64,000 nt of DNA, from NCBI RefSeq assembly GCF_015291705.1, contig NZ_CP030050.1, forward strand, positions 8,060,001 through 8,124,000. Direction: 5' to 3'. The stretch is from Bradyrhizobium arachidis (lineage in GTDB: Bacteria > Pseudomonadota > Alphaproteobacteria > Rhizobiales > Xanthobacteraceae). Below, in pieces: positions 1 to 64,000 of this stretch. The notes under the pieces were generated by a model. That model saw only the letters and a program-made list of their open reading frames with translations. It had not been told where the DNA came from and ran no database searches. The position numbers were made by a program, and so were the translations under genes. How positions within the stretch are numbered: position 1 is the first letter of the stretch; each line of letters starts with the position of its first letter.

Positions 1-68
1 AGCTTGCCGAGGGCATCGATAAATTCAGATTGAACGCCCTTGATCCGGGCTTGAGCTAAAAGATCCAT
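1..68 (-). CDS. malQ: 4-alpha-glucanotransferase MalQ, N-terminal fragment (runs off left edge)
   Basis: The minus strand opens with an ATG at 66-68 and reads MDLLAQARIKGVQSEF and on to the window edge without a stop. This looks like the N-terminus of rhizobial MalQ, the amylomaltase that shuffles maltodextrin chains. Only 22 codons are visible, so the call rests on the resemblance and on the divergent glycogen/trehalose operon next to it. An EcfG-like promoter lies upstream (147-172). The main alternative is another short protein that happens to start the same way. Confidence 0.55.
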   Translation of the reverse strand, partial: MDLLAQARIKGVQSEFIDALGK

Positions 69-146
69 TCGGCACGCAGCTTGCAGGCCATCGTCTGGCC
101 GGTGGCATCGATTTTAACGAGGTCGCGGAAGAGGTTAGTCACGGGT

Positions 147-209
147 AACTCGCAAACTGCGCTTGCCGTTCCCGAGGGAACCAATGACACACAAGCGGCT
201 TTCTATAAT
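147..209. promoter_or_regulatory. Candidate divergent promoter region, malQ / glgE
   Basis: A palindrome GTTCC-CGAG-GGAAC (168-181) puts two EcfG-type -35 elements back to back. Leftward: GGAAC (172-168), N17, AGTT (150-147). Rightward: GGAAC (177-181), N16, GCTT (198-201), which has one mismatch in the -10 core. A perfect sigma70-type -10 TATAAT lies at 204-209 but has no good -35. General-stress control of trehalose genes is known in rhizobia. The assignment here is inference and the rightward element is weak. Confidence 0.35.
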
Positions 210-272
210 GGTACCAAGCGTAGGTTCCCGACAAGGGAAACGGGCTCCTGCTTTCTTGTCAATGGCATCACC

Positions 273-2219
273 GTGAACAAGACAATTCAAACTGTCGAGA
301 GTGCCGCTGCCGGCAGCGCTTTCCTCATCGAAAACGTCTACCCCTTGATCGACGGCGGCCGCTCCGCCGTGAAGCGGATTGCGCGCGAGCGCGTCGAGGT
401 CTGGGCCGACATCTATCGCGGTGGCGATGCCGTGATATCAGCCGCGCTGATCTGGCGAGGAGAGCAGGACCGCGAATGGCGGAGCGAGCCGATGATCCAT
501 CACGGCAATGACCGCTGGTCCGGCGCGTTCACGCCCCTGGAGCCCGGTCAATATGCCTATGCGATCGAAACCTGGACCGACGAGTTCGCGACCTGGTCAA
601 ACGGTGTCACACGAAAACAGCGCACCGGCGCCGATGTCAGCCTCGATGCGGTCGAGGGCGCTGGCCTGCTGACCAAGGCGCATGGCGCAGGGCAGGACGC
701 CGCAGCGGTCATCATCAGGCAGTGCGAGGACTATCTTGAGACCGGCAACGTCGCCCCGCTGCTTGCGGCCGAGCTCGGCAAGGCCATGGCCGAAAGCCAG
801 TCGCGACCCGACCTGACCCGCTCGCCGCCCTTCCCGCTTGTCATCGACCGCGACAGAGCGCGCTTTGGCGCCTGGTACCAGATGATGCCGCGCAGCCAGA
901 GCCGGATCCCCGGCCGGCACGGCACGCTGCGCGACTGCATCTCGCGCGTGCCCGATATCGCCGCGATGGGCTTCGACGTGCTCTATCTCACGCCGATCCA
1001 CCCGATCGGGCGCACAAGCCGCAAGGGCCGCAACAATTCGCCGGTGGCGACCGAAGGCGAGCCGGGCTCGCCCTATGCGATCGGCTCAGCCGAAGGCGGG
1101 CACGATGCGCTGCATCCCGAGCTCGGCACCATCGAGGATTTCCGCGCGTTGGTCGCCACTTGCCTCGAATACGGCCTCGAGCTCGCGCTCGACTTCGCCG
1201 TGCAATGCTCGCCGGACCATCCCTGGCTGACGCGGCATCCGGAATGGTTCAAATGGCGGCCGGACCGCTCGGTGCGGACGGCCGATGGTCCCTATTCGGA
1301 CATCGTCATCCCCGATTTCGCCTCGGTCGATCGGGTCGGGCTGTGGAACGCGTTCCGCGACGCCATGCTGTTCTGGATCGACCATGGCGTCACCATCTTC
1401 GCCATCGACAACCACGACACCGCGCCGCTGCCATTCTGGGACTGGCTGATCGGCGACATCCGCCGCCGGCACCCCGAGGTGATCCTGTTCTCCAAGACGT
1501 ATACGAAGCCGAAGCTGATGAAGGGCCTTGCCAAGCTCGGCTTCGCGCAGTCCTTCACCTATTTCCCGTGGCGCACTTTGAGGTGGGAGCTGGAGCAATA
1601 TCTTGGCGAGCTGACGCGCTATCCCGAGCGAGACTTCTATCGCCCGAACCTGTTCGTGAACACGCCTGACCTCTTGCCCTATCATCTGCAGAGCGGCGAG
1701 ACCTGGGCCTTCAAATCGCGCGTCGCGCTGGCAGCGACGCTGTCGGGCAGCTTCGGCATCTACAGCGGTTTCGAGCTGCTCGAGCACGAGGCCGTGCCCG
1801 GCCGCGAAGAGTATCAGGATTCCGAGAAGTACCAGATCAGGCAGCGCGACTGGGACAGACCGGGCAACATCAAGGCTTACATCGCCGCGCTCAACCGCAT
1901 CCGCAACGAGAACGCGGCGCTTCAGCAGACAGCAAGCCTGCGCTTCCTCGGCGCCGAGGACGGCGAGACCATCGCCTTCGCCAAGGAGGCGACTAACCCG
2001 GCCAACACGGTGATCGCGGTCATCGCTCTCTCGCGCCATGCGCGCGAATTCTGGTTGCCGCTCGGCGACCTCACCATCGACGTCGGCGGCGAACGCCGCC
2101 ACGTCACCGCACTCGAAAATCTCCTCACCGGCGAACAATGCCGCATCGAATGGGGTGGGCTCAAATTGCGTATCGATCCCGACCGCGATCCGGCACTCTT
2201 GTTCCGCTGCCTGGCGTAA
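273..2219 (+). CDS. glgE: GlgE-like maltosyltransferase with altered active site (possible pseudoenzyme)
   Basis: Along its length this matches GlgE (GH13_3), which transfers maltose from maltose-1-phosphate to alpha-glucan ends. Visible motifs are IENVYPLIDGGR at the N-terminus, GRTSRKGRNNS, GSAEGGHDALHPELGT, LDFAVQCSPDHPW, NTPDLLP and GIYSGFEL. The nucleophile is kept (Asp379 in AIDNHD), as is Asp466. However, the general acid/base Glu of the canonical FLAEAFTRP motif is Lys408 (LFSKTYTKP), and the Arg two residues before the nucleophile is Ala377. The reading frame is open from 81, but that stretch lies in the promoter region and does not look like GlgE. GTG 273 gives 648 residues, near family length, though it lacks a clear ribosome site. 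First gene of a tight six-gene operon. Confidence 0.85.
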   Translation: MNKTIQTVESAAAGSAFLIENVYPLIDGGRSAVKRIARERVEVWADIYRGGDAVISAALIWRGEQDREWRSEPMIHHGNDRWSGAFTPLEPGQYAYAIETWTDEFATWSNGVTRKQRTGADVSLDAVEGAGLLTKAHGAGQDAAAVIIRQCEDYLETGNVAPLLAAELGKAMAESQSRPDLTRSPPFPLVIDRDRARFGAWYQMMPRSQSRIPGRHGTLRDCISRVPDIAAMGFDVLYLTPIHPIGRTSRKGRNNSPVATEGEPGSPYAIGSAEGGHDALHPELGTIEDFRALVATCLEYGLELALDFAVQCSPDHPWLTRHPEWFKWRPDRSVRTADGPYSDIVIPDFASVDRVGLWNAFRDAMLFWIDHGVTIFAIDNHDTAPLPFWDWLIGDIRRRHPEVILFSKTYTKPKLMKGLAKLGFAQSFTYFPWRTLRWELEQYLGELTRYPERDFYRPNLFVNTPDLLPYHLQSGETWAFKSRVALAATLSGSFGIYSGFELLEHEAVPGREEYQDSEKYQIRQRDWDRPGNIKAYIAALNRIRNENAALQQTASLRFLGAEDGETIAFAKEATNPANTVIAVIALSRHAREFWLPLGDLTIDVGGERRHVTALENLLTGEQCRIEWGGLKLRIDPDRDPALLFRCLA

Positions 2220-2230
2220 GGGGTCACGCC

Positions 2231-5200
2231 ATGAACGTATTGTCTTCCGTCGACACCAAGAAGGCCGAGTCTGCCGAGATCGTGGACGAGCTCTGGTACA
2301 AGGACGCCATCATCTATCAGCTCCACGTCAAGGCCTTTGCCGACAGCAACAATGACGGCATCGGCGACTTCGCCGGGCTGACCGAGAAGCTGCCTTATCT
2401 GCAGGACCTCGGCGTCACCGCGCTGTGGCTGCTGCCGTTCTACCCCTCGCCCGGCCGCGACGACGGCTACGACATCGGCGACTACGGCTCGGTCAATCCC
2501 GATTTCGGGACGATGAAGGATTTCAAGCGCTTCATCCAGGAGGCGCAGAAGCGCGGCCTACGCGTCATCACCGAGCTCGTCGTCAACCACACCTCCGACC
2601 AGCACAAATGGTTCAAGCGCGCGCGCCGCAGCCATCCGGGCTCCAGCGCCCGCAACTGGTATGTCTGGAGCGATACCGACCAGAAATACCAGGGCACGCG
2701 CATCATCTTCACCGACACCGAGAAGTCGAACTGGACCTGGGATCCGGAGGCCGGCGCGTTCTATTGGCACCGCTTCTTCTCGCACCAGCCCGACCTCAAT
2801 TTCGACAATCCGCGCGTCGTCAGCGCCATCATCCAGGTGATGAAGCGCTGGCTGGACGCCGGTGTCGACGGCTTCCGGCTCGACGCCATTCCCTATCTCT
2901 GCGAGCGCGAGGGCACCTCGAACGAGAACCTCCCGGAGACGCATGAGATCATCAAGCGCCTGCGCCAGGAGCTCGACGCGTACTCCAAGGGCAAGCTGCT
3001 GCTGGCCGAGGCCAATCAATGGCCGGAGGACGTGCAGGAATATTTCGGCCGTGGCGACGAGTGCCACATGGCCTACCATTTCCCGCTGATGCCGCGCATC
3101 TACATGGCCATCGCGCAGGAGGACCGCTTCCCGATCACCGACATCCTGCGCCAGACGCCTGATATCCCGGCGAGCTGCCAATGGGCGCTGTTCCTGCGCA
3201 ATCATGACGAGCTGACGCTGGAGATGGTCACCGACGTCGAGCGCGACTATCTCTGGACCACCTATGCCAACGATCCCCGCGCGCGCATCAATGTCGGCAT
3301 CCGCCGGCGCCTTGCGCCGCTGATGGACAACGACCGCCGCAAGATCGAGCTGATGAACTCGCTGCTGCTGTCCTTCCCGGGCACGCCGATCATCTATTAT
3401 GGCGACGAGATCGGGATGGGCGACAACATCTATCTCGGCGATCGCAACGGCGTGCGCACGCCGATGCAATGGAGCCCGGATCGCAATGGCGGCTTCTCGC
3501 GCTGCGATCCCGCCCGGCTCTACGCCCCGCTGATCATGGACCCCGTATACGGCTATGAATCGGTGAACGTGGAGGCGCAGTCGCGCAGCCTGTCCTCGCT
3601 GCTCAGCGCCACCAAGCGCCTGATCTCCGTGCGCAAGTCGACGCTCGCCTTCGGCCGCGGCACCATGACCTTCATCCGCCCGGCCAACCGCGCGGTGCTG
3701 GCCTATGTCCGGCAATATCGCGACGAAGTGATCCTCTGCGTCGCCAATCTGTCGCGCGCGGCCCAGGCGACCGAGCTCGACCTGTCGCCGTGGAAGGACC
3801 GCATCCCGCAGGAGATGCTGGGACGCACGCGCTTCCCCCCGATCGGCGAATTACCCTACATGATCACGCTGGGGCCCTACGGCTTCTACTGGTTCCAGCT
3901 TCAGGAGCGCGACAAGTCCGAACCGGTGACGCCGCGCGCGGTGCCGGAGTTCGAGACGCTGGTGGTGCCGGTGAATTCGAACTGGGTTTCTCTCGCCCGC
4001 GAGCGCGGCGTGTTCGAACGCGACGTGCTGCCGGGCTTCCTGTCGCGGACACGCTGGTATCCCGATCACAATCCCAAGCAGATCAAGGCCACGCTCACCT
4101 CGGCGGTGCCGTTCAGCGACATCGGGGACAACAGACCCTGGATCGCGTTCTTCGAGACGACGCGGGACGACGTCACCACGCGCTACGTGATGCCGATGCA
4201 GATCGAGTGGGTGCGCTTCGACCGCGAACGCTTCAACCCGAAGGCGCTCGCCGCCGTGCGCCAGGGCGCGCGCGAAGGCACACTGCTTGACGTTGCGACT
4301 GAGCAGATCTTCATCGGGCTTTTCCTGCGCGGTCTGTCGCAAAACCTGGTGGTGGACGAGAACAATCTGCGGCTGGAGTTCAAGGCCACCAGCCGGTTCG
4401 CCGATTACACCATCAAGGAGCCGCAGCGCATCCGCACGATCGAGCAGTCGAACAGCACTGCGCTGGTCGACAACCAATATGTTGCCAAGATCTACCGCCG
4501 GCTCCAAAGCGGGACCAGTCCCGAGATCGAGATCGGCCACTACCTCACGGAAGTGGCTCGCTTCGCCAATGCGCCGGCACTGCTCGGCAGCGTCGAGCTG
4601 ATCGAGGGCGATCACCGCAGCGCGCTCGGGGTGCTGCATGCCTATGTCGAGAACCAGGGCGACGGCTGGACGGTGACCACGGGCTATCTCGACCGCTATA
4701 TCGACGAGCAGCGCGTGCTGCCGCCAGGGGAAACGCAGCGTGAGACCCAGGAGCAGGCGCCCTATCTGCACTTCATGGCCCAGATCGGCCGGCGGCTCGG
4801 CGAGCTGCATGTCGCGCTGGCCGCGGCTACCCCGCCCGATCTCGCCCCGGAGCCGATCGGCTCCGCACAGATCAAGCGCTGGGTCTCCGATCTCAAGGCG
4901 CGTGCCGAGCAGGTGTTCGAGCGCCTCACTGAGAGCCGTGACGGCCTGCGGGAGGCGGACCGGCCGCTGATCGACCGGATCATCGCGGCACGCAACACCC
5001 TGCCCGACCGGCTCAATGCGCTATTGCGTTCCGGGATCGGCGGGTTGAACATCCGTCATCATGGCGACTTCCGCCTCGGGCAAATTCTGATCGTGAAGGA
5101 TGACATCTTCATCATCGATTTCGACGGCGATCCGCGTCTGCCGCTGGCCGACAAGTGGCGCAAGCTGCCTGCCGCGCGCGACGTCGCCGGCCTGATCCGC

Positions 5201-5524
5201 TCGATCGATCTTTCGGTTAACGCAGCCCTTGGCCGCGCGCGCACGGGCCCGTCCGACGAGCAGGACCGGCTCGCCGCTGCGCTCGACGAATGGCGCGAGC
5301 GTGCGACCGCGACGTTCCTCACTGCCTATGACGAAGCCATGACGGATCGCCGGCTCTGGCCAGACGATGCGCAAGCCTCGGAAGGCCTGTTAAGGTTTTT
5401 CCTGCTTGATGAAGCGTTCGACGAAGTAGAGTACGAGCTGTCCCACCGGCCCGAGGGGCTCCATGCGCCGCTGACCGGACTGCTTCGCATTCTGTCCAGT
5501 ACCGAGAGCGAAGCCCATGCCTAA
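2231..5524 (+). CDS. treS: Trehalose synthase / maltokinase fusion (TreS-Mak)
   Basis: The 1097-residue protein has two enzymes. Residues about 20-560 are a GH13 trehalose synthase that interconverts maltose and trehalose. Its catalytic residues are intact: Asp218 (GFRLDAI), Glu260 (LLAEANQ) and Asp326 (RNHDE). From about residue 620 it is a maltokinase (Pep2/Mak), which makes maltose-1-phosphate for GlgE. The kinase catalytic motif is HGDFRLGQ (943-951), where family members usually have His at the position of Arg948, and the metal-site motif is DFDGDP (Asp963) rather than DFEGEP. ATG 2231 was chosen because it lies 11 bases after the glgE stop and begins the conserved region. It overlaps glgB by 8 bases. 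TreS activity is well supported; kinase activity less so. Confidence 0.93.
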
Positions 5525-7655
5525 GCTGCCTGCCGAAGCCTACGCCATCATCGAGGGCCGTCACTCCGACCCCTTCCACTATCTCGGGCTGCATCCCGAG
5601 GGTGGCAAAAGCGTGGTGCGCGCGTTTCTGCCCGAAGCCTCCAATGTCGAGGCGGTCGGCGAGCATGGCGAGGTCGCAGCCCTCGACCGTGTCCACGCTG
5701 CCGGCTTGTTCATCGGCGCGCTGCCCAATGGCTCGAAGCACTATCAGCTGCGCGCAAAATTCGGCGACAGCGTCGTCGAGTTCGAGGACGCTTACCGCTT
5801 TCCGCCGATCCTGACCGATTTCGATCTCTATTTGCTCGGCGAAGGCACCCATCAGCGCCTCTACGACAAGCTCGGCGCGCATCCGATGCGGCTCGAAGGC
5901 ATCGACGGCATCGGCTTCGTGGTGCTGGCGCCGAATGCGCGGCGCGTGTCCGTGGTCGGCGATTTCAATTTCTGGGACGGGCGGCGCCATCCGATGCGGG
6001 TGCGCGGCGCCGGCTATTGGGAATTGTTCATTCCGCACGCCAAGAGTGGCGATCACTACAAGTTCGAGATCATCGGCCCGCACGGCCATCTGCTGCCGCT
6101 GAAATCCGATCCGCTGGCCTTTGCGAGCGAGGTGCGGCCAAAGACAGCCTCGATCGTGTTCGACGAGGCGCATCTGCCTCGGCCGCGCCCGGCGCCCGAC
6201 GGCATCAACGCGCTGTCGGCGCCGATGTCGATCTACGAGGTCCATCTCGGCTCGTGGCGGCGCAAGAACGGCAATGAATGGCTGACCTATCGCGAGCTCG
6301 CCGAGCAGCTGCCGGCCTATGCCCGCGACATGGGCTTCACCCATCTCGAATTCCTTCCCGTGAGCGAGCACCCGTTCGACGGCTCGTGGGGCTATCAGCC
6401 GACCGGACTTTATGCGCCGACCAGCCGCTTCGGCTCGCCGGACGATTTCGCCGCCCTCATCGATACCTGCCACCGTGAAGGCATCGGCGTGCTGCTCGAC
6501 TGGGTGCCCGGGCATTTCCCCGATGATCCTCACGGTCTCGGCAGCTTCGACGGCACCGCACTCTACGAGCACGCCAATCCGCTCCAGGGCCGCCATTTGG
6601 ACTGGGGCACGCTGATCTACAATTACGGCCGCACCGAAGTGACGAACTTCCTGGTGTCGAACGCGCTGTTCTGGCTGGAGCGCTACGCGATCGACGGCCT
6701 GCGCGTCGACGCGGTCGCCTCCATGCTCTATCTCGACTATAGCCGCCCGCCCGGCGCCTGGATTCCCAACCAGTATGGCGGCCGGGAGAACATCGAGGCG
6801 ATCAACTTCCTGCGCCGCTTCAACACCGAACTGTTCGCGCGCTTCCCGCAGGCCACCACGGCGGCGGAAGAATCCACGGCATGGCCGCAGGTCTCGCGCC
6901 CGGTCGAGTTCGGCGGGCTCGGCTTCGGCTACAAGTGGAACATGGGCTGGATGCACGACACGCTGAATTACATCAGCAAGGACCCGGTCCACCGCAAGCA
7001 CCATCACGGCGAGATCCTGTTCGGCCTGCACTACGCCTTCTCGGAGAACTTCATCCTGCCGCTGTCGCATGACGAGGTCGTGCACGGCAAGCGCTCGATC
7101 CTCGGCCGCATGCCCGGCGACGAATGGCAGCGCTTTGCGAACTTGCGCGCCTACTACAGCTTCATGTTCGGCCATCCCGGCAAGAAGCTGCTGTTCATGG
7201 GCGCCGAGATCGCGCAGAGCCGCGAATGGAATCACGACCAGTCGCTCGACTGGCACCTGCTCGAATACAAATACCACTCCGGCATCCAGGCCCTGATCCG
7301 CGACCTCAACCGGCTCTATCGCGCCGTGCCGGCGCTGCACCAGATGGATTGCGACCAGGCCGGCTTCGAATGGCTGATCACCGACGACGCCAACCGCAAC
7401 GTGTTCGCCTGGCTGCGCAAGGGCTTTGACGAGCAGGCGCGCTGTCTCGTCATCGTCAACTTCTCCCCCAACGTCTATCGCAACTATCGCGTGCGCGTGC
7501 CCTTTGCCGGCAAGTGGAAGGAAGTGTTCAATTCGGACTCCGCCCATTATGGCGGCGGCGACGTTGGGAACATCGGCGAGGTCCAGGCCGTTGACGGCGA
7601 GCTTCGCCTCACCGTTCCGCCATTGGGCGCGATCTTCCTCGTTCCGGAAAGCTGA
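5517..7655 (+). CDS. glgB: 1,4-alpha-glucan branching enzyme
   Basis: GlgB makes alpha-1,6 branches in glycogen. The 712-residue length is normal. It has N-terminal beta-sandwich/CBM48 domains (YHYLG-type start, then [10 protein letters not shown] near residue 155), followed by the GH13 barrel. The catalytic Asp398 is in DGLRVDAV, the acid/base Glu in AEES (451-452), and the transition-state Asp in [15 protein letters not shown] 5517 overlaps the treS stop by 8 bases, which suggests translational coupling. It works with GlgX and the trehalose enzymes of the same operon on one alpha-glucan pool. Confidence 0.97.
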
Positions 7656-7658
7656 CCC

Positions 7659-9737
7659 ATGCGCCTCACCGCCGGATCGCCCGCACGCCTCGGCGCAAGC
7701 TGGGACGGGCGTGGCACCAATTTCGCGCTGTTCTCCGCCAACGCACAGAAGGTCGAGCTCTGCCTGTTCGACACGCAAGGACGGCGTGAGCTCGAGCGCA
7801 TCGAATTGCCTGAACGCACCGAGGACGTCTGGCACGCCTATCTCAACGACGTCTCGCCGGGGCAGCTCTACGGCTACCGCGTGCACGGACCCTATGAGCC
7901 CGAGCACGGCCACAGATTCAACGCCAACAAGCTGCTGCTCGATCCCTATGCCAAGCGGCTCTCGGGGCGGCTGGTCTGGAGCGATGCGCATTTCGCCTAT
8001 CGCACCGGCTCGCCGCGCGAGGACCTCTCGTTCGACCGGCGCGACAATGCGCGCGGCATGCCCAAGGCGGTCGTGGTCGACGAGACCTTCAACTGGGGCC
8101 GCCGCGAGATCCGGCCCCACATCCCCTGGGAAGACACCATCATCTACGAGGCCCACGTCAAGGGCCTGACGCAGAAGCGCGATGACGTCCCGCCAAATCT
8201 GCGCGGCACCTATGGCGGGCTGTCGTCGCCCGCCATGATCGAGCATCTGAAGAAGCTCGGCGTCACCACGATCGAGCTTTTGCCGATCCACAGCTTCGTC
8301 GACGACCGCATTTTGGTGGAGAAGAAGCTCGCCAATTACTGGGGTTACAACACGCTGTCGTTCTTCGCGCCGGAACCGCGCTACGCCCAGGACAACGCGC
8401 TCGATTCCTTCCGCACCACGGTGGCGCGGCTGCACGATGCCGGCATCGAGGTGATGCTCGACGTCGTCTACAACCACACCGCCGAAGGCAATCATCTCGG
8501 CCCGACGCTGTGCTATCGCGGCATCGACAACGCCTCCTATTACTGGCTGAACCGCGAGAACCCGCGCTATTACGACGACTTCACCGGTTGCGGCTCGTCG
8601 GTGAACCTCACCCATCCGCGCGTGCTGCAGATGGTGATGGATTCGCTGCGCTACTGGGTCGAGGTCTGCCATGTCGACGGCTTCCGCTTCGACCTCGCCA
8701 CCACGCTCGCGCGCGGGCCGAACGGTTATGACCGCGGCAGCTCGTTGCTGACCGCGATCCGGCAGGATCCGGTGCTGGCGAACGTGAAGCTGGTCGCCGA
8801 GCCCTGGGACCTCGGCCTCGGCGGCTATCAGGTCGGCGCGTTCCCGTCGCAATGGTCGGAGTGGAATGATCGCTACCGCAGCGCCATGCGCCGCTACTGG
8901 AGCGGCGAAGGCAACCTGATCGGCGATATCTCCAGCCGCATGACAGCATCATCCGACCTGTTCAACCATGACGGACGGCGGCCGCGCGCCAGCATCAATC
9001 ACATCACCGTGCATGACGGTTTCACGCTCGCCGACCTCTTCAGCTACAACGAGAAGCACAACGAGGCCAATGGCGAGGACAATCGCGACGGCTCCAACGA
9101 CAACCACAGCAACAATTGCGGTGTCGAGGGCCCGACCGACGATCCGCAAATCCTCGGCCTGCGGCGGCAGCTGCGCAAGAACGTGCTGGCCTGCCTGATG
9201 CTGGCGCAGGGCATTCCGCTGCTGCTGGCCGGCGACGAGGTCGGTAATTCGCAATCTGGCAACAACAACGCCTATTGCCAGGACAATGAGGTCGGCTGGG
9301 TCGGCTGGGACAATCTCGGCAAGGACGGCGAGGACATGGTCGATTTCGTCGGCCAGCTCGCCGGCATTCGCCAGAGATTCTCGCAGCTTCGCAGTCATCG
9401 CTGGCTCGACGGCCGCCTCGCCGACGGCGCTTCCTATGGCGCGCTGTGGCTGACGCCGGCCGGCGACGAAATGACGGAAAGCGACTGGAAATTCCCGGAA
9501 GGGCGGTTCCTCTCTTATGTGATGGGCCCCGTGGAACCGGGCGCGGCCGCGATCTTTATCGTTCTGAACGCCGCCCCCGAAGAGATCGTATTCAAATTGC
9601 CCGAGATCGACGAATACAAGAGCTGGCAGCAGATCCTGAACACGACGGATGCCAAGCTGAACAGCATTGATTTCCTACCCGGTAGCGACAGCAAGGCGCC
9701 GCCGCGCTCCGTGCTCGCCTTCGCGGGGGCGCCATGA
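7659..9737 (+). CDS. glgX: Glycogen debranching enzyme GlgX
   Basis: GlgX hydrolyses alpha-1,6 bonds of short branches in phosphorylase-limited glycogen and frees maltodextrins. The 692-residue protein has an N-terminal CBM48 (SPARLGASWDGRGTNFALFS) and a GH13_11 barrel with Asp345 (GFRFDLATTL), Glu381 (LVAEPWDLG) and Asp in ITVHDGFTLADL. The long NEKHNEANGEDNRDG insert is a GlgX hallmark. It starts 3 bases after the glgB stop and overlaps treZ through ATGA. The maltodextrins it frees would feed TreY and TreZ. Confidence 0.96.
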   Translation: MRLTAGSPARLGASWDGRGTNFALFSANAQKVELCLFDTQGRRELERIELPERTEDVWHAYLNDVSPGQLYGYRVHGPYEPEHGHRFNANKLLLDPYAKRLSGRLVWSDAHFAYRTGSPREDLSFDRRDNARGMPKAVVVDETFNWGRREIRPHIPWEDTIIYEAHVKGLTQKRDDVPPNLRGTYGGLSSPAMIEHLKKLGVTTIELLPIHSFVDDRILVEKKLANYWGYNTLSFFAPEPRYAQDNALDSFRTTVARLHDAGIEVMLDVVYNHTAEGNHLGPTLCYRGIDNASYYWLNRENPRYYDDFTGCGSSVNLTHPRVLQMVMDSLRYWVEVCHVDGFRFDLATTLARGPNGYDRGSSLLTAIRQDPVLANVKLVAEPWDLGLGGYQVGAFPSQWSEWNDRYRSAMRRYWSGEGNLIGDISSRMTASSDLFNHDGRRPRASINHITVHDGFTLADLFSYNEKHNEANGEDNRDGSNDNHSNNCGVEGPTDDPQILGLRRQLRKNVLACLMLAQGIPLLLAGDEVGNSQSGNNNAYCQDNEVGWVGWDNLGKDGEDMVDFVGQLAGIRQRFSQLRSHRWLDGRLADGASYGALWLTPAGDEMTESDWKFPEGRFLSYVMGPVEPGAAAIFIVLNAAPEEIVFKLPEIDEYKSWQQILNTTDAKLNSIDFLPGSDSKAPPRSVLAFAGAP

Positions 9738-11488
9738 GGCCATCTTTCGGGGCGAGGCCGACGAAAGACGGCGTGTCGTTCCGCCTGTGGGCGCCCGGTG
9801 CGCGCCGGGTCGATCTGCTGCTCGAGCGACGGCACGCGATGCAGCGACGGCAGGACGGCTGGTATGTCGCGGACATTGACGGTCTTGCCGTCGGCACTCC
9901 CTACAAGTTCAGGATCGACGACGAGATCGACGTGCCCGATCCGGCCTCGGCCTTCCAGCCCGAGGATGTGTTCGGCCCGAGCGAGGTGATCGACCACGAC
10001 GCCTTTACATGGCGCGCGCGCGACTGGCGCGGCCATCCCTGGGAAGAGGCGGTGCTGATCGAGACCCATGTCGGCACCTTCACCGCGGAAGGCACCTACC
10101 GCGCCATGATCGACAAGCTCGATCATCTCGTCGCCACCGGCATCACCGCGCTGGAGCTGATGCCGCTCGCCGATTTCGCCGGCCGCCGCGGCTGGGGCTA
10201 TGACGGCGTGCTCTGGTATGCGCCCGACAGCGCCTATGGCCGGCCCGAGGATCTGAAGGCGCTGATCGACGAGGCGCATCTGCGCGGGCTGATGGTGTTC
10301 CTCGACGTCGTCTACAATCATTTCGGCCCCGAGGGGAATTACCTCGGCCGCTACGCACCTAGCTTCTTCACCGACGCGCATACGCCCTGGGGCAGCGCGA
10401 TCGATTATCGCGTGCCGCAGGTGCGCGCATTCGCGGTCGAGAACGCGCTGTCCTGGCTCAGCGACTACCGCTTTGACGGCTTGCGGCTGGATGCCGCCAA
10501 TCACATCATGGCGGTGCCCGGCGAACAGTCGATGCTGCAAGACCTCAGCGCCGCCGCCGGCGAGCTCGCCAAGGCGACGGGGCGGCACATCCACCTCGTG
10601 CTGGAGAACGGCGACAATCGCGCCAGCCTGCTCGACGCCGCGCAGGAGCCGCCGAACGGCAAATATCGCGGGCAGTGGAACGACGATTATCACCACGTCT
10701 GGCACGTGATGCTGACCGGTGAGCTCAACGGCTATTATGGCGACTACCAGACCCCGCGCATGGACCTTGCGCGCGCGCTGGCGTCGGGCTTCGTCTATCA
10801 GGGCGAGATCTCGGAATTCTGGGGCAAGAAGCCGCGCGGCGAGCCAAGCGGCGAACTGCCGCCCGCAACCTTCGTCAACTTCCTGCAAAACCACGACCAG
10901 ATTGGCAACCGTCCGTTCGGCGACCGGCTCGAGAGTCTGGCCTCGCCGCAGCAGATCGAAGCCGCGCTCGCGGTGACCTTGCTGGCGCCGATGGTGCCGA
11001 TGCTGTTTCAGGGCGAGGAATGGGGCTCGACCGTGCCGTTCCCATTCTTCTGCGACTTCAAGGGCGGCCTTGCCGACGCCGTGCGCAAGGGGCGCAAGCA
11101 GGAATATGCCTGGGCCTACGAGAAATACGGCGACGAGGTGCCGGACCCGCTCGATCCGGCCACGCTGCAATCGGCGGTGCTTGACTGGACCGGCCGCACG
11201 CCGGAGCAGGACAAGCGGCTCGTGCTGGTCAGGGAGCTGCTCATCCTACGCCGCAAGGAGATCGCGCCGCGGCTGAAGGGGGCGAGCTTCGGCGATGCCG
11301 AGGCGGCCGACAATGGCCTGCTCACTGCTCATTGGCGCATGGGCGACGGCACGACGTTGCGTCTCGTCGCCAATCTGTCGGACCGGGACATCGCGCACTC
11401 GGACAGCAATGCCGGCACGCCGATCTGGGGCAATGCTGCCGGCGACCGGCTCCCGCCCTGGTCGGTGGTCTGGCGCCTCGGAGGTTGA
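9734..11488 (+). CDS. treZ: Malto-oligosyltrehalose trehalohydrolase
   Basis: TreZ cleaves trehalose from the end of maltooligosyltrehalose made by TreY. The 584-residue protein has an N-terminal early-set domain (FGARPTKDGVSFRLWAPGA), Asp253 as nucleophile (GLRLDAANH), Glu291 as acid/base (LVLENGDNRA) and the third catalytic Asp in NHDQIGNRPFGDRL. It overlaps glgX by 4 bases, and treY begins right after its stop. The active site looks intact. Confidence 0.96.
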   Translation: MRPSFGARPTKDGVSFRLWAPGARRVDLLLERRHAMQRRQDGWYVADIDGLAVGTPYKFRIDDEIDVPDPASAFQPEDVFGPSEVIDHDAFTWRARDWRGHPWEEAVLIETHVGTFTAEGTYRAMIDKLDHLVATGITALELMPLADFAGRRGWGYDGVLWYAPDSAYGRPEDLKALIDEAHLRGLMVFLDVVYNHFGPEGNYLGRYAPSFFTDAHTPWGSAIDYRVPQVRAFAVENALSWLSDYRFDGLRLDAANHIMAVPGEQSMLQDLSAAAGELAKATGRHIHLVLENGDNRASLLDAAQEPPNGKYRGQWNDDYHHVWHVMLTGELNGYYGDYQTPRMDLARALASGFVYQGEISEFWGKKPRGEPSGELPPATFVNFLQNHDQIGNRPFGDRLESLASPQQIEAALAVTLLAPMVPMLFQGEEWGSTVPFPFFCDFKGGLADAVRKGRKQEYAWAYEKYGDEVPDPLDPATLQSAVLDWTGRTPEQDKRLVLVRELLILRRKEIAPRLKGASFGDAEAADNGLLTAHWRMGDGTTLRLVANLSDRDIAHSDSNAGTPIWGNAAGDRLPPWSVVWRLGG

Positions 11489-11489
11489 C

Positions 11490-14276
11490 ATGCCTCCCGC
11501 CATTCCGCTTGCGACCTACCGGCTTCAGCTCACCGCGGATTTTGACTTCGACAAGGCCGCCGCTGTCGTGCCTTACCTGAAGGCGCTGGGGATCACGCAT
11601 CTGTACGCTTCGCCGGTGATGAAGGCACGCAAGGGCTCCACCCATGGCTATGACACCGTCGACCACAGCCAGTTCAATCCCGAGCTTGGCGGCGAAGCCG
11701 GCTTTGCGCGGCTGAGCGAGGCGCTGAAGCAGCACGACCTCGGCCTCATCATCGATTTCGTGCCCAACCATGTCGGCGTGCATTTCGCCGACAATCCCTG
11801 GTGGCTGGACGTGCTGGAATGGGGCCAGGCCTCGCCGCACGCGGTGTCCTTCGACATCGACTGGGATCAATTGGCCTACCGCGCCCGCGGCGGCGTGCTG
11901 CTGCCGATCCTCGGCGCGTCCTATGGCGAGGCGCTGGAGCGCGGCGAGATCGAGCTGCGCTACGATCCCGACGAGGGCAGCTTTTCCGCCTGGTATTTCG
12001 AGCATCGTCTGCCGATCGCGCCGGAGCGCTATGGCGAGATGCTGCGCGTCATCGTGAAGGAGGCGGACGCCGCCGAGACGGAGGCCGGCACGCGCCTGCT
12101 GTCGCTCGCCGCGCGCTACACCGGGCTGCGCCGGCCAAACCGCAAGGAAGCGCCGGCCTTCAAGGCGGAGCTGAAGGAGGTCGATGGTGCGGCCGACATC
12201 ATCCATCGCGGGCTTGCCGCCTATCGTGCCGCCAAGGATCGTCCTGCGCAGACGCTGGCGCTGCATCATCTCCTGGAGCGCCAGCATTACAAGCTCGGGC
12301 ACTGGCGGCTTGCCTCCAGCGACATCAACTATCGCCGCTTCTTCGACGTCAACGGGCTCGCGGGCCTGCGCGTCGAAGACCCCGGCACGTTTGCCGCCAC
12401 GCACCGCCTGGTGAAGCAGCTCGTTGCCGAGGGCAAGCTGCAAGGCATCCGCCTCGATCACATCGACGGCCTGCGCGATCCCGCGCAATATTGCCAGCGG
12501 CTGCGCCGGCTGGTGCGCGATGCGCAAGGCAACACCAAGCCGTTCTACACCGTGATCGAGAAGATCCTGTGCGAGCACGAGAAGCTGCCGCACTTCGCCG
12601 GCGTGCAGGGCACGACCGGCTATGAGTGGATGAACGCGATCACTCATGTCCTGGTCGATGCCAAGGGGCTGGAGGCGCTGGACGAGACCTGGCGGCAGAT
12701 CAGCAACCGGCCGCCGCGGCTTGCACCTTATGTCAAGGACGCCAAGCGGCGCGTGCTGGAGACCCTGCTGACCTCCGAATTCACTGTGCTGACGCGCCTG
12801 CTCGCGCGCATCGCCAACGGCCACTACTCGACCCGCGACTTCTCAGCCGACAGCCTGCGGCAGGCGCTCGAGCTCTATGTGCTGCATTTCCCGGTCTATC
12901 GAACATATCTCACCCATAGCGGGCCGACCACGCTCGACCGCAAGCTGATCGACGACACCATCGAGCGCGCGCGCGCCGAATGGTTCGCCGCCGACGAGGG
13001 CATCTTCGACTTCCTGCGCGACGCGCTGACCATGGACCTGCTCAAGCCCGGCCGGCCGCCGCACAGCGCCCCGCGCGTGCGCCGCTTCGCGCTGAAGGTG
13101 CAGCAGTTCACCGGGCCGATGATGGCAAAATCACTGGAGGACACCGCGTTCTACCAGTTCCACCGTCTGCTCGCGCTGAACGAGGTCGGCGGCGATCCCG
13201 CCAGCCACGGCCTCACCATTGTCGCCTTCCACGAGGCCATGCGGGCCCGAGCCAGGGAGTGGCCGCAGGGGATGACGGCGACGGCGACCCACGATACCAA
13301 GCGCGGCGAGGATGCCCGCGCGCGAATCGCGGCGCTCAGCGAGATCCCGGGCGAATGGACCAGCGCGGTGTCGCGCTGGAAGGTGCTCAACGCGCCGCAC
13401 CTTGCACTCCACGGCAATCTGCGCGCGCCGTCGGCGACGATCGAATACATGCTCTACCAGACCCTGCTCAGCGCCTGGCCGCTCGAAGGACCGGCCGATG
13501 CCGGCTTCATCGAGCGCATCCAGGCCTACGCGCTGAAGGCCGCGCGCGAGGGCAAGGAGGAGACCAGCTGGCTCAATCCGCATGAGGCCTATGAGAACGG
13601 CATTCAAAGCTTCATCGCAAAAATCCTCGACCCCGAGCTGTCAGGCGAATTTTTGGAGGCGCTGCAAACCCTCGCCCGCCGCGTTGCGCTGCTTGGCGCG
13701 CTCAACGGGCTGAGCCAGCTCACGCTCAAGGCGACGTTGCCGGGCGTGCCCGACTTCTATCAGGGCACCGAATTCTGGGACCTCTCGCTGGTCGATCCCG
13801 ACAACCGCCGTCCCGTGGATTTTTCCGCGCGGCACGCCGCGCTGGGCGGGCTCGACACTCCGGACTGGCGCGGCCTGATCAAGAGCTGGCCGGACGGTCG
13901 GCTCAAGCTGGCCTGGACGCGGCACCTGCTCAAGCTGCGCAACGAGTTCGGCGAGGTCTTCGCGCAGGGCGACTATCAGCCGCTGGAGGTGCGCGGTACG
14001 CACGCAGATCATGTCATCGCGTTTGCCCGGCGCTACGGCCGCGCCGCGGTGATCGTCGTGGTCGGCCGTCAGTTCGCTGCCTTCACGCGGGTCGGCCGGG
14101 AGTGGCCCGCATTCGAAACGCTTGACGCAATCGTGGACATTGACAGCTACACAGTGCCCGGCCTTGCCGGCAATGAATTGCCACTCGCGCAGGCTTTCCG
14201 CGATTTTCCCGCATCTGTCATCGTGGCCAGCGCAGCGAGCGCCATCAGGCCGGCGCGACAGCGCATGCGCGCCTGA
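11490..14276 (+). CDS. treY: Malto-oligosyltrehalose synthase
   Basis: TreY rearranges the reducing-end alpha-1,4 link of a maltodextrin to alpha-1,1, the first step of the TreY/TreZ trehalose route. The 928-residue protein begins with the typical LATYRLQL motif, followed by YASPVMKARKGSTHGYD. Catalytic residues are Asp323 (GIRLDHIDGLRDP), Glu357 (TVIEKIL) and Asp in TATHDTKRGED. ATG 11490 is chosen over an upstream open frame from 11295 because it follows a strong GGAGG site (11480-11484) and starts the conserved N-terminus. Last gene of the operon, ending 3 bases from a convergent gene. Confidence 0.96.
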   Translation: MPPAIPLATYRLQLTADFDFDKAAAVVPYLKALGITHLYASPVMKARKGSTHGYDTVDHSQFNPELGGEAGFARLSEALKQHDLGLIIDFVPNHVGVHFADNPWWLDVLEWGQASPHAVSFDIDWDQLAYRARGGVLLPILGASYGEALERGEIELRYDPDEGSFSAWYFEHRLPIAPERYGEMLRVIVKEADAAETEAGTRLLSLAARYTGLRRPNRKEAPAFKAELKEVDGAADIIHRGLAAYRAAKDRPAQTLALHHLLERQHYKLGHWRLASSDINYRRFFDVNGLAGLRVEDPGTFAATHRLVKQLVAEGKLQGIRLDHIDGLRDPAQYCQRLRRLVRDAQGNTKPFYTVIEKILCEHEKLPHFAGVQGTTGYEWMNAITHVLVDAKGLEALDETWRQISNRPPRLAPYVKDAKRRVLETLLTSEFTVLTRLLARIANGHYSTRDFSADSLRQALELYVLHFPVYRTYLTHSGPTTLDRKLIDDTIERARAEWFAADEGIFDFLRDALTMDLLKPGRPPHSAPRVRRFALKVQQFTGPMMAKSLEDTAFYQFHRLLALNEVGGDPASHGLTIVAFHEAMRARAREWPQGMTATATHDTKRGEDARARIAALSEIPGEWTSAVSRWKVLNAPHLALHGNLRAPSATIEYMLYQTLLSAWPLEGPADAGFIERIQAYALKAAREGKEETSWLNPHEAYENGIQSFIAKILDPELSGEFLEALQTLARRVALLGALNGLSQLTLKATLPGVPDFYQGTEFWDLSLVDPDNRRPVDFSARHAALGGLDTPDWRGLIKSWPDGRLKLAWTRHLLKLRNEFGEVFAQGDYQPLEVRGTHADHVIAFARRYGRAAVIVVVGRQFAAFTRVGREWPAFETLDAIVDIDSYTVPGLAGNELPLAQAFRDFPASVIVASAASAIRPARQRMRA

Positions 14277-14279
14277 AGC

Positions 14280-14597
14280 TCATTTCCCGCCGTCCTTGGT
14301 CAGCAGCAGCTGCCCGCGCTTCTTGATCGCCGTCTGCGCCATCTCGGCGAAGCGCTGCAGCAGCCACGGCAACACCACCTCGACCTTCACATGATCGTCG
14401 GCCACGTCGACCTGCCCGCTCGCGATCTGCCCGAGCGCGCGGATGCGGAAATTCATAGTGTCGCCGCTCCAGCGCTCCTCCTCGACCTGCATCACGGGAA
14501 TGCTCGCGGCCGCGCGTCCAAGGCCGCTCTTGAGCCGGCGCACCGCCTCCTCGCGGCCGAGACGATGCGGAATGGAAACGACAAGCGGTGCTGACAT
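14280..14597 (-). CDS. Polyhydroxyalkanoate granule system family protein (PHA_gran_rgn type)
   Basis: A 105-residue protein beginning MSAPLVVSIPHRLGREEA, followed by RRLKSGL and a beta-rich middle (MNFRIRALGQIASGQVDV). This pattern matches the small family named after polyhydroxyalkanoate granule regulators, common in Bradyrhizobium and often found far from pha genes. There is no signal peptide or membrane segment, so it is probably cytosolic. It converges on treY with only 3 bases between stops and shows no clear shared function with that operon. Its biochemical role is unknown. Confidence 0.75.
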   Translation of the reverse strand: MSAPLVVSIPHRLGREEAVRRLKSGLGRAAASIPVMQVEEERWSGDTMNFRIRALGQIASGQVDVADDHVKVEVVLPWLLQRFAEMAQTAIKKRGQLLLTKDGGK

Positions 14598-14691
14598 GGC
14601 CCTGCCCTGTGCTGACTGATCTCACTTAGTCATGCCGGCCGAACCAACAAAGGTTCCATGCAAGATGATGGTCCGGCCGTGTTTCAATGTG

Positions 14692-14716
14692 GGAACTATA
14701 AAACCTGCGGCAAGTT
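14692..14716 (+). promoter_or_regulatory. EcfG-type general-stress promoter
   Basis: GGAAC at 14692-14696 is followed, after 16 bases, by AGTT (14713-14716). This fits the alphaproteobacterial EcfG consensus GGAAC-N16/17-CGTT with one change in the first -10 base. The predicted start, near 14726, leaves a leader of about 54 bases to the DUF3309 gene. It has the same geometry as the ku and ligD promoters in this window. Confidence 0.55.
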
Positions 14717-14779
14717 GCCATTCGCACAACGGGACAGGTTGCAAACGACCCTTTCAATAAAGGGCTGGAGGAGACTCGC

Positions 14780-14944
14780 ATGTCTATCGGTACGATCATT
14801 CTGATCATTCTTGTCATCGCCCTGCTCGGCGGCTTCAGCGGCATCGGCGGCGGGCCGTTCTACGGCACCGGCTATTACGGCGGCGGCGGCCTCGGGCTCG
14901 TCATCGTCATCCTGCTGATCCTGCTCCTGATGGGGCGGATCTAG
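14780..14944 (+). CDS. DUF3309 family small membrane protein
   Basis: A 54-residue protein beginning MSIGTIILIILVIALLGGF, with a Gly/Tyr-rich turn (FYGTGYYGGGG) and a second hydrophobic run ending LLLMGRI. The two membrane segments joined by a glycine loop are typical of DUF3309. The GGAGGAG ribosome site (14768-14774) is strong. Families of this kind are often under EcfG general-stress control, which fits the candidate promoter upstream. The molecular function is unknown. Confidence 0.85.
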   Translation: MSIGTIILIILVIALLGGFSGIGGGPFYGTGYYGGGGLGLVIVILLILLLMGRI

Positions 14945-14959
14945 CCGCACGTACGATCT

Positions 14960-15053
14960 CGTAGGGTGGGCAGAGGCGCTCTTGCGCCGTGCCCACCTTC
15001 TTTATCTTAACGAGAGAAATCGTGGGCACGCTTACGCTTTGCCCACCCTACGG
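14960..15053. repeat. Imperfect inverted repeat (REP-like)
   Basis: Outer arms CGTAGGGTGGGCA and TGCCCACCCTACGG (ending at 15053) enclose an inner hairpin, GGCGC-TCTT-GCGCC. It sits between the ends of the DUF3309 and ligD genes, so it could also act as a bidirectional terminator. Dispersed palindromes of this kind are common in Bradyrhizobium. Confidence 0.7.
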
Positions 15054-15075
15054 GAGTTGCGCCCGTAGCGCCGAC

Positions 15076-17775
15076 TTACTTCACCTTCCCCGCGAGCTTC
15101 TTCATCGCCGCCTTGATCGACGCGGCCGCATCATCATAGCCATCCCAGGCCTTCGAGCGTGCCAGCAGGCCCGGCACGGTCCGCACCGTATACCGCTTGG
15201 GATCGAGATCGCCTTTCACCTGCGCCCAGGTCACCGGCATCGACACCGTCGCCCCATCTCGCGCGCGCGGCGACAGCGGCGCCACCGCCGTGGACAGCCG
15301 ATCGTTGCGCAGATAATCGAGGAAGATCTTTCCATTGCGCAGCTTCTTCGACATGTTGAGCAGATAGCGCTCGGGATCATCATCGGCCATCCATTGGCAA
15401 ACGCCTTGCGCGAACGCCTTGGCTTCTTTCCAGCTCACCTTGTCGCGCGCACCGTGGAGCAGCGGCACCACGACATGCAGGCCCTTGCCACCGGTGGTCT
15501 TGCAGAAGCTTTCCATGCCGACGTCAGTGAGGCGCTGCCGCATCTCCTTCGCGGCGTCCACGACATCGGCGAACTCGACGTCCGGCGCGGGATCGAGATC
15601 GAACACCAGCCGGCCGGGCGTATCATAGGCATCCGGCGCGCAATTCCAGGGATGCAGCTCGACGCCGCCGATCTGCGCGACGGCGGCAAGCCCTTCGACG
15701 CGGTCGATCTGCAAATACGGCTTGCGATCACCGGAGACCTTTGCGAGCTCGAGCAGGTTCGACGTCCCCTGCATGGCATGACGCTGGAAGAATTTTTCGC
15801 CGCCGATGCCGTCAGGCGCACGCAGGATCGAGCAGGGGCGGCCCTTGATATGCTCGATCATCCAGCTGCCGACCGCCTCTAAATAGCGCGCGAGATCGAG
15901 CTTTGTGACACCCTCGCCGTCGCCGACATCCGGCCACAGCTCCTTGTCCGGCTTTGAGATGACGACGCCCATCACCTCGGCCGCGCCGGCGTCCTTCTTG
16001 CCTGTCTTCGGCACGGCGCGCTTTCTCGTCGAAGGCTTTGCGAGCTCGGTATCGACGGGCGTTTCCGCCTCGACCTCCTCGGCGGGCTTGTCCTGGCGCA
16101 GGCCCTTGAACGCAGCCTGACGGATGTTGCCGTCGGCGGTGAAGCCGGCGAACTCGATCTCGGCGACGAGCTCGGGTTTCAGCCAGTGCACGTCCCGCGT
16201 CTTCTTCGGCGCGTTCTTGCCGCCGAACGGACTCTCCTTGGCCTCCATCGCCTTCAGCGATGGCATGATGCGCTTGACCTTGTCGGCACCGAACCCGGTG
16301 CCGACCATGCCGACGAAGACGAGATGATCGCCACGATGCACGCCCGCCATCAGCGAGCGGAATTTGCCATTAGTTGTCTTGTAGCCGCCGATCACGACCT
16401 CATGGCCGGCGCGGCACTTCGCCTTGGTCCAGCTCTCGGTGCGCCCCGAGCGGTAGGGCGCGTCGAGCTTCTTCGACACCACCCCCTCGAGCTCAAGCTT
16501 GCAGGCCGATTGCAGCACGGCATCGCCGCCGCTCTCGAAATGCTCGACATAGCGGATCTGCGTCGACTTTCGCTTGCGCGCTTCCAGCAGCTCCTTCAGC
16601 CGCGCCTTGCGCTCGCCGAGCGGCAGGCGGCGATAGTCGAGGCCTTCGGCGAACAAGAGGTCGAAGGCAAAGAAGATCAGGTCTTCGGTCTTGCCGTCCG
16701 ACAACGCGGCCTGGAGCGACGAGAAATTCGGTGCGCCGTTGTGATCGAGGGCGACGATTTCGCCGTCGATCATCGCGTCCGGCAGCGCGCCTGCCTCCTT
16801 CGCGATTGAAGCGAACTTGTCGGTCCAGTCGAGGCCCTTGCGCGTCTTCAGCGTCGCCGTGCCGTCCTCGACCCGGAGCTGGACGCGATAGCCGTCGAAC
16901 TTGATCTCATGGCACCAGCCATCGCCGGCCGGCGGACGCTCGACCGAGGTGCAGAGCTGCGGCGCCACGAAATCCGGCATCTCCGCGACCTCCTTGGCGT
17001 TCGTCGCGGTCGTGGCTTTTTTCTTCGCGGTCTTTGCAGTCTTGCCCGCCTTCAACGCGGTGCGCGGCGCCGGCTTGACCGTCTTCCCCTTCGCCTCCTC
17101 GGCACGGTTGGATTGCCAGACCGCATCCGCTTTGGCCTTGGCGCCCTTCGCCAGCATGAACGGTTTTGGCGCGCGGCCCTTGCCATCGGCAATCTGATCC
17201 ATCGCACGACCGGAGGCGACCGACTTGTCCTCGCTGAGGATATCCTCGCTCTCGCTGGCGTAGTCGTCGCGGTGTTTGATCAGGAGCCAGTTGGTGCGCT
17301 TTTCGCCGCCGCGGTTACGCATGCGCACCAGCACCCAGCTGCCGTGCAGCTTGTCGCCATGCAGGGTGAACTTGAGGTCGCCCTTTTTGAAGCCGGCGTC
17401 CGGATCGTCCGATTCCCAGGTGCCGCGGTCCCATAGCATCACCGTGCCGCCGCCATACTGACCTTCCGGAATCGTGCCTTCGAAATCGCCATAGTCGAGC
17501 GGATGGTCCTCGACCTCGACCGCCAGCCGCTTGTCGTGAGGATCGAGCGAGGGTCCCTTGGTCACCGCCCAAGACTTGAAGACGCCGTCGAATTCGAGCC
17601 TGAGGTCGTAGTGCAGCCGCGTCGCGTCATGCTTCTGGATCACGAAACGTCGCTGTTCCGACGGCGTCACCGCCGTCTTGCCCGACGGCTCCGGCGTCTT
17701 TCCGAAATCACGCTTTTTTCGGTAAGTGGAGAGTTTTTGCAGCACGACCGGTCCCGCTTCTCTTGTCAGAGTCAA
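15076..17775 (-). CDS. ligD: NHEJ DNA ligase D (phosphoesterase-ligase-polymerase)
   Basis: LigD repairs double-strand breaks with Ku. The 899-residue protein shows three domains in order. The 3'-phosphoesterase comes first (about 40-190: [13 protein letters not shown], then [12 protein letters not shown]). The ATP-dependent ligase follows, with the adenylated Lys292 in HEIKFDGYR. The primase-like polymerase is last (about 610-890), with the metal pair in FDLDPAPDV and [12 protein letters not shown] Lys/Ala-rich linker joins the first two domains. The reading starts at TTG 17775; GTG 17745 is an alternative. It is divergent from ku, with a shared EcfG-like promoter. Confidence 0.96.
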
Positions 17776-17801
17776 AGCCTATCACGGCAAAAGTCCCGCC
17801 C

Positions 17802-17834
17802 GGAACCAAAACCCGATGGCGCGGTTGGGGTTCC
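17802..17834. promoter_or_regulatory. Overlapping divergent EcfG-type promoters for ku and ligD
   Basis: A 33-base near-palindrome carries two EcfG-like promoters on opposite strands. Plus: GGAAC (17802-17806), N16, GGTT (17823-17826). Minus: GGAAC (17834-17830), N16, GGTT (17813-17810). The rightward start would fall near 17836, just before the ku ATG at 17864. The leftward start near 17800 would precede ligD. RpoE2/EcfG control of ku and ligD homologues has been reported in Sinorhizobium. Confidence 0.65.
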
Positions 17835-17863
17835 AAAACGCCTTGAAATCACTGGAGAATGGA

Positions 17864-18748
17864 ATGGCTCCGCGCGCCTATTGGAAGGGAACGTTGAAGC
17901 TGTCGCTGGTCAGTTGCCCGGTCGTGCTCTACCCGGCGACGACGGCGGCCGAGAAGACGCGGTTTCACCTGATCAACCGCGAGACCGGGAACCGGCTCAA
18001 GCAGCAGATGATCGACGCCGAGACCGGCGACGTCGTCGAGAGCGACCAGAAGGGCCGCGGCTACGAGCTGCGCAAGGGCAAATATGTCGAGATCGAACCG
18101 GAGGAGCTCGAAGCCGTCCAGATCGAGAGCAACCACACCATCGATATCGAGAGTTTCGTGCCGAGCGAGGAAATCGACCAGCGATATCTCAACCACCCCT
18201 ATTACATCGCGCCCGACGGCAAGGCGGCGGTCGACGCCTTTGCCGTGATCCGCGACGCCATGAAGGACCAGGATCGCGTCGCGCTCGCCAAGATCGTGCT
18301 GACCAACCGCGAGCATATCATCGCCATCGAGCCGCTCGGCAAGGGTCTGCTCGGCACCACGCTGCGCTTTCCCTACGAGCTGCGCGACGAGGGCGAGTAT
18401 TTCGCTGACATCAAGAGCCCGAAGATCACCAAAGACATGGTCGAGCTCGCCGGGCACATCCTCCACACCAAGGCGGCGCACTTCGATCCCAGCAAGTTCA
18501 AGGACGAGTACGAGACCGCGCTGAAGGCGCTGGTGAAGCGCAAGGCCAGCGGCAAGAAGATCGAGCTGCCGGAGCCCGAGGAGCGCCCGAGCAACGTCGT
18601 CAGCCTGATGGACGCGCTGAAGCAGAGCCTGAAAGGACGCGGCGGCAAGAAGACGGCGGCGAAGTCGCACGCGCGGCGGGCGACGGGGCGGCAGCGCAGC
18701 GCGCGGAAGACGCATCGGACGACCGCACGGCATCGGAAGGCTGGGTAG
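17864..18748 (+). CDS. ku: NHEJ DNA end-binding protein Ku
   Basis: Bacterial Ku forms a homodimer that threads onto broken DNA ends and recruits LigD. The 294-residue protein begins MAPRAYWKGTLKLSLVSCPV, the standard Ku start, and runs through the bridge region (HPYYIAPDGKAAVDAF). It ends in a Lys/Arg/His-rich tail (from about residue 250) that probably aids DNA binding. The frame is open from GTG 17726, but that overlaps ligD and lies upstream of the predicted promoter, so ATG 17864 is preferred. Confidence 0.96.
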   Translation: MAPRAYWKGTLKLSLVSCPVVLYPATTAAEKTRFHLINRETGNRLKQQMIDAETGDVVESDQKGRGYELRKGKYVEIEPEELEAVQIESNHTIDIESFVPSEEIDQRYLNHPYYIAPDGKAAVDAFAVIRDAMKDQDRVALAKIVLTNREHIIAIEPLGKGLLGTTLRFPYELRDEGEYFADIKSPKITKDMVELAGHILHTKAAHFDPSKFKDEYETALKALVKRKASGKKIELPEPEERPSNVVSLMDALKQSLKGRGGKKTAAKSHARRATGRQRSARKTHRTTARHRKAG

Positions 18749-18757
18749 CAACCCCAC

Positions 18758-18861
18758 CGTCATTCCGGGGCGCCTCGAAGAGGCGAACCCGGAATCTCGA
18801 GGTTCTCAGGTGCGCAAGTGCGCACCATAGTTCGATGCTTCGCATCGCCCCGGAACGACGG
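18758..18861. repeat. REP-like inverted repeat, copy 1 (inverted relative to copy at 22967)
   Basis: Arms CCGTCATTCCGGGGCG and CGCCCCGGAACGACGG enclose GCCTCGAAGAGGC and GATGCTTCGCATC hairpins, plus an extra GGTGCGCAAGTGCGCACC hairpin. The copy between kdpB and kdpC is nearly the reverse complement without the extra hairpin. It lies between the convergent ends of ku and kdpE. Confidence 0.85.
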
Positions 18862-18866
18862 CCAAA

Positions 18867-19556
18867 TCAATCCCCTGCCTTCAGCCGGTACCCGATGCCC
18901 GTCTCGGTCAGCACATATTGCGGACGCTCCGGATCGGCTTCGATCTTCTGACGGAGCTGGCGGACATAGACGCGTAGATATTGCGCATCGGTCAGCTCGT
19001 CCCAGAGCTCCTTGAGCAGGAAACGATGGGTCAGCACCTTGCCGGCGTGCTGGACCAGCACGCGCAGGAGATCATACTCCTTCGGCGAAAGCTTCACGTC
19101 GCGCTCGCCGACCTTGACGATGCGGCGGACGAGATCGACGGAGAGATCGCCGGTGCGGAAGATCGGGCGCTCGCCCTGCACCTGAAGCTGGTGCCGCAGC
19201 GCGGCGCGCAGGCGCGCCAGCAGCTCGTCCATGCCAAAGGGTTTTGTCAGATAGTCGTCGGCACCGAGATCGAGCGCCTGCACCTTGCCGGCCTCGTCGC
19301 CGCGGCTCGACAGCACCACGATCGGCACGGCCTCGTTGCGGGCGCGGATGGTGCGCAGGAGCTCATGGCCCTGGATGTCGGGCAGGCCGAGATCGAGAAT
19401 GATCAGCGCCGGCTCCTCAGTGAGCTTCTCCAGCGCGATCTTGCCGTTCGACGCCTCCAGGATCTCGTAGCCCTGCGTCGAGAGTCCCATCCGCAGCAAT
19501 TTGCGGATCGGCGGCTCGTCGTCGATGACAAGGACCTTGATCGGGGCGGCACTCAT
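18867..19556 (-). CDS. kdpE: KdpE response regulator (OmpR/PhoB family)
   Basis: A 229-residue regulator. The receiver domain has the acidic pair Asp12-Asp13 (VIDDEP) and phosphoacceptor Asp55 (IILDLGLPD), followed by a conserved Lys in DDYLTKPFGMDELLARL. The C-terminal winged helix ends in VYVRQLRQKIE and the GIGYRL motif. It activates kdp transcription when phosphorylated by KdpD. It overlaps kdpD by 4 bases and is last in the operon. Members of this family bind tandem half-sites 10-11 bp apart, which matches the four operator-like modules at 27.4-30.3 kb. Confidence 0.96.
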   Translation of the reverse strand: MSAAPIKVLVIDDEPPIRKLLRMGLSTQGYEILEASNGKIALEKLTEEPALIILDLGLPDIQGHELLRTIRARNEAVPIVVLSSRGDEAGKVQALDLGADDYLTKPFGMDELLARLRAALRHQLQVQGERPIFRTGDLSVDLVRRIVKVGERDVKLSPKEYDLLRVLVQHAGKVLTHRFLLKELWDELTDAQYLRVYVRQLRQKIEADPERPQYVLTETGIGYRLKAGD

Positions 19557-22276
19557 GCGGCGGTATCCAATGCTGGGGTCTGTGCCGGGACGGGCAGACG
19601 GATGGTGAGCACGGCACCGCTGCGGTCGCTGCGATTGGCCGCCGAGATCGTGCCGCGCATCGCCTCGACGAAGCCGCGGGAGATGGCGAGACCGAGCCCG
19701 GTGCCGGGCCGGACATGGTCACCCTTCTGCACCCGATAGAACTTGTCGAACACGCTCTCGAGCTCGCCGGGCGGAATGCCGCCGCCCTCGTCGGCGATAT
19801 CGAGCACCACTTGATCACGCTCACGCCGGCTCTTGATCGAGATTGTGGTCTCCGGCGACGAATATTTGGCAGCATTGTCGAGCAGGTTGAACAGCACCTG
19901 CTCGAACAGCACGGCATCGAGCTGGAGCATCGGCAGATCGGCGGCCAGCACCAGCTCCACCTTGTGCGCCGTGAGGATCTTGCTCGCGCGCCTGAGCGCG
20001 CTGCCGACGATCTCGCCGAGATCGTGCAGCGCCGTGTTCGGCACGATGGCGCCGGACTCCAATTTGGTCATGTCGAGCAGGTTGGCGATGAAGCGGTTGA
20101 GCCGCTCGGATTCGTCGATCACGGTGGCGAGCAGGTCGCGCTTCTCGGTGTCCGACAGCGCGCCGGCGAGATCGCGCATGGTCGAGGCCGCGCCCAGCAC
20201 GGAGGCGAGCGGCGTCTTGAGGTCGTGCGAGATCGAGGTCAGCAGCGCGGAGCGTAAGCGCTCGGATTCCACGGTGCGCCGGACGCGGTCCATGTCCTCG
20301 ACCAGCAGCACGCGCTCGATCGCGAGCGCGCCCTGGTCGACCAGCGCATCGAGCAGCCGGCGCTGGTCCGGCGTCAACAGCGGCCCGGTGCGGTCGTTGT
20401 CGATGCCGATGACGCCGATCGGCCCGCGTCCGGTGCGCATCGGCAGGAACAGCCGCTTGGCGCCCGGCAGCGTATCCGAGCCGCGGCCTGCGGGACGGTC
20501 ATTGCTCCAGGCCCAGTTGGCGGCGGCGAGGTCGGCCTGGTCGAGCTGGTCTTCGGGCGGATAGCCTGACTTCACCGTGAGCAGGCCGTCCTCCGGCAGC
20601 AACAGCACGACGCGCACCTTCAGCATCAGCGCGATCTGGTAGGCCGTCGCCCACAGCACGTCGTCGAGCGTGCCTGTGCCGGCGAGCTTGCGGCTGAACG
20701 CATAGAGCTGCTCGGTGGTCCTGATGCGGCCGATCGCGGTGTCGGCCTGCGTACGCACGCGTCCCGCGACGTTCGAGACCACGAACGCAATCAGCATGAA
20801 GAAGAAGAACGCCGCGACATTGGTCGGATCGGTAATAGTGAACGTGTAGACCGGCGGCAGGAAAAAGAAATTGTAGGCCAGCGACGCCGCGATGCTCGCA
20901 AGCAGCGACGGCCACAGCCCGTAGCGCACGGCGACAGCCACCACCGCGGTGAGGAACATCAGATCGACGTTCTCGACACCGAAATACGGCTTGATGAGCA
21001 CCGCTGCCGCAAGGCCAAGCGCGGTAATCCCGAGCGCCTTCAGATAGGGACGTGCGTCGAACGGCTCCGACCGCGCAGCGGTCTGCACCGCGGTCTTCGG
21101 CGGCGGCTCGCTCGCGAGCTCATCGCCGGGAATGACGTGAACGCTGATGTTGCCGGCCCGGCGCACCAGATCATGCACGACGGAGCCGCGCGTGATCTCG
21201 AACCAGCGCGAGCGCGTGGATTTGCCGATCACAATCTGGGTGACGTTATTGGCTTGCGCGAAATTGACGACGTCGTCGGCGATGCGGCGGCCGACGGCGG
21301 GAATGGTCAGCGCCTCGCCGCCGAGCGATTCCGCCAGCCTCAGCGTATCGGCGAGCCGATCGCGCTCCTCGTCGGACAATTGCAGGGATCGCCGCGTCTC
21401 GATGGAGACCGCGGTGAACGGCGCGTGCAGCCGGTCGGCCAGCCGCTTGGTGTAGCGGACGAGGCCGGCCGCGCGCGGATCCTCGCTGACGCAGACGAGG
21501 ATGCGCTCGCCCGCGGCCCAGGGGCCGGCGATGGCATTGGCCTGCATGTGGGTGAGCAGCTGCTCGTCGACCCGCTCGGCCGTGCGCCGCAACGCGAGCT
21601 CGCGGAGCGCGGTCAGGTTGCCTGGCGAGAAATAATGCTCCAGCGCCCGCTCGGCCTGCTTGGGGACGTAGACCTTGCCCTCCTTCAGCCGCTGGATCAG
21701 GTCGTCCGGCGTGAGGTCGATCAGCTCGATCGCATCGGCGCGGTCGAAGATCGAATCCGGCACGGTCTCGCGGACCCGCACATGGGTGATCTGGGCGACG
21801 ACGTCGTTCAGGCTCTCGATGTGCTGGATGTTGACGGCGGTGTAGACGTCGATGCCGCGGGAGAGCAGCTCCTCGACGTCGAGATAGCGCTTGGGATGGC
21901 GGCTGCCTGCGGCGTTGGTGTGGGCGAGCTCGTCGACCAGCGCGATTTGCGGCCGGCGCGCGATCACGGCGTCGAGGTCCATCTCCTCGACCGTCTGGCC
22001 GCGATAGTCGAGCCGCTTGCGCGGGACCACTTCGAGCCCGCGAACCAGCGCCTCGGTCTCGGCGCGGCCATGGGTCTCGACGAAGCCGACCACGACGTCG
22101 ATGCCGGCCTTGCGCCGGGCATGGGCGCTTTGCAGCATCTCATAGGTCTTGCCGACGCCGGGAGCAGCGCCGACGAAGATCTTCAACTTGCCGCTCGCGC
22201 TCTCCTCCCGCCGCGCTGCTTCCAGCAGCGCCTCGGGCGAGGGACGTTGTTCGGGATCGCGGCGCTCTCGGACCAT
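19553..22276 (-). CDS. kdpD: KdpD sensor histidine kinase
   Basis: A 907-residue K+/turgor sensor. The N-terminal KdpD domain has the Walker-like GAAPGVGKTYEML and DELAHTN motifs. A universal-stress domain follows (about 250-380), then four membrane segments (about 425-510), a GAF-like region, and the HisKA/HATPase core (SISHDLKTPLASVLGA, then GTGLGLAISRGFVEA). ATG 22276 is chosen because upstream residues in the open frame (to 22345) overlap kdpC and do not resemble KdpD. It begins 40 bases after the kdpC stop. Confidence 0.95.
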   Translation of the reverse strand: MVRERRDPEQRPSPEALLEAARREESASGKLKIFVGAAPGVGKTYEMLQSAHARRKAGIDVVVGFVETHGRAETEALVRGLEVVPRKRLDYRGQTVEEMDLDAVIARRPQIALVDELAHTNAAGSRHPKRYLDVEELLSRGIDVYTAVNIQHIESLNDVVAQITHVRVRETVPDSIFDRADAIELIDLTPDDLIQRLKEGKVYVPKQAERALEHYFSPGNLTALRELALRRTAERVDEQLLTHMQANAIAGPWAAGERILVCVSEDPRAAGLVRYTKRLADRLHAPFTAVSIETRRSLQLSDEERDRLADTLRLAESLGGEALTIPAVGRRIADDVVNFAQANNVTQIVIGKSTRSRWFEITRGSVVHDLVRRAGNISVHVIPGDELASEPPPKTAVQTAARSEPFDARPYLKALGITALGLAAAVLIKPYFGVENVDLMFLTAVVAVAVRYGLWPSLLASIAASLAYNFFFLPPVYTFTITDPTNVAAFFFFMLIAFVVSNVAGRVRTQADTAIGRIRTTEQLYAFSRKLAGTGTLDDVLWATAYQIALMLKVRVVLLLPEDGLLTVKSGYPPEDQLDQADLAAANWAWSNDRPAGRGSDTLPGAKRLFLPMRTGRGPIGVIGIDNDRTGPLLTPDQRRLLDALVDQGALAIERVLLVEDMDRVRRTVESERLRSALLTSISHDLKTPLASVLGAASTMRDLAGALSDTEKRDLLATVIDESERLNRFIANLLDMTKLESGAIVPNTALHDLGEIVGSALRRASKILTAHKVELVLAADLPMLQLDAVLFEQVLFNLLDNAAKYSSPETTISIKSRRERDQVVLDIADEGGGIPPGELESVFDKFYRVQKGDHVRPGTGLGLAISRGFVEAMRGTISAANRSDRSGAVLTIRLPVPAQTPALDTAA

Positions 22277-22316
22277 CAGGGCAATATAATCATCCTGATG
22301 CCATGGGCATAGACCG

Positions 22317-22922
22317 CTACTTCGCCGACGCGCGATCGAGCGCAAGGTTCAGCGCGAGAACGTTAACCCGGGGTTCGCCGAGCAGGCCGAGCAGACGGCC
22401 CTGGGTGTTGGCGACCACGAGCTGCTTGAGCTGGTCTTCCGGCATATTCCGCGCCTTGGCCACGCGCGGCACCTGGAATTGCGCGGCTTCCGGCGAGATG
22501 TCGGGATCGAGACCGCTGGCCGAGGTGGTGACCAGATCGACCGGCACGGCGGCGTTCGGATTCTCAGCCTTGAGCTTGTCGACATCCTCCTTCATCCGGT
22601 CGGCGAGCGCCTTGCTGGTCGGGCCGAGATTGGAGCCGCCGGAGTTGGCGGCGTTGTAGGGCGCCGACACCGTCTTGGTCGAATCATTGGGGTCCGGCGC
22701 CAGCGTCGCCGAGGGACGGCCGTGGAAGTATTTATCTTCCTTGAACTCCTGCCCGATCAGGGCGGAGCCGATCACCTTGCCGTCCTTCTCGATCAGGCTG
22801 CCTTGCGCCTGCGTCGGGAAAAGCGTGCCGGCAATGGCGGTCATCGCGAGCGGATAGGCCAGGCCCGTGATCGCAGTGAGCACCAGCAACAGAACGATGG
22901 CGGGGCGGATTTCTCTGAGCAT
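22317..22922 (-). CDS. kdpC: K+-transporting ATPase subunit KdpC
   Basis: A 201-residue, single-span periplasm-facing subunit that stabilises nucleotide binding and assembly of the KdpFABC pump. It has an N-terminal membrane segment ([19 protein letters not shown]) and the conserved FHGRPSAT and NSGGSNLGP motifs. The end ([18 protein letters not shown]) is also typical. It is separated from kdpB by 154 bases that carry a REP-like repeat. Confidence 0.96.
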
Positions 22923-22966
22923 GTGATTTCTCCAGTTCTCCCGTCATTGCGAGCGAAGCATCCCTG

Positions 22967-23050
22967 CCGTCGTTCCGGGGCGATGCGAAGCATCGAACCC
23001 GGAACCTCGAGATTCCGGGTTCGCCTCTTCGAGGCGCCCCGGAATGACGG
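22967..23050. repeat. REP-like inverted repeat inside the kdp operon, copy 2
   Basis: Arms CCGTCGTTCCGGGGCGATG and the matching end at 23050 fold into a long hairpin, with inner pairs GATGCGAAGCATC and GCCTCTTCGAGGC. Its reverse complement matches the copy at 18758-18861 across both arms. It lies in the kdpB-kdpC gap, so kdp mRNA would carry a strong hairpin there. Confidence 0.85.
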
Positions 23051-23076
23051 GGAGATTTGCTGTTCGCATGACGGCG

Positions 23077-25191
23077 TTATGCCAGGTGCAAGGCGACCAC
23101 GACGAGATCGATCGCCTTGATGCCGATGAAGGGAATGACGATGCCGCCGAGGCCGTAGATCAGGAGATTGCGGCGGAGCAGCGCGCCGGCACCGACGGCG
23201 CGATAGGCGACGCCCTTCAGCGCCAGCGGGATCAGCGCGATGATGATCAGCGCATTGAAGATGATCGCCGACAGGATGGCGCTCTGCGGGCTCGACAGGT
23301 TCATGATGTTGAGCACGTTGAGCTGCGGGTAGAACGCCAGGAACATCGCCGGGATGATCGCAAAGTATTTTGCGACGTCGTTGGCGATCGAGAAGGTCGT
23401 CAGCGCACCGCGCGTCATCAAGAGCTGCTTGCCGATCTCGACCACCTCGATCAGCTTGGTCGGGTTGGAGTCGAGGTCGACCATGTTGCCGGCCTCGCGG
23501 GCCGCTTGCGTGCCGGTGTTCATGGCGACCCCGACGTCGGCCTGCGCCAGCGCCGGTGCGTCGTTGGTGCCGTCGCCGCACATGGCGACCAGCTTGCCCT
23601 TGGCCTGCTCGTCGCGGATCAGCTTGAGCTTGTCCTCGGGCGTTGCCTGCGCGAGGAAATCGTCGACACCCGCCTCCGCCGCGATCGCAGCCGCCGTCAT
23701 CGGGTTGTCGCCGGTGATCATGATGGTGCGGATGCCCATGCGGCGCAGCTCGGCAAAGCGTTCGCGGATGCCGCCCTTGACGATGTCCTTGAGCTGGATG
23801 ACGCCGAGCAGCTTGCCGTCTTTGGCGACCGCCAGCGGCGTGCCGCCGGCTTTCGATATCTCGTCGGCAATGGCCTGGATCTCGCGGCCGACGTCCGACA
23901 GCGGCGCGGGCTGAATGACCCGAGCGGCATTGCCCGACGCGACCGCCAGCGGCGTGCCGCCACCGACATAATTCAGCATGGCCTCGACCGCGCCCTTGCG
24001 CACCGACGAGCCGCCGGCATCGACGCCGCTCATGCGGGTCTGTGCCGTGAACGGGATGAAGGTGGCCCCTAACTCGGCCATGTCGCGGCCGCGGATGCCG
24101 TATTTCTCCTTGGCGAGCACGACGATTGAACGGCCTTCCGGCGTCTCGTCGGCAAGCGAGGCGAGCTGGGCTGCGTCGGCGAGTTCCTGCTCGGTGACGC
24201 CGCGCACGGGACGGAACGCAGTGGCCTGGCGGTTGCCGAGGGTGATGGTGCCGGTCTTGTCGAGCAGCAGCGTGTCGACGTCACCGGCGGCCTCGACCGC
24301 ACGGCCCGACATCGCCAGCACATTGAAGCGCACCAGACGATCCATGCCGGCGATGCCGATCGCCGAGAGCAGCGCGCCGATCGTGGTCGGGATCAGCGTC
24401 ACGAACAATGCGACCAGCACGATCACCGAGATCGAGCCGCCGGCATAGGCCGCATAGCTCGGAATGGTGACGGTGGCGAACACGAAGATGATGGTGAGGC
24501 CCGCGAGCAAGATATTGAGCGCGATCTCGTTCGGCGTCTTCGCGCGCTCGGCGCCTTCGACCAGCTTGATCATGCGATCGATGAAGGTCGAGCCTTGCGC
24601 CGCGGTGATGCGCACGCGGATCCAGTCGGACAGCACCTGAGTGCCGCCGGTGACCGCCGAGCGGTCGCCACCGGATTCGCGGATGACGGGTGCGGATTCG
24701 CCGGTGATGGCGGCCTCGTTGACGGAGGCGACGCCCTCGATCACCTCGCCGTCCGAGGGGATGGTATCGCCGGCTTCGACCAGCACGATGTCGCCGACCT
24801 TCAGGCTGGTGCCCGGCACCAGCTTGAAGGCCTGGCCTGCACCGGTCAGCAGCTTGGCCTGGCTCTCGGTGCGGGTCTTGCGCAAGGAGTCGGCCTGCGC
24901 CTTGCCGCGGCCTTCGGCGACCGCTTCGGCGAAGTTGGCGAACAGCACCGTGAACCAGAGCCAGAGGATGATCTGGAAGGTGAAGCCGAGGCCGGCGCCG
25001 CCCGTGACGAGGTCGCGCAGGAAGATCACGGTGGTGAGCGCGGCGACGATCTCGACCACGAACATCACGGGGTTCTTCACCATCAGCCGCGGGTTCAGCT
25101 TGGTGAAGGACGCGCTGATCGCGGGCAGCACGATCTTGGGATCGAGCATGGCCGACATCGGAGCGCGCTTTTGCAGTTTCATCGTTTCCAT
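23077..25191 (-). CDS. kdpB: K+-transporting P-type ATPase subunit KdpB
   Basis: The catalytic subunit that hydrolyses ATP to drive K+ uptake. It has the phosphorylation motif [10 protein letters not shown], the TGES motif in [20 protein letters not shown], and the hinge [19 protein letters not shown]. The 704-residue length is normal, with paired membrane spans at the N-terminus, middle and C-terminus. The frame opens at GTG 25200, but ATG 25191 has a better-placed GGAG ribosome site. It follows kdpA by 56 bases. Confidence 0.97.
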
Positions 25192-25247
25192 GGAGGTCAC
25201 TCCAACAATCAGAAGTCTGTCAGAACACTTGGTTCAGAACATTTGGC

Positions 25248-26951
25248 TCAGAACACTTGGCCGGCGTTCATCGCGAGATGCTCGACGATCGGACCGAGCG
25301 CGAGCGCCGGGAAGAAGGTCAGGCCGCCGATGATCAGGATCACGCCGACGACGAGGCCGACGAACAGTCCGCCGGTGGTCGGGAACGTGCCTGCCGAGGG
25401 CGGGATCGATTTCTTGGCCGCGAGCGAACCCGCGATCGCCATCGCCGGCACGATCATGAAGAAGCGGCCGACGAACATCGCGGATGCGAGCGTGAGGTTG
25501 TAGAAGAGGGTGTTGCCGGTGAGGCCCGCGAAGGCCGAGCCGTTGTTGCCGGTCGCCGAGGTGAAGGCGTAGAGCACCTCGGTGAAGCCGTGCGGGCCGG
25601 CATTGGCCATCGAGGCCACCGCCGCCGGATAGACCACGCCGACCGCGGTCCAGCCGAGATACATCAGCGGCAGCACCAGGATCGCGAGCATCGCCATCTT
25701 GACCTCGCGCGCCTCGATCTTCTTGCCGACATATTCCGGCGTGCGGCCGACCATCAGGCCTGCGACGAAGATCGCGAGCACGACGAACAGCAGCATGCCA
25801 TAGAGGCCGGCGCCGACGCCGCCGATGATGATCTCACCGAGCTGCATGTTGATCAGCGGGATCATGCCGCCAAGCGCGGTGAAGCTGTCATGCATGGCGT
25901 TGACCGCGCCGCAGGAGGCGGCTGTGGTGACCACGGCAAACAACGAGGACGCGACGATGCCAAAGCGGACCTCCTTGCCCTCCATGTTGCCGCCGGTCAG
26001 ACCCAGCGCCTGCATGGTCTCGGTGCCGTGCGCTTCCGCCCAATAGGTGACGGTGACGCCGGCGATGAACAGCACGCCCATCACGGCCAAAATCGCCCAG
26101 CCCTGGCGCTGGTTGCCGACCATGCGGCCGAACACGTTGGTCATGGCGGCGCCGATCAGGAAGATCGACAGCATCTGCACCAAGTTCGACAGCGCGGTCG
26201 GGTTCTCGAAAGGATGCGCCGCGTTGGCGTTGAAGAAGCCGCCGCCATTGGTGCCGAGCATCTTGATCGCGACCTGCGAGGCGACCGGGCCGACCGCGAT
26301 GGTCTGCTTGGCGCCTTCGAGCGTCGTCGCCTCGACATACGGGCCGAGCGTCTGCGGCATGCCCTGCCAGACCAGGAACAGGCAGTAAACCACGCAGATC
26401 GGCAGCAGCACGTAGAGCGTGGTGCGGGTGACGTCGACCCAGAAATTGCCGACCGTGCGCATCGAGGCGCGCGAGAAGCCGCGGATCAGGGCGACAGCGA
26501 GCGCGATGCCGGTTGCGGCGGACAGGAAGTTCTGGTGCGTCAGGCCGAGCATCTGCACGAGATAGGACACCGTGCTCTCGCCGCCGTAGTTCTGCCAGTT
26601 GGTGTTGGTGATGAAGGAGATCGCGGTGTTGAAGGAGAGATCCTCCGCGACCGCGCCCTGCCCTGCCGGATTGAACGGGAGCATGGCCTGGAGCCGCATC
26701 ACGCCGTAGATGATGAGGAAGCCGCCGACATGGAACAGCAGCATGGCGACCGTGTAGGTCAGCCAATGCTGCTCGCGCCTCTCGTCGACGCCGGAGATCC
26801 AGTAGATGCCGGCCTCGATCGGGCGCAGCACCGGCGACAGGAAGGTCCGCTCGCCGTTGAAAACGCGCGTCATGTACCCGCCCAGCGGTTTCGTAAGCGC
26901 GACGATGATAAGGCAGAAGAGTATGATCTGGAGCCAACCGATCATGGTCAT
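25248..26951 (-). CDS. kdpA: K+-transporting ATPase subunit KdpA
   Basis: The K+-selective channel-like subunit (567 residues, about ten membrane spans). Selectivity-filter-like motifs are visible: [35 protein letters not shown] and the C-terminal [12 protein letters not shown]. It starts [12 protein letters not shown] at 26951; ATG 26945 is two codons further in. It is preceded by three micro-ORFs with very short gaps. Confidence 0.97.
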
Positions 26952-26955
26952 GGAA

Positions 26956-27060
26956 TCAACCTTTCAGGCTTTCCGTCCTGCGCAGCAGCGGCAGGAGCAG
27001 CACAAGCAGGCCGGCGACGAGCAGGACGTCCGCCAGCAGCAATTCGACAAGCAGCAACAC
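26956..27060 (-). CDS. 34-residue hydrophobic micro-ORF between kdpF and kdpA
   Basis: A GTG-initiated frame encodes 34 residues made almost wholly of Leu, Val and Ala, ending [10 protein letters not shown], with the basic residues on one side. It starts 3 bases after the kdpF stop and ends 4 bases before kdpA, so it fits the operon perfectly. It could be a second KdpF-like one-span peptide. I do not recognise the family, and without comparative data it might be a chance frame in Leu-rich sequence. Confidence 0.5.
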
Positions 27061-27063
27061 GGC

Positions 27064-27153
27064 TCAGAACCGTTCCGGCCGCAGCAGCGCATAGGTGAGA
27101 TAGACCAGGAGGCCGAACGAGACGGCGCCGGCGAGGGCATAGTCGAAGATCAT
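27064..27153 (-). CDS. kdpF: KdpF, small subunit of the K+-ATPase
   Basis: A 29-residue peptide beginning MIFDYALAGAVSFGLLVYL and ending ALLRPERF. One membrane segment followed by the R-P-E-x-F ending is the KdpF signature. KdpF stabilises the KdpFABC complex in the inner membrane. It lies 11 bases downstream of another micro-ORF and 3 bases upstream of the next. Confidence 0.9.
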   Translation of the reverse strand: MIFDYALAGAVSFGLLVYLTYALLRPERF

Positions 27154-27164
27154 GGCCCGCTCCC

Positions 27165-27248
27165 TCACAGCCGTTCGCAGGCATAGGTGTAGCCGATCGC
27201 AAGGGCGAAGAAGACGAAGCCCAGCGCCAGCATCAGAATGTCCATCAT
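27165..27248 (-). CDS. 27-residue membrane micro-ORF at the head of the kdp operon
   Basis: MMDILMLALGFVFFALAIG, then YTYACERL. It has a GAGGAG ribosome site and one membrane span followed by a short polar tail ending in C-E-R-L. Similar unnamed peptides precede kdpF in other Proteobacteria as far as I recall. It is the first translated frame after the operator at 27371-27421. It may be an assembly or regulatory peptide of the pump; the function is not established. Confidence 0.7.
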   Translation of the reverse strand: MMDILMLALGFVFFALAIGYTYACERL

Positions 27249-27370
27249 CGGATTGCTCCTCGTTGCGCGACGAATATCCGGCCTGTCTCCGGATCCCGGC
27301 TCCGCGCCAATGCAATGCATGTCTCCGGCGAACGGCCGGAGCTTTCACCGCACCGAGATGCCATCACGCG

Positions 27371-27421
27371 CATAGGTTTTCGAGATGAGCCCTATGGCGA
27401 CCTTATAGGAATCCCATAAAG
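27371..27421 (-). promoter_or_regulatory. Operator/promoter module A (kdp), KdpE-type candidate
   Basis: The minus strand reads TTTATG (27420-27415), N5, CCTATA (27409-27404). A -10-like CCTATG (27376-27371) starts exactly 33 bases after the second half-site starts. The half-sites are 11 bp apart, as OmpR/PhoB-family regulators prefer. From memory the E. coli kdp KdpE site is also two TTTAYA-like half-sites with 5 bases between. The same geometry occurs at three other places in the window. Confidence 0.7.
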
Positions 27422-27647
27422 ACCGACCGTCGCTGAGGGCGGCCGAAATGACACCGGCAAGGTACTCCGGATATTGGCCCGAGACGGCAGCGATGCCGAT
27501 CAGGCATCACCTTCACTGCCGATAATTATGGCGGACCCTCGCCCTGGTCTTCCATAAACGCCTGCCACAAATTGCTGCGGGCATTTCGCAAAAACGACGA
27601 TCGGACATGGGCGCTAGCCGCGCGCCCTGTCCGGCGGCGCCCGTGCC

Positions 27648-27697
27648 TTTATGAAATCCCTATATCTCTCGCCTCCTCCTCATCTCGTTTTCAAATG
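27648..27697 (+). promoter_or_regulatory. Operator/promoter module B
   Basis: TTTATG (27648-27653), N5, CCTATA (27659-27664), and a weaker -10-like CAAATG (27692-27697) at the shared 33-base offset. The predicted leader to the ATG at 27759 is about 55 bases. It is divergent from module A. Confidence 0.6.
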
Positions 27698-27758
27698 CCG
27701 TTCCCGCCATCTTGGAGAGGCCGGCCGACTGACCGACGCCCATTCCAGGAGGCCTGAC

Positions 27759-28226
27759 ATGACCGCCGCTCTCCGCCACTACGACCCGCCGTCGCTCGGC
27801 AAGCGTTTGGCCAATGCGCATGCGATGACGCGACCGTTGATGCTCGACATCATCGATCACGCCTGCCGGCGATTTCCCTCGCTCGGCCAGAACGAGCGTA
27901 CGGCACGCCTCATGCGCCTGATCGACGCGGAGGCCTGGACCGATGCCGCGCTGGCGCTGATAGAGATCGAGCTTCCGCGTTGGCAGGTCCGCCGCATCGC
28001 CTATGACGAAGGCGAATGGCATTGCGCGCTCTCGCGCGAACGAGAGCTGCCGGACTGGCTGGACACGGCGGTCGAGGCGCACCACGCCGATCTCGCGCTC
28101 GCGCTGCTATCGGCGTTCATCGAGGTGCAGGCGCTCGCCGTGGAGGCGTCGCGGCCAAGCGTTCCCACGGTGCGGCCTGCCATGGATTCGCTCTACGAGC
28201 CGGTTGCCTGCGAGAACTTCAGCTAA
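27759..28226 (+). CDS. Unknown 155-residue soluble protein in the Kdp-linked cluster
   Basis: I do not recognise this protein. It starts MTAALRHYDPPSLGKRLANA after a CAGGAGG ribosome site (27739-27745), and the open frame from 27651 is rejected because it overlaps module B. The sequence is mostly helical, acidic and rich in Ala and Leu, with no signal peptide or membrane span. A conserved-looking middle holds EIELPRWQVRRIAYDEGEWH. It is first in a two-gene unit preceded by module B, which suggests co-regulation with kdp. Confidence 0.75.
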   Translation: MTAALRHYDPPSLGKRLANAHAMTRPLMLDIIDHACRRFPSLGQNERTARLMRLIDAEAWTDAALALIEIELPRWQVRRIAYDEGEWHCALSRERELPDWLDTAVEAHHADLALALLSAFIEVQALAVEASRPSVPTVRPAMDSLYEPVACENFS

Positions 28227-28241
28227 GCCAGCGTTCGTGCC

Positions 28242-28520
28242 TTGCCGCAAACCTCAGACATATCGCGGGCCCTGAGCCCGGCGCGGGTGATCGCGCGCTT
28301 TGCCGTGCGCGTCGTTCTCCTCGCCGGCTTTGCCGCATTCGGCAGCATCGGCTTCGGACGCGGCCTGGCCGCCCTGCTCTGGATGTCGATCATCCTGTGT
28401 GCGGCCGTCGGCCTTCTCAGGCGTGAGCCGCTGTTCGGTGCCGTCCTCAATCACTGGGACGAATGCGCCGCGTTCGGCGCGCTGTTCGCGCTGGTTCATC
28501 TCGCCAGCGAGCTGGGCTGA
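28242..28520 (+). CDS. Unknown 92-residue membrane protein
   Basis: A TTG-initiated frame 15 bases after the previous stop. After a basic N-terminus it has two close hydrophobic segments (VVLLAGFAAFGSIGFG and AALLWMSIILCAAVGLL), then an amphipathic end (HWDECAAFGALFALVHLASE). It is probably an inner-membrane protein with two or three spans. The start codon is uncertain and there is no clear ribosome site, so translation may be coupled to the upstream gene. The family is not recognised. Confidence 0.6.
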   Translation: MPQTSDISRALSPARVIARFAVRVVLLAGFAAFGSIGFGRGLAALLWMSIILCAAVGLLRREPLFGAVLNHWDECAAFGALFALVHLASELG

Positions 28521-28529
28521 TCACGCGGC

Positions 28530-28579
28530 TTTATGCGCTTCCTATGAGATCGCCGCACCGCCTCACTCGAAATCATATT
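28530..28579 (+). promoter_or_regulatory. Operator/promoter module C
   Basis: TTTATG (28530-28535), N5, CCTATG (28541-28546), and a -10-like CATATT (28574-28579) at the shared 33-base offset. The predicted leader to the ATG at 28654 is about 68 bases. It lies 9 bases after the stop of the preceding gene, so it would start a new transcript inside the cluster. Confidence 0.68.
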
Positions 28580-28653
28580 CGCTTGAAAAGATATTGATCG
28601 GACGGTTGCGGGCTTGCGTCCGCCGCCTCTGTCAATCGGAAAGGACTACGTCC

Positions 28654-28908
28654 ATGAAGCTGGTCGAACCGCCCTCGTGCAGCTCCCCCTCGACTATCGT
28701 CTTCGTCGGCCGCAACCACAGGGGACAATGGGTCGCGCAGGAGCAGAGCGGCCTCTATGGCGGCCTGTTCGTCAGCCGCGCCCAGGCCATCAAATATGCG
28801 CTGTTCGAGAACGGGCAGCACCCTGAAACCATCGTCGAGCTGCCGCGCGAGCTCGAGCTCGACATGGGCAAGAATCCCAACAGCATCCTCTCACAGCGCG
28901 CCGCCTGA
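28654..28908 (+). CDS. Unknown 84-residue protein, paralogue of the 30584 gene
   Basis: The core motif FVGRNHRGQWVAQEQSGLYG, then GLFVSRAQAIKYA, is clearly shared with FIGRNSAGLWVAREANGRIG, then GLFLFKSSAMDFA, in the protein at 30584. Both go on to an ELELD or IELDV motif and an N-P pair. The two are therefore paralogues in separate units of the same cluster. The pattern suggests a small beta-sheet domain without membrane spans. Function unknown. The first gene after module C. Confidence 0.8.
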   Translation: MKLVEPPSCSSPSTIVFVGRNHRGQWVAQEQSGLYGGLFVSRAQAIKYALFENGQHPETIVELPRELELDMGKNPNSILSQRAA

Positions 28909-28929
28909 GCGCGTTTGCCGCGAGGCACC

Positions 28930-29847
28930 ATGTTCATCCCTCCCTCAGCCTGGTTCACCGGCTTCATTCCGGACCTGCCGACACCGTTCGACACGGCGGA
29001 CGCGGTTGACATCAACGCGTTCGCCGCGCTCTGCGAGCGCCAGATCGCCGCGAGTGCTCCCGCGATCGTGGTCTGCGAGACGGCCGGCGAGGCATCGACA
29101 CTCTCGCCGGCCGAGCAGGAGCTGGTCATCCGCACTGCGGTCGATGTCGCCCGCGGCCGCGTCCGGGTCATTGCCGGCGCCGTCTCGAATTCAACGAGCC
29201 ATGCCATCGAGCTCGCGCGGCGCGCGGAGGCGGCCGGCGCCGACGCCATCATGTCGGTCGTTCCGGCCTACAACAAACCGATGCAGGAGGGCATGCTCGC
29301 GCACTTCCGCAGCCTTGCAGGTTCGATCGGCCTGCCGGTGATCCTGCACGACATTCCCTCCCGCACGCTGCGCCCACTGGCCGACGAGACGCTGCTGCGT
29401 CTCGTCGAATCCCGGCGGTTCGTGGGCCTGCGCGATGGAAGCGGTGACATCACCCGCCCCATGCGCCTGTCGCGGCATCTGCCGGCGGGGTTTCGCTTCC
29501 TGTCCGGCGACGACGCCACCGCGTTCGGCTTCATCACGGACGGCGGCGATGGCGCGATCTCGGAGGTCGCCAATATCGCGCCGGATCTCTGCCGCACGAT
29601 CTTCTCGCATGTCAGGCAGGGGCGCCTGCAATCGGCGCGCTACCTGCACAAGCGCCTCATTCCCCTGATCGCCTGCCTGTCGAAGGAGAGCCCGGCGGCA
29701 CTCAAATATGCGCTCAGCGTGCTCGGCCTGATGTCGGAAGCCACACGGCTGCCGATCGTGCCGCTGGAGGCGACCAGGCAGCGGGAGGTGGTCCGCGCCT
29801 TCGCCGCGATCGCCGACGAGGAACTGATCGACGGCGTCGGGGCCTGA
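28930..29847 (+). CDS. DapA/NAL-superfamily protein lacking the catalytic Lys and Tyr
   Basis: The 305-residue sequence follows the dihydrodipicolinate synthase fold throughout. With an ungapped offset of 7 from E. coli DapA, Thr44 is kept (Thr51) and Thr45 is Ala52. Tyr106 is Ala113, Tyr107 is kept (Tyr114), and Tyr133 is His140 (LHDIPSRT). Schiff-base Lys161 is Arg168 (GLRDGSGD). Without the Lys it cannot form the usual pyruvate imine. It may bind a 2-oxo acid or act as a regulator rather than a normal aldolase. TTG 28915 is an alternative start. Its place among small K+-linked genes is not typical for lysine synthesis. Confidence 0.85.
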   Translation: MFIPPSAWFTGFIPDLPTPFDTADAVDINAFAALCERQIAASAPAIVVCETAGEASTLSPAEQELVIRTAVDVARGRVRVIAGAVSNSTSHAIELARRAEAAGADAIMSVVPAYNKPMQEGMLAHFRSLAGSIGLPVILHDIPSRTLRPLADETLLRLVESRRFVGLRDGSGDITRPMRLSRHLPAGFRFLSGDDATAFGFITDGGDGAISEVANIAPDLCRTIFSHVRQGRLQSARYLHKRLIPLIACLSKESPAALKYALSVLGLMSEATRLPIVPLEATRQREVVRAFAAIADEELIDGVGA

Positions 29848-29868
29848 GGCGTCGCGGGCGGGCATCGC

Positions 29869-30264
29869 ATGCCGACATTGGTCGAAGGAACTCAGAGGCT
29901 GCTCCACGCCTGGCAATTGGCGCTGCTGCGCTTTGCCGTGACACGTGATGAGCCCGACAGGCTCAACGTCGCGGCGCTCGCGGCCGAGCTCGATCACCTC
30001 GGCGGGCGGCGTCACGCCGACGACTCGCTACACTTCTTCCGGCGCACCAGCTCGCAGCTCTGCGCGGCCATCGGCGGGCAGCACCAGAATGCCGATGCGA
30101 TCCTGGACGGCTTCTGCAAGCAGATCGAGGAGCCGCGGCTGCGGCTTGCCTTTGCGGCGGCGATCGGGATGACGCATTCGGATCCTGCGCCGTCGCAGCT
30201 GCGGCCGAAGCGGAACCCCGATCTCTTCAGAGGGCTGCCGGCGCGACGGTCGGCGTCTTTATGA
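29869..30264 (+). CDS. Unknown 131-residue protein
   Basis: Begins MPTLVEGTQRLLHAWQLALL and appears all-helical and soluble, with a charged, Arg/Pro-rich tail. It is third in the unit that starts at module C, 21 bases after the DapA-like gene. I do not recognise the family. The middle (LHFFRRTSSQLCAAIGGQ) and the absence of Cys clusters or nucleotide motifs give no functional hint. The end of the frame overlaps module D by 7 bases. Confidence 0.65.
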   Translation: MPTLVEGTQRLLHAWQLALLRFAVTRDEPDRLNVAALAAELDHLGGRRHADDSLHFFRRTSSQLCAAIGGQHQNADAILDGFCKQIEEPRLRLAFAAAIGMTHSDPAPSQLRPKRNPDLFRGLPARRSASL

Positions 30265-30307
30265 GATTCCTATGCCGGCAGCCCGGCGGTCATCTCGCAA
30301 TCCTACG
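30258..30307 (+). promoter_or_regulatory. Operator/promoter module D
   Basis: TTTATG (30258-30263), N5, CCTATG (30269-30274), and a -10-like CCTACG (30302-30307) at the shared 33-base offset. The predicted leader to the ATG at 30378 is about 64 bases. It overlaps the last codons of the gene before it. Confidence 0.65.
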
Positions 30308-30377
30308 CAGCGATGGACATCATTACCAAGCAGATTGGAGCGGCCGTCTCGCCGCACCAAGGACAAGGACTTCCAAC

Positions 30378-30566
30378 ATGTCGATCCTGACGCATGGCCT
30401 TGACCGGCCCTTCCCCGTCGAACGCCCGGTGCGGCTGTCAACGGCACGCAAGGCCCGGCTCAAGCGCCTCGCACTCGGCGCGCTGACCCTGCTCTCGATG
30501 GGCAGCGTGCTCACCGCGCTGATCGCGCTAAAGACCGCAATCTATGTCTGGCACCTGCACGCCTGA
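30378..30566 (+). CDS. Unknown 62-residue single-span membrane protein
   Basis: A basic N-terminus (RLSTARKARLKRLALGA) precedes one membrane segment (LTLLSMGSVLTALIALKTAI) and a short aromatic/His tail (YVWHLHA). ATG 30378 is preferred to the upstream frame because it follows module D and an AAGGAC ribosome site. It is first of four tightly packed small genes. The positive-inside rule puts the N-terminus in the cytosol. Function unknown. Confidence 0.7.
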   Translation: MSILTHGLDRPFPVERPVRLSTARKARLKRLALGALTLLSMGSVLTALIALKTAIYVWHLHA

Positions 30567-30583
30567 GCCGCAAGGAGGTCCCC

Positions 30584-30973
30584 ATGACCTTGCAAATGTG
30601 TGAAGAGGCCGCGATGGCCGCAATCGCTCTTCAAACCGCCCATCACCGGCCGGAGCCCCGGCAGGTGCAGGCGATGCTTGGACCGATCGACCCGGATGTC
30701 GTCAGCGCCGCCATTCCGGCCTTCTTCATCGGGCGCAACAGCGCCGGCCTCTGGGTCGCGCGCGAGGCGAACGGCCGCATCGGCGGTCTGTTCCTGTTCA
30801 AGAGCTCGGCGATGGACTTCGCCAACCGTCAGAGCGCGCCGGCGCGCTGCGCGCTGGTGTTTCCCACCGAGACGATCGAGCTCGACGTCGAGAACCGCGG
30901 CAATCCGCTGATCGTGCTGGCGCAGGGCGCCATGCGGCTCCTGGCGCGCATGACCACGAGGCGGCCGACATGA
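30584..30973 (+). CDS. Unknown 129-residue protein, paralogue of the 28654 gene
   Basis: It has an excellent AAGGAGG ribosome site. A 45-residue leader precedes the shared domain (FFIGRNSAGLWVAREANGRI, then GGLFLFKSSAMDFA, then ETIELDV and GNPLIVL). Compared with its 84-residue paralogue it has extra N- and C-terminal extensions (ending ARMTTRRPT). No membrane span. It overlaps the next micro-ORF by ATGA. Confidence 0.78.
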   Translation: MTLQMCEEAAMAAIALQTAHHRPEPRQVQAMLGPIDPDVVSAAIPAFFIGRNSAGLWVAREANGRIGGLFLFKSSAMDFANRQSAPARCALVFPTETIELDVENRGNPLIVLAQGAMRLLARMTTRRPT

Positions 30974-31056
30974 TCGAGCTCAAGATCGCCATCCTGGTTG
31001 CGCTGATGGGTGCGTTGCTGCTCGGCCTGCGCCTCACCGCGGCGCCGGACCGCTAG
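30970..31056 (+). CDS. 28-residue membrane micro-ORF
   Basis: MIELKIAILVALMGALLLGL followed by RLTAAPDR. One membrane span with a short polar tail, a design much like KdpF and the other kdp micro-ORFs. The ATG overlaps the previous stop (ATGA), which argues for coupled translation. Too short for a family assignment. Confidence 0.6.
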   Translation: MIELKIAILVALMGALLLGLRLTAAPDR

Positions 31057-31057
31057 C

Positions 31058-31186
31058 ATGCAGCTCCTCAAGGGAAATCTTGAGCACGCGGTCACGACGA
31101 CGATCCTGACCATGACGCTGAGCCTGATCTGGGGCGCGGTCCTGACGCTCGTGATCACGCTTCTGGCTCGCGGGCTCGGCGTCTAG
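31058..31186 (+). CDS. 42-residue membrane micro-ORF
   Basis: MQLLKGNLEHAVTTTILTMT, then a hydrophobic segment (LSLIWGAVLTLVITLLARGL) and a two-residue end. The ATG begins one base after the previous stop. It is the last gene of the module-D unit, and its stop overlaps the end of the convergent tetR gene by 4 bases. Function unknown. Confidence 0.6.
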   Translation: MQLLKGNLEHAVTTTILTMTLSLIWGAVLTLVITLLARGLGV

Positions 31187-31767
31187 CCCCTCTCCGCCTC
31201 CGCCTCGATCAGCCGCGCCAGCTCTGCCGCCGTGGTCTCGATCGGCCGGCCGCTGCGCTCGACGCGCGCCTGGATCAGTGCGCCCTGGAGCGCCGAGGTG
31301 CAGAGCACGGCGAGCGCCTCCGCGCGCGGCCGGGCAAATCCATCGGCACTCAGCTTCTCGCGCAGGATCGATAGCCGCGCTGCATAGGCCTTGCGGCCGG
31401 CGTCGGACACCGCGCGCTCGCGCGGCGCAAGCTCCAGCAGCACGGTCGTGATCGGGCAGCCGTTACGAAAGCCGGAGCTTTGCATCCAGCCCGCCAGCAA
31501 TCTCGCATGCGCCCGCAAGAGTTCGCCGGTCGAGCCACACTCGGCCGCGAGCTTGGCCACGGTGTCCGCGACCCGGCGGCCCGCCTCCTCGACTGCGGCC
31601 ACCGCGATCGAGGATTTTCCGTCCGGAAAGTAATGATAGAGCGAGCCCTTCGGCGCGCCGCTGACATCGACGATGTCGTTAAGGCCGGTGCGGGCAAATC
31701 CCTGGCGACGGAATAACGTCACGGCGGCATTGATGATGGGCTGGCGGTGTTTCGGCACGGCCGGCAT
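31183..31767 (-). CDS. TetR family transcriptional regulator
   Basis: A 194-residue repressor-type protein. The N-terminal helix-turn-helix shows ITNAA-like and GFARTGLNDIVDVSGAPKGS, then LYHYFPDGKSSI. The C-terminal ligand domain resembles the YxaF/LmrA branch (GCPITTVLLELAP). A GGAGGAG ribosome site precedes the ATG. It is divergent from the crotonase gene, with 86 bases between, so it probably controls that gene and itself. A candidate half-site GGTCTA lies near 31800. Confidence 0.9.
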   Translation of the reverse strand: MPAVPKHRQPIINAAVTLFRRQGFARTGLNDIVDVSGAPKGSLYHYFPDGKSSIAVAAVEEAGRRVADTVAKLAAECGSTGELLRAHARLLAGWMQSSGFRNGCPITTVLLELAPRERAVSDAGRKAYAARLSILREKLSADGFARPRAEALAVLCTSALQGALIQARVERSGRPIETTAAELARLIEAEAERG

Positions 31768-31787
31768 GGCGCGCTCCTCCGGTCGAA

Positions 31788-31806
31788 AATTATATTGATT
31801 GGTCTA
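31788..31806. promoter_or_regulatory. Possible TetR operator between tetR and crotonase gene
   Basis: The sequence TTGATTGGTCTACA in the AT-rich gap contains TTGATT-GGTCTA, an imperfect dyad that resembles the TAGACC/GGTCTA half-sites of YxaF/LmrA-type TetR proteins. Only three of six positions pair, so this is a weak suggestion. Confidence 0.25.
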
Positions 31807-31853
31807 CATCAGCTTCCGACAGTCAAGGCACGACCAACGACAAGGAGAGGCAG

Positions 31854-32594
31854 ATGCCCAAGGCAGTGAGCTACGAGCTGAACGACGGCGTGGCCCGGAT
31901 CGGGCTCGACGACGGCAAGGTCAACGTGATGTCGACTGCGATGCTGGCGGAGATCGGCGCCGCCTTCGACCGGGCCGAGACAGAGGCGGAGATGGTGGTG
32001 TTGCGCTCGGCGCGGCCCGGCATCTTCTCCGCCGGCTTCGATCTGAAGGTGTTCGCCTCGGGCGATGCCGCCAAAAGCCTTGAGATGGTCCGGGCCGGCG
32101 CGGAGCTTGCGCTGCGGCTGATGTCGTTTCCGCATCCGATCATCGGCTTGATGGAGGGCCATGCCTATCCAATGGGAACGTTCCTGCTGCTCGCCTGCGA
32201 CGTCAGGCTCGGCGCGCGCGGGCCGCACCGCATGGGGCTCAACGAGGTCGCGATCGGCATTGCGCCGCCCAGCTTTGCGATCGAGCTGGCGCGCAGCCGC
32301 GTGCACCCGGCCTGGCTCAGCCGCACGGCGACGCTGGGCGAAATGTACGAGCCCGAGGACGCGCTCGCGGCAGGTTTCCTCGACCGCATAGTTGCGCCCG
32401 AGGCCGTCGACGGCACCCTCGAGGAGATCATCGCGGCCCTGCGCGCGATCCACAAGCCGTCGCATGCGATCGCGAAGAAGCGGCTGCGCCAGCCCGCCAT
32501 GGACGCCATGCGCGCGGCGATCGACCGTGAATTGACCATGGCTGCCTACGAGGCAAGCAGCCGGGCCCGCACGGCGGTTGCGATGCCCGCCTGA
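31854..32594 (+). CDS. Crotonase-family protein, probably delta3-delta2-enoyl-CoA isomerase-like
   Basis: The 246-residue crotonase fold has the oxyanion-hole motif SARPGIFSAGFDLKVF. Enoyl-CoA hydratases carry two catalytic Glu. Here the first is lost (GHAYPMGTFLLLACDVR) and the second is kept (GLNEVAIGI). This is the pattern of enoyl-CoA isomerases such as mitochondrial ECI1, whose GLNETQLGI motif is very similar. I therefore prefer isomerase to hydratase. A GGAGAGG ribosome site precedes the ATG. It is divergent from tetR. Confidence 0.85.
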   Translation: MPKAVSYELNDGVARIGLDDGKVNVMSTAMLAEIGAAFDRAETEAEMVVLRSARPGIFSAGFDLKVFASGDAAKSLEMVRAGAELALRLMSFPHPIIGLMEGHAYPMGTFLLLACDVRLGARGPHRMGLNEVAIGIAPPSFAIELARSRVHPAWLSRTATLGEMYEPEDALAAGFLDRIVAPEAVDGTLEEIIAALRAIHKPSHAIAKKRLRQPAMDAMRAAIDRELTMAAYEASSRARTAVAMPA

Positions 32595-32663
32595 GGCCGC
32601 GTATCCCGCGGAAAAAACCCGGCCGATCTGGCGCAATTTCACGGAACCGTGTAGAGCGGTTTC

Positions 32664-33299
32664 ATGAGCAGCACCAACGTCCACGTCGTCGCCCACCCCC
32701 TGGTCCAGCACAAGCTCTCCCTGATGCGGGAGAAGGACCGCTCGACCAAGAGCTTTCGCGAGATCCTGAACGAGATCGGGATGCTGCTCTGCTACGAGGT
32801 GACGCGCGATCTGCCGCTGGAGCTGGTCGAGATCGAGACGCCGATCGCGCCGATGCAGGCGCCGAAGATCGCCGGCAAGAAGCTCACGCTGGCGCCGATC
32901 CTGCGCGCCGGCGTCGGCTTCCTCGACGGCATGCTGGCGCTGATGCCCTCGGCGCGCATCGCCCATATCGGACTCTATCGCGATCCCGAGACACTGCAGG
33001 CCGTGGAATATTACTTCAAGGCGCCGCAGGACCTGTCCGACCGTACCGTGATCCTGATGGACCCGATGCTGGCGACAGGCAACTCGGCCTGCGCCGGCGC
33101 CTCCCTGCTCAAGGCGCGCGGCGCCCGCGACATCCGCTTCGTCTGCCTTCTGGCAGCACCCGAGGGCATCGCGCAATTCCAGAGCGAGCATCCCGACGTG
33201 CCGGTCTGGACCGCCGCGATCGACGAGCGGCTCAACGACCACGGCTACATCGTGCCGGGCCTGGGCGACGCCGGCGACCGGATGTTCGGCACCAAGTAG
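32664..33299 (+). CDS. upp: Uracil phosphoribosyltransferase
   Basis: Upp makes UMP from uracil and PRPP in pyrimidine salvage. The 211-residue length is standard. Motifs are [20 protein letters not shown] at the N-terminus, the PRPP loop [14 protein letters not shown], and the uracil-binding [18 protein letters not shown] at the end. It stands alone between the crotonase and ligase genes, with no uracil permease nearby. Confidence 0.97.
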
Positions 33300-33332
33300 A
33301 CAGCCGCGCGCTGCCGGGTTACTCCGGTTGCC

Positions 33333-34904
33333 ATGAGCGCCAACGATTTTTCGCTGCGATCGCTGATCCGCCCTGAGGCTGCCGAGCCCGCCTTCGTGTT
33401 CGACGGCACACCGGTCTCGCACGCGGAATTCTCTGCGAGGGTGGAGCAGGCCGCCGCCTGGCTTGCCGCGCAAGGCATCGGCAAAGGCGATGTCGTTGCG
33501 GTCTGGCTGGTCAACCGGGTCGAATGGATCGCGCTGCTGTTCGCGGCCGCCCGCCTCGGCGCAATCGTCGCCGCCGTCAATACGCGCTACCGCAGCGCGG
33601 AGGTCGCGCATCTGCTCAAGGTCTCCGGCGCGAAGCTGATGGTGGTCGAGGCCGCGTTCCGCTCGATCGATTTCGCCGCCATCCTTGCCGACATTGCCAA
33701 GGACGAGGTCCCCGCGCTGCAACAGCTTGCCGTGGTCGGCGCAGACAGGATTCCCGCGCAGTGGCCGTGCGTGCCCTTCGATGCCTTCGACGCCGTCCAT
33801 CCGCCCACCCCGCCGGCTCAAGACGACGTCGATCTGCCGGTCCTGCTCTACACCACATCGGGCACGACCAAGGGACCAAAGCTCGTTGCGCATTCGCAGC
33901 GGACACTAACGAGCCACGCCGTCTCCGTTGCCAATGCGCTCCAGCTTTCGCCGCAGCGTCATTCGCTGCTGGCCATGCTGCCGTTCTGCGGCACGTTTGG
34001 CATGACGAGCCTGCTCGGCTTCATCGCCGCGGGCGCGACCATCCATGTGCTCGATGCCTTCGAAGCGGCACCGGCGCTGAAGATTCTCAGCGAGCACCGG
34101 ATCACGCACTCGTTCGGGTCCGACGAAATGTTCCGCCGCATCCTCGCGCTGACCGATGCGCCGCGGCCGTTCCCGCATCTCGAAATCTGCGGCTTCGCCG
34201 CGTTCCAGCCCGGCTGGCGCGAGCTGGCCGCGGAGGCCGAGGCACGCGGCCTGCCGCTGTTCGGCCTGTACGGCTCGAGCGAGGTGCAGGCGCTGTTCTC
34301 GATCGCCCGCGTCAGCGACGCCTTCGCCGACCGCATCGAAGGCGGCGGCTGGCCGATGTCGCCTGCCGCAAAAGTGCGCGTCCGCGACACCGAGACCGGC
34401 GAGCTTGCCGCCCACGGCGTCTCCGGCGAGATCGAGATCAGCGCGCCCTCGCGCTTCCTCGGCTATTTCAACAATCCCGAGGCTACGGGCGATGCGATCA
34501 CCACCGACGGCTTCTTCCGCACCGGCGATATCGGCCGGCTGCGCGGCGATGGCGCCTTCGTCTACGAGACCCGCGCGGGCGACGCGATGCGGCTCGGCGG
34601 CTTTCTCGTTGCCCCCGGCGAGATCGAGGACGAGCTCAAATCCTGTCCAGGCGTGGCGGACGCCCAGGTGGTCGCGGTCGACCTGAAGGGCCAGGCGCGC
34701 TGCGTCGCCTTCGTGATTGCGGCTGCGGAGCCGCCGCAGCAGGAGGCGTTGACGGCGCGCCTGCGCGAGCGGCTCGCCGGCTACAAGGTGCCGGCGCGGA
34801 TCTATCTCGTCGACGCCTTCCCGGTCACCGACAGCGCCAATGGCGTGAAGATCCAGCGTGCGCGGCTTCGTGCCATGGCGATGGAGCGGATCGCGGCCGA
34901 ATAG
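33333..34904 (+). CDS. AMP-forming acyl-CoA synthetase family protein
   Basis: A 523-residue ANL-superfamily ligase that activates a carboxylate as acyl-AMP and then acyl-CoA. It has the P-loop YTTSGTTKGPK, the A5-like GLYGSSEVQ, the A8 hinge FFRTGDIGRL and a C-terminal lysine region (NGVKIQRARLR) in place of the usual TGKIxR. It begins 33 bases after upp. The substrate cannot be read from sequence. Confidence 0.9.
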   Translation: MSANDFSLRSLIRPEAAEPAFVFDGTPVSHAEFSARVEQAAAWLAAQGIGKGDVVAVWLVNRVEWIALLFAAARLGAIVAAVNTRYRSAEVAHLLKVSGAKLMVVEAAFRSIDFAAILADIAKDEVPALQQLAVVGADRIPAQWPCVPFDAFDAVHPPTPPAQDDVDLPVLLYTTSGTTKGPKLVAHSQRTLTSHAVSVANALQLSPQRHSLLAMLPFCGTFGMTSLLGFIAAGATIHVLDAFEAAPALKILSEHRITHSFGSDEMFRRILALTDAPRPFPHLEICGFAAFQPGWRELAAEAEARGLPLFGLYGSSEVQALFSIARVSDAFADRIEGGGWPMSPAAKVRVRDTETGELAAHGVSGEIEISAPSRFLGYFNNPEATGDAITTDGFFRTGDIGRLRGDGAFVYETRAGDAMRLGGFLVAPGEIEDELKSCPGVADAQVVAVDLKGQARCVAFVIAAAEPPQQEALTARLRERLAGYKVPARIYLVDAFPVTDSANGVKIQRARLRAMAMERIAAE

Positions 34905-34930
34905 GCCGGCGAGAAGCCTCCACACAACGC

Positions 34931-35037
34931 GCTGTCATGCCCCGCGTAAGCGGGGCATCCAGTATTCCAGAGACAGTGTTAATAGGACCAGGAGGCCGTG
35001 GCGTACTGGATTCCCCGCCTTCGCGGGGAATGACACT
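34931..35037. repeat. REP-like repeat between acyl-CoA ligase and flgL
   Basis: Two hairpins face each other. The left is TGCCCCGC-GTAA-GCGGGGCA near 34937. The right is TTCCCCGC-CTTC-GCGGGGAA near 35011. Outer TGTCAT and ATGACA ends make the whole an inverted repeat. It separates convergent gene ends and probably also stops transcription. Confidence 0.85.
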
Positions 35038-35049
35038 GAGTGTATTGGC

Positions 35050-35967
35050 CTACTTCAGATAGCTCGCAAGATTGATGCTCAGGATCTTGCCGAGTGCGGA
35101 ATAGGAAGCCGTGAGCTGGGTCTGGTAAGTCGACAGTTGCGCCGTGAGTGCGGCTACGTCGACGCCGGTGAGGTCGTTCGACAGCGTCTCGGCATAACTC
35201 TTGTAGTCGGCCTGGCGCGAGCTCGCAGTCTCGATCGAGGACGCCGAGCGCGACAGCTTGGCCTGCACAGCAGCGGTGTCGTCGAGCGCCGTGCTGGCGA
35301 GATCCAGCGCGCTGGTGATATCCGAGGACGACAGCGTGGTGCTGTTCGCCACGAATTTCAGCACGCGCATCACCTCCTCGAACGCCGAATTATCGGCCGT
35401 GACGCCGTATGACACGGTTTCGTCGGAGCCGACCCGCACCGAGGCGATCTCGTCGTCGCCATCGTAGTAGCTGGTATCGGTCGTGGTCAGCGAGCCGCTG
35501 CCGGACGAAAAGCTCGTGAGATCGACCGGCGCCGTCTCCGTCTTGCCGCCGGCAAAGACGTACTGGCCGTCATATTGCGTGTTCATCAGCGAGCCCATCT
35601 GCTCAAGCATCTGCTGGGCGGAGCTGATCACCGAATTCACCTCGGTCGAGCTTCCCGTCGATGCGGCGCTGAGCTGGGAACGCAGCTGGGTAAGGATGTC
35701 GGTCACCGAGCCGACGGCCGAATACATCACCTGGACCTTGCTGTCGGCGAGCGTCGCGGCATCGATATAGGACTGCGCGCGCGTCACCGAGACCTGGAGG
35801 TTGACGACATGCTGCGAATCCGAGCCATAGCCGCCGAAATCGGTCGAGACGACGCCCGAGGATTCCTGGATCTGCTTGCTCGCCATGACCGACTCGACGC
35901 GCATCGCGTCGGCGATCATCCTGTTCGACTGCGCGAAGGTAGCCACCCGCATCGCGACCATCGGCAT
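35050..35967 (-). CDS. flgL: Flagellar hook-filament junction protein FlgL (HAP3)
   Basis: The 305-residue flagellin-like protein has an N-terminal coiled region (QSNRMIADAMRVESVMASKQ), the QYVFAGGKTETAP motif of FlgL, and a C-terminal helix ending YSALGKILSINLASYLK. FlgL joins the hook to the filament after export by the type III apparatus. It is last in the leftward flagellar operon, 7 bases after flgK. Confidence 0.92.
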   Translation of the reverse strand: MPMVAMRVATFAQSNRMIADAMRVESVMASKQIQESSGVVSTDFGGYGSDSQHVVNLQVSVTRAQSYIDAATLADSKVQVMYSAVGSVTDILTQLRSQLSAASTGSSTEVNSVISSAQQMLEQMGSLMNTQYDGQYVFAGGKTETAPVDLTSFSSGSGSLTTTDTSYYDGDDEIASVRVGSDETVSYGVTADNSAFEEVMRVLKFVANSTTLSSSDITSALDLASTALDDTAAVQAKLSRSASSIETASSRQADYKSYAETLSNDLTGVDVAALTAQLSTYQTQLTASYSALGKILSINLASYLK

Positions 35968-35974
35968 GCCCCTC

Positions 35975-37750
35975 TTAGGTCGATTGCACGGCGGTGAGCA
36001 GCGCCGAGTACATGGAGTTGATGGCCTGGATCAGCGCCGAGGCCGCCGAATATTTGTTCTGGAGCGTGCTCAGATTGGCCGATTCCTCGTCGAGGTTGAC
36101 GCCGGACTGCGACGACAGCGAGTTCGCATAGGTCGACTGCGCGGTCTCCTTGGCGGTGTAGTCGGTGGATGCCTGCGAGGCCTTGCTCGAGACGTCGGCG
36201 ACGACTGCCGAGGCGTAATCGGCAAGAGAGCCAGTGCTGGCAGCAAGACCGCCGGTGGCGGAAAACGTCCGGGACGCCGTCAACGCGTCATAGAAAGCGT
36301 TGACCACCGTCGCCGAGCCCGACGACAGCACCGAGCTGCCGACCGTGAGGCTCGACGAGGAGTCCAGCGTCGCAAGCTGGAGCTCGTTGGTGCCGGACAG
36401 GATCTTGCTGTTGACCGCGATATCGGACGCGCTGGTTCCGGTGACGAGGTCGTTGAGGCCGAAATACTCGGAAAATCCTTCGCTCGCACTTCCCACCGAG
36501 CTCGTCATCTCGTTGATGGCGACGCCATTGCCTGAGCCTGTCGCCGTGATCGCGAGATGGCCGTCGGCGTCGACCGATGCGGATAGGCCGGAGATGCCGT
36601 TGATGGCGCTGACGAGATCGCCGACCGTGGAATAGGACGACAGGTCGAGATCACCATAGGAGACCAGGTTGCCGCTCTGGTCGGTGACGGCGATGCGTAC
36701 CGTTCCGGTGGCGGAGAGCGCGGTGCTGCTGGTGACGCTGGTGGTTCCGGTCAGGCTGGTCGGCGCCGGCACGGAGGACGCGCCGTTCGAGACGCTATTC
36801 ACCGCGGAGGACAGTTGCTGCGCGAGCTGATCCAGCTGCGACTGCGCGTCCGGCAGCGTGTCGTCGCGGAGCGTGATGAGCGCGCCGATGTCGCCGCCTG
36901 ATATCTGCGACGTGATATCGACCCCGTTCACCGTGATCGCGCTGAAACCGCTCGATGACGAACCGGCGGTGTAGGTCGTCGACGCGGTCACGTTCGACGC
37001 CGCAGTATAGCTGATGGTGTGCGCGGACGAGTCGACCAGGGCTTGGCCGGACGTGGTGTAGATCTGGAGATCGCCGTTGGACGCCGTGAAATAGCTGATG
37101 TTCATCTTGGAGGCGAGGTCCTGCAGCGCCGTGTTGCGCTGGTCCTCCAGGTCCGCGGTCGACTGGCCGGTCGCCGCGGTCTGCTTGATCTGGGCGTTGA
37201 GGTCCGCGATCTGCTGCAGATCCGTGTTGACGTCATCGATCGAGGAGGCGATGTTCTGGTCGGCGTCGGAACGGAGCTTCTGGATCCCGCTCGAGGTCTC
37301 CCGCAGCTGGCTTGCGACGTCGTCGAGCGCACTGATGACGTTGGATTGCAGCGAGGCACTGCTCGGCGTGCTCGCCAGCGAGGACAGCGCCGATTCCAGC
37401 GAGGCGATGCTGTTGGCCAGCGACGTTCCGGACGACGAATCGTCGCTGCTGCTGACCGAACCATAGAGCTTCTCGAGCGAGGTCAGATAGGTGTTGGTGG
37501 TGTCAGCCGAGCCGAGAGCGGAATCGGCGGAGACCAGCGACTTGAGCAGCAGCTTGTCGACCGTCGAGGTGATGCCCGTCACCGTGACGCCGGTGCCGAC
37601 GCCGTTGGTGACGCTGCTCGACTGGCTCGCGGTCTTCTTGGTGTAACCCGTCGTGTCGGCGTTCGAGATGTTCGACGACGTCACGCTGATCTGCACGGAC
37701 GTTGCCGACAGCCCGCTGAAGGCGATCGATCGTGCGATATCGAGCGACAT
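35975..37750 (-). CDS. flgK: Flagellar hook-associated protein FlgK (HAP1)
   Basis: 591 residues. The N-terminus (SIAFSGLSATSVQISVTSSN then ISNADTTGYTKK) is the rod/hook/HAP signature. A Ser/Thr/Ala-rich middle and a C-terminal helix (YSAASALIQAINSMYSALL) complete the FlgK pattern. It forms the first junction ring above the hook. It is 18 bases downstream of a FlgN-like chaperone gene, as expected for its export partner. Confidence 0.95.
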   Translation of the reverse strand: MSLDIARSIAFSGLSATSVQISVTSSNISNADTTGYTKKTASQSSSVTNGVGTGVTVTGITSTVDKLLLKSLVSADSALGSADTTNTYLTSLEKLYGSVSSSDDSSSGTSLANSIASLESALSSLASTPSSASLQSNVISALDDVASQLRETSSGIQKLRSDADQNIASSIDDVNTDLQQIADLNAQIKQTAATGQSTADLEDQRNTALQDLASKMNISYFTASNGDLQIYTTSGQALVDSSAHTISYTAASNVTASTTYTAGSSSSGFSAITVNGVDITSQISGGDIGALITLRDDTLPDAQSQLDQLAQQLSSAVNSVSNGASSVPAPTSLTGTTSVTSSTALSATGTVRIAVTDQSGNLVSYGDLDLSSYSTVGDLVSAINGISGLSASVDADGHLAITATGSGNGVAINEMTSSVGSASEGFSEYFGLNDLVTGTSASDIAVNSKILSGTNELQLATLDSSSSLTVGSSVLSSGSATVVNAFYDALTASRTFSATGGLAASTGSLADYASAVVADVSSKASQASTDYTAKETAQSTYANSLSSQSGVNLDEESANLSTLQNKYSAASALIQAINSMYSALLTAVQST

Positions 37751-37768
37751 GGCGGGCCCCTCGAACCG

Positions 37769-38227
37769 TCAGGCGCTGCGGCTGGTGCCGCTGGAGACGG
37801 CGCGGGCGGCGGCAACGCGACCGGACGCACCATAGGGCGACACCGCCGCGATCTGCTCGCGGATCGCCTGCATGACGGCCTCGATCCGGCGGTTGCTGGC
37901 CTCGATCGCCGCGCGCAGCCGCACCAGATTCTCGTCCATTGCCATGCGCAGCTTCAGGATCCGCTCCATCAGTTGCTCGCGCAAGACACGATCCCTGACG
38001 GTCAGGCTGGTCGTCCCCGCCGCACACTCGGCAACGGTCCGCTCAAAGATCTCCGCCAGCCGGTTCTTCTCGTCGACCTGTTTCAGGCGCGAGGCCGGCA
38101 GGCCCTTGGCGAGCTCGGCGTTCTCCTCCGCGACCAGCGCGGTGAGCGTCTCGATCAGCGTGATCAGCGACTTGATCCTGATATCGCCATTCGCGGCGTC
38201 CGTCATCTTGGCTTGAGCTGCACTCAT
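37769..38227 (-). CDS. FlgN-like flagellar export chaperone (putative)
   Basis: A 152-residue, almost wholly helical protein. LITLIETLTALVAEENAELA near the N-terminus matches the FlgN pattern of an L-x2-L-x2-E-N-x2-L helix, and two further long amphipathic helices follow. FlgN holds FlgK and FlgL before export, and this gene lies directly before flgK. Sequence similarity in this family is low, so the call leans on position and helical shape. Confidence 0.7.
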   Translation of the reverse strand: MSAAQAKMTDAANGDIRIKSLITLIETLTALVAEENAELAKGLPASRLKQVDEKNRLAEIFERTVAECAAGTTSLTVRDRVLREQLMERILKLRMAMDENLVRLRAAIEASNRRIEAVMQAIREQIAAVSPYGASGRVAAARAVSSGTSRSA

Positions 38228-38242
38228 GGTCGTCGCCTTCTT

Positions 38243-38503
38243 CTAGTTGTGCCGTTTGCCGCGCTGGACTTGCGAGTTGCGCAGATAAGCGCCGATCGCG
38301 GTGGTCCTGACGGTCGCCTGCCGCATCTCGCCTTCGACTTCGGCGCGCCTTTCCAACAGGCCGCGACGGGTCGTCTCGATGTCGTCGATCAGCGCGAGCA
38401 ATTGCTTGCGGTCGCTGCCCTTGGCGCTGGCTGCTCGAACCAACAGCCGCCGCAGTCGGCGCAACAGCGCCTCTCCCGCAGCCTTGGCTTCTTCGCCGCG
38501 CAT
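38243..38503 (-). CDS. Small helical protein in the flagellar operon
   Basis: 86 residues, highly charged and helical (ALLRRLRRLLVRAASAKGSD, then LLALIDDIETTRRGLLERRA). It looks like a coiled-coil hairpin of the kind seen in flagellar chaperones or FliJ-like proteins. It lies 3 bases after flgE and 15 bases before the FlgN-like gene, so it is co-transcribed. The family is not recognised; a chaperone or regulator of hook/junction export is plausible. Confidence 0.65.
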   Translation of the reverse strand: MRGEEAKAAGEALLRRLRRLLVRAASAKGSDRKQLLALIDDIETTRRGLLERRAEVEGEMRQATVRTTAIGAYLRNSQVQRGKRHN

Positions 38504-38506
38504 CGC

Positions 38507-39772
38507 TCACCTCATCGCCGAGATCAGGGTGTCGTACATCTTGTTGACGGTCGAGATGACCTGGGACGCGGCGGAGTAGGCCTGCTGCGCCGAGATCATG
38601 CTCGAGAACTGGCTGGAGGTATCGGTGGTCGAGGATTCCAGCTCGCTGCCGTAGATCGTGCCCGCACCGTTCTCGCCGGAGGCCTGCAAGGCGGCGTTGC
38701 CCGATGCCACGGTCGCCGAGTAAAGACCGTCGCTCGCGGCCGCAAGTCCGTTGGGATCGGCAAATGTCGCTACGGCGATCTTGTAGATCGCGATCGTTTC
38801 GCCGTTGGAATAGGTGGCGTCGACCACGCCGTTCTTGCCGATCGAGATGCTGGACAGCTTGCCGTAGGACAGGCCGTCGGAGTCGATGCTGGTGACGTTG
38901 ACGGAGGGCGTGGTCTCGCCCGAGGCATACTGCGTCAGGCCGTCGGTGCCTCCGGCGGTGCCGAGGTCCATGGTGACGGTGCTGTCGGCAGCACCATCGG
39001 TCCAGCCCGTGATCGAGACCGTCGCCGGGTCGGGACTGGTGCTCGCAAGCGAGCCGTCGCTGTTGAAGGTGATGTCGATCGTGCCCGAGGCCGTGCCGGT
39101 CGCGGTCGTGGTGTCCGAGGTCGAGGTCGGATTGGCGAAGCTCGCGCTCCAGGCGTTGGTGCCGGTCTTGGTCCAGGTGATCTGCATCGTATTCGCGGCG
39201 CCCAGCGAATCGTAGACCGTCATCGAGCTGGTATAGGTGTCGCCGGTGGCGGCATCGGACGGCAGATTGGCCGCGATCGTGGTCTTGGTCGTGGCGCTGC
39301 CGCTGGTCGAGGCGACCTGGGTGTTGATGGCCTCCAGGTTGCTGGCGGACTCGCTGCCGACGACATTGCCGTCCGCATCGGTGCGCCAACCCTCGAGGTA
39401 ACTGCCGTTGTTCTCGAGATAACCGGCGTTGTTGATCGTGAAGGCGCCGTTGCGGGTGTAGGACGTGATGCCGCCGGTCGTGGCGCTGGTCACCACGAAG
39501 AAGCCCGAGCCCTGGATCGCGACGTCGGTGGCATTGGAGGTCGCGGCGAGCAGGCCCTGCTGGGTGATGTTGGAGCGCCCCGAGACGGTGACGCCGCCCG
39601 ATGCGTAGGAGGTGGTGTTGCTCGAAGCCGTCACGAGTGCGTCGAACATCGCCGACGTCGTCTTGTAGCCGGTCGTATCGGAGTTGGCGATGTTGTCGCT
39701 GATCATCGACAGGGACTGGCTCTGGGCGCTGAGCGCCGAGATCGCCGAGGACAATGCACCGGTGAGACTCAT
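38507..39772 (-). CDS. flgE: Flagellar hook protein FlgE
   Basis: The 421-residue protein begins MSLTGALSSAISALSAQSQS and has the DNIANSDTTGYK signature. VAIQGSGFFVVTS and a TRNGAFTINNAGYLENN motif follow. It ends in a D0 helix (QQAYSAASQVISTVNKMYDT). It polymerises into the universal joint under the FlgD cap. It is 31 bases after flgD. Confidence 0.95.
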   Translation of the reverse strand: MSLTGALSSAISALSAQSQSLSMISDNIANSDTTGYKTTSAMFDALVTASSNTTSYASGGVTVSGRSNITQQGLLAATSNATDVAIQGSGFFVVTSATTGGITSYTRNGAFTINNAGYLENNGSYLEGWRTDADGNVVGSESASNLEAINTQVASTSGSATTKTTIAANLPSDAATGDTYTSSMTVYDSLGAANTMQITWTKTGTNAWSASFANPTSTSDTTTATGTASGTIDITFNSDGSLASTSPDPATVSITGWTDGAADSTVTMDLGTAGGTDGLTQYASGETTPSVNVTSIDSDGLSYGKLSSISIGKNGVVDATYSNGETIAIYKIAVATFADPNGLAAASDGLYSATVASGNAALQASGENGAGTIYGSELESSTTDTSSQFSSMISAQQAYSAASQVISTVNKMYDTLISAMR

Positions 39773-39803
39773 GGTGAAACTCCGAGAAAATCAGAACGTG
39801 AGA

Positions 39804-40469
39804 TCAGGACGTGACGCCGAGGATGTTGGCGGCGCTGATCGCGACACCGTTCACCGTGAGCGAGGGCGTGGAAGTCGAGGTGTCGATGCCGGTCACCGTT
39901 CCGCTGACGGTCGTGTAGTTGAGGACCGAGGTGCCAGCGGAGTTCGTCGCGGTCACCGAGATGGTGTACTGGCCGCCGTCCGCGAGCTGATTGCCGCTGG
40001 AGTCCTTGCCGTCCCAGGTGAAGCTGTTGGAGCCGGAATTGCCCGTGCCGGTGCCGGTGTAGACGACATTGCCGGAGGAGTCCGAGATGCTGATCGAGAC
40101 GTTGGAGGCGGCCGAGGACAGCGAGTAGCCGTAGGTCGCCGAGCCGTTGCTCAAGGTCGACGTGTCGCCCTTCGCCTCGACGGTGTGGCCGATATAGTTC
40201 ACCGAGTTGAGCGTCACGAGGCTCGAGAACGAGCTCGCCAGCGACGACATGTTGGAGTTGATCGACTGCTGCTGGGTGAAATTCGCATAGGAGGTGAGCT
40301 GATTGATGAAGTCCGTGGTCGACGTCGCGTTCAACGGATCCTGGTTCTGAAGCTCGCTGACGAGCAGGCTGAGGAAATCGCTCGAGGTGAGTGACGAACT
40401 CGACGACGTGCTCGATGACGACGACGTCGTGGTCGCGGTCGTTGCTGAACTCGTGGCGGAAACGGTCAT
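39804..40469 (-). CDS. flgD: Flagellar hook capping protein FlgD
   Basis: 221 residues. The N-terminal conserved region DFLSLLVSELQNQDPLNATS, then TDFINQLTSYANFTQQQSIN, is typical of FlgD. A beta-rich FlgD Ig/tudor-like part follows (NSFTWDGKDSSGNQLADG). FlgD forms the scaffold that lets FlgE assemble. It is first of the downstream half of the flagellar locus and may have its own promoter in the 421-base gap to its right. Confidence 0.94.
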   Translation of the reverse strand: MTVSATSSATTATTTSSSSSTSSSSSLTSSDFLSLLVSELQNQDPLNATSTTDFINQLTSYANFTQQQSINSNMSSLASSFSSLVTLNSVNYIGHTVEAKGDTSTLSNGSATYGYSLSSAASNVSISISDSSGNVVYTGTGTGNSGSNSFTWDGKDSSGNQLADGGQYTISVTATNSAGTSVLNYTTVSGTVTGIDTSTSTPSLTVNGVAISAANILGVTS

Positions 40470-40890
40470 CAGAAAACTCCACTTTCTCGCGCCGCCGGCG
40501 ATCAGGTGTCGCTTGGCTGCGCTTGAAATCTGTGTGCTGATGAAACGCGTGGGCGCGCGGTTTCAGGCGAGGATTCGCGCGCGCGAAAAGCCGCTTTCGA
40601 CACGGCAAAATCTGCCGCGTGCGAGGGAAGTCAGTTTGATGTGTTGTAGCGATCGAGCCGCACGTTCTCGCCTCGGTCAGAGCAAAGCAACCGGATCTGA
40701 GCTGCGTGTTGGAGACGTTGACCTTCCACAAGCGTCATGGCCGGGCTTGACCCGGCCATCCACGACTTGCCGCACGGCACGAAGAACGTGGATGCCCGGG
40801 ACAAGCCCGGGCATGACGACCTCTCGTGATCAGTAAGCTATTTGCTGCCGCAACCGCGAAGTTGTCAAAAGAGAATTCAGCGGAAGCCGT
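40470..40890. other. Intergenic region upstream of flgD
   Basis: No gene is supported in these 421 bases. The left part, just upstream of flgD, is where a leftward promoter is expected, but I could not find a convincing sigma70, sigma54 or EcfG element. The right part holds a REP-like repeat (40735-40817). Confidence 0.5.
40735..40817. repeat. REP-like repeat upstream of flgD
   Basis: The left hairpin TGGCCGGG-CTTGA-CCCGGCCA and right hairpin TGCCCGGG-ACAAG-CCCGGGCA are framed by GTCA and TGAC ends. It has the same general design as the repeat at 34931-35037, with a different core sequence. Confidence 0.85.
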
Positions 40891-41163
40891 TCAGCTCTCC
40901 GCCGTCTCGCCTTCCTTGCGCGGCTCGGCGGGGTCGCTCTTCATTTTTGCAGCAGCGGCGACGATGCGGTCGGCGAGGCCCTTGGGCGCGCGGACCGGGG
41001 GCGCAGCGAGCGCCTGGCGCAAGGTGCGCGCCTCTTCGAGCAGGGCTTGCGCGGCGGACGATCGCGCCAGCAGCTCCTGGGCGGGCAGGCGTCGATCATC
41101 CGGCCAGAGCGCGAGATCCTCGCCCAGCCGATCGATCAGTTCCTCAAACTCGGTGACGTCCAT
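40891..41163 (-). CDS. Unknown 90-residue acidic protein in the flagellar locus
   Basis: Begins MDVTEFEELIDRLGEDLALW, then PDDRR, a helical middle (QALLEEARTLRQALA) and a charged tail. The D-L-x-x-W-P pattern near the N-terminus is, as I recall, found in small proteins next to ECF sigma factors in Rhizobiales. An ECF sigma gene lies 3.3 kb upstream in the same direction. There is no zinc-binding anti-sigma motif, so a regulatory role is only a suggestion. Confidence 0.6.
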   Translation of the reverse strand: MDVTEFEELIDRLGEDLALWPDDRRLPAQELLARSSAAQALLEEARTLRQALAAPPVRAPKGLADRIVAAAAKMKSDPAEPRKEGETAES

Positions 41164-41333
41164 CGCCCGCCGATCCCGCCTCGGTCAGGCCCGTCATAAA
41201 GCATTGTAGGCGCGGCGGAAACCGGATTTCAGCGGTCTTCCGCGCCAAAACGCCCGCGGCGCTACGGAAAGCGGCCAAAACGGCGGTCGTGTCGATCGCG
41301 GGGACGCATGCGGGATCGGCGAGCCGGGCCTCG

Positions 41334-41765
41334 TCAGCCCTTGTGGGCCGAATCGGCCGGCGCGGCCTTGCCGCCCCGCACCGTCGCGTCGACGTGCTCC
41401 CAGGCCTCCTTCAGCTCGGTCAGCCCAGCGATGATGCGCCGAAAGCTCTCGCGCGCATGCGGCCGGCCGAACGCCTTGAGGCTCGCCAGGATCATTGCAT
41501 TGTAGGTCTGGAACAGCCGTTCCGCCACGGCGCCGCCCCTGGTGAAATCCAGATTGTGGCTGAGCCCGCGCAAAATCGCGGTCGCCTTCATCAGATACTC
41601 ATGCCCCTCCTCGAAGCGACGCGCTTCCTGCGCGGCCAGCGACTTCTGGAGGAAGGTAACGGCGCCACCGAGCAGCATCGAGATCGCCTTGAGCGGCGGC
41701 ACGCTGGTCGCGGCTCCCCGATAGGCCTGGTTGGCCATGTACGCCATCGGATTATGCATCATCAA
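41334..41765 (-). CDS. fliS: Flagellin export chaperone FliS
   Basis: 143 residues, helical. It has the N-terminal AYMANQAYRGAATS, which resembles the FliS Y-x2-Q-x4 start, and the core LLGGAVTFLQKSLAAQEARR, then LRGLSHNLDFTRGG. FliS binds the flagellin C-terminus and keeps it unfolded for export. It overlaps fliD by ATGA. A Lys/Ala-rich tail extends past the usual end. Confidence 0.88.
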   Translation of the reverse strand: MMMHNPMAYMANQAYRGAATSVPPLKAISMLLGGAVTFLQKSLAAQEARRFEEGHEYLMKATAILRGLSHNLDFTRGGAVAERLFQTYNAMILASLKAFGRPHARESFRRIIAGLTELKEAWEHVDATVRGGKAAPADSAHKG

Positions 41766-43465
41766 TCACTCGAGCTGGAGTTGAGCAGGGCCTTGAGATA
41801 GTTGAGCGTGTTGTTCGCGCTCTCGATCGCGGCCTGATAGCTTGCGTATTGGGTCTGGAGCTGCGTCTGGTAGGCGGACGCCGCGCTCTCGATGTCGTCC
41901 ACCTTCTGCTGGAGCTCGTTGTCGCGATCCGTCAGGTTGGTGATCATTGTCTGCAATGCGCCCGAGCTCGACGAGTAGTTCTTGGAGATCTGATAGAGCT
42001 GGGTGGCGATGCCCGAGGTCGAGGTTACCGTGATCGACTGCGAGGTCGATCCCGAATAGGTGAAGGCCATGCCGGCATAAGCCGTTCCGGCCGCGCCGAT
42101 GATCGTCGTGCCGCTGACCGTGAACAGCGAGGAATCGCCGCCGACCGATGCCGAGGACAGATTGCCGTCGGCATCAACCGTGACGTCGAGCGTGAAGGAT
42201 TGCGGCGAGGTTCCGGTGTTGACGACGGTGAGCTGGCTCGACGAGGTCTTGGTCTGCGCCGACAATAGCGTCGTGACGCCGCTCAAGTTCGTGCTGAGGA
42301 TCTCCGACAGTGTCGAGGTGTCGAGCTCGAGCTCGTTCTTCTCGTTGAAGGACAGGCCGACATCGGCCATGGTGAGGCCGCCCACCGTGCTGTTGAGGGC
42401 GTTCTGGAGCGCATCCATGATGTCGCGCATGGTGCCGTCGCCGAACAGCACCGCGCTCGAATCCGCAGTGCCGTCCGAGCTGGTCGCCTGTTGCGCGATC
42501 ACCGCATCGCGAAAGGTGTTGTAATTGGTGACGAAGGTCTCGACCGCGGACTCGATCTGGCTGGTGTCAGGCTCGATGCTGATGTTCACCGTGGCACCAT
42601 CAGGCGTCGCCTGGAGCAGGTTGAACGTCACGCCGGTGAGCACGTCGGTGATGTCGTTGGTGTCGCGGGTCATCGAGATCCCGTCGAGCGTGAATTCGGC
42701 CGCCTGCGAGGTCTGGAGCACGTCGGCGAAGGCGCCCGTGCTGTCGGTGACACCCAGTTTGTTCAGAATATCGTCGCCCGACGTGCTGGAATAGGTGATG
42801 TCGGCGGCATCCTCGGTGCCCGTCAGCACCATCTCATACGACCCGCTCGAGACCTGGACGATCGACGCCTGGACGTTGGTGGTGGAGGTCTGCGCGTTGA
42901 TGCTGTCGACGATGTCCTGAAGCGACATCGTGCTGTCGACGGTGATGTCGGCTGTCGTCCCGCCCTCGAGCCCGATCGAGAACGTGCCGGAATAGCCGAG
43001 CTCGTCCGTCTGGCTCGACTGCGAGGTGCCGACCACCTTCTGCGCAGTCGCGACCTGACTGATCGTCAATGTATGGTCGCCGGTTGCCGCGCCATTGCTG
43101 ACCGACATGGACAGCGCGGATGACGCGCTCACGTCGCCGGTGGAGCTCAGCGTGGCCGCGCGGGTGGCGAAGACGTTGGTGGCCAGTGAGTTGACGACGG
43201 CGGTCGCGAGCGAGGACAGTCCGCTCGACAGCGTCGAGAGATCGGTCTGAAGCGTCTGATAGGCCGAGATCTTGGCTTCGTTGTTGGTGATCGTCGTCGA
43301 GATCGTGGTCGCCTGGGTGAGCTTGGCATTCACCGCCGCGGTGATCAGCGCGCTCCAGTCGATGCTGGTCGATGTGCTGGTGCCGGTCGTGGTCACCGAG
43401 GACGCGCTCGACGTGCTCGAGCTCGTGGTCGACGTGCTGCTGGTGCTCGAACTGACGCTGGTCAC
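41762..43465 (-). CDS. fliD: Flagellar filament cap protein FliD (HAP2)
   Basis: 567 residues. After a Ser/Thr-rich start it shows IDWSALITAAVNAKLTQATT and a helical HAP2 N-terminal region (YQTLQTDLSTLSSGLSSLAT). Residues around 170-280 form the D2/D3 part. The C-terminal coiled coil (DRDNELQQKVDDIESAASAY then QAAIESANNTLNYLKALL) is typical. FliD caps the filament so that flagellin polymerises. It is followed by fliS and preceded by flagellin. Confidence 0.92.
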   Translation of the reverse strand: MTSVSSSTSSTSTTSSSTSSASSVTTTGTSTSTSIDWSALITAAVNAKLTQATTISTTITNNEAKISAYQTLQTDLSTLSSGLSSLATAVVNSLATNVFATRAATLSSTGDVSASSALSMSVSNGAATGDHTLTISQVATAQKVVGTSQSSQTDELGYSGTFSIGLEGGTTADITVDSTMSLQDIVDSINAQTSTTNVQASIVQVSSGSYEMVLTGTEDAADITYSSTSGDDILNKLGVTDSTGAFADVLQTSQAAEFTLDGISMTRDTNDITDVLTGVTFNLLQATPDGATVNISIEPDTSQIESAVETFVTNYNTFRDAVIAQQATSSDGTADSSAVLFGDGTMRDIMDALQNALNSTVGGLTMADVGLSFNEKNELELDTSTLSEILSTNLSGVTTLLSAQTKTSSSQLTVVNTGTSPQSFTLDVTVDADGNLSSASVGGDSSLFTVSGTTIIGAAGTAYAGMAFTYSGSTSQSITVTSTSGIATQLYQISKNYSSSSGALQTMITNLTDRDNELQQKVDDIESAASAYQTQLQTQYASYQAAIESANNTLNYLKALLNSSSSD

Positions 43466-43493
43466 TTTGCTGGCCGCTCCATCCCAGGGAGAA

Positions 43494-43518
43494 CCGGGCC
43501 GGCATCAAGCCGGCCCGG
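43494..43518. terminator. Perfect 10-bp hairpin after the flagellin gene
   Basis: CCGGGCCGGC-ATCAA-GCCGGCCCGG lies in the 79-base gap between flagellin and fliD. There is no T-run, so it is not a textbook intrinsic terminator. Such a hairpin may stabilise the 3' end of a highly expressed flagellin mRNA and reduce read-through into fliD. Its ATGAC flank also resembles the REP-like repeats. Confidence 0.55.
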
Positions 43519-43544
43519 CATGACGGTCGTTTGCGCCTCACGCC

Positions 43545-44369
43545 TCAGCCGAGGAGCTTGAGCAGGTACTGCGGCATCTGGTTCGCCGCGGATTCGGCCG
43601 ACACCGCAGCCTGGGTCTTCACCTCGGCGGACGACAGCTTGGCCTGCTCGGCCGCGATGTCGACGTCCTTGATGGCCGAATTGGCGGCCTGCAGGTTCTG
43701 GGTCTGGGTCGAGATCGAGTCGGACGAGAAGTTGAAGCGCGATTCCTGCGCACCGATGCTGGCGCGGGCGGCGGAGACCGTGTCGATCGCAGTATCGAGC
43801 GCGGTCAGCGCCGAGGTCGCGTCCGACAGCGAGCTGACGTCGAGCGAGGAGACGCCGAGCGAGGACGCGGTCAGGCTCGTCAGGGTGATGGTGATGGTGT
43901 CGGAGCCGGACGAGCCGACCAGCACGGAGACGCCCGAGGAGAACACGCTCGTGCCATCCAGGAGACTCTGGCTGGAATAACGCGTGCCGCTCGCGATCGA
44001 ATCGATTTCGCTGGTGAGCTGCGTGAATTCCGAGTTGATGTAGGCGCGGCTCGAATCGGTCGTGGTGCCCGACGCGGACTCCGAGGCCAGCGACTTCATG
44101 CGCGCCAGGATGTCGGAGATGTTGGAGGCGCCGCCGTCGGCGGTCTGGAGGATCGCGGTCGCCTGCGAGGCGTTGGTCGCAGCCTGCTGCAGCGTGGTGA
44201 CGTCCGAAGAGATGCGGGTGGAAATCGCAAGGCCGGCGGCGTCGTCGGAGGCCGACGTGATACGCGAACCGCTCGACAGCTTCGAGAGCGAGCTGCTCTC
44301 CTGTGCGGAGTTGATGTTGAGGTAGCGGACCGCGGAGTTCGCGGCGGTGTTGGTGTTGATTGCAGGCAT
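43545..44369 (-). CDS. fliC: Flagellin
   Basis: A 274-residue flagellin. The N-terminal D0/D1 helix has LSKLSSGSRITSASDDAAGL, then AISTRI, and the C-terminus has VDIAAEQAKLSSAEVKTQA, then ANQMPQYLLKLLG. The central domain is short and Ser/Thr-rich, so the outer D2/D3 domain is reduced. Short flagellins are usual in rhizobia. An AGGAGC ribosome site precedes the ATG. Ser/Thr-rich surface loops could be O-glycosylated. Confidence 0.95.
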   Translation of the reverse strand: MPAINTNTAANSAVRYLNINSAQESSSLSKLSSGSRITSASDDAAGLAISTRISSDVTTLQQAATNASQATAILQTADGGASNISDILARMKSLASESASGTTTDSSRAYINSEFTQLTSEIDSIASGTRYSSQSLLDGTSVFSSGVSVLVGSSGSDTITITLTSLTASSLGVSSLDVSSLSDATSALTALDTAIDTVSAARASIGAQESRFNFSSDSISTQTQNLQAANSAIKDVDIAAEQAKLSSAEVKTQAAVSAESAANQMPQYLLKLLG

Positions 44370-44510
44370 TGCAAGCTCCTGTGCTGATGGGCATGGCGTG
44401 CCGCATCGTTGAAGACGATTGACGACGCAGACCGCAGCCCCGTCCGTTCGCTCAAACGGCGGAGCGCAAAGAGATCAGGCGCGATAATTTTCGCGGGGCC
44501 AATTTTATGG

Positions 44511-45209
44511 TTAGCAGTCGGTAAACGCGGTGCGGATGTCGCGCTCGTGCTTGCGCAGCAATTGGCGCAGCTGCTGGCGGCCGCGCTTGAGCAGCGACTC
44601 GACTGCGGCCACCGTGGTGTCCATCACCTGCGCGATCTCGCCGTTGCTCATGTTCTCGTGGTACGAGAAGATGACGGCGAGGCGCTGCTGCTCGGGCAGG
44701 CGCTGCATCGCGACTTCCAGCATGTCGTTCAGCTCGTTGCGCTCGATGATCTCGACGGCGCCCGGCTGGCCGTCGGCGACTTCGGGCACGGTCTCGACAT
44801 TCTCGTTGCGCGGCTTGCGGCGCAGGTCGATGCAGCGATTGGAGATGACGCGGTAGAGCCAGGTCGAGAATTTGGCGCGGCCGTGCTGCCAGCGGCCGCG
44901 ATGGCTCCAGATCTTGAGCATGGTGTCCTGCACCACGTCTTCGGCATCGGCCGCATTGCCGACGATGCGCAGCGCGATCGCATAGGCACGGTCGATGTGA
45001 CGCTCGACCAGCATGCGAAACGCCGCTTCGTCGTCGGCAGCGAGCCTGTCGAGGAGTTCGCTGTCTTCATCGAAGACGATCTCGGCGGTCACGGGCGCGC
45101 TGTCGGGTGCGAGCGGCACCGACGGCATCACCGGCACGATCGCATCGGCCGGCACCGTCGCCGTGATCTCGGCCTCGGCGGGAGCCCAGACATCAGCAGC
45201 GTAACTCAT
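44511..45209 (-). CDS. ECF-type RNA polymerase sigma factor
   Basis: The 232-residue sigma factor has region 2 (RIVGNAADAEDVVQDTMLKI, then WSHRGRW and FSTWLYRVISNRCIDLRRK) and region 4 (LPEQQRLAVIFSYHENMSNG, then EIAQVMDTTVAAVESLLKR). ATG 45209 is chosen because of an excellent GGAGG site 7 bases before it. The frame extends to 45281. About 65 acidic and Pro/Ala-rich residues precede region 2, which is long for an ECF factor. No anti-sigma gene is adjacent. It lies 141 bases upstream of flagellin. Confidence 0.9.
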   Translation of the reverse strand: MSYAADVWAPAEAEITATVPADAIVPVMPSVPLAPDSAPVTAEIVFDEDSELLDRLAADDEAAFRMLVERHIDRAYAIALRIVGNAADAEDVVQDTMLKIWSHRGRWQHGRAKFSTWLYRVISNRCIDLRRKPRNENVETVPEVADGQPGAVEIIERNELNDMLEVAMQRLPEQQRLAVIFSYHENMSNGEIAQVMDTTVAAVESLLKRGRQQLRQLLRKHERDIRTAFTDC

Positions 45210-45722
45210 CCCGCAACCTCCAACCCGCAATGCCGGCGGCGCACATGCCACACGGCTTCCAGGCGTTGAACGCGGCGACAAAACAATCCAGGCGGAGAAT
45301 TTTTGTTATTTTTCAAGATGTTAGTCGGTCGTTTTTGCCGAGTATCGGGCAATAATTGCCGAGCGCGCGATCACCTCGCGCGTCACACCTGCAATCATCA
45401 CATCGTCTCGCGCCATGGCGGATCATCCATCCTGAACAGATGCAGTGGAGAGAAAACGCTGACATTACGCGGCACTAGGTGATCGAACGCGGCATGCGCG
45501 AAGCGCGTGAAGCAGCGATTGTTTCCGAGTGTGAATGAACGCGAGACGACTTCCGCACCCGGCAATTTTTTCCGAATCACCTTTTTCGAACCTAGCGATT
45601 TTTTTGAATCTGTCAGTTGCGACGAGCGCGATTTTGAATCGCGCGTGAACTTTTTTCGCATCGAGAGCGCCTGAATCCCCACATGCGCGCGTTAATCGTC
45701 CTGGTGGACGGGGATTTTCGGC
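45210..45722. other. AT-rich divergent intergenic region with hairpins
   Basis: These 513 bases lie between the divergent sigma and HAD genes and are clearly richer in A and T than the rest of the window. I see no supported protein gene. Structures include a 7-bp hairpin CGCGCGA-TCACC-TCGCGCG (45364-45382), several T-runs between 45300 and 45610, and a terminator-like hairpin at 45626-45656. The composition suggests strong promoters, foreign origin or a small RNA. Confidence 0.6.
45626..45656 (+). terminator. Orphan intrinsic-terminator-like hairpin
   Basis: A perfect stem GCGCGATT-TTG-AATCGCGC (45626-45644) is followed after 6 bases by TTTTTT (45651-45656) on the plus strand. No plus-strand gene ends upstream. 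It could end an unannotated small RNA that begins in the AT-rich region, or act as an attenuator before the HAD gene at 45723. Confidence 0.5.
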
Positions 45723-48137
45723 ATGACGATCGCAACGGCCGGTGCGGAGCGCCGCGCGAAAATTGTTTCTGCTTGGTCGTTCGATGTTTTCGATACATTT
45801 CTATTGCGCGCCTGCGCGACGCCGGATGGCGTATTTGAAAGGACTTACGAGCTATCCGGCATTTCAAGAATTTGTCCGAATGTTTCCGCGAGTTTCGTTC
45901 AGCACCGAATCCAGGCCGAATCGCGCGCACGCAGAACTGCGAGGGAGAAGCGCGGCAGCGGCGAAGTCCATATCGGCGAGATCTATTCCTTCTTTCCGTT
46001 CAGGCTGTTCGGTCTCGCGCGCAGCGATCTGAACGACCTCGTCGAATCGGAGTTCGCCGCCGAGCTCGAGCTCTGCCGCGCCAATCCGGACATGCTTCGG
46101 CAATATCTGGACATGAAGCGCGCCGGACACTGCGTCGGATTCATCTCCGACACCTATTGGGATTCCGGTCGGCTGGCGCGCTTGCTGCGGGCCTGCCATC
46201 CCGGATTGACATGGGACTTCCTCTACGCGTCCTGCGATCATGGCAGCAGCAAGAGCGAGACGCTGTTCGCGACATATCTGTCGGAGCAAGGTGTCGACGC
46301 TGGCTCCTCCTTTCACGTCGGCGACAACGAGAAGGCCGACATCAGGGGCGCGAAGCGCCACGGCATCCGCCCCCGCTACTATCCGCAAGCGACCGCGCAA
46401 CTGGCTTCCAGGTTTCAGCGCGAGGGCGCGCTGTTCGAGCTGTTATGCGCTAGCGCACCGTCGCGGCTCGATCACGGCGCGCGAACGCTGCGCCGCATGG
46501 TCGCGGCCCGCAGCGCCGAGAAATCCCCCGCTATCCGCCTCGGATTGACCGTGCTCGGCCCGGTCATGGCGGCCTTCGACGCCTTCATCGCGAGGCGCTG
46601 CGCGGAGGTGTCCGGTCCCGGCCGCAAGGTCGCGCTCGGCTTCCTCGGCCGCGACGGCTTTCTGCCGCACCGGATCTGGCAGGAGCTGCACGACACGCGT
46701 TCGGCCTATCTCGAGATCAACCGCCGCGTCAGCCTGATCGCCTCCGCCGACACGATCCAGCCGCTGGTCAATCTCCTTAGCAAGGTCCTCAAGATCGACG
46801 CACCGACCTTCCAGGACATGATGAAGATGATGCCGCCGAAGGTCGCCCTCTTCTTCGCCGGCTTCCCCGATGGAATTACCACAGGCGAAGCGCTGGCCGA
46901 GGCGCTGTCGGAGCTGATCGATCCGGCGGAGATCGTCGAACTCGCCGCTGGCTTGCGCGCCCGGCTGCTCGCCTATCTCCGCCATGCCATTCCCGGCTTC
47001 GACGACTGTACCGATCTCGTGCTCGCCGATCTCGGCTATTCCGGCAGCGTGCAGAAGGCGCTGCGCCGTATCTTCGACATCGAAGGCCTCGGCATCCGCG
47101 TGCACGGCGCCTATCTGATGTCGCTCGACGACGCCTTCGACGACATCGCCGAGGACGACAGCGCGGCAGGATTCATCTCCGACCTCGTGGTCACCCCTCA
47201 CGTCAAGCGCATGCTGATCCGCAATGTCGCGCTGCTGGAGCAGATCTGCTGCTCGGCCGACGGTTCGGTGCGCGACTATGACGGCGACCGGGTGCTGCGC
47301 GAGATCAATCCGCGGCCCGCGAGCCAGATCGCACTGGCCGGCGAGATCCAGTCCGGCGCCCTCGCCTTCGCCGGCAGCGCCGGAAAGGTGGCGCGCGAGT
47401 TTCGTCTCAGCCCCTATGCCACGCCCGACATCGCCGCGCGCTGGTGCGCGGCGACGCTGGCGCGCCTGTTGCTGTTACCCGACGAGGACGAGCTGGCGCT
47501 GCTCGGCGGATTGAAGCACGACGTCAATCTCGGCACGCATGCGCTGGCGCCGATGCTGGACGGCGATTTCATTCGCCGGCAGATCACCGCGCGCGGCCTC
47601 TCTGCCGCCTGCACGTCGGCCGCGCCGCCGATGTGGCTGGCCGGCAGCTTTGCATTGATGTCGCCGTCTCACGCTTATCTCTATACGCTGTTTGGCGCCA
47701 ACCGCCTGCCGGCCGACGTCTTTGAAGAGAGCCCCGGCGGCTCGGTTCAGGTCGGATTGTTCCGCGGCGACGGCGAGGCGGCGCTGGAGTCGGTGACCGT
47801 CCATCGCACCGGGCTCGGCGAATTGCGCATACGTATTCCGGTCTCGCGCGCGATGGGCATTGCCATGATCGCGCTGCCGCTGCCGAAATTCGCCGCCGAA
47901 GGCCTGCTGCACGGTGTGACCATCCAGACCGCCGACGACATCCGCGACGCCGCCGAGAGCCAGGACGTGATCGGCGTCGCGGCCGACAGCCTGGTCTATG
48001 CCGGGATCGAGCGGCGCGGCGATCATTATCGCGCCGAGAGCGAAGACGGCTGCCTGCTGATCCCCGTCGCCCCGATGGCCGAGGATATCGCGATCTATTC
48101 CGTGGCGATCACTCCGCTCGGCGCCAGCCTCAAATAG
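45723..48137 (+). CDS. Large HAD-superfamily domain protein, possible surface-glycan role
   Basis: An 804-residue protein. The first 230 residues form a HAD hydrolase: motif I is SFDVFDTFLLRAC, motif II is GFISDTYWD, the Lys is in SKSETLF, and motif IV is FHVGDNEKADIRGAKRHGI. The remaining 570 residues match no domain I can name; LGFLGRDGFLPHRIW and VLADLGYSGSVQKALRRIF look like a second HAD-like or glycosyl-transfer module. Similar SFDxFDTLLLR proteins often occur in polysaccharide loci. Its position beside flagellin and a glycosyltransferase-like gene hints at filament or surface modification, but this is inference. Confidence 0.7.
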   Translation: MTIATAGAERRAKIVSAWSFDVFDTFLLRACATPDGVFERTYELSGISRICPNVSASFVQHRIQAESRARRTAREKRGSGEVHIGEIYSFFPFRLFGLARSDLNDLVESEFAAELELCRANPDMLRQYLDMKRAGHCVGFISDTYWDSGRLARLLRACHPGLTWDFLYASCDHGSSKSETLFATYLSEQGVDAGSSFHVGDNEKADIRGAKRHGIRPRYYPQATAQLASRFQREGALFELLCASAPSRLDHGARTLRRMVAARSAEKSPAIRLGLTVLGPVMAAFDAFIARRCAEVSGPGRKVALGFLGRDGFLPHRIWQELHDTRSAYLEINRRVSLIASADTIQPLVNLLSKVLKIDAPTFQDMMKMMPPKVALFFAGFPDGITTGEALAEALSELIDPAEIVELAAGLRARLLAYLRHAIPGFDDCTDLVLADLGYSGSVQKALRRIFDIEGLGIRVHGAYLMSLDDAFDDIAEDDSAAGFISDLVVTPHVKRMLIRNVALLEQICCSADGSVRDYDGDRVLREINPRPASQIALAGEIQSGALAFAGSAGKVAREFRLSPYATPDIAARWCAATLARLLLLPDEDELALLGGLKHDVNLGTHALAPMLDGDFIRRQITARGLSAACTSAAPPMWLAGSFALMSPSHAYLYTLFGANRLPADVFEESPGGSVQVGLFRGDGEAALESVTVHRTGLGELRIRIPVSRAMGIAMIALPLPKFAAEGLLHGVTIQTADDIRDAAESQDVIGVAADSLVYAGIERRGDHYRAESEDGCLLIPVAPMAEDIAIYSVAITPLGASLK

Positions 48138-48163
48138 CGCGCCTGATCGCGCCGTCCCGGCCG

Positions 48164-49519
48164 TTGAAGTCCAAGGGCTGGCACGAGGGGGTATGGGACT
48201 TGACGGACGGGACGCACGAAAACCTTGATCGGCTGCTGCAATCGGGCAGCATCAAGCTCGGCCGGGCCCAGCGCGATCGCCTCGACTGGCTGGTCGGCCA
48301 GTACGGCGCCCCGACGCTCGACGGCGCCGGCGAGGCCAGGCGCAGCGGCGTCATCATCCTGAAGGAACCGCCGAGCGGCGCCGCGGCCGAGTTGTTCTAC
48401 CGCTCGTTGACGCCCGGCTGCGCCGTCGTCATTCCCACCAGCGAAAACCCGGGTTTCGATTTCCTCAAGTCCAAGCTGACCGAGTTCGGCACCGTCGGCC
48501 CCTGCGGCGCCGAAGGCCCGCACGAGCTGTGGTGGGGCGGTATCGGCTGGTCGAAATTTCTCACCGCTGCGGATGCATCCACGGACCGGCCGCGGATCGT
48601 CTCCTGCTATCCGCGCGGCGGCGACGCGACCGCGGCCTTCGCCTTGCGGCACTCGCTCGAGCGCTTCGACCTCGCCTGCCATATCGAGCCGATCGAGACC
48701 GAGTTCGGCGACCGGGTGCTCTGCTTCGAGAAGGCCGAGTTCATGGTGCGGATGTGGAACAAGTACCGCGAGCCGCTGCTGTTCGTCGAAGCCGGCGCCG
48801 TGCTGCGCGAGGCGCCCCTGCTGCCGTCCTTCCTCGGCTGCGACGTCGCGCTCCATAAATGGAATCGCTGGGAGGTGTCGGCGCGCACGCTCTATCTCGG
48901 CCGCACCGACCGCGCCGAGATGCTGCTGCGCAGCTGGCAGCAGCTCGCCGCGTCCTATCCTGCGATCTGGGAAGGCTATCTGCTCGATCAGGCCTGGAGC
49001 CTGACCTCCTCGCAGGTGCCGCTCGACACCGTATGGCTGCCGCGATCCTATCACGCGCTGAAGGGCGACCTCGGCGCGATGCGCGCCACGATCCTGCACG
49101 GCGAGCAGACCACGACGCTGGACCTCGGCCCCGATCCCGGCTTCGCCGGCATCGCCCGCGCGGCCCGCCGCGCCGGACGCACCGGCCCCCGCGACGCCTT
49201 CATGGTGATGACCTCGAAGGCCGAGACCGGCACCGGCATCGCCGTGATCCTGCGCGATGTCGCCGCCAGCGACGCCGGCGCGGTCGCCGCAACGGTGGAG
49301 GCCGTGACCTGTGCCTATGCCGCCGATTGCGGCGGCTATGGCCGCCTGGAGCTGTCGCTCTGCGCCTGGCAGGACGACGTCGGCGCCGCGCGCGAAGCCG
49401 CTGCCCTTGCGCGCTACCGCATCCTGGAGATCGCGCCGGGACAGCGCATCGCCAACGACTTCTTCGCATCCCATGCCGCCAATGAGGCGGTCATGACCGC
49501 ACGCCATCTCTTTCCCTGA
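48164..49519 (+). CDS. Putative glycosyltransferase-like protein
   Basis: 451 residues. The middle part has LLFVEAGAVLREAPLLPSFL, then SARTLYLGRTDRAEMLLRSW, then DQAWSLTSSQ and WLPRSYHAL. This order resembles nucleotide-diphospho-sugar transferases, where an acidic substrate motif is followed by a surface-exchange strand and a D-Q-x-x-L motif. The canonical D-x-D is not obvious (VEAGAV is in its place), so activity is uncertain. The start is a TTG with no clear ribosome site. It is 26 bases after the HAD gene. Confidence 0.5.
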   Translation: MKSKGWHEGVWDLTDGTHENLDRLLQSGSIKLGRAQRDRLDWLVGQYGAPTLDGAGEARRSGVIILKEPPSGAAAELFYRSLTPGCAVVIPTSENPGFDFLKSKLTEFGTVGPCGAEGPHELWWGGIGWSKFLTAADASTDRPRIVSCYPRGGDATAAFALRHSLERFDLACHIEPIETEFGDRVLCFEKAEFMVRMWNKYREPLLFVEAGAVLREAPLLPSFLGCDVALHKWNRWEVSARTLYLGRTDRAEMLLRSWQQLAASYPAIWEGYLLDQAWSLTSSQVPLDTVWLPRSYHALKGDLGAMRATILHGEQTTTLDLGPDPGFAGIARAARRAGRTGPRDAFMVMTSKAETGTGIAVILRDVAASDAGAVAATVEAVTCAYAADCGGYGRLELSLCAWQDDVGAAREAAALARYRILEIAPGQRIANDFFASHAANEAVMTARHLFP

Positions 49520-49532
49520 CGGACATCACACG

Positions 49533-50069
49533 ATGCTCAAGACCATCATCCTGCTCACCGATACCGTGCAACAGCAGCAGCCTCTCGCCAATCTGCTCCG
49601 CGAGCACAATCGCGACCTCGCCTTCTGCTCGGCGCTGCGCGCATCGGACCTCAGCGCGATCGATCCGGACGTGCTGAGCGAGGCGCGCCTGGTCTCCTTC
49701 GCCGCGGACGTCGCGGTGTCCGAAAAATTCCTGCTCCAGCTCGGCTATGGCGCCTACAAGTTCTACGCCGCGCCGACGCAATATCCGGGCCTGCCGACCG
49801 CGCACGACGAGAGCGAGGACGATCCGCGCTGCTACTCGGTGATCGCGCAGTCGATGACGATCTGGCCGGATTTCAAGAAGGTGGTTGGCCTGGAGACCGT
49901 GACGATTCCTGATGGCACCGTTCCAGCCGAGCGCGAGCGGCTGGTGTTCTCCCGCCTTGCGCATCTGTTCTGGCAAATGTCGCACATGATCGCCGGCGAA
50001 GCGACGGATCTCCCTGCCATCATCGGGTCCGGCGAGAGCGCGTGTCCGACGCTCGCGATGATGAACTGA
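49533..50069 (+). CDS. Unknown 178-residue protein
   Basis: It begins MLKTIILLTDTVQQQQPLAN and alternates strands and helices like a Rossmann-type domain. Notable segments are FAADVAVSEKFLLQLGYGAY, KFYAAPTQYPGLPT and LVFSRLAHLFWQMSHMIAGE. I do not recognise the family. It is third in the rightward unit and may use the products of the two genes before it. It converges on the CoA-transferase gene, with one base between stops. Confidence 0.6.
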   Translation: MLKTIILLTDTVQQQQPLANLLREHNRDLAFCSALRASDLSAIDPDVLSEARLVSFAADVAVSEKFLLQLGYGAYKFYAAPTQYPGLPTAHDESEDDPRCYSVIAQSMTIWPDFKKVVGLETVTIPDGTVPAERERLVFSRLAHLFWQMSHMIAGEATDLPAIIGSGESACPTLAMMN

Positions 50070-50070
50070 G

Positions 50071-51315
50071 CTAGCGCGCAGACTTACGGAGCTGCGCCGA
50101 CAGCGCATCGCGGTGCTCTGGCGCCGCGATCGCAATCATGCGGCGCGCGCGCTCGGCAAGCCCGCAGCCGCGCAGCTCCGCGATGCCCCATTCGGTGACG
50201 ATGGCGTCGACATCGGCGCGCGGCGTCGTCACCGTCTCGACATTGGCGACGATGCGGCTGCTTCCGTCCGAGGCCGTCGCCGGCAGCGCGATGATCGCCC
50301 TGCCTCCGGGCGACGCATTGGCGCCGCGCACGAAATCGAGCTGCCCGCCGATTGCGCCGACCGCAACGCGGTTCAGCGTCTCGGAATTGACGCTGCCATC
50401 CAACCCGACTTGCAGCGCCGAGTTGATCGCGACCAGCCGGTTGATCCGCGCCAGCACATTCTGGCCGTGCGTATAGGATGTCGGCCGCACCGAAACCGCC
50501 TTGTTCTCGTGCACGAAGCCGTAGAGGCGCTTTGTACCAATCACCTGATTGGTGACCGTGATCCCGAGATCGATCCCCTTCTCCGCATTCGTCACCGCGC
50601 CGCGCTCGATCAGGTCGACGACCGCGTCGTTGACCAGGCCGGAATGGATGCCGATGTTGCGCGCATGCGACAGCGAGGAGAGGATCGCGTCCGGGATGCG
50701 TCCAACGCCGAACTGGAGCGTGCTGCCGTCGGCGATCAGGCTCGCGGCATGGGCGGCGATGCGCCGCGAGACATCATCCAGAGGCGGTGAAGCCAACTCA
50801 ACCGGCGGGCGGCGCGCCGCTACGCGCACATGGATCGGCACGTCGGCCGGCCATTCCGCGCCAAGCGTGAAGGGCGCATCCGGATTGATCTCGGCGATGA
50901 CGAGGCGCGCGCCGCGCGCGGCATCAATGACATAGTCGTTGGAGAGGCTGGCACTGAGCCGTCCCACGGACTCCGCAAGCTGCACCAGCACGACATCGGC
51001 CTTGTGGCGGCGCGCGGCGAAGTCGGCACAGAAGGCGCTGTAATTGCTCGGGATCACGTCGAGCCGCCCAGCCTTGGCCGGCCGCCGCGCATTGCCTATC
51101 ACGCCATAGCTCTGGAACGACACATTCGCGCTTGCCGCGAAAAACGTTTCCGAGAATACCGGCCCGACCATCATCCGAAAGGGCGGCAGATCCGCCGCCT
51201 GCGCCATCAGCGCTTCGGTGAGGGTAGTGGGCTCGGCCGTCGCCTGCCCGCACGCGACGAGATCGTCCTCACGGATCAGGCCGGAGAAGTCGATCGGCGC
51301 GGAGAGCTCAGGCAT
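50071..51315 (-). CDS. Acetyl-CoA hydrolase / CoA-transferase family protein without catalytic Glu
   Basis: 414 residues, with the Cat2/AbfT-type two-domain pattern: SLIADGSTLQFGVGRIPDAI, then GTKRLYGFVHEN and QLDFVRGANASPGGRAIIAL. In 4-hydroxybutyrate CoA transferases a Glu in IHSEMxSDG forms the CoA thioester. Here the motif is IHSGLVNDA and residue 226 is Gly. Some actinobacterial relatives may share this change, so it could mark a subfamily of hydrolases or binding proteins. It is last in the leftward TRAP operon. Confidence 0.85.
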   Translation of the reverse strand: MPELSAPIDFSGLIREDDLVACGQATAEPTTLTEALMAQAADLPPFRMMVGPVFSETFFAASANVSFQSYGVIGNARRPAKAGRLDVIPSNYSAFCADFAARRHKADVVLVQLAESVGRLSASLSNDYVIDAARGARLVIAEINPDAPFTLGAEWPADVPIHVRVAARRPPVELASPPLDDVSRRIAAHAASLIADGSTLQFGVGRIPDAILSSLSHARNIGIHSGLVNDAVVDLIERGAVTNAEKGIDLGITVTNQVIGTKRLYGFVHENKAVSVRPTSYTHGQNVLARINRLVAINSALQVGLDGSVNSETLNRVAVGAIGGQLDFVRGANASPGGRAIIALPATASDGSSRIVANVETVTTPRADVDAIVTEWGIAELRGCGLAERARRMIAIAAPEHRDALSAQLRKSAR

Positions 51316-51322
51316 TCCCTGC

Positions 51323-52876
51323 TCAGTCCATCGGGGTGAGGCGCGCGGAGGACTGGGCCAGCAGCGTGCGCAGCTCCGTCTTCACGATCTTGCCGTAGCT
51401 GTTCTTCGGTAGCTCACCGGCGAGGTAATAATGCTTCGGCCGCTTGAAGCGCGCGATCCAGGCGTTGCACATCTGATCGAGTTCGTCCCGTGTCACTGCG
51501 CTGCCTTCGGCCGGAACTACAATGGCCACGACCTCCTCGCCCCATTCCGGATGCGGTCGGCCGATCACGGAGACTTCGGCAACCGCCTCGTGCCGCAACA
51601 GCACCTCCTCGACCTCGCGCGGATAGATGTTGGTGCCGCCGGAAATGATGACGTCCTTGGAGCGGTCCTTCAGCGTGAGAAAGCCGTCGGCGTCGAAGGC
51701 GCCCATGTCGCCGGTATAGAGCCAGCCGTCGCGCAGCGTGTTCGCGGTCGCATCCGGGTTCTGCCAGTAGCCAGACATCACGGTATCGCCGCGCACGATG
51801 ATCTCGCCGATCTCGTCAGGCGCGACGTCGCGCCCGGCTTCGTCCACGGTGCGAACCTGCACGACGCCTTGCGCGATGCCGACCGAAGCGAGGCGCTCCT
51901 CATGGCGCGGATGCCCGGCACCAACATGCATGGACTTCGGCAAATAGGTGATGGTCATCGGCGTCTCGCCCTGACCGTAGATCTGCGCCAGCTTCGGCCC
52001 GAACACCGCGAGTGCCGCCTTGCAATCGGCGACATACATGGGGCCACCGCCGTAGATGATGGTCTTCAGCCCTGGCGCGGTCGCACCTGCAGCTTCCGCT
52101 GCGACCGTCAGGCGCCGCACCATGGTCGGCGCGGCGAAGAAGGAGATGTTCTCGCGCTTCGCCGTCAGCCCCAGGATCTCGTCGGGCTCGAAGCGGCCGC
52201 TCTCCGGAATGATCTGCGCGCCCATGCCGAACACGTGCGGCACCATGTAGAGGCCCGAGCCGTGCGACATCGGCGCGGCATGCAGCAGCGCCTCGCCCGG
52301 GACCACCGGATTGATCTCGGCGAGATAGTTCAGCGACATCGCCAGCAGATTGCGATGGCTCAGCACCGCGCCCTTGGGCCGGCCGGTAGTTCCGCTCGTG
52401 TAGAAGATCCAGGCGGGATCGGTGATCGCAACGTCAGCAATGGCAATGCCGTCGGCCTTCTCCAGCGCGCGATGCTCCGCCGAGCCGATCTCGACGATGC
52501 GCGGCTTGGCCGCGCCGAGCGCCAGGGCTTCCGACGCGACACTCGCCATGTCCTCGGTGACGAAGACGACGGCAGCGCCCGAATTGTCGAGAATGAACGC
52601 GACCTCGCGCGGATGCAGCTTTGCGTTGATGGGAACGGCGACCAGCCCAGCGTGCCAGCAGGCATAGAGACAGGCGACATAGTCAGGCACGTTCTTCATC
52701 AAGAGCGCGACGCGATCGCCTCTGGCGAGGCTAAAGCGTTGCTGCAGGGCTGCAGCCAGCGAGGCCACCGTCGTCGCGAGCCGGCCGTAGTCGGCGACCG
52801 GCGTCAGCCCTTTGAGCAACGCCGGTGCGGATGCGTCGGCCCTGGCGGCGCGCAGGAGATGGTGAGCGAGGTTCAT
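51323..52876 (-). CDS. AMP-forming acyl-CoA synthetase
   Basis: 517 residues. P-loop YTSGTTGRPKGAVLSH, A5-like YGQGETPMTITYLP, A8 hinge WLYTGDMGAFD, then DVIISGGTNIYPREVEEVL and the catalytic Lys region LPKNSYGKIVKTELR. All ANL motifs look intact. It would activate a carboxylic acid as CoA ester. A GGAGGAT ribosome site precedes the ATG. It follows the acyl-CoA dehydrogenase by 22 bases. Confidence 0.92.
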   Translation of the reverse strand: MNLAHHLLRAARADASAPALLKGLTPVADYGRLATTVASLAAALQQRFSLARGDRVALLMKNVPDYVACLYACWHAGLVAVPINAKLHPREVAFILDNSGAAVVFVTEDMASVASEALALGAAKPRIVEIGSAEHRALEKADGIAIADVAITDPAWIFYTSGTTGRPKGAVLSHRNLLAMSLNYLAEINPVVPGEALLHAAPMSHGSGLYMVPHVFGMGAQIIPESGRFEPDEILGLTAKRENISFFAAPTMVRRLTVAAEAAGATAPGLKTIIYGGGPMYVADCKAALAVFGPKLAQIYGQGETPMTITYLPKSMHVGAGHPRHEERLASVGIAQGVVQVRTVDEAGRDVAPDEIGEIIVRGDTVMSGYWQNPDATANTLRDGWLYTGDMGAFDADGFLTLKDRSKDVIISGGTNIYPREVEEVLLRHEAVAEVSVIGRPHPEWGEEVVAIVVPAEGSAVTRDELDQMCNAWIARFKRPKHYYLAGELPKNSYGKIVKTELRTLLAQSSARLTPMD

Positions 52877-52898
52877 GGCGATCCTCCAGCCCCTCAGC

Positions 52899-54065
52899 CT
52901 AGTACGACTTCGCCAACCCCAGCACCTTTTCCGCGATGAAGCTGAGCGCGAGCTGCGGGCTGACCGGCGCGATGCGCGGGATCAGCACCTCGCGCAAATA
53001 GCGTTCGACGTGGAATTCCTTGGCGTAACCAAAACCGCCATGAGTCATCACCGCCTGCTCGCAGGCATGATACCCGGCTTCGCCTGCGAAATATTTCGCG
53101 GCGTTCGCGCCGGCGCCGCAGGGCAAGCCCTTGTCGTATTGCCAGGCCGCCTGCATCACCATCAGCCAGGCTGCCTCCAGCTCGACCCAGTTCACCGCGA
53201 GCGGATGCTGGATGCCCTGGTTCTTGCCGATCGGACGATTGAACACCGTGCGCGTCTTGGCGTATTCGGTCGCGCGCGACAGCGCCAGCTTGCCGAGGCC
53301 GACGGCTTCCGCGGCGATCAGGATGCGCTCGGGGTTCATGCCTTCGAGGATGTACTGGAAACCCTTGCCCTCCTCGCCGATGCGGTCCTCCATCGGAATT
53401 TCAAAGTCCTCGAAGAAGAGCTCGTTGGAATCGACGATCTTGCGGCCCATCTTCTCGATCTCATGGACCTTGATCCTGCTGCGGTCGAAATCGGTATAGA
53501 ACAGGCTGAGCCCGTGAGTCGGCGAACGCACATCCTCCAGCGGCGTGGTGCGTGCCAGCAGCAGGATCTTGTGCGCAACCTGCGCGGTCGAGATCCACAC
53601 CTTCTGGCCGTTGACGATGTAGCGGTCGTTCTTGGCGACGGCACGCGTCTTGAGCTGGGTGGTGTTGAGGCCGGTGTTGGGCTCGGTGACGGCGAAACAC
53701 GCCTTCTCGCGGCCCTCGACCATCGGCGGCAGCATGCGCTTGCGCTGCTCCTCGGTGCCGAACACGACGACGGGGTTGAGACCGAACACGTTGATATGCA
53801 CCGCGGAGGCGCCGGACATGCCGGCGCCTGACTCCGCGATGGTGCGCATCATGATCGCTGCTTCGGTGATGCCGAGCCCGGAGCCGCCATATTCCTCCGG
53901 CACGCAGATGCCGAGCCAGCCGGCGTCCGCCAGCGCCTTGTGAAAATCGTGCGGGAAGCCGCCGTCGTGGTCCTTCTTCAGCCAGTAGGCATCGGGAAAG
54001 CCTTCGCAGATCTTCGCGATCGCGTCGCGAATGGCTTCCTGCTGATCGGTGAGCGCGAAATCCAT
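52899..54065 (-). CDS. Acyl-CoA dehydrogenase family protein
   Basis: A 388-residue flavoprotein. The N-terminus is MDFALTDQQEAIRDAIAKIC. The FAD/substrate motif is FAVTEPNTGLNTTQLKTRAV, and the C-terminus has MTHGGFGYAKEFHVERYLRE. The usual catalytic Glu motif (YEGT) after this point is replaced by RIAPVSPQLALSF, as in one acyl-CoA dehydrogenase subgroup. The base may therefore lie elsewhere. ATG 54065 is chosen; the longer open frame to 54758 runs antisense through dctM. Confidence 0.92.
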   Translation of the reverse strand: MDFALTDQQEAIRDAIAKICEGFPDAYWLKKDHDGGFPHDFHKALADAGWLGICVPEEYGGSGLGITEAAIMMRTIAESGAGMSGASAVHINVFGLNPVVVFGTEEQRKRMLPPMVEGREKACFAVTEPNTGLNTTQLKTRAVAKNDRYIVNGQKVWISTAQVAHKILLLARTTPLEDVRSPTHGLSLFYTDFDRSRIKVHEIEKMGRKIVDSNELFFEDFEIPMEDRIGEEGKGFQYILEGMNPERILIAAEAVGLGKLALSRATEYAKTRTVFNRPIGKNQGIQHPLAVNWVELEAAWLMVMQAAWQYDKGLPCGAGANAAKYFAGEAGYHACEQAVMTHGGFGYAKEFHVERYLREVLIPRIAPVSPQLALSFIAEKVLGLAKSY

Positions 54066-54094
54066 GATGGTCTCCTTGTGGAGGCTCGTTAAGC

Positions 54095-55384
54095 TTAGCG
54101 CCCCATCTGCGAGGGCAGCCAGAGAATGATGGACGGGAACGCCACCAGGATCGCGATTGCAATCAGGTGCGCGATGAAATGCGGGAAGGTGCCGTGGAAC
54201 ACCTCGGCCACCGGCCGCTTGGCGTAGCGGGCGACGATGAAGCAGTTCAGCCCGACCGGCGGCGTGATCATGCCGACCTCGGCGGTGACGATCTTGATGA
54301 CGCCGAACCAGATCGGATCGAAGCCGAGCGTCTTGATCAGCGGCAGCACGATCGGCACGGTCAGCACCAGGATCGCGATCTGATCCATGAAGGAGCCGAG
54401 CACGATATAGCCGCACAGGATCAGCGTGATGATCACCCAGCGCGAGGTCGGCAAGCTGCCGATCCAGGCGACGAGATCCTGCGTTACATGGGTGAGCGTG
54501 AAGAAGTAGCCGAAGATCGAGGCACCGACGAGGATCATGATGATCATGCAGGTGCCGTGGCAGGCGCGCAGCAGCGTCTTGTAGAGCGAGGTCGGCGTGA
54601 TCTTGCCCTTGACGATCGCGAGCAGGAAGGCGCCGAACGCACCGAAGGCCGAGGCCTCGGTCGGCGTCGCGACGCCGAGATAGATCGTGCCTGTGACGAT
54701 CGAGAACAACACCACCATCGGCGAGACTTGCCACAGCAGCGCGAACTTTTCGCGCCACGGCACCGACTTCGCGGCGGGTGCGCGCGAAGGATCCTGCCAG
54801 ACCAGGAAATAGATCGTGGCCATGATGGTGATGGTGACGAGGATCGCCGGGATGATGCCGCTGATCAGCAGCTTGCCGATGTTGACCTCGGCGAGCAGGC
54901 CGAAGATGACGAGCGCGACGCTGGTCGGCAGCAGCATCGACAGCGTGCCCGAGATCGCGACTACGCCGGCGGCCATCTTGGGCTCATAGCCCTGGCGGAT
55001 CATTGCGGGCAGGCTGGTCGAGGACAGCGTCGCCGCCGAAGCCGTCGAGGTGCCGCAGATCGCGCCGAAACCGGCGCCGGCGAGCGCGGTCGCCATGCCG
55101 AGGCCGCCGGGGATGCGGCCGACCCAGGCTGATGCGGTCTTGAACAGATCATCCGCGACGCCCGACAGCAGCACGAGGTCCGCCATCAGGAGGAACATCG
55201 GGATGGTGATCAGCTCATAGGACGAGACGGTCGAGAGCGGTGCGGTCTGCAAGATGCCGAACAGCGTGGACCAGCCGCCGACCATGACGAGGCCGACCGA
55301 GCCGGAAAAGGCCATGGCGAAGCCGACGGGGGTGCCGAGCGCGAGCAGGCCGAACAGCAGGGCGAGAACGATGAAAGGTGTCAT
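54095..55384 (-). CDS. dctM: TRAP transporter large permease DctM
   Basis: 429 residues, about 12 membrane spans. Typical TRAP-M motifs: LFLLMADLVLLSGVADDLFK, GAICGTSTASAATLSSTSLP and the C-terminal GMITPPVGLNCFIVA. With DctQ it makes the Na+-coupled permease that takes substrate from DctP. It is 12 bases after dctQ. Substrates of this family are mostly organic acids. Confidence 0.96.
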   Translation of the reverse strand: MTPFIVLALLFGLLALGTPVGFAMAFSGSVGLVMVGGWSTLFGILQTAPLSTVSSYELITIPMFLLMADLVLLSGVADDLFKTASAWVGRIPGGLGMATALAGAGFGAICGTSTASAATLSSTSLPAMIRQGYEPKMAAGVVAISGTLSMLLPTSVALVIFGLLAEVNIGKLLISGIIPAILVTITIMATIYFLVWQDPSRAPAAKSVPWREKFALLWQVSPMVVLFSIVTGTIYLGVATPTEASAFGAFGAFLLAIVKGKITPTSLYKTLLRACHGTCMIIMILVGASIFGYFFTLTHVTQDLVAWIGSLPTSRWVIITLILCGYIVLGSFMDQIAILVLTVPIVLPLIKTLGFDPIWFGVIKIVTAEVGMITPPVGLNCFIVARYAKRPVAEVFHGTFPHFIAHLIAIAILVAFPSIILWLPSQMGR

Positions 55385-55396
55385 GGAGGCCTGCCG

Positions 55397-55951
55397 TTAC
55401 TCGAAGCTGCGTGCTTCGCCGACGCCGGTCACCGGCGGCAGCGGATAGAGATCGCGGCCGCTGACGAGGCTCAGCACATTGCCGACGAGCTGAAGCACCA
55501 GCCGCAGCACCAGCACGCCGCAGCCGAACGGCACCAGCGCCGCCGAGATCCAGGTCGGCCAGGGGATCGCACCCGAGAGCACGTCGTGCTGCTCGTAATT
55601 CTCCAGAGCACGCTCGAAGCCGACCTTGCAGATCAGGATGAACACGAACAGGCCGGCGAGCGCCGTGACGATCTCGGACAGCCGCCGCCCCGTCGGCGAG
55701 AACCTCGACAGCAGGATGTCGACGCCGACATGGGCATGCTCGCGCAAGCCATCTGACAGCGTGAAGAAGAACACGCCGGCGAGCAGATAGAGCCCGATCA
55801 GGTCGTAGGTGAAGGCGAACGGGCTGTTCAGCGCATAGCGCATGAACACGTCGGTCACCACCAGCAGCATGATCACGAACAGGAACACCACCGCGATCAC
55901 CGTCAGCGCGCGCTCCAGCGCGCCGAGCACTTGCCCCGCCCGTTCGATCAC
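55397..55951 (-). CDS. dctQ: TRAP transporter small permease DctQ
   Basis: 184 residues, four membrane spans. It begins with a GTG at 55951 that has a GGAGG site 7 bases before it. The DVFMRYALNSPFAFTYDLIG motif is the DctQ signature. The last 30 residues are polar. It lies between dctP and dctM, in standard order. Confidence 0.93.
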   Translation of the reverse strand: MIERAGQVLGALERALTVIAVVFLFVIMLLVVTDVFMRYALNSPFAFTYDLIGLYLLAGVFFFTLSDGLREHAHVGVDILLSRFSPTGRRLSEIVTALAGLFVFILICKVGFERALENYEQHDVLSGAIPWPTWISAALVPFGCGVLVLRLVLQLVGNVLSLVSGRDLYPLPPVTGVGEARSFE

Positions 55952-55976
55952 TTCGCGCCTCCCTCTTCGTTTAGGA

Positions 55977-57002
55977 TTACTTGCTGCCCGCGGCGAGCAG
56001 GTCGTCGAACTCCTTCAACGCGGCAGAAGCCTGCTTGCCGCGGCTGTCGAGCCCGCTCGCCCACTCCTTGCCGACGCCCTTGAGCTTGTCCTTGATCTCG
56101 GCGCGCGTCGCCTCCGGCAGCGGATCGAAGCTGACGCCTTCGTCCTGCATGTGCTTCTTGGTGACTTCGCCTTCCTTGTCGACGTCTGCGCAGGCTTTTG
56201 GCGTGATCGCCTCCGAGGCCTCGTTCATCGCCTTCTTCACGTCGTCGGGCAGCTTGTCCCAGACCGACTGGTTGATCGAGTAAGCGACGATGAAGCTGCC
56301 GAAGCTGACGCCTTCGGTGGCGTGCTTGACCAGCTTGTCGAGGCCGTAGGACACGACGCTGTCGAGCGGGAACAAGAGACCATCCATGGTGCCGCGCGAC
56401 AGCGATTCATAGGCATCGGGCGCGGCCATGCGCACCGGCACGGCATTGAGCGCACGCAGCGTCAGATCCTGCGCGCCGCCCGTGGTGCGCAGCTTCAGGC
56501 CCTGCATGTCCTTGGTGGTTTCCACCTTCGACTTGACGGTCCACACCTGGTAGGGCGGCAGCACCACGGCCATCAGCAGCTTGATCTTGTTCGGAGCGTA
56601 TTCCTGTTTGGCCAAGATGCCTTCGCGCGCGGTCTTCCAGTAAGCGAGCGTGCCCTGGCAACTGGTCGCGAACGCGCCTGGCAATTGCGCGACTTCCGAC
56701 AGCGGCATCTTGTCGGAAACATAGGACGGCCCGATGTAGCCGATGTCGACCACGCCGGACTGTGTCAGGCGCAGCATGTCGGCGGCCTTGCCGATCTGCT
56801 GGTTCGGATAATAGGTGAAGGTCACCGCGCCATTGGTGCGCTTGGTGACGTCGTCCATCCAGGGCTTGAGCAGCAGGCGAACGAGGTAATGACCGGCGGG
56901 GAAAGAGTCGGCGACCTTCAGCTCGATCGCCTGCGCCGACATCGTCGAGACCGGCAGCGAAAGCGCGAGCGCGGCTGCAGCCCAGACCAGGTTCTTCTTC
57001 AT
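55977..57002 (-). CDS. dctP: TRAP transporter solute-binding protein DctP
   Basis: 341 residues with a Sec signal peptide (MKKNLVWAAAALALSLPVST, cleaved near AQA). The mature part shows VADSFPAGHYLVRLLLKPWM, VTFTYYPNQQIGKAADMLRL and GLKLRTTGGAQDLTLRALNA, where Arg176-like Arg in LRTTGG usually holds the substrate carboxylate. It delivers a carboxylic acid from the periplasm to DctQM. ATG 57002 has an AAGGAGA site; the upstream frame is rejected. First gene of the leftward operon. Confidence 0.94.
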   Translation of the reverse strand: MKKNLVWAAAALALSLPVSTMSAQAIELKVADSFPAGHYLVRLLLKPWMDDVTKRTNGAVTFTYYPNQQIGKAADMLRLTQSGVVDIGYIGPSYVSDKMPLSEVAQLPGAFATSCQGTLAYWKTAREGILAKQEYAPNKIKLLMAVVLPPYQVWTVKSKVETTKDMQGLKLRTTGGAQDLTLRALNAVPVRMAAPDAYESLSRGTMDGLLFPLDSVVSYGLDKLVKHATEGVSFGSFIVAYSINQSVWDKLPDDVKKAMNEASEAITPKACADVDKEGEVTKKHMQDEGVSFDPLPEATRAEIKDKLKGVGKEWASGLDSRGKQASAALKEFDDLLAAGSK

Positions 57003-57092
57003 TTGGTTCTCCTTGACGCGTCCCCACGCCGAAGGCGGCAGCGGTCTGCTGCGGCACCGTCCGGCCCTCACTCCATTTCTTGCTTGGGGAAA

Positions 57093-57214
57093 ATGTACAT
57101 ATACGTGAATTTATCTGTCAAGTATATGAACTACGCATAGAGCTATGCGCCGCACGGGGACAGCCGCGAATTGACACCGACGATTTATGAATTCTAACTC
57201 CACATATGTGAATT
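57093..57214. promoter_or_regulatory. Divergent control region with repeated GTGAATT / CACATATGTG, likely IclR sites
   Basis: The dctP-caiB gap is AT-rich and carries related boxes: GTACATATACGTGAATT (57095-57111), TATATGAACT (57123-57132) and the perfect palindrome CACATATGTG (57201-57210) followed by AATTC. GTGAATT occurs twice (57105 and 57208). A -35 TTGACA (57171-57176) faces right; the -10 after it is weak. The IclR gene at the end of the rightward operon is the probable binder. Confidence 0.5.
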
Positions 57215-57230
57215 CATTCAACGGGGACCT

Positions 57231-58433
57231 ATGGGACCGCTCGCCGGCTTCACCATTCTCGACCTGACCTCGGTGCTGATGGGCCCCTACGGCACCCAGG
57301 TGCTGGCGGACATGGGCGCTAATGTCATCAAGGTCGAAAGCCCCGAGGGCGACATCGTTCGCCAGATCGGGCCGGGCCGCACGCCCGGCATCGGCGGGAT
57401 GTTCCACAACGCCAATCGCGGCAAGCGCAGCATCGTGCTCGACCTCAAGAAGGCGGAAGGCCGCGACACGCTGCTGCGGCTGGCGAGGAGCGCCAACGCG
57501 CTCGTCTACAATGTACGTCCGCAGGCGATGGCGCGGCTCGGTCTCGACTATGAGACGCTGGCCGCGATCAATCCCGCCCTCGTCTATGTCGGCGCATTCG
57601 GCTACGGCCAGTCCGGCCCCTATGCGGCCAAGCCTGCCTATGACGATCTGATCCAGGGCGCCGCCACCATTCCGACGCTGTTAGCTGCCGCCGGCGACGG
57701 CACGCCGCGCTATGTCCCGGTCACCATCGCCGACCGCATCGTCGGGCTGATGATGGTCAATGCGATCATGGGCGGGCTGATGCACCAGCAGCGCACCGGC
57801 CAGGGCCAGCGCATCGACGTGCCGATGTTCGAATCCATGGCGGAATTCGTGCTGGTCGATCACCTCGGCGGTCTCACCTACAATCCGCCACTCGACCATG
57901 GCGGCTACGCCCGCCTGCTCTCGCGCTATCGCCGCCCCTACAAGACCAGCGACGGCTATCTCTGCGTGCTGATCTACAACGACAAGCACTGGCGCAGCTT
58001 CTTCGAGGCGATCGAGCAGCCGCATTTCCTGGAGCAGCCGCGCTTCGCCAACCACGCGGCGCGCACCAAGCATATCGACGAGATCTACGAGGAGATCGGC
58101 CAGATCTTCTTGACGCGCACGACGGCGGAATGGCGCGAGCTGCTCGAGCGCGCCGATATCCCGGTGATGCCGATGCATACGCTGGAAACCATCCTGGACG
58201 ATCCGCACCTCAAGGCGACCGGCTTCTTCAGGACCGTCGATCACCCCGTTGAGGGGCGCATCCGCCAGATGCGGGTGCCCTCGACCTGGAGCGTGACCCA
58301 GCCGGAAGCCGCCGGTCCCGCGCCGACGCTCGGCCAGCACGGCCGCGACATTTTGCGCGAGGCCGGCTTCTCGACTGAGGAGATCGAGCAGCTCGCAGAG
58401 CAAAAAGCAGTTCACCTGGCCGCGCCGCCCTAA
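57231..58433 (+). CDS. CaiB/BaiF family CoA transferase (family III)
   Basis: 400 residues. MGPLAGFTILDLTSVLMGPY and GTQVLADMGANVIKVESPEG are the family start. The catalytic Asp is in GQGQRIDVPMFESMAEF. It moves CoA between carboxylic acids without ATP. Given the neighbours (MaoC hydratase, CitE lyase, TRAP importer), a role as itaconate or similar C5-dicarboxylate CoA transferase is plausible. First gene of the rightward operon. Confidence 0.92.
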   Translation: MGPLAGFTILDLTSVLMGPYGTQVLADMGANVIKVESPEGDIVRQIGPGRTPGIGGMFHNANRGKRSIVLDLKKAEGRDTLLRLARSANALVYNVRPQAMARLGLDYETLAAINPALVYVGAFGYGQSGPYAAKPAYDDLIQGAATIPTLLAAAGDGTPRYVPVTIADRIVGLMMVNAIMGGLMHQQRTGQGQRIDVPMFESMAEFVLVDHLGGLTYNPPLDHGGYARLLSRYRRPYKTSDGYLCVLIYNDKHWRSFFEAIEQPHFLEQPRFANHAARTKHIDEIYEEIGQIFLTRTTAEWRELLERADIPVMPMHTLETILDDPHLKATGFFRTVDHPVEGRIRQMRVPSTWSVTQPEAAGPAPTLGQHGRDILREAGFSTEEIEQLAEQKAVHLAAPP

Positions 58434-58476
58434 AGGCAGCGCGGGCCAAATCGCAAGACGCAGGGAGGAAACCGCG

Positions 58477-58929
58477 ATGGCCGGACTTTATTTCGAAGAC
58501 TTTTCGGTGGGCCAGGAGTTCAGGCATCCGCTGACCCGGACCGTCACGGAGATGGACAACACCATGTTCAGCCTGCTGACGCTCAACCCGCAGCCGCTGC
58601 ATATCGACGCGCATTTCTCCGAAAAGACCGAATTCGGCCAGCGCATTTTCAACAGCCTTTACACCCTCGGCATCATGATCGGCATGACGGTCTATGATAC
58701 GACCTTGGGTACCACCGTCGCCAATCTCGGCATGACCGACGTCACCTTTCCGAAACCGGTCTTCCATGGCGACACGTTGCGGGCGACGACAAAGGTGCTC
58801 TCGGTGCGGGAATCCAAATCGCGGCCCAAGGCCGGCATCGTCGAGTTCGAGCACCATGCTCTGAACCAGAACGATGACATCGTTGGCAGATGCCGCCGCA
58901 TGGCGCTGATGCACAAGAGGCCGGTCTGA
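58477..58929 (+). CDS. MaoC family hydratase, candidate itaconyl/mesaconyl-CoA hydratase
   Basis: A 150-residue hot-dog protein. The hydratase signature is TEMDNTMFSLLTLNPQPLHI, in which His is kept. The usual D-x-N-P-L-H appears as N-P-Q-P-L-H, a form I associate with the itaconyl/mesaconyl-CoA hydratase branch. A GGGAGGAA site precedes the ATG. Its stop overlaps the next start (TGATG), so the two are translationally coupled. Confidence 0.88.
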   Translation: MAGLYFEDFSVGQEFRHPLTRTVTEMDNTMFSLLTLNPQPLHIDAHFSEKTEFGQRIFNSLYTLGIMIGMTVYDTTLGTTVANLGMTDVTFPKPVFHGDTLRATTKVLSVRESKSRPKAGIVEFEHHALNQNDDIVGRCRRMALMHKRPV

Positions 58930-59780
58930 TGCGTTCGATGCTGTTCGTGCCGGGCGATTCCCCGCGCAAATTCGAGAAGGCGAGCGAAGGCAAGGCCGAC
59001 GCGCTGATCATCGATCTCGAGGATTCCGTCGTCACCGAGAAGAAGCCGGAGGCGCGCGGGCTCACGCTGGCGATGCTGAAGAGCCGTCCCGGCCCGCATC
59101 AGCTCTATGTCCGTGTCAACGCGCTCGACACCGGCATGACGCTTGCCGATCTCGCCGCGGTGATGCCGGGCAGACCCGACGGCATCGTGCTGCCGAAATC
59201 GCAAGGCGGCGACGACGTGCGGCAGATCGCGACCTGGCTCGAAGCTTTGGAAGCGGCATCCGGCATCACGGTCGGCGCGACGCGCATCGTCTGCGTTGCG
59301 ACCGAGACCGCGAGTTCGATCTTCGGGCTCGGCAGCTACAAGGGCTGCTCCTCTCGCCTCGCCGGCTTGATGTGGGGCGCGGAAGATCTCTCCGCTTCGC
59401 TCGGTGCGACCGAAAAGGCCTCGGGCGGCGTGTTCCATAGCCCCTATCGCCTCGCGCGCGATCTTTGCCTGATGGCGGCCGCCGCGGCCGAGGTCGCACC
59501 GATCGACACCGTCTACACCGACATCGACAACCTCGCGGGCCTCGAGCAGGAAACGCGCGCGGCGCGGCGCGACGGGTTTTCGGCGAAGGCGCTGATCCAT
59601 CCCAAGCATGTCGACGTCGTCAACGCGGCGTTCGAACCAACCGAGGCCGAGCGCAGCTGGGCGGAGAAGGTGATCGCGGCATTCGCCAGCAATCCCAACT
59701 CCGGCACGCTGCGGCTCGACGGCCAGATGATCGACAAGCCGCATCTTCGCGCCGCGAAGAAGATCCTCGGCCAGCCCTAG
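58929..59780 (+). CDS. CitE-like HpcH/HpaI lyase, candidate citramalyl-CoA lyase
   Basis: 284 residues, TIM barrel. Motifs: MRSMLFVPGDSPRKFEKASE, the metal/substrate Glu-Asp in IIDLEDSVV, Glu in VCVATETAS and Asp in LMWGAEDLSASLG, then ALIHPKHVDVVNAAFEPTEA. Enzymes of this group split citramalyl- or malyl-CoA type esters. The pairing with MaoC and a CoA transferase suggests citramalyl-CoA cleavage to acetyl-CoA and pyruvate. The ATG overlaps the MaoC stop. Confidence 0.9.
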   Translation: MRSMLFVPGDSPRKFEKASEGKADALIIDLEDSVVTEKKPEARGLTLAMLKSRPGPHQLYVRVNALDTGMTLADLAAVMPGRPDGIVLPKSQGGDDVRQIATWLEALEAASGITVGATRIVCVATETASSIFGLGSYKGCSSRLAGLMWGAEDLSASLGATEKASGGVFHSPYRLARDLCLMAAAAAEVAPIDTVYTDIDNLAGLEQETRAARRDGFSAKALIHPKHVDVVNAAFEPTEAERSWAEKVIAAFASNPNSGTLRLDGQMIDKPHLRAAKKILGQP

Positions 59781-59797
59781 CAGGACGCAGCGCCACC

Positions 59798-60541
59798 ATG
59801 ATCGTTCGCCAAGCCGCAAACGTCCTAGAGATCATGGAATTCTTCGCGCAAACGAGGAAGCCGGCGACGCTTGCCGAGATCGCCGATCATTTCGGCTGGC
59901 CGCGCTCGTCGACCTTCAACCTGCTCGCGACGCTGTCGGAGAAAGGCTATCTCTACGAGCCGCGGCCGCGCGCCGGCTTCTATCCGACGCCGCGGTGGCT
60001 GGCGATGGCGCGGATGATCTCGGAGGTCGAGCCGCTGCCGCCGTGGACGCATCAGCTGATTGCCGATCTCTCTGCCGAGACCGGCGAGACCGCCTCGATC
60101 GTGGCGCCGGCTGGCGTGATGGCGGTGTTCATCGACGTCGTCGAGTCCAAGGCCGCGATCCGCTATTTCGCGACCATCGGCCACCGCGTGCCGATCCACG
60201 CCACCGCGAGCGGCCGCGCGCTGCTGCTGCAATATTCGCAGGAAGAGCGCGACTCCGTCTATCGCAAGATCGAGTTCAAGCAGTACGGCCCCTCGACGCC
60301 GATCAGCATCGAGGCCGTCGAGACCGAGCTGCGCAACTCGATCTCGCGCGGTTACTGCCAGAGTTTTGCGGACTACAGCCGCGACCTCGCCGGCGCGGCG
60401 ATCCCGCTGCCGATCGGCGATCGCAGGCTTTCGGTCGTCGTTGCGGGACCGGAGTTTCGGATTGGGCCGAAGGTGCCGGAGGTTGCCGCGCTGATCGCGC
60501 GGACGGTCGACCGGCTGCGGCCGAAGACCACCGCGGCTTAG
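59798..60541 (+). CDS. IclR family transcriptional regulator
   Basis: 247 residues. The N-terminal winged helix-turn-helix has PATLAEIADHFGWPRSSTFN, then LLATLSEKGYL. The C-terminal effector domain has FIDVVESKAAIRYFATIGHR, VPIHATASGRALL and GYCQSFADYSRDLAGAAIPL. It is last in the rightward operon, 17 bases after the lyase. It most likely senses the substrate or a CoA-pathway product and controls both divergent operons through the sites near 57.1-57.2 kb. Confidence 0.93.
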   Translation: MIVRQAANVLEIMEFFAQTRKPATLAEIADHFGWPRSSTFNLLATLSEKGYLYEPRPRAGFYPTPRWLAMARMISEVEPLPPWTHQLIADLSAETGETASIVAPAGVMAVFIDVVESKAAIRYFATIGHRVPIHATASGRALLLQYSQEERDSVYRKIEFKQYGPSTPISIEAVETELRNSISRGYCQSFADYSRDLAGAAIPLPIGDRRLSVVVAGPEFRIGPKVPEVAALIARTVDRLRPKTTAA

Positions 60542-60590
60542 ATTTTTTTTGAATTGAATCAAACTGCGACCGCATCGGCAGTGCGCCCCC

Positions 60591-60760
60591 TCGCCCCGTT
60601 CTTACGGGGGCGCGACGAGCTTCGCTCGCGCTGAGAGGTTTGGGGTCAGGGGCCTCTCTCCACACGAGAAATCGTCGAAAGACCTGTACCCCCTCACCCG
60701 AATTCGATCTGCGATCGAATTCGACCTCTCCCCGCAGGCGGGGAGAGGTGAAGCCGCGCC
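60591..60760. repeat. Cluster of palindromic repeats
   Basis: Several inverted repeats are adjacent: CCCGTT-CTTA-CGGGG-like near 60596, GCGACGAGC/GCTCGCGC near 60612, the perfect GAATTCGAT-CTGCG-ATCGAATTC (60700-60722), and CCTCTCCCCG-CAGG-CGGGGAGAGG (60725-60748). The CCCCTCACCCGAATTCG and CTCTCCCCGC phrases recur as dispersed repeats in Bradyrhizobium as far as I recall. They lie between convergent genes. No gene is supported in 60542-60764. Confidence 0.75.
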
Positions 60761-60764
60761 AGCC

Positions 60765-61181
60765 TTAATCGAAGCCCTGAACGGGCGGCGTCGTGGTCTC
60801 TGCCGGCGCCGCAGGCGCAGCTTGAGCCGGCTGCACCGCCGGAGCGGCTTGCACCGGCGGATTGCTTGCAGCTCTCATCTGACCGCTGGCTTCCATCGCC
60901 TGGCGCGTGCGCGGCGGAGCGGTGGTCGCAGCCACCGGGGTCGCCTCGCGTCGTGACGGCGGCCGATGTCTTGCTGACCGCGAACCTTTCACGCCCCATG
61001 ACCGCGCGATCGAAGGTCCTGCGGTATAGCCGATCACCGCGCCCGCGACGGCACCGACCGGGCCGAGCACGACGGCGCCGGACACGGCGCCTATCGCCGC
61101 AGACCCCGCGCGCTCCTGCGCAACGGCGCTTGCCGGCACGCCGGCCAGCAGCACGATGGCAGTGATCAAAGCTTTGTTCAT
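60765..61181 (-). CDS. Secreted glycine-zipper protein with Pro/Ala-rich tail
   Basis: 138 residues. The signal peptide (MNKALITAIVLLAGVPASAV, cleaved at AQA-like VAQ) is followed by a glycine-zipper segment (AIGAVSGAVVLGPVGAVAGA, then VIGYTAGP) that may insert into or associate with a membrane. The last 60 residues are low-complexity Ala, Pro, Thr and Gln. ATG 61181 has a GGGAGG site. Function unknown. Confidence 0.78.
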   Translation of the reverse strand: MNKALITAIVLLAGVPASAVAQERAGSAAIGAVSGAVVLGPVGAVAGAVIGYTAGPSIARSWGVKGSRSARHRPPSRREATPVAATTAPPRTRQAMEASGQMRAASNPPVQAAPAVQPAQAAPAAPAETTTPPVQGFD

Positions 61182-61298
61182 CGGAGCGCCTCCCTCACGG
61201 GAGATCACTCTTATGCAAATATGGCCTCAGCAGGTTTGTCCGTGGCCCAATACGGGGCAATCGCGGATGGAACTCCGGCAATTCAGAGGCTGCACACG

Positions 61299-62081
61299 CT
61301 AGGGCGCTACCTTGTCGCCAGTAAATCCGTTGCCGTCGAGCGCGCGACGGACCGTGCCATCCGCCTTGGCCTCATCCAGGAAATGCGCGGCCCAGACTTT
61401 TGCTGCGGCCTTGCCCTTGGGAACAACGACGACAACATCGGTCGACTGAATCACCTCGTCCAGTACTTTGGTACCGGGCAGCTTTCGCGACAGATCCTCC
61501 AACGCGCCCATACCCATCGCCAGCGCATCGAGCTCGCCCTTGCCGATCAGCTCAGCCGCCTCTTCCGGCTTCACGAACTTGGTCAGCTTGGCCTGCTTGA
61601 GCGACTTCTCGACCGTGCGTGACGTCGAGGTCCCCTCGACGCAGCCGACCCGCATGCCGGCGCGATCGACATCCGCGACGGAGCGGATGTCCGATCCGGC
61701 GCGAATGAGATAGCCGCTCATATAGGCGACGTAGGCAGGGCCCTGATCCACGAACTGCTCGCGCTTGACGTCCGCGGGCATGAAGGAGAGATCCCAGACG
61801 TCCTTGCTGCTCGCGGCGGCAATCTCGTCGGAGCTTTGGTATTCGACGAGCTGCAGCGGAACGTGCAGCTTGTCGGCGGCGGCCTTGGCGAGCTCGACGG
61901 TGACGCCGCGCGGCTTGCCCGTCGAAGGATCGCGCGTCGTCCAGAACGCAGAGGCGGCGGGACCGACGGCCACCGCCACGCGCAGCATTCCTGTGGGTGC
62001 GACGTCGCTGGGACCTTCGGCCTTTGCAATCGCGACAGCAAAGGCGAGGCTCAACGTGGCGATCACGGCATGTCGCAACAT
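61299..62081 (-). CDS. Periplasmic solute-binding protein (amino-acid ABC type, SBP family 3)
   Basis: 260 residues with a Sec signal peptide (MLRHAVIATLSLAFAVAIAK). The mature part begins GMLRVAVAVGPAASAFWTTR and has GKPRGVTVELAKAAADKLHV, a typical type-3 binding-protein start. ADVKREQFVDQGPAY also fits. No ABC permease or ATPase gene is adjacent, so it may work with a remote transporter or as a sensor domain. ATG 62081 is preferred to 62099. The next gene upstream is 35 bases away. Confidence 0.88.
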   Translation of the reverse strand: MLRHAVIATLSLAFAVAIAKAEGPSDVAPTGMLRVAVAVGPAASAFWTTRDPSTGKPRGVTVELAKAAADKLHVPLQLVEYQSSDEIAAASSKDVWDLSFMPADVKREQFVDQGPAYVAYMSGYLIRAGSDIRSVADVDRAGMRVGCVEGTSTSRTVEKSLKQAKLTKFVKPEEAAELIGKGELDALAMGMGALEDLSRKLPGTKVLDEVIQSTDVVVVVPKGKAAAKVWAAHFLDEAKADGTVRRALDGNGFTGDKVAP

Positions 62082-62116
62082 GTGCACCTCCGGGCGCAAA
62101 AGATCGACTAAATCGA

Positions 62117-62908
62117 TTAGACGATCTTGATCGACATATCAGGCAAGCCCTCGAGCTTGCACAGCAGCACGTCGCCCTTCACCACCGGGCCGACATTCTC
62201 CGGCGTGCCGGAATAGATGATGTCGCCGGCCTTGAGCTCGAACGCTTCCGACAGCTTCGCGATCTGCTCGGCGACGCTCCAGATCATCTTGCTGAGATCC
62301 GAGCTCTGTTTCACCGTGCCGTTGATCGCGAGCGAGATCGCGCCCTTCTCGAAATGGCCGGTCTTGCTGGCGGGATGGATCGGGCCGATCACCGCGGCGT
62401 GGTCGAAGCTCTTGCCGATCTCCCAGGGCTTCTTCTCGGCGGCCATGCCGTTCTGGAGATCGCGCCGGGTCATGTCGAGGCCGAGCGCGTAGCCGTAGAC
62501 ATGCTCGAGCGCCTTGTCGGCCGGGATGTTGGTGCCGCCGGATTTCAGCGCGGCGACCAGCTCGACCTCGTGATGATAGTTCTTGGTCAGCGAGGGATAG
62601 GGGTGGTCGGCGACCTCGCCGATCGCGACGTTCTGGATCGCATCGGTCGGCTTCTGGAAGAAGAACGGCGGCTCGCGGTTCGGATCGGAGCCGCGCTCGA
62701 TCGCGTGCGCGGCATAGTTGCGGCCGATGCAATAGATGCGGCGGACCTGGAACACCTGGGTTTCGCCGACGATCGGGATCGTCACCATCGGCACTGCGAA
62801 CATCGGCTTCGGTCCGGCCTGCGCCGCGGCAGGCGCGGTCTCAGCGAGGCCCGCCGCGGTCATCGCGGCTGCGGCCGTGAGCACGTTACGTCGTGAGGTC
62901 TTGGTCAT
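62117..62908 (-). CDS. Fumarylacetoacetate hydrolase family protein with Tat signal
   Basis: 263 residues. The mature domain has YCIGRNYAAHAIERG, FFFQKPTDAIQ, the metal-binding Glu residues in HHEVELVAALKSGG and Asp in GYALGLDMTRRDLQ, then IYSGTPENVGPV. Such enzymes cleave C-C bonds in oxo acids such as fumarylpyruvate. The N-terminus is MTKTSRRNVLTAAAAMTAAG, then an AAAQA-type end, which is a twin-arginine signal. Periplasmic location is unusual for this family. ATG 62908 has AGGA 9 bases before it; ATG 62914 is the alternative. Confidence 0.88.
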   Translation of the reverse strand: MTKTSRRNVLTAAAAMTAAGLAETAPAAAQAGPKPMFAVPMVTIPIVGETQVFQVRRIYCIGRNYAAHAIERGSDPNREPPFFFQKPTDAIQNVAIGEVADHPYPSLTKNYHHEVELVAALKSGGTNIPADKALEHVYGYALGLDMTRRDLQNGMAAEKKPWEIGKSFDHAAVIGPIHPASKTGHFEKGAISLAINGTVKQSSDLSKMIWSVAEQIAKLSEAFELKAGDIIYSGTPENVGPVVKGDVLLCKLEGLPDMSIKIV

Positions 62909-62967
62909 CGTCATATTTCCTGGCTTGGGCATTCGTTTCCTGCGTGGCTATTCATAGGGCGAAACAC

Positions 62968-64000
62968 TCAATGGGCCAATGGATCGGGCCGCATCTGCAC
63001 CTTGTAGACTTTTGGCGAGGACTCCTTGCCGCCCTCCCCGTGGAAGCTCGCGCGCGTTCCGGTCGTGCTCCAGAGGCCGCGGCCCTTCCAGCCGGTATTG
63101 GGGTCATCGATCCGGCCGTCGACGTTCTTGGTGAAGAAGCCGAGCGGATAGGGATTGCGCAGGTTCACCAGCTCGCCGTTGACCAGTGCCAGCAGCGACT
63201 CGCTGCCGTTGGCGCTTGCGATCGGCACGTTGGCGCCGAGGCCGAACGTGTTGTAGCGATCCACCCAGACGTAATAGGCATGATTGGCGCTGCCGCTGCT
63301 ATCGAGACCCTTGAACTGCGGCCCGGGCATGCGCCACGTCTTCCAACCTTCCGGACATTGCTTGCCGTCCGCGGTCGTCGGTCCGTTCAACGGACCGTTG
63401 CAGAGCTTGCGATCAAAGCTCGCGAGATGTCCGCTGGACAATACTGTCCAAACCACACCGTCGATGCCGATGTCGAGACCGCGCGGACCGAACGTGCCCT
63501 CCGGCGGCTGGTACACTTCGGACAATGCGGTGTTAGCGGGATCCGGCCCGGGCGTGACGCGCACGATGTAGCCGGGCTGGTCGATGCGGGAGAAGCCGCG
63601 ATCCATCGCCTGGCCCCAGATCGCGTCGTCGACCGGGCTCGGCATGATGCCGTAGAAGGAAGCCGCGATGCGCTTGTCCTTGGCCGGATCGACCGGGTCC
63701 TTGTGCTCGACATAGGCATCGCGCTTGCCATTGCCGTTGGTGTCGATGATCAGCGGCGTCCAGCCCTGCGATTTTACGTCATCGAGAGTCTCGCGGTACA
63801 GCCTGGTGTTGAGCCACCCGACGAGTCCCCCTCCGAGGCCGGGGCCGCCGGAGCTGGTCCACAGCGTTTGGTTGGCATCATCGTCGAAATAAAGATGATG
63901 GGTGGTGAAGCAGGTGTTGATCAGGTCCCATTTGCCAGTCGCTGGATCGAACCGTGACAACTGGCGCAACGAGGTTGTCTGCGGCGCGACTTTCGCCGAC
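62968..64000 (-). CDS. Beta-propeller-like protein, C-terminal part (runs off right edge)
   Basis: The frame is open to the window edge, so the true start lies beyond it (the TTG at 63969 is internal). About 344 residues are visible. Repeats such as LSRFDPATGKWDLINTCFTT, HHLYFDDDANQTLWTSSGGP and GLDIGIDGVVWTVLSSGHLA resemble propeller blades of Vgb/SMP-30-like proteins. IIDTNGNGKRDAYVE looks like a calcium loop. It is probably secreted, but the N-terminus cannot be seen. Enzymatic function is unknown. Confidence 0.65.
   Translation of the reverse strand, partial: SAKVAPQTTSLRQLSRFDPATGKWDLINTCFTTHHLYFDDDANQTLWTSSGGPGLGGGLVGWLNTRLYRETLDDVKSQGWTPLIIDTNGNGKRDAYVEHKDPVDPAKDKRIAASFYGIMPSPVDDAIWGQAMDRGFSRIDQPGYIVRVTPGPDPANTALSEVYQPPEGTFGPRGLDIGIDGVVWTVLSSGHLASFDRKLCNGPLNGPTTADGKQCPEGWKTWRMPGPQFKGLDSSGSANHAYYVWVDRYNTFGLGANVPIASANGSESLLALVNGELVNLRNPYPLGFFTKNVDGRIDDPNTGWKGRGLWSTTGTRASFHGEGGKESSPKVYKVQMRPDPLAH

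Follow-up and report, generated by a model that had tools for sequence, protein, structure and literature searches.

Putative KdpE-dependent promoters precede the potassium pump operon and adjacent small genes in Bradyrhizobium

Introduction

A known binding site for the response regulator KdpE lies at the Escherichia coli kdpFABC promoter, where the sequence TTTATA-N5-TTTACA is associated with a footprint from −72 to −50 (PMC3264566). For the Alphaproteobacteria, gel-shift data demonstrate that Sinorhizobium fredii KdpE binds the kdpFABC promoter, and the same study tested trkA and kup and found that neither was bound (PMC9239096). Comparable 6-bp direct repeats with a 5-bp spacer are read by another OmpR-family regulator, WalR/VicR, although both the word (consensus TGTWAH-N5-TGTWAH) and the regulator are different (PMC4168254). 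Among the titles and abstract openings listed by searches of an open-licence library, none indicated a KdpE regulon extending beyond kdp or an alphaproteobacterial third half-site, and the word ‘kdp’ is absent from the main text of a report on transcription start sites in strain USDA 110 (PMC4842269).

Here we describe a 64-kb stretch of the Bradyrhizobium arachidis genome (hereafter the window; contig NZ_CP030050.1, positions 8,060,001 to 8,124,000), which encodes KdpE alongside KdpD and KdpFABC (KdpC and KdpD being recognized by family scan). An earlier note, made from the letters of this DNA, had proposed that four identical modules, each composed of two half-sites and a −10 element, join the pump and nine small genes into one KdpE regulon.

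Results

Four modules and the genes that they precede

The sequence TTTATG-N5-CCTATR does occur four times in the window, once on the reverse strand (27420-27404) and three times on the forward strand (beginning at 27648, 28530 and 30258). The modules are not identical, as evident by differences in their spacers, in the last base of the second word (S2) and in a third word (CCTATG, CAAATG, CATATT or CCTACG). The 33-base spacing reported for the third word holds when counted between the first bases of S2 and of this word; the two words themselves are 27 bases apart. In addition, the conserved core is more extensive than previously described, including a CTCG that starts 8 bp upstream of the third word, as well as a CATNTT that starts 16 bp past the first base of that word.

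The module preceding kdp (27355..27420, reverse strand) carries S1 at 27420-27415 (TTTATG), S2 at 27409-27404 (CCTATA), the −35-like CTCG from 27384, the third word (S3) at 27376-27371 (CCTATG) and a probable −10 at 27360-27355 (CATCTC), which would place the transcription start near 27348. The first ORF on this side begins 122 bases from the third word and encodes a 27-aa hydrophobic peptide, MMDILMLALGFVFFALAIGYTYACERL (27168..27248). It is followed on the same strand by a small hydrophobic ORF of 29 aa (27064..27153), which we take to be kdpF-like from its position and resemblance. Next come kdpA (25248..26951) and kdpB (23077..25200), names that we assume from family resemblance and operon order. 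Also on the reverse strand are kdpC (22317..22922; Pfam KdpC, 260.8 bits), the sensor kinase gene kdpD (19553..22345; Pfam KdpD, Usp, DUF4118, HisKA and HATPase) and kdpE (18867..19556; Pfam Response_reg and Trans_reg_C), whose product is the proposed reader of the modules. The coordinates of kdpD are those of the longest ORF, with a TTG start, and the true start is probably an internal ATG.

On the forward strand, the module at 27648..27713 (S1 27648-27653, S2 27659-27664, CTCG 27684-27687, S3 27692-27697 CAAATG, probable −10 27708-27713 CATCTT) precedes a 155-aa gene, o155 (27759..28226), whose predicted structural model is poor (pLDDT 62.6). A 92-aa hydrophobic protein, o92 (28242..28520), has no module of its own and presumably shares the unit of o155. 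The module at 28530..28595 (S1 28530-28535, S2 28541-28546, CTCG 28566-28569, S3 28574-28579 CATATT, probable −10 28590-28595 GATATT) lies before an 84-aa gene, o84 (28654..28908). Presumably in the same unit is a 305-aa enzyme of the dihydrodipicolinate-synthase family (28930..29847; Pfam DHDPS, 230 bits; TIGR00674, 248.4 against a cut-off of 206.15), and next on this strand is the 131-aa gene o131 (29869..30264), whose homologues located elsewhere in two relatives carry a module of their own. The module at 30258..30323 (S1 30258-30263, S2 30269-30274, CTCG 30294-30297, S3 30302-30307 CCTACG, probable −10 30318-30323 CATCAT) precedes a 62-aa protein with a hydrophobic tail, o62 (30378..30566). 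Beyond it are a 129-aa relative of o84, o129 (30584..30973), a 28-aa hydrophobic ORF that overlaps the stop of o129 (30970..31056) and a 42-aa hydrophobic protein conserved in relatives (31058..31186). The start codons of o155, o84 and o62 lie 61, 74 and 70 bases beyond the third word, and with the 122 bases on the kdp side these counts are close to the 55 to 116 bases given before.

The nine small genes of the earlier proposal are eight small ORFs plus the 305-aa enzyme. For the six small proteins scanned (o155, o92, o84, o131, o62 and o129), no accepted family was found in Pfam or NCBIfam, and a Foldseek search with the 129-aa protein, a candidate for the YegP/UPF0339 fold, returned no match at E ≤ 0.001.

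Exact sites are rare and clustered

Apart from these four, the window holds no TTTATG-N5-CCTATR site at up to one mismatch. At up to two mismatches there are five matches, compared with a mean of 0.81 in shuffled sequences, and none of 100 shuffles reaches five. The exact sequence is present five times in the whole 9.87-Mb genome, with four of these in the window; the fifth (3348764) has CCTACG at the equal distance and lies upstream of a 70-aa ORF. Loose matches are not enriched, because at up to one mismatch the backwards control pattern outnumbers the motif genome-wide (16 versus 8). The signal is the exact, clustered sites together with the remainder of the module. A model search of this genome finds six places at E ≤ 0.011, four of them in this cluster. 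Because such genome-wide searches scored no more than the top first-look candidates (150 in searches including this one, 48 in the search of 117 genomes described below), weak members may be missed.

The third word resembles a third half-site

The two 6-bp direct repeats spaced 5 bp apart match the layout of the E. coli KdpE site, with a similar first word (TTTATG here, TTTATA there) (PMC3264566). The 11-bp half-site spacing is typical of OmpR/PhoB-type regulators, as had been noted before. In contrast, the second word is CCTATR rather than TTTACA, and several target units are present here whereas that report treats the pump promoter. A third word 33 bp past S2 also sets these modules apart from the E. 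coli promoter, which has a weak TTTGCA at offset 32 (a 5/6 match, with a 2-6% probability of arising by chance).

From its sequence, this third word looks like a third half-site, placed 33 bp (3 × 11) after S2. Words of this type recur in kdp promoters across the Alphaproteobacteria, varying together with S1 and S2. Using kdpA matches that, beyond the genus, were drawn from a set without G412, an S1-S2 pair was recognized in 66 of 82 upstream regions, with no pair at threshold in the other 16. Among 53 non-redundant upstream regions, identity to the S1/S2 of the same promoter is highest at offset 33 (4.13 of 6 positions), and the runner-up is 2.47 at offset 32. Matches of at least 5/6 at 33 ± 1 occur in 34 of the 53, versus 0 to 3 of 53 at 12 other windows; a close S3 is missing in 19. 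The likeness of S3 to its own S1/S2 (4.87) exceeds that to swapped ones (4.18 ± 0.10; 0 of 5000), a similarity that, like the co-occurrence with kdp given below, is not fully independent because related genomes share their history. Base composition could contribute to this covariation.

The probable −10 is instead CATNTT. An A is found at +61 in 83% of 53 non-redundant modules, and for 42 kdp promoters from beyond the genus, picked for having the third word, the −10 score has its maximum at +61 (2.15; next 0.78). Judged by conservation, the degenerate CTCG is separated from CATNTT by 17 bp (18 outside the genus). If the start is taken from this conserved −10, S1 would fall near −72, where the E. 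coli footprint has its upstream limit (PMC3264566).

These data bear on the reading of the earlier note, in which the third word is itself the −10, the two KdpE half-sites occupy roughly −56 to −40 and transcription has an ordinary start just downstream. This arrangement is probably wrong, and we consider it unlikely. A47 is indeed invariant in all 68 aligned modules and in the 42 promoters chosen for the word, and TAT suits the TATA-like −10 of Bradyrhizobium (PMC4842269). However, from family to family the third word changes along with S1/S2 and also takes forms unlike a −10 (CCAACG, CTAATG), the o155 promoter of the window reads CAAATG, and the second A-and-T block at +60 to 65 gives the agreement with the E. 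coli footprint edge.

A similarly doubtful possibility is that a separate factor or an alternative sigma recognizes CTCG-N4-CNTAYG, while KdpE binds S1-S2 alone. In the 68 aligned modules A47 never varies, nor do the leading C, the T and the G of CTCG, which would suit such a factor, as would the frequency of T37 (90%) and G39 (81%) in the 42 promoters outside the genus. Against this, CTCG occupies the proper place of a −35 with respect to CATNTT, and the second part of the module co-varies with S1/S2. We favor S3 as a half-site. A point against this is that it sits within the expected footprint of RNA polymerase, which is unusual for an activator of the OmpR/PhoB family.

Modules are conserved and accompany kdp

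Among 80 named loci, nearly all from Bradyrhizobium, the extended module is located upstream of kdpA in every locus where kdpA was found (78 of 78), upstream of o155 in 78 of 80, upstream of o84 in 58 of the 64 with that gene and upstream of o62 in 50 of 57, although these counts are partly circular because 54 of the 68 modules used to make the weight matrix come from these loci. Across 117 genomes of the genus, the module is present in all 106 with kdpA and in one of 11 without it, that one being a fragmentary assembly; since the module is itself part of the kdp promoter, some of this co-occurrence is expected by construction. Six genomes with kdpA but lacking o155 retain the module at kdp (four by reading the site, G083 and G094 by coordinates). 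In G023 (89% complete) the module and kdpA are present and KdpE was not found, and in G042 modules are present and neither kdpA nor KdpE was found. A second kdp operon in G088 has an S1-S2-like pair and no module. Away from the cluster, the module is upstream of a distant target in 15 of 16 full-length orthologues, that of this genome included (the 16th scores 7.9). In 8 of 11 cases it precedes a lone DUF4118 protein, DUF4118 being the membrane domain of KdpD.

KdpE is the probable reader

The KdpE protein of the window consists of receiver and winged-helix domains, is nearest to KdpE (best PDB match, E. coli KdpE 4kny, 210 bits) and retains the residues aligned with the E. coli contact residues R193, R200 and T215 (PMC3264566), presuming a numbering offset of two residues. 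Within 40 genomes selected by half-site type, an Arg in the recognition helix accompanies CC in the half-sites (13 of 22 versus 1 of 18, p = 0.0006). Most of this link comes from a single deep division of the KdpE tree, which lowers its value as independent evidence. A Ser accompanies an A at the third base in L193 and L194, whereas L179 has that A in two half-sites without the Ser.

Might a different OmpR/PhoB-family protein, or a KdpE paralogue, read the modules and have captured kdp and the small genes? The genome holds 157 first-look candidates for KdpE relatives, of which 24 were scored, and such repeat spacing is not unique to KdpE, as evident by WalR/VicR (PMC4168254). Nevertheless, this explanation is improbable. 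Each of the 10 genomes without the module at E ≤ 1e-3 also lacks kdpA, and nine lack KdpE; KdpE-o155 pairs without adjacent kdpABC keep a degenerate module (G008, 27.2; second locus of G078, 16.7); and the E. coli KdpE site has the same spacing and similar words.

Recent local duplication of one promoter, with no selection on small-gene regulation, is very improbable and already disfavored: three of the four modules drive side-by-side genes and o84 is related to o129, but conservation concentrates at the half-sites, CTCG and −10 while flanks differ, and modules are kept over the genus before each gene and also before unlinked genes.

Discussion

Judged by their sequences, the four modules are real, kdp-type promoters. 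That they are KdpE-dependent promoters of a single regulon, with S3 participating, is very probable. The regulon of pump and small-gene cluster put forward in the earlier note gains support from the motif at kdpA, from the co-occurrence of module and kdp, and from the likeness of words, spacing and contact residues to those of E. coli. The best reading is a putative regulon comprising the pump and three adjacent operons of small genes, to which one or two genes elsewhere in this genome are added. As in S. fredii, an alphaproteobacterial KdpE would act at the kdpFABC promoter; the terms motif, binding site and regulon do not occur in the main text of that report, and no small genes are named there alongside trkA and kup (PMC9239096).

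In the mechanism that we infer, scarce K+ would lead KdpD to phosphorylate KdpE. KdpE would then occupy S1-S2, the direct-repeat pair YYTATR-N5-YYTATR (about −72 to −56), as well as S3 (about −28 to −23). S3 would be on the same face of the helix, 33 bp or three turns on, with a degenerate −35 (CTCG, similar to CTTG) on one side and the −10 (CATNTT) on the other. Bound KdpE could then recruit or align sigma-70 RNA polymerase at the predicted starts, switching on the pump leftward and three units rightward, presumably o155-o92, o84-DHDPS-o131 and o62-o129 with the two small membrane peptides. A 145-aa gene at 5603824 would also be switched on in this genome, as might the gene of a 70-aa protein of secreted type near 3348764.

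We lean towards a broader view, in which a three-half-site KdpE promoter, with S3 between the −35 and −10 and three turns from S2, extends across the Alphaproteobacteria and in Bradyrhizobium also drives small proteins, some membrane-bound, as an unrecognized potassium-starvation response. If this is true, an OmpR/PhoB-type activator would have a half-site within the promoter spacer, recurring at kdp over a bacterial class. Likewise, KdpE would go from the regulator of one pump to that of a small regulon, and K+ limitation would provide a handle on unassigned protein families that are common in Bradyrhizobium.

Modules in the window and its genome

The earlier note placed four exact TTTATG-N5-CCTATR sites (half-sites S1 and S2) at 27420-27404 (minus strand) before kdp and at 27648, 28530 and 30258 (plus strand), and all four positions were verified; the last three precede genes for 155-, 84- and 62-aa proteins. 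The 9.87-Mb genome carries five exact matches, four inside 2.9 kb of the window and the fifth at 3348764, where CCTACG occurs at the identical distance and a 70-aa ORF, of secreted type as judged by eye, lies downstream. Allowing one mismatch adds three places, for a total of 8, versus 16 for a backwards control pattern, and therefore the loose motif alone is uninformative. A sequence-only model (R1), for which 150 of 5440 candidates were scored, yields six places with E <= 0.011, namely the four sites in the window plus 5603625 (1.2e-6) and 3348763 (0.0105); the remaining ten matches among those listed have E >= 0.27.

Relatives reveal a longer unit, [TC]TTATR-N5-CCTATR followed after ~19 bases by CTCG-N4-C-N-TAYG. 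A contig scan of genomes with the 155-aa protein gave 109 loci, of which 80 were kept, nearly all named Bradyrhizobium, with one labelled Frankia and a few MAGs. A weight matrix finds 2-5 units in every one of the 80 (284 in 1.42 Mb), and the top score in base-shuffled controls (40 loci) is 2.4 against a threshold of 14, although these counts are not an independent test because 54 of the 68 modules behind the matrix come from the same loci. Among the genes found, a module lies upstream of kdpA in 78 of 78 loci, the 155-aa gene in 78 of 80, the 84-aa gene in 58 of 64 and the 62-aa gene in 50 of 57. No module was found within 320 bp upstream of the 92-aa (0/46), DHDPS (0/57) or 131-aa (0/29) genes, which are internal to units. 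Another 17 modules precede none of the tested genes: 3 point rightward and 14 leftward, the latter 2.6-5.2 kb away from the 155-aa gene, near 11600-14200 in loci L066, L095, L096, L099, L101, L102 and L106-L113. The Frankia sp. RB7 record (L081; 155-aa protein 79% identical) is probably misnamed or contaminated, because its kdp locus is of the Bradyrhizobium type.

A proposed third half-site precedes the probable -10 element

The word 33 bases after S2 (S3) had been read as the -10 hexamer. We collected 82 kdpA upstream regions from order-wide and class-wide searches (30 loci, 18 other order-wide matches, 33 of 34 other class matches and a second operon of genome G088), and picked S1-S2 pairs 180-620 bases before kdpA blind to the downstream sequence. 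A pair is present in 66 of the 82, or 53 after redundancy was removed. In these 53, six-base identity to the region's own S1/S2 reaches 4.13 of 6 at offset 33, compared with at most 2.47 elsewhere between offsets 17 and 79; 34 have at least 5 of 6 identities at 33 +-1 (24 exactly at 33), whereas 12 other windows have 0-3. Similarity of S3 to its own S1/S2 is 4.87, versus 4.18 +- 0.10 for swapped sets (0 of 5000), as is striking in CCAACA/TTAACG/CCAACG, CTAATG/CTTATA/CTAATG and a set with CTTACG three times. Given the offset peak and this preference for its own partners, S3 behaves as expected if the same protein recognizes a third site there, and not as a -10 should, and we regard it as a predicted KdpE half-site. 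Part of the likeness may come from common descent and base composition. The Escherichia coli word at offset 32, TTTGCA, could be a remnant or a coincidence.

Beyond S3, conservation among 53 non-redundant modules (below 62% identity across 125 bases) peaks at C60 A61 T62 N T64 T65, with A61 at 83%; the corresponding window words are CATCTC, CATCTT, GATATT and CATCAT. For 42 kdp promoters outside the genus, selected for carrying S1-S2-S3 and with S3 as the alignment anchor, the maximum of a simple -10 score is at +61 (2.15; runner-up 0.78), and T37 and G39 are conserved at 90% and 81%. The four S1-S2 sites of the earlier promoter anatomy stand, and its third word is probably not the -10. With the -35 placed at +37 and the -10 at +60, the spacer is 17 bp long. 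Transcription would start at about +72, so S1 would fall close to -72, where the E. coli KdpE footprint has its upstream edge; the source passages do not specify where in that footprint S1 sits (PMC3264566).

KdpE as the candidate regulator

The closest solved structure to the window KdpE is E. coli KdpE (210 bits), whose site, TTTATA-N5-TTTACA, lies inside a footprint spanning -72 to -50; R193, R200 and T215 are important in its DNA binding (PMC3264566), and the aligned residues here are R, R and T. Gel shifts demonstrate binding of S. fredii KdpE to its own kdpFABC promoter (PMC9239096). In 40 genomes picked by half-site type, a recognition-helix Arg tracks half-sites starting with CC (13/22 versus 1/18, p = 0.0006), but this is supporting evidence only, because the KdpE tree traces most of the link to one deep split. 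Ser replaces Tyr only in the two of these genomes with AAC words, although in a further genome two half-sites bear A at this base and the Ser change is absent.

Co-occurrence with Kdp

In one draw of 117 genomes from the genus (module E <= 1e-3, KdpA E <= 1e-70), 107 carry the module, 106 KdpE and 106 KdpA. Every one of the 106 genomes with KdpA carries the module, a co-occurrence partly built in, as the kdp promoter itself bears it. Among the 11 genomes without KdpA the module is absent from 10, the exception (G042, 80% complete) having a small-gene island on one of its contigs; no other use of the module after loss of kdp was detected in the 117. KdpE is also absent from nine of the ten genomes lacking both; in the tenth (G008), KdpE and KdpD adjoin a 155-aa homologue whose module is degenerate. 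The KdpE search found none in G023 (89% complete), which has module and KdpA. The 155-aa gene occurs in 103 of the 117, and the six kdpA genomes without it retain the module at kdp (four read, two from coordinates).

Such KdpE-155-aa pairs (41-42% identity, degenerate module between) occur at L032 9883-12870 and L163 6173-7607, with kdpABC absent within the stretch examined; KdpD is also present in G008, and in G078 the pair is a second locus of its genome. The 155-aa gene may be a partner of KdpDE itself rather than of the pump. At L165 4497-9961, a small-gene island has five modules and a kdpD fragment alongside, and no kdpABC in the 12 kb examined. Genome G058 has another 155-aa copy on a different contig. 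The second kdp operon of G088 (L164 5794-14891 and L254; ~50% identity, two KdpE-like genes) has an S1-S2-like pair while the module is absent, and probably represents another lineage and promoter type. The G059 locus (L166 6791-7264) is decayed, with only broken 155-aa gene pieces and a 54-aa kdpE-matching piece in the 14 kb examined. In the window kdp operon, an extra ORF for a 27-aa hydrophobic peptide (27168-27248) precedes the kdpF-like ORF, and a similar peptide was seen by eye downstream of the kdp module in L161.

Candidate distant targets

Modules could be products of simple local duplication, but they also precede genes that are not beside kdp within the stretches examined, which argues against this explanation. 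Counting in each case the gene that led to the search, relatives of the gene at 5603824 occur in 17 of the 117 genomes (20 matches, 16 full length), and 15 of the 16 have an upstream site scoring 15.5-46.4, the remaining one a weak 7.9; the other four are three fragments without a site and a divergent homologue without its own. A lone protein with DUF4118, the membrane domain of KdpD, occurs in 11 of the 117 genomes, eight with a module upstream, as at L162 1600-2569. Two relatives encode homologues of the 131-aa gene at other locations (48 and 52% identity), and these also have a module upstream.

The steps of KdpE binding and expression are what we infer from these sequence comparisons, and the KdpE regulon proposed earlier is well supported by comparative evidence. 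The proposed three-half-site promoter architecture is the more novel part of the result.
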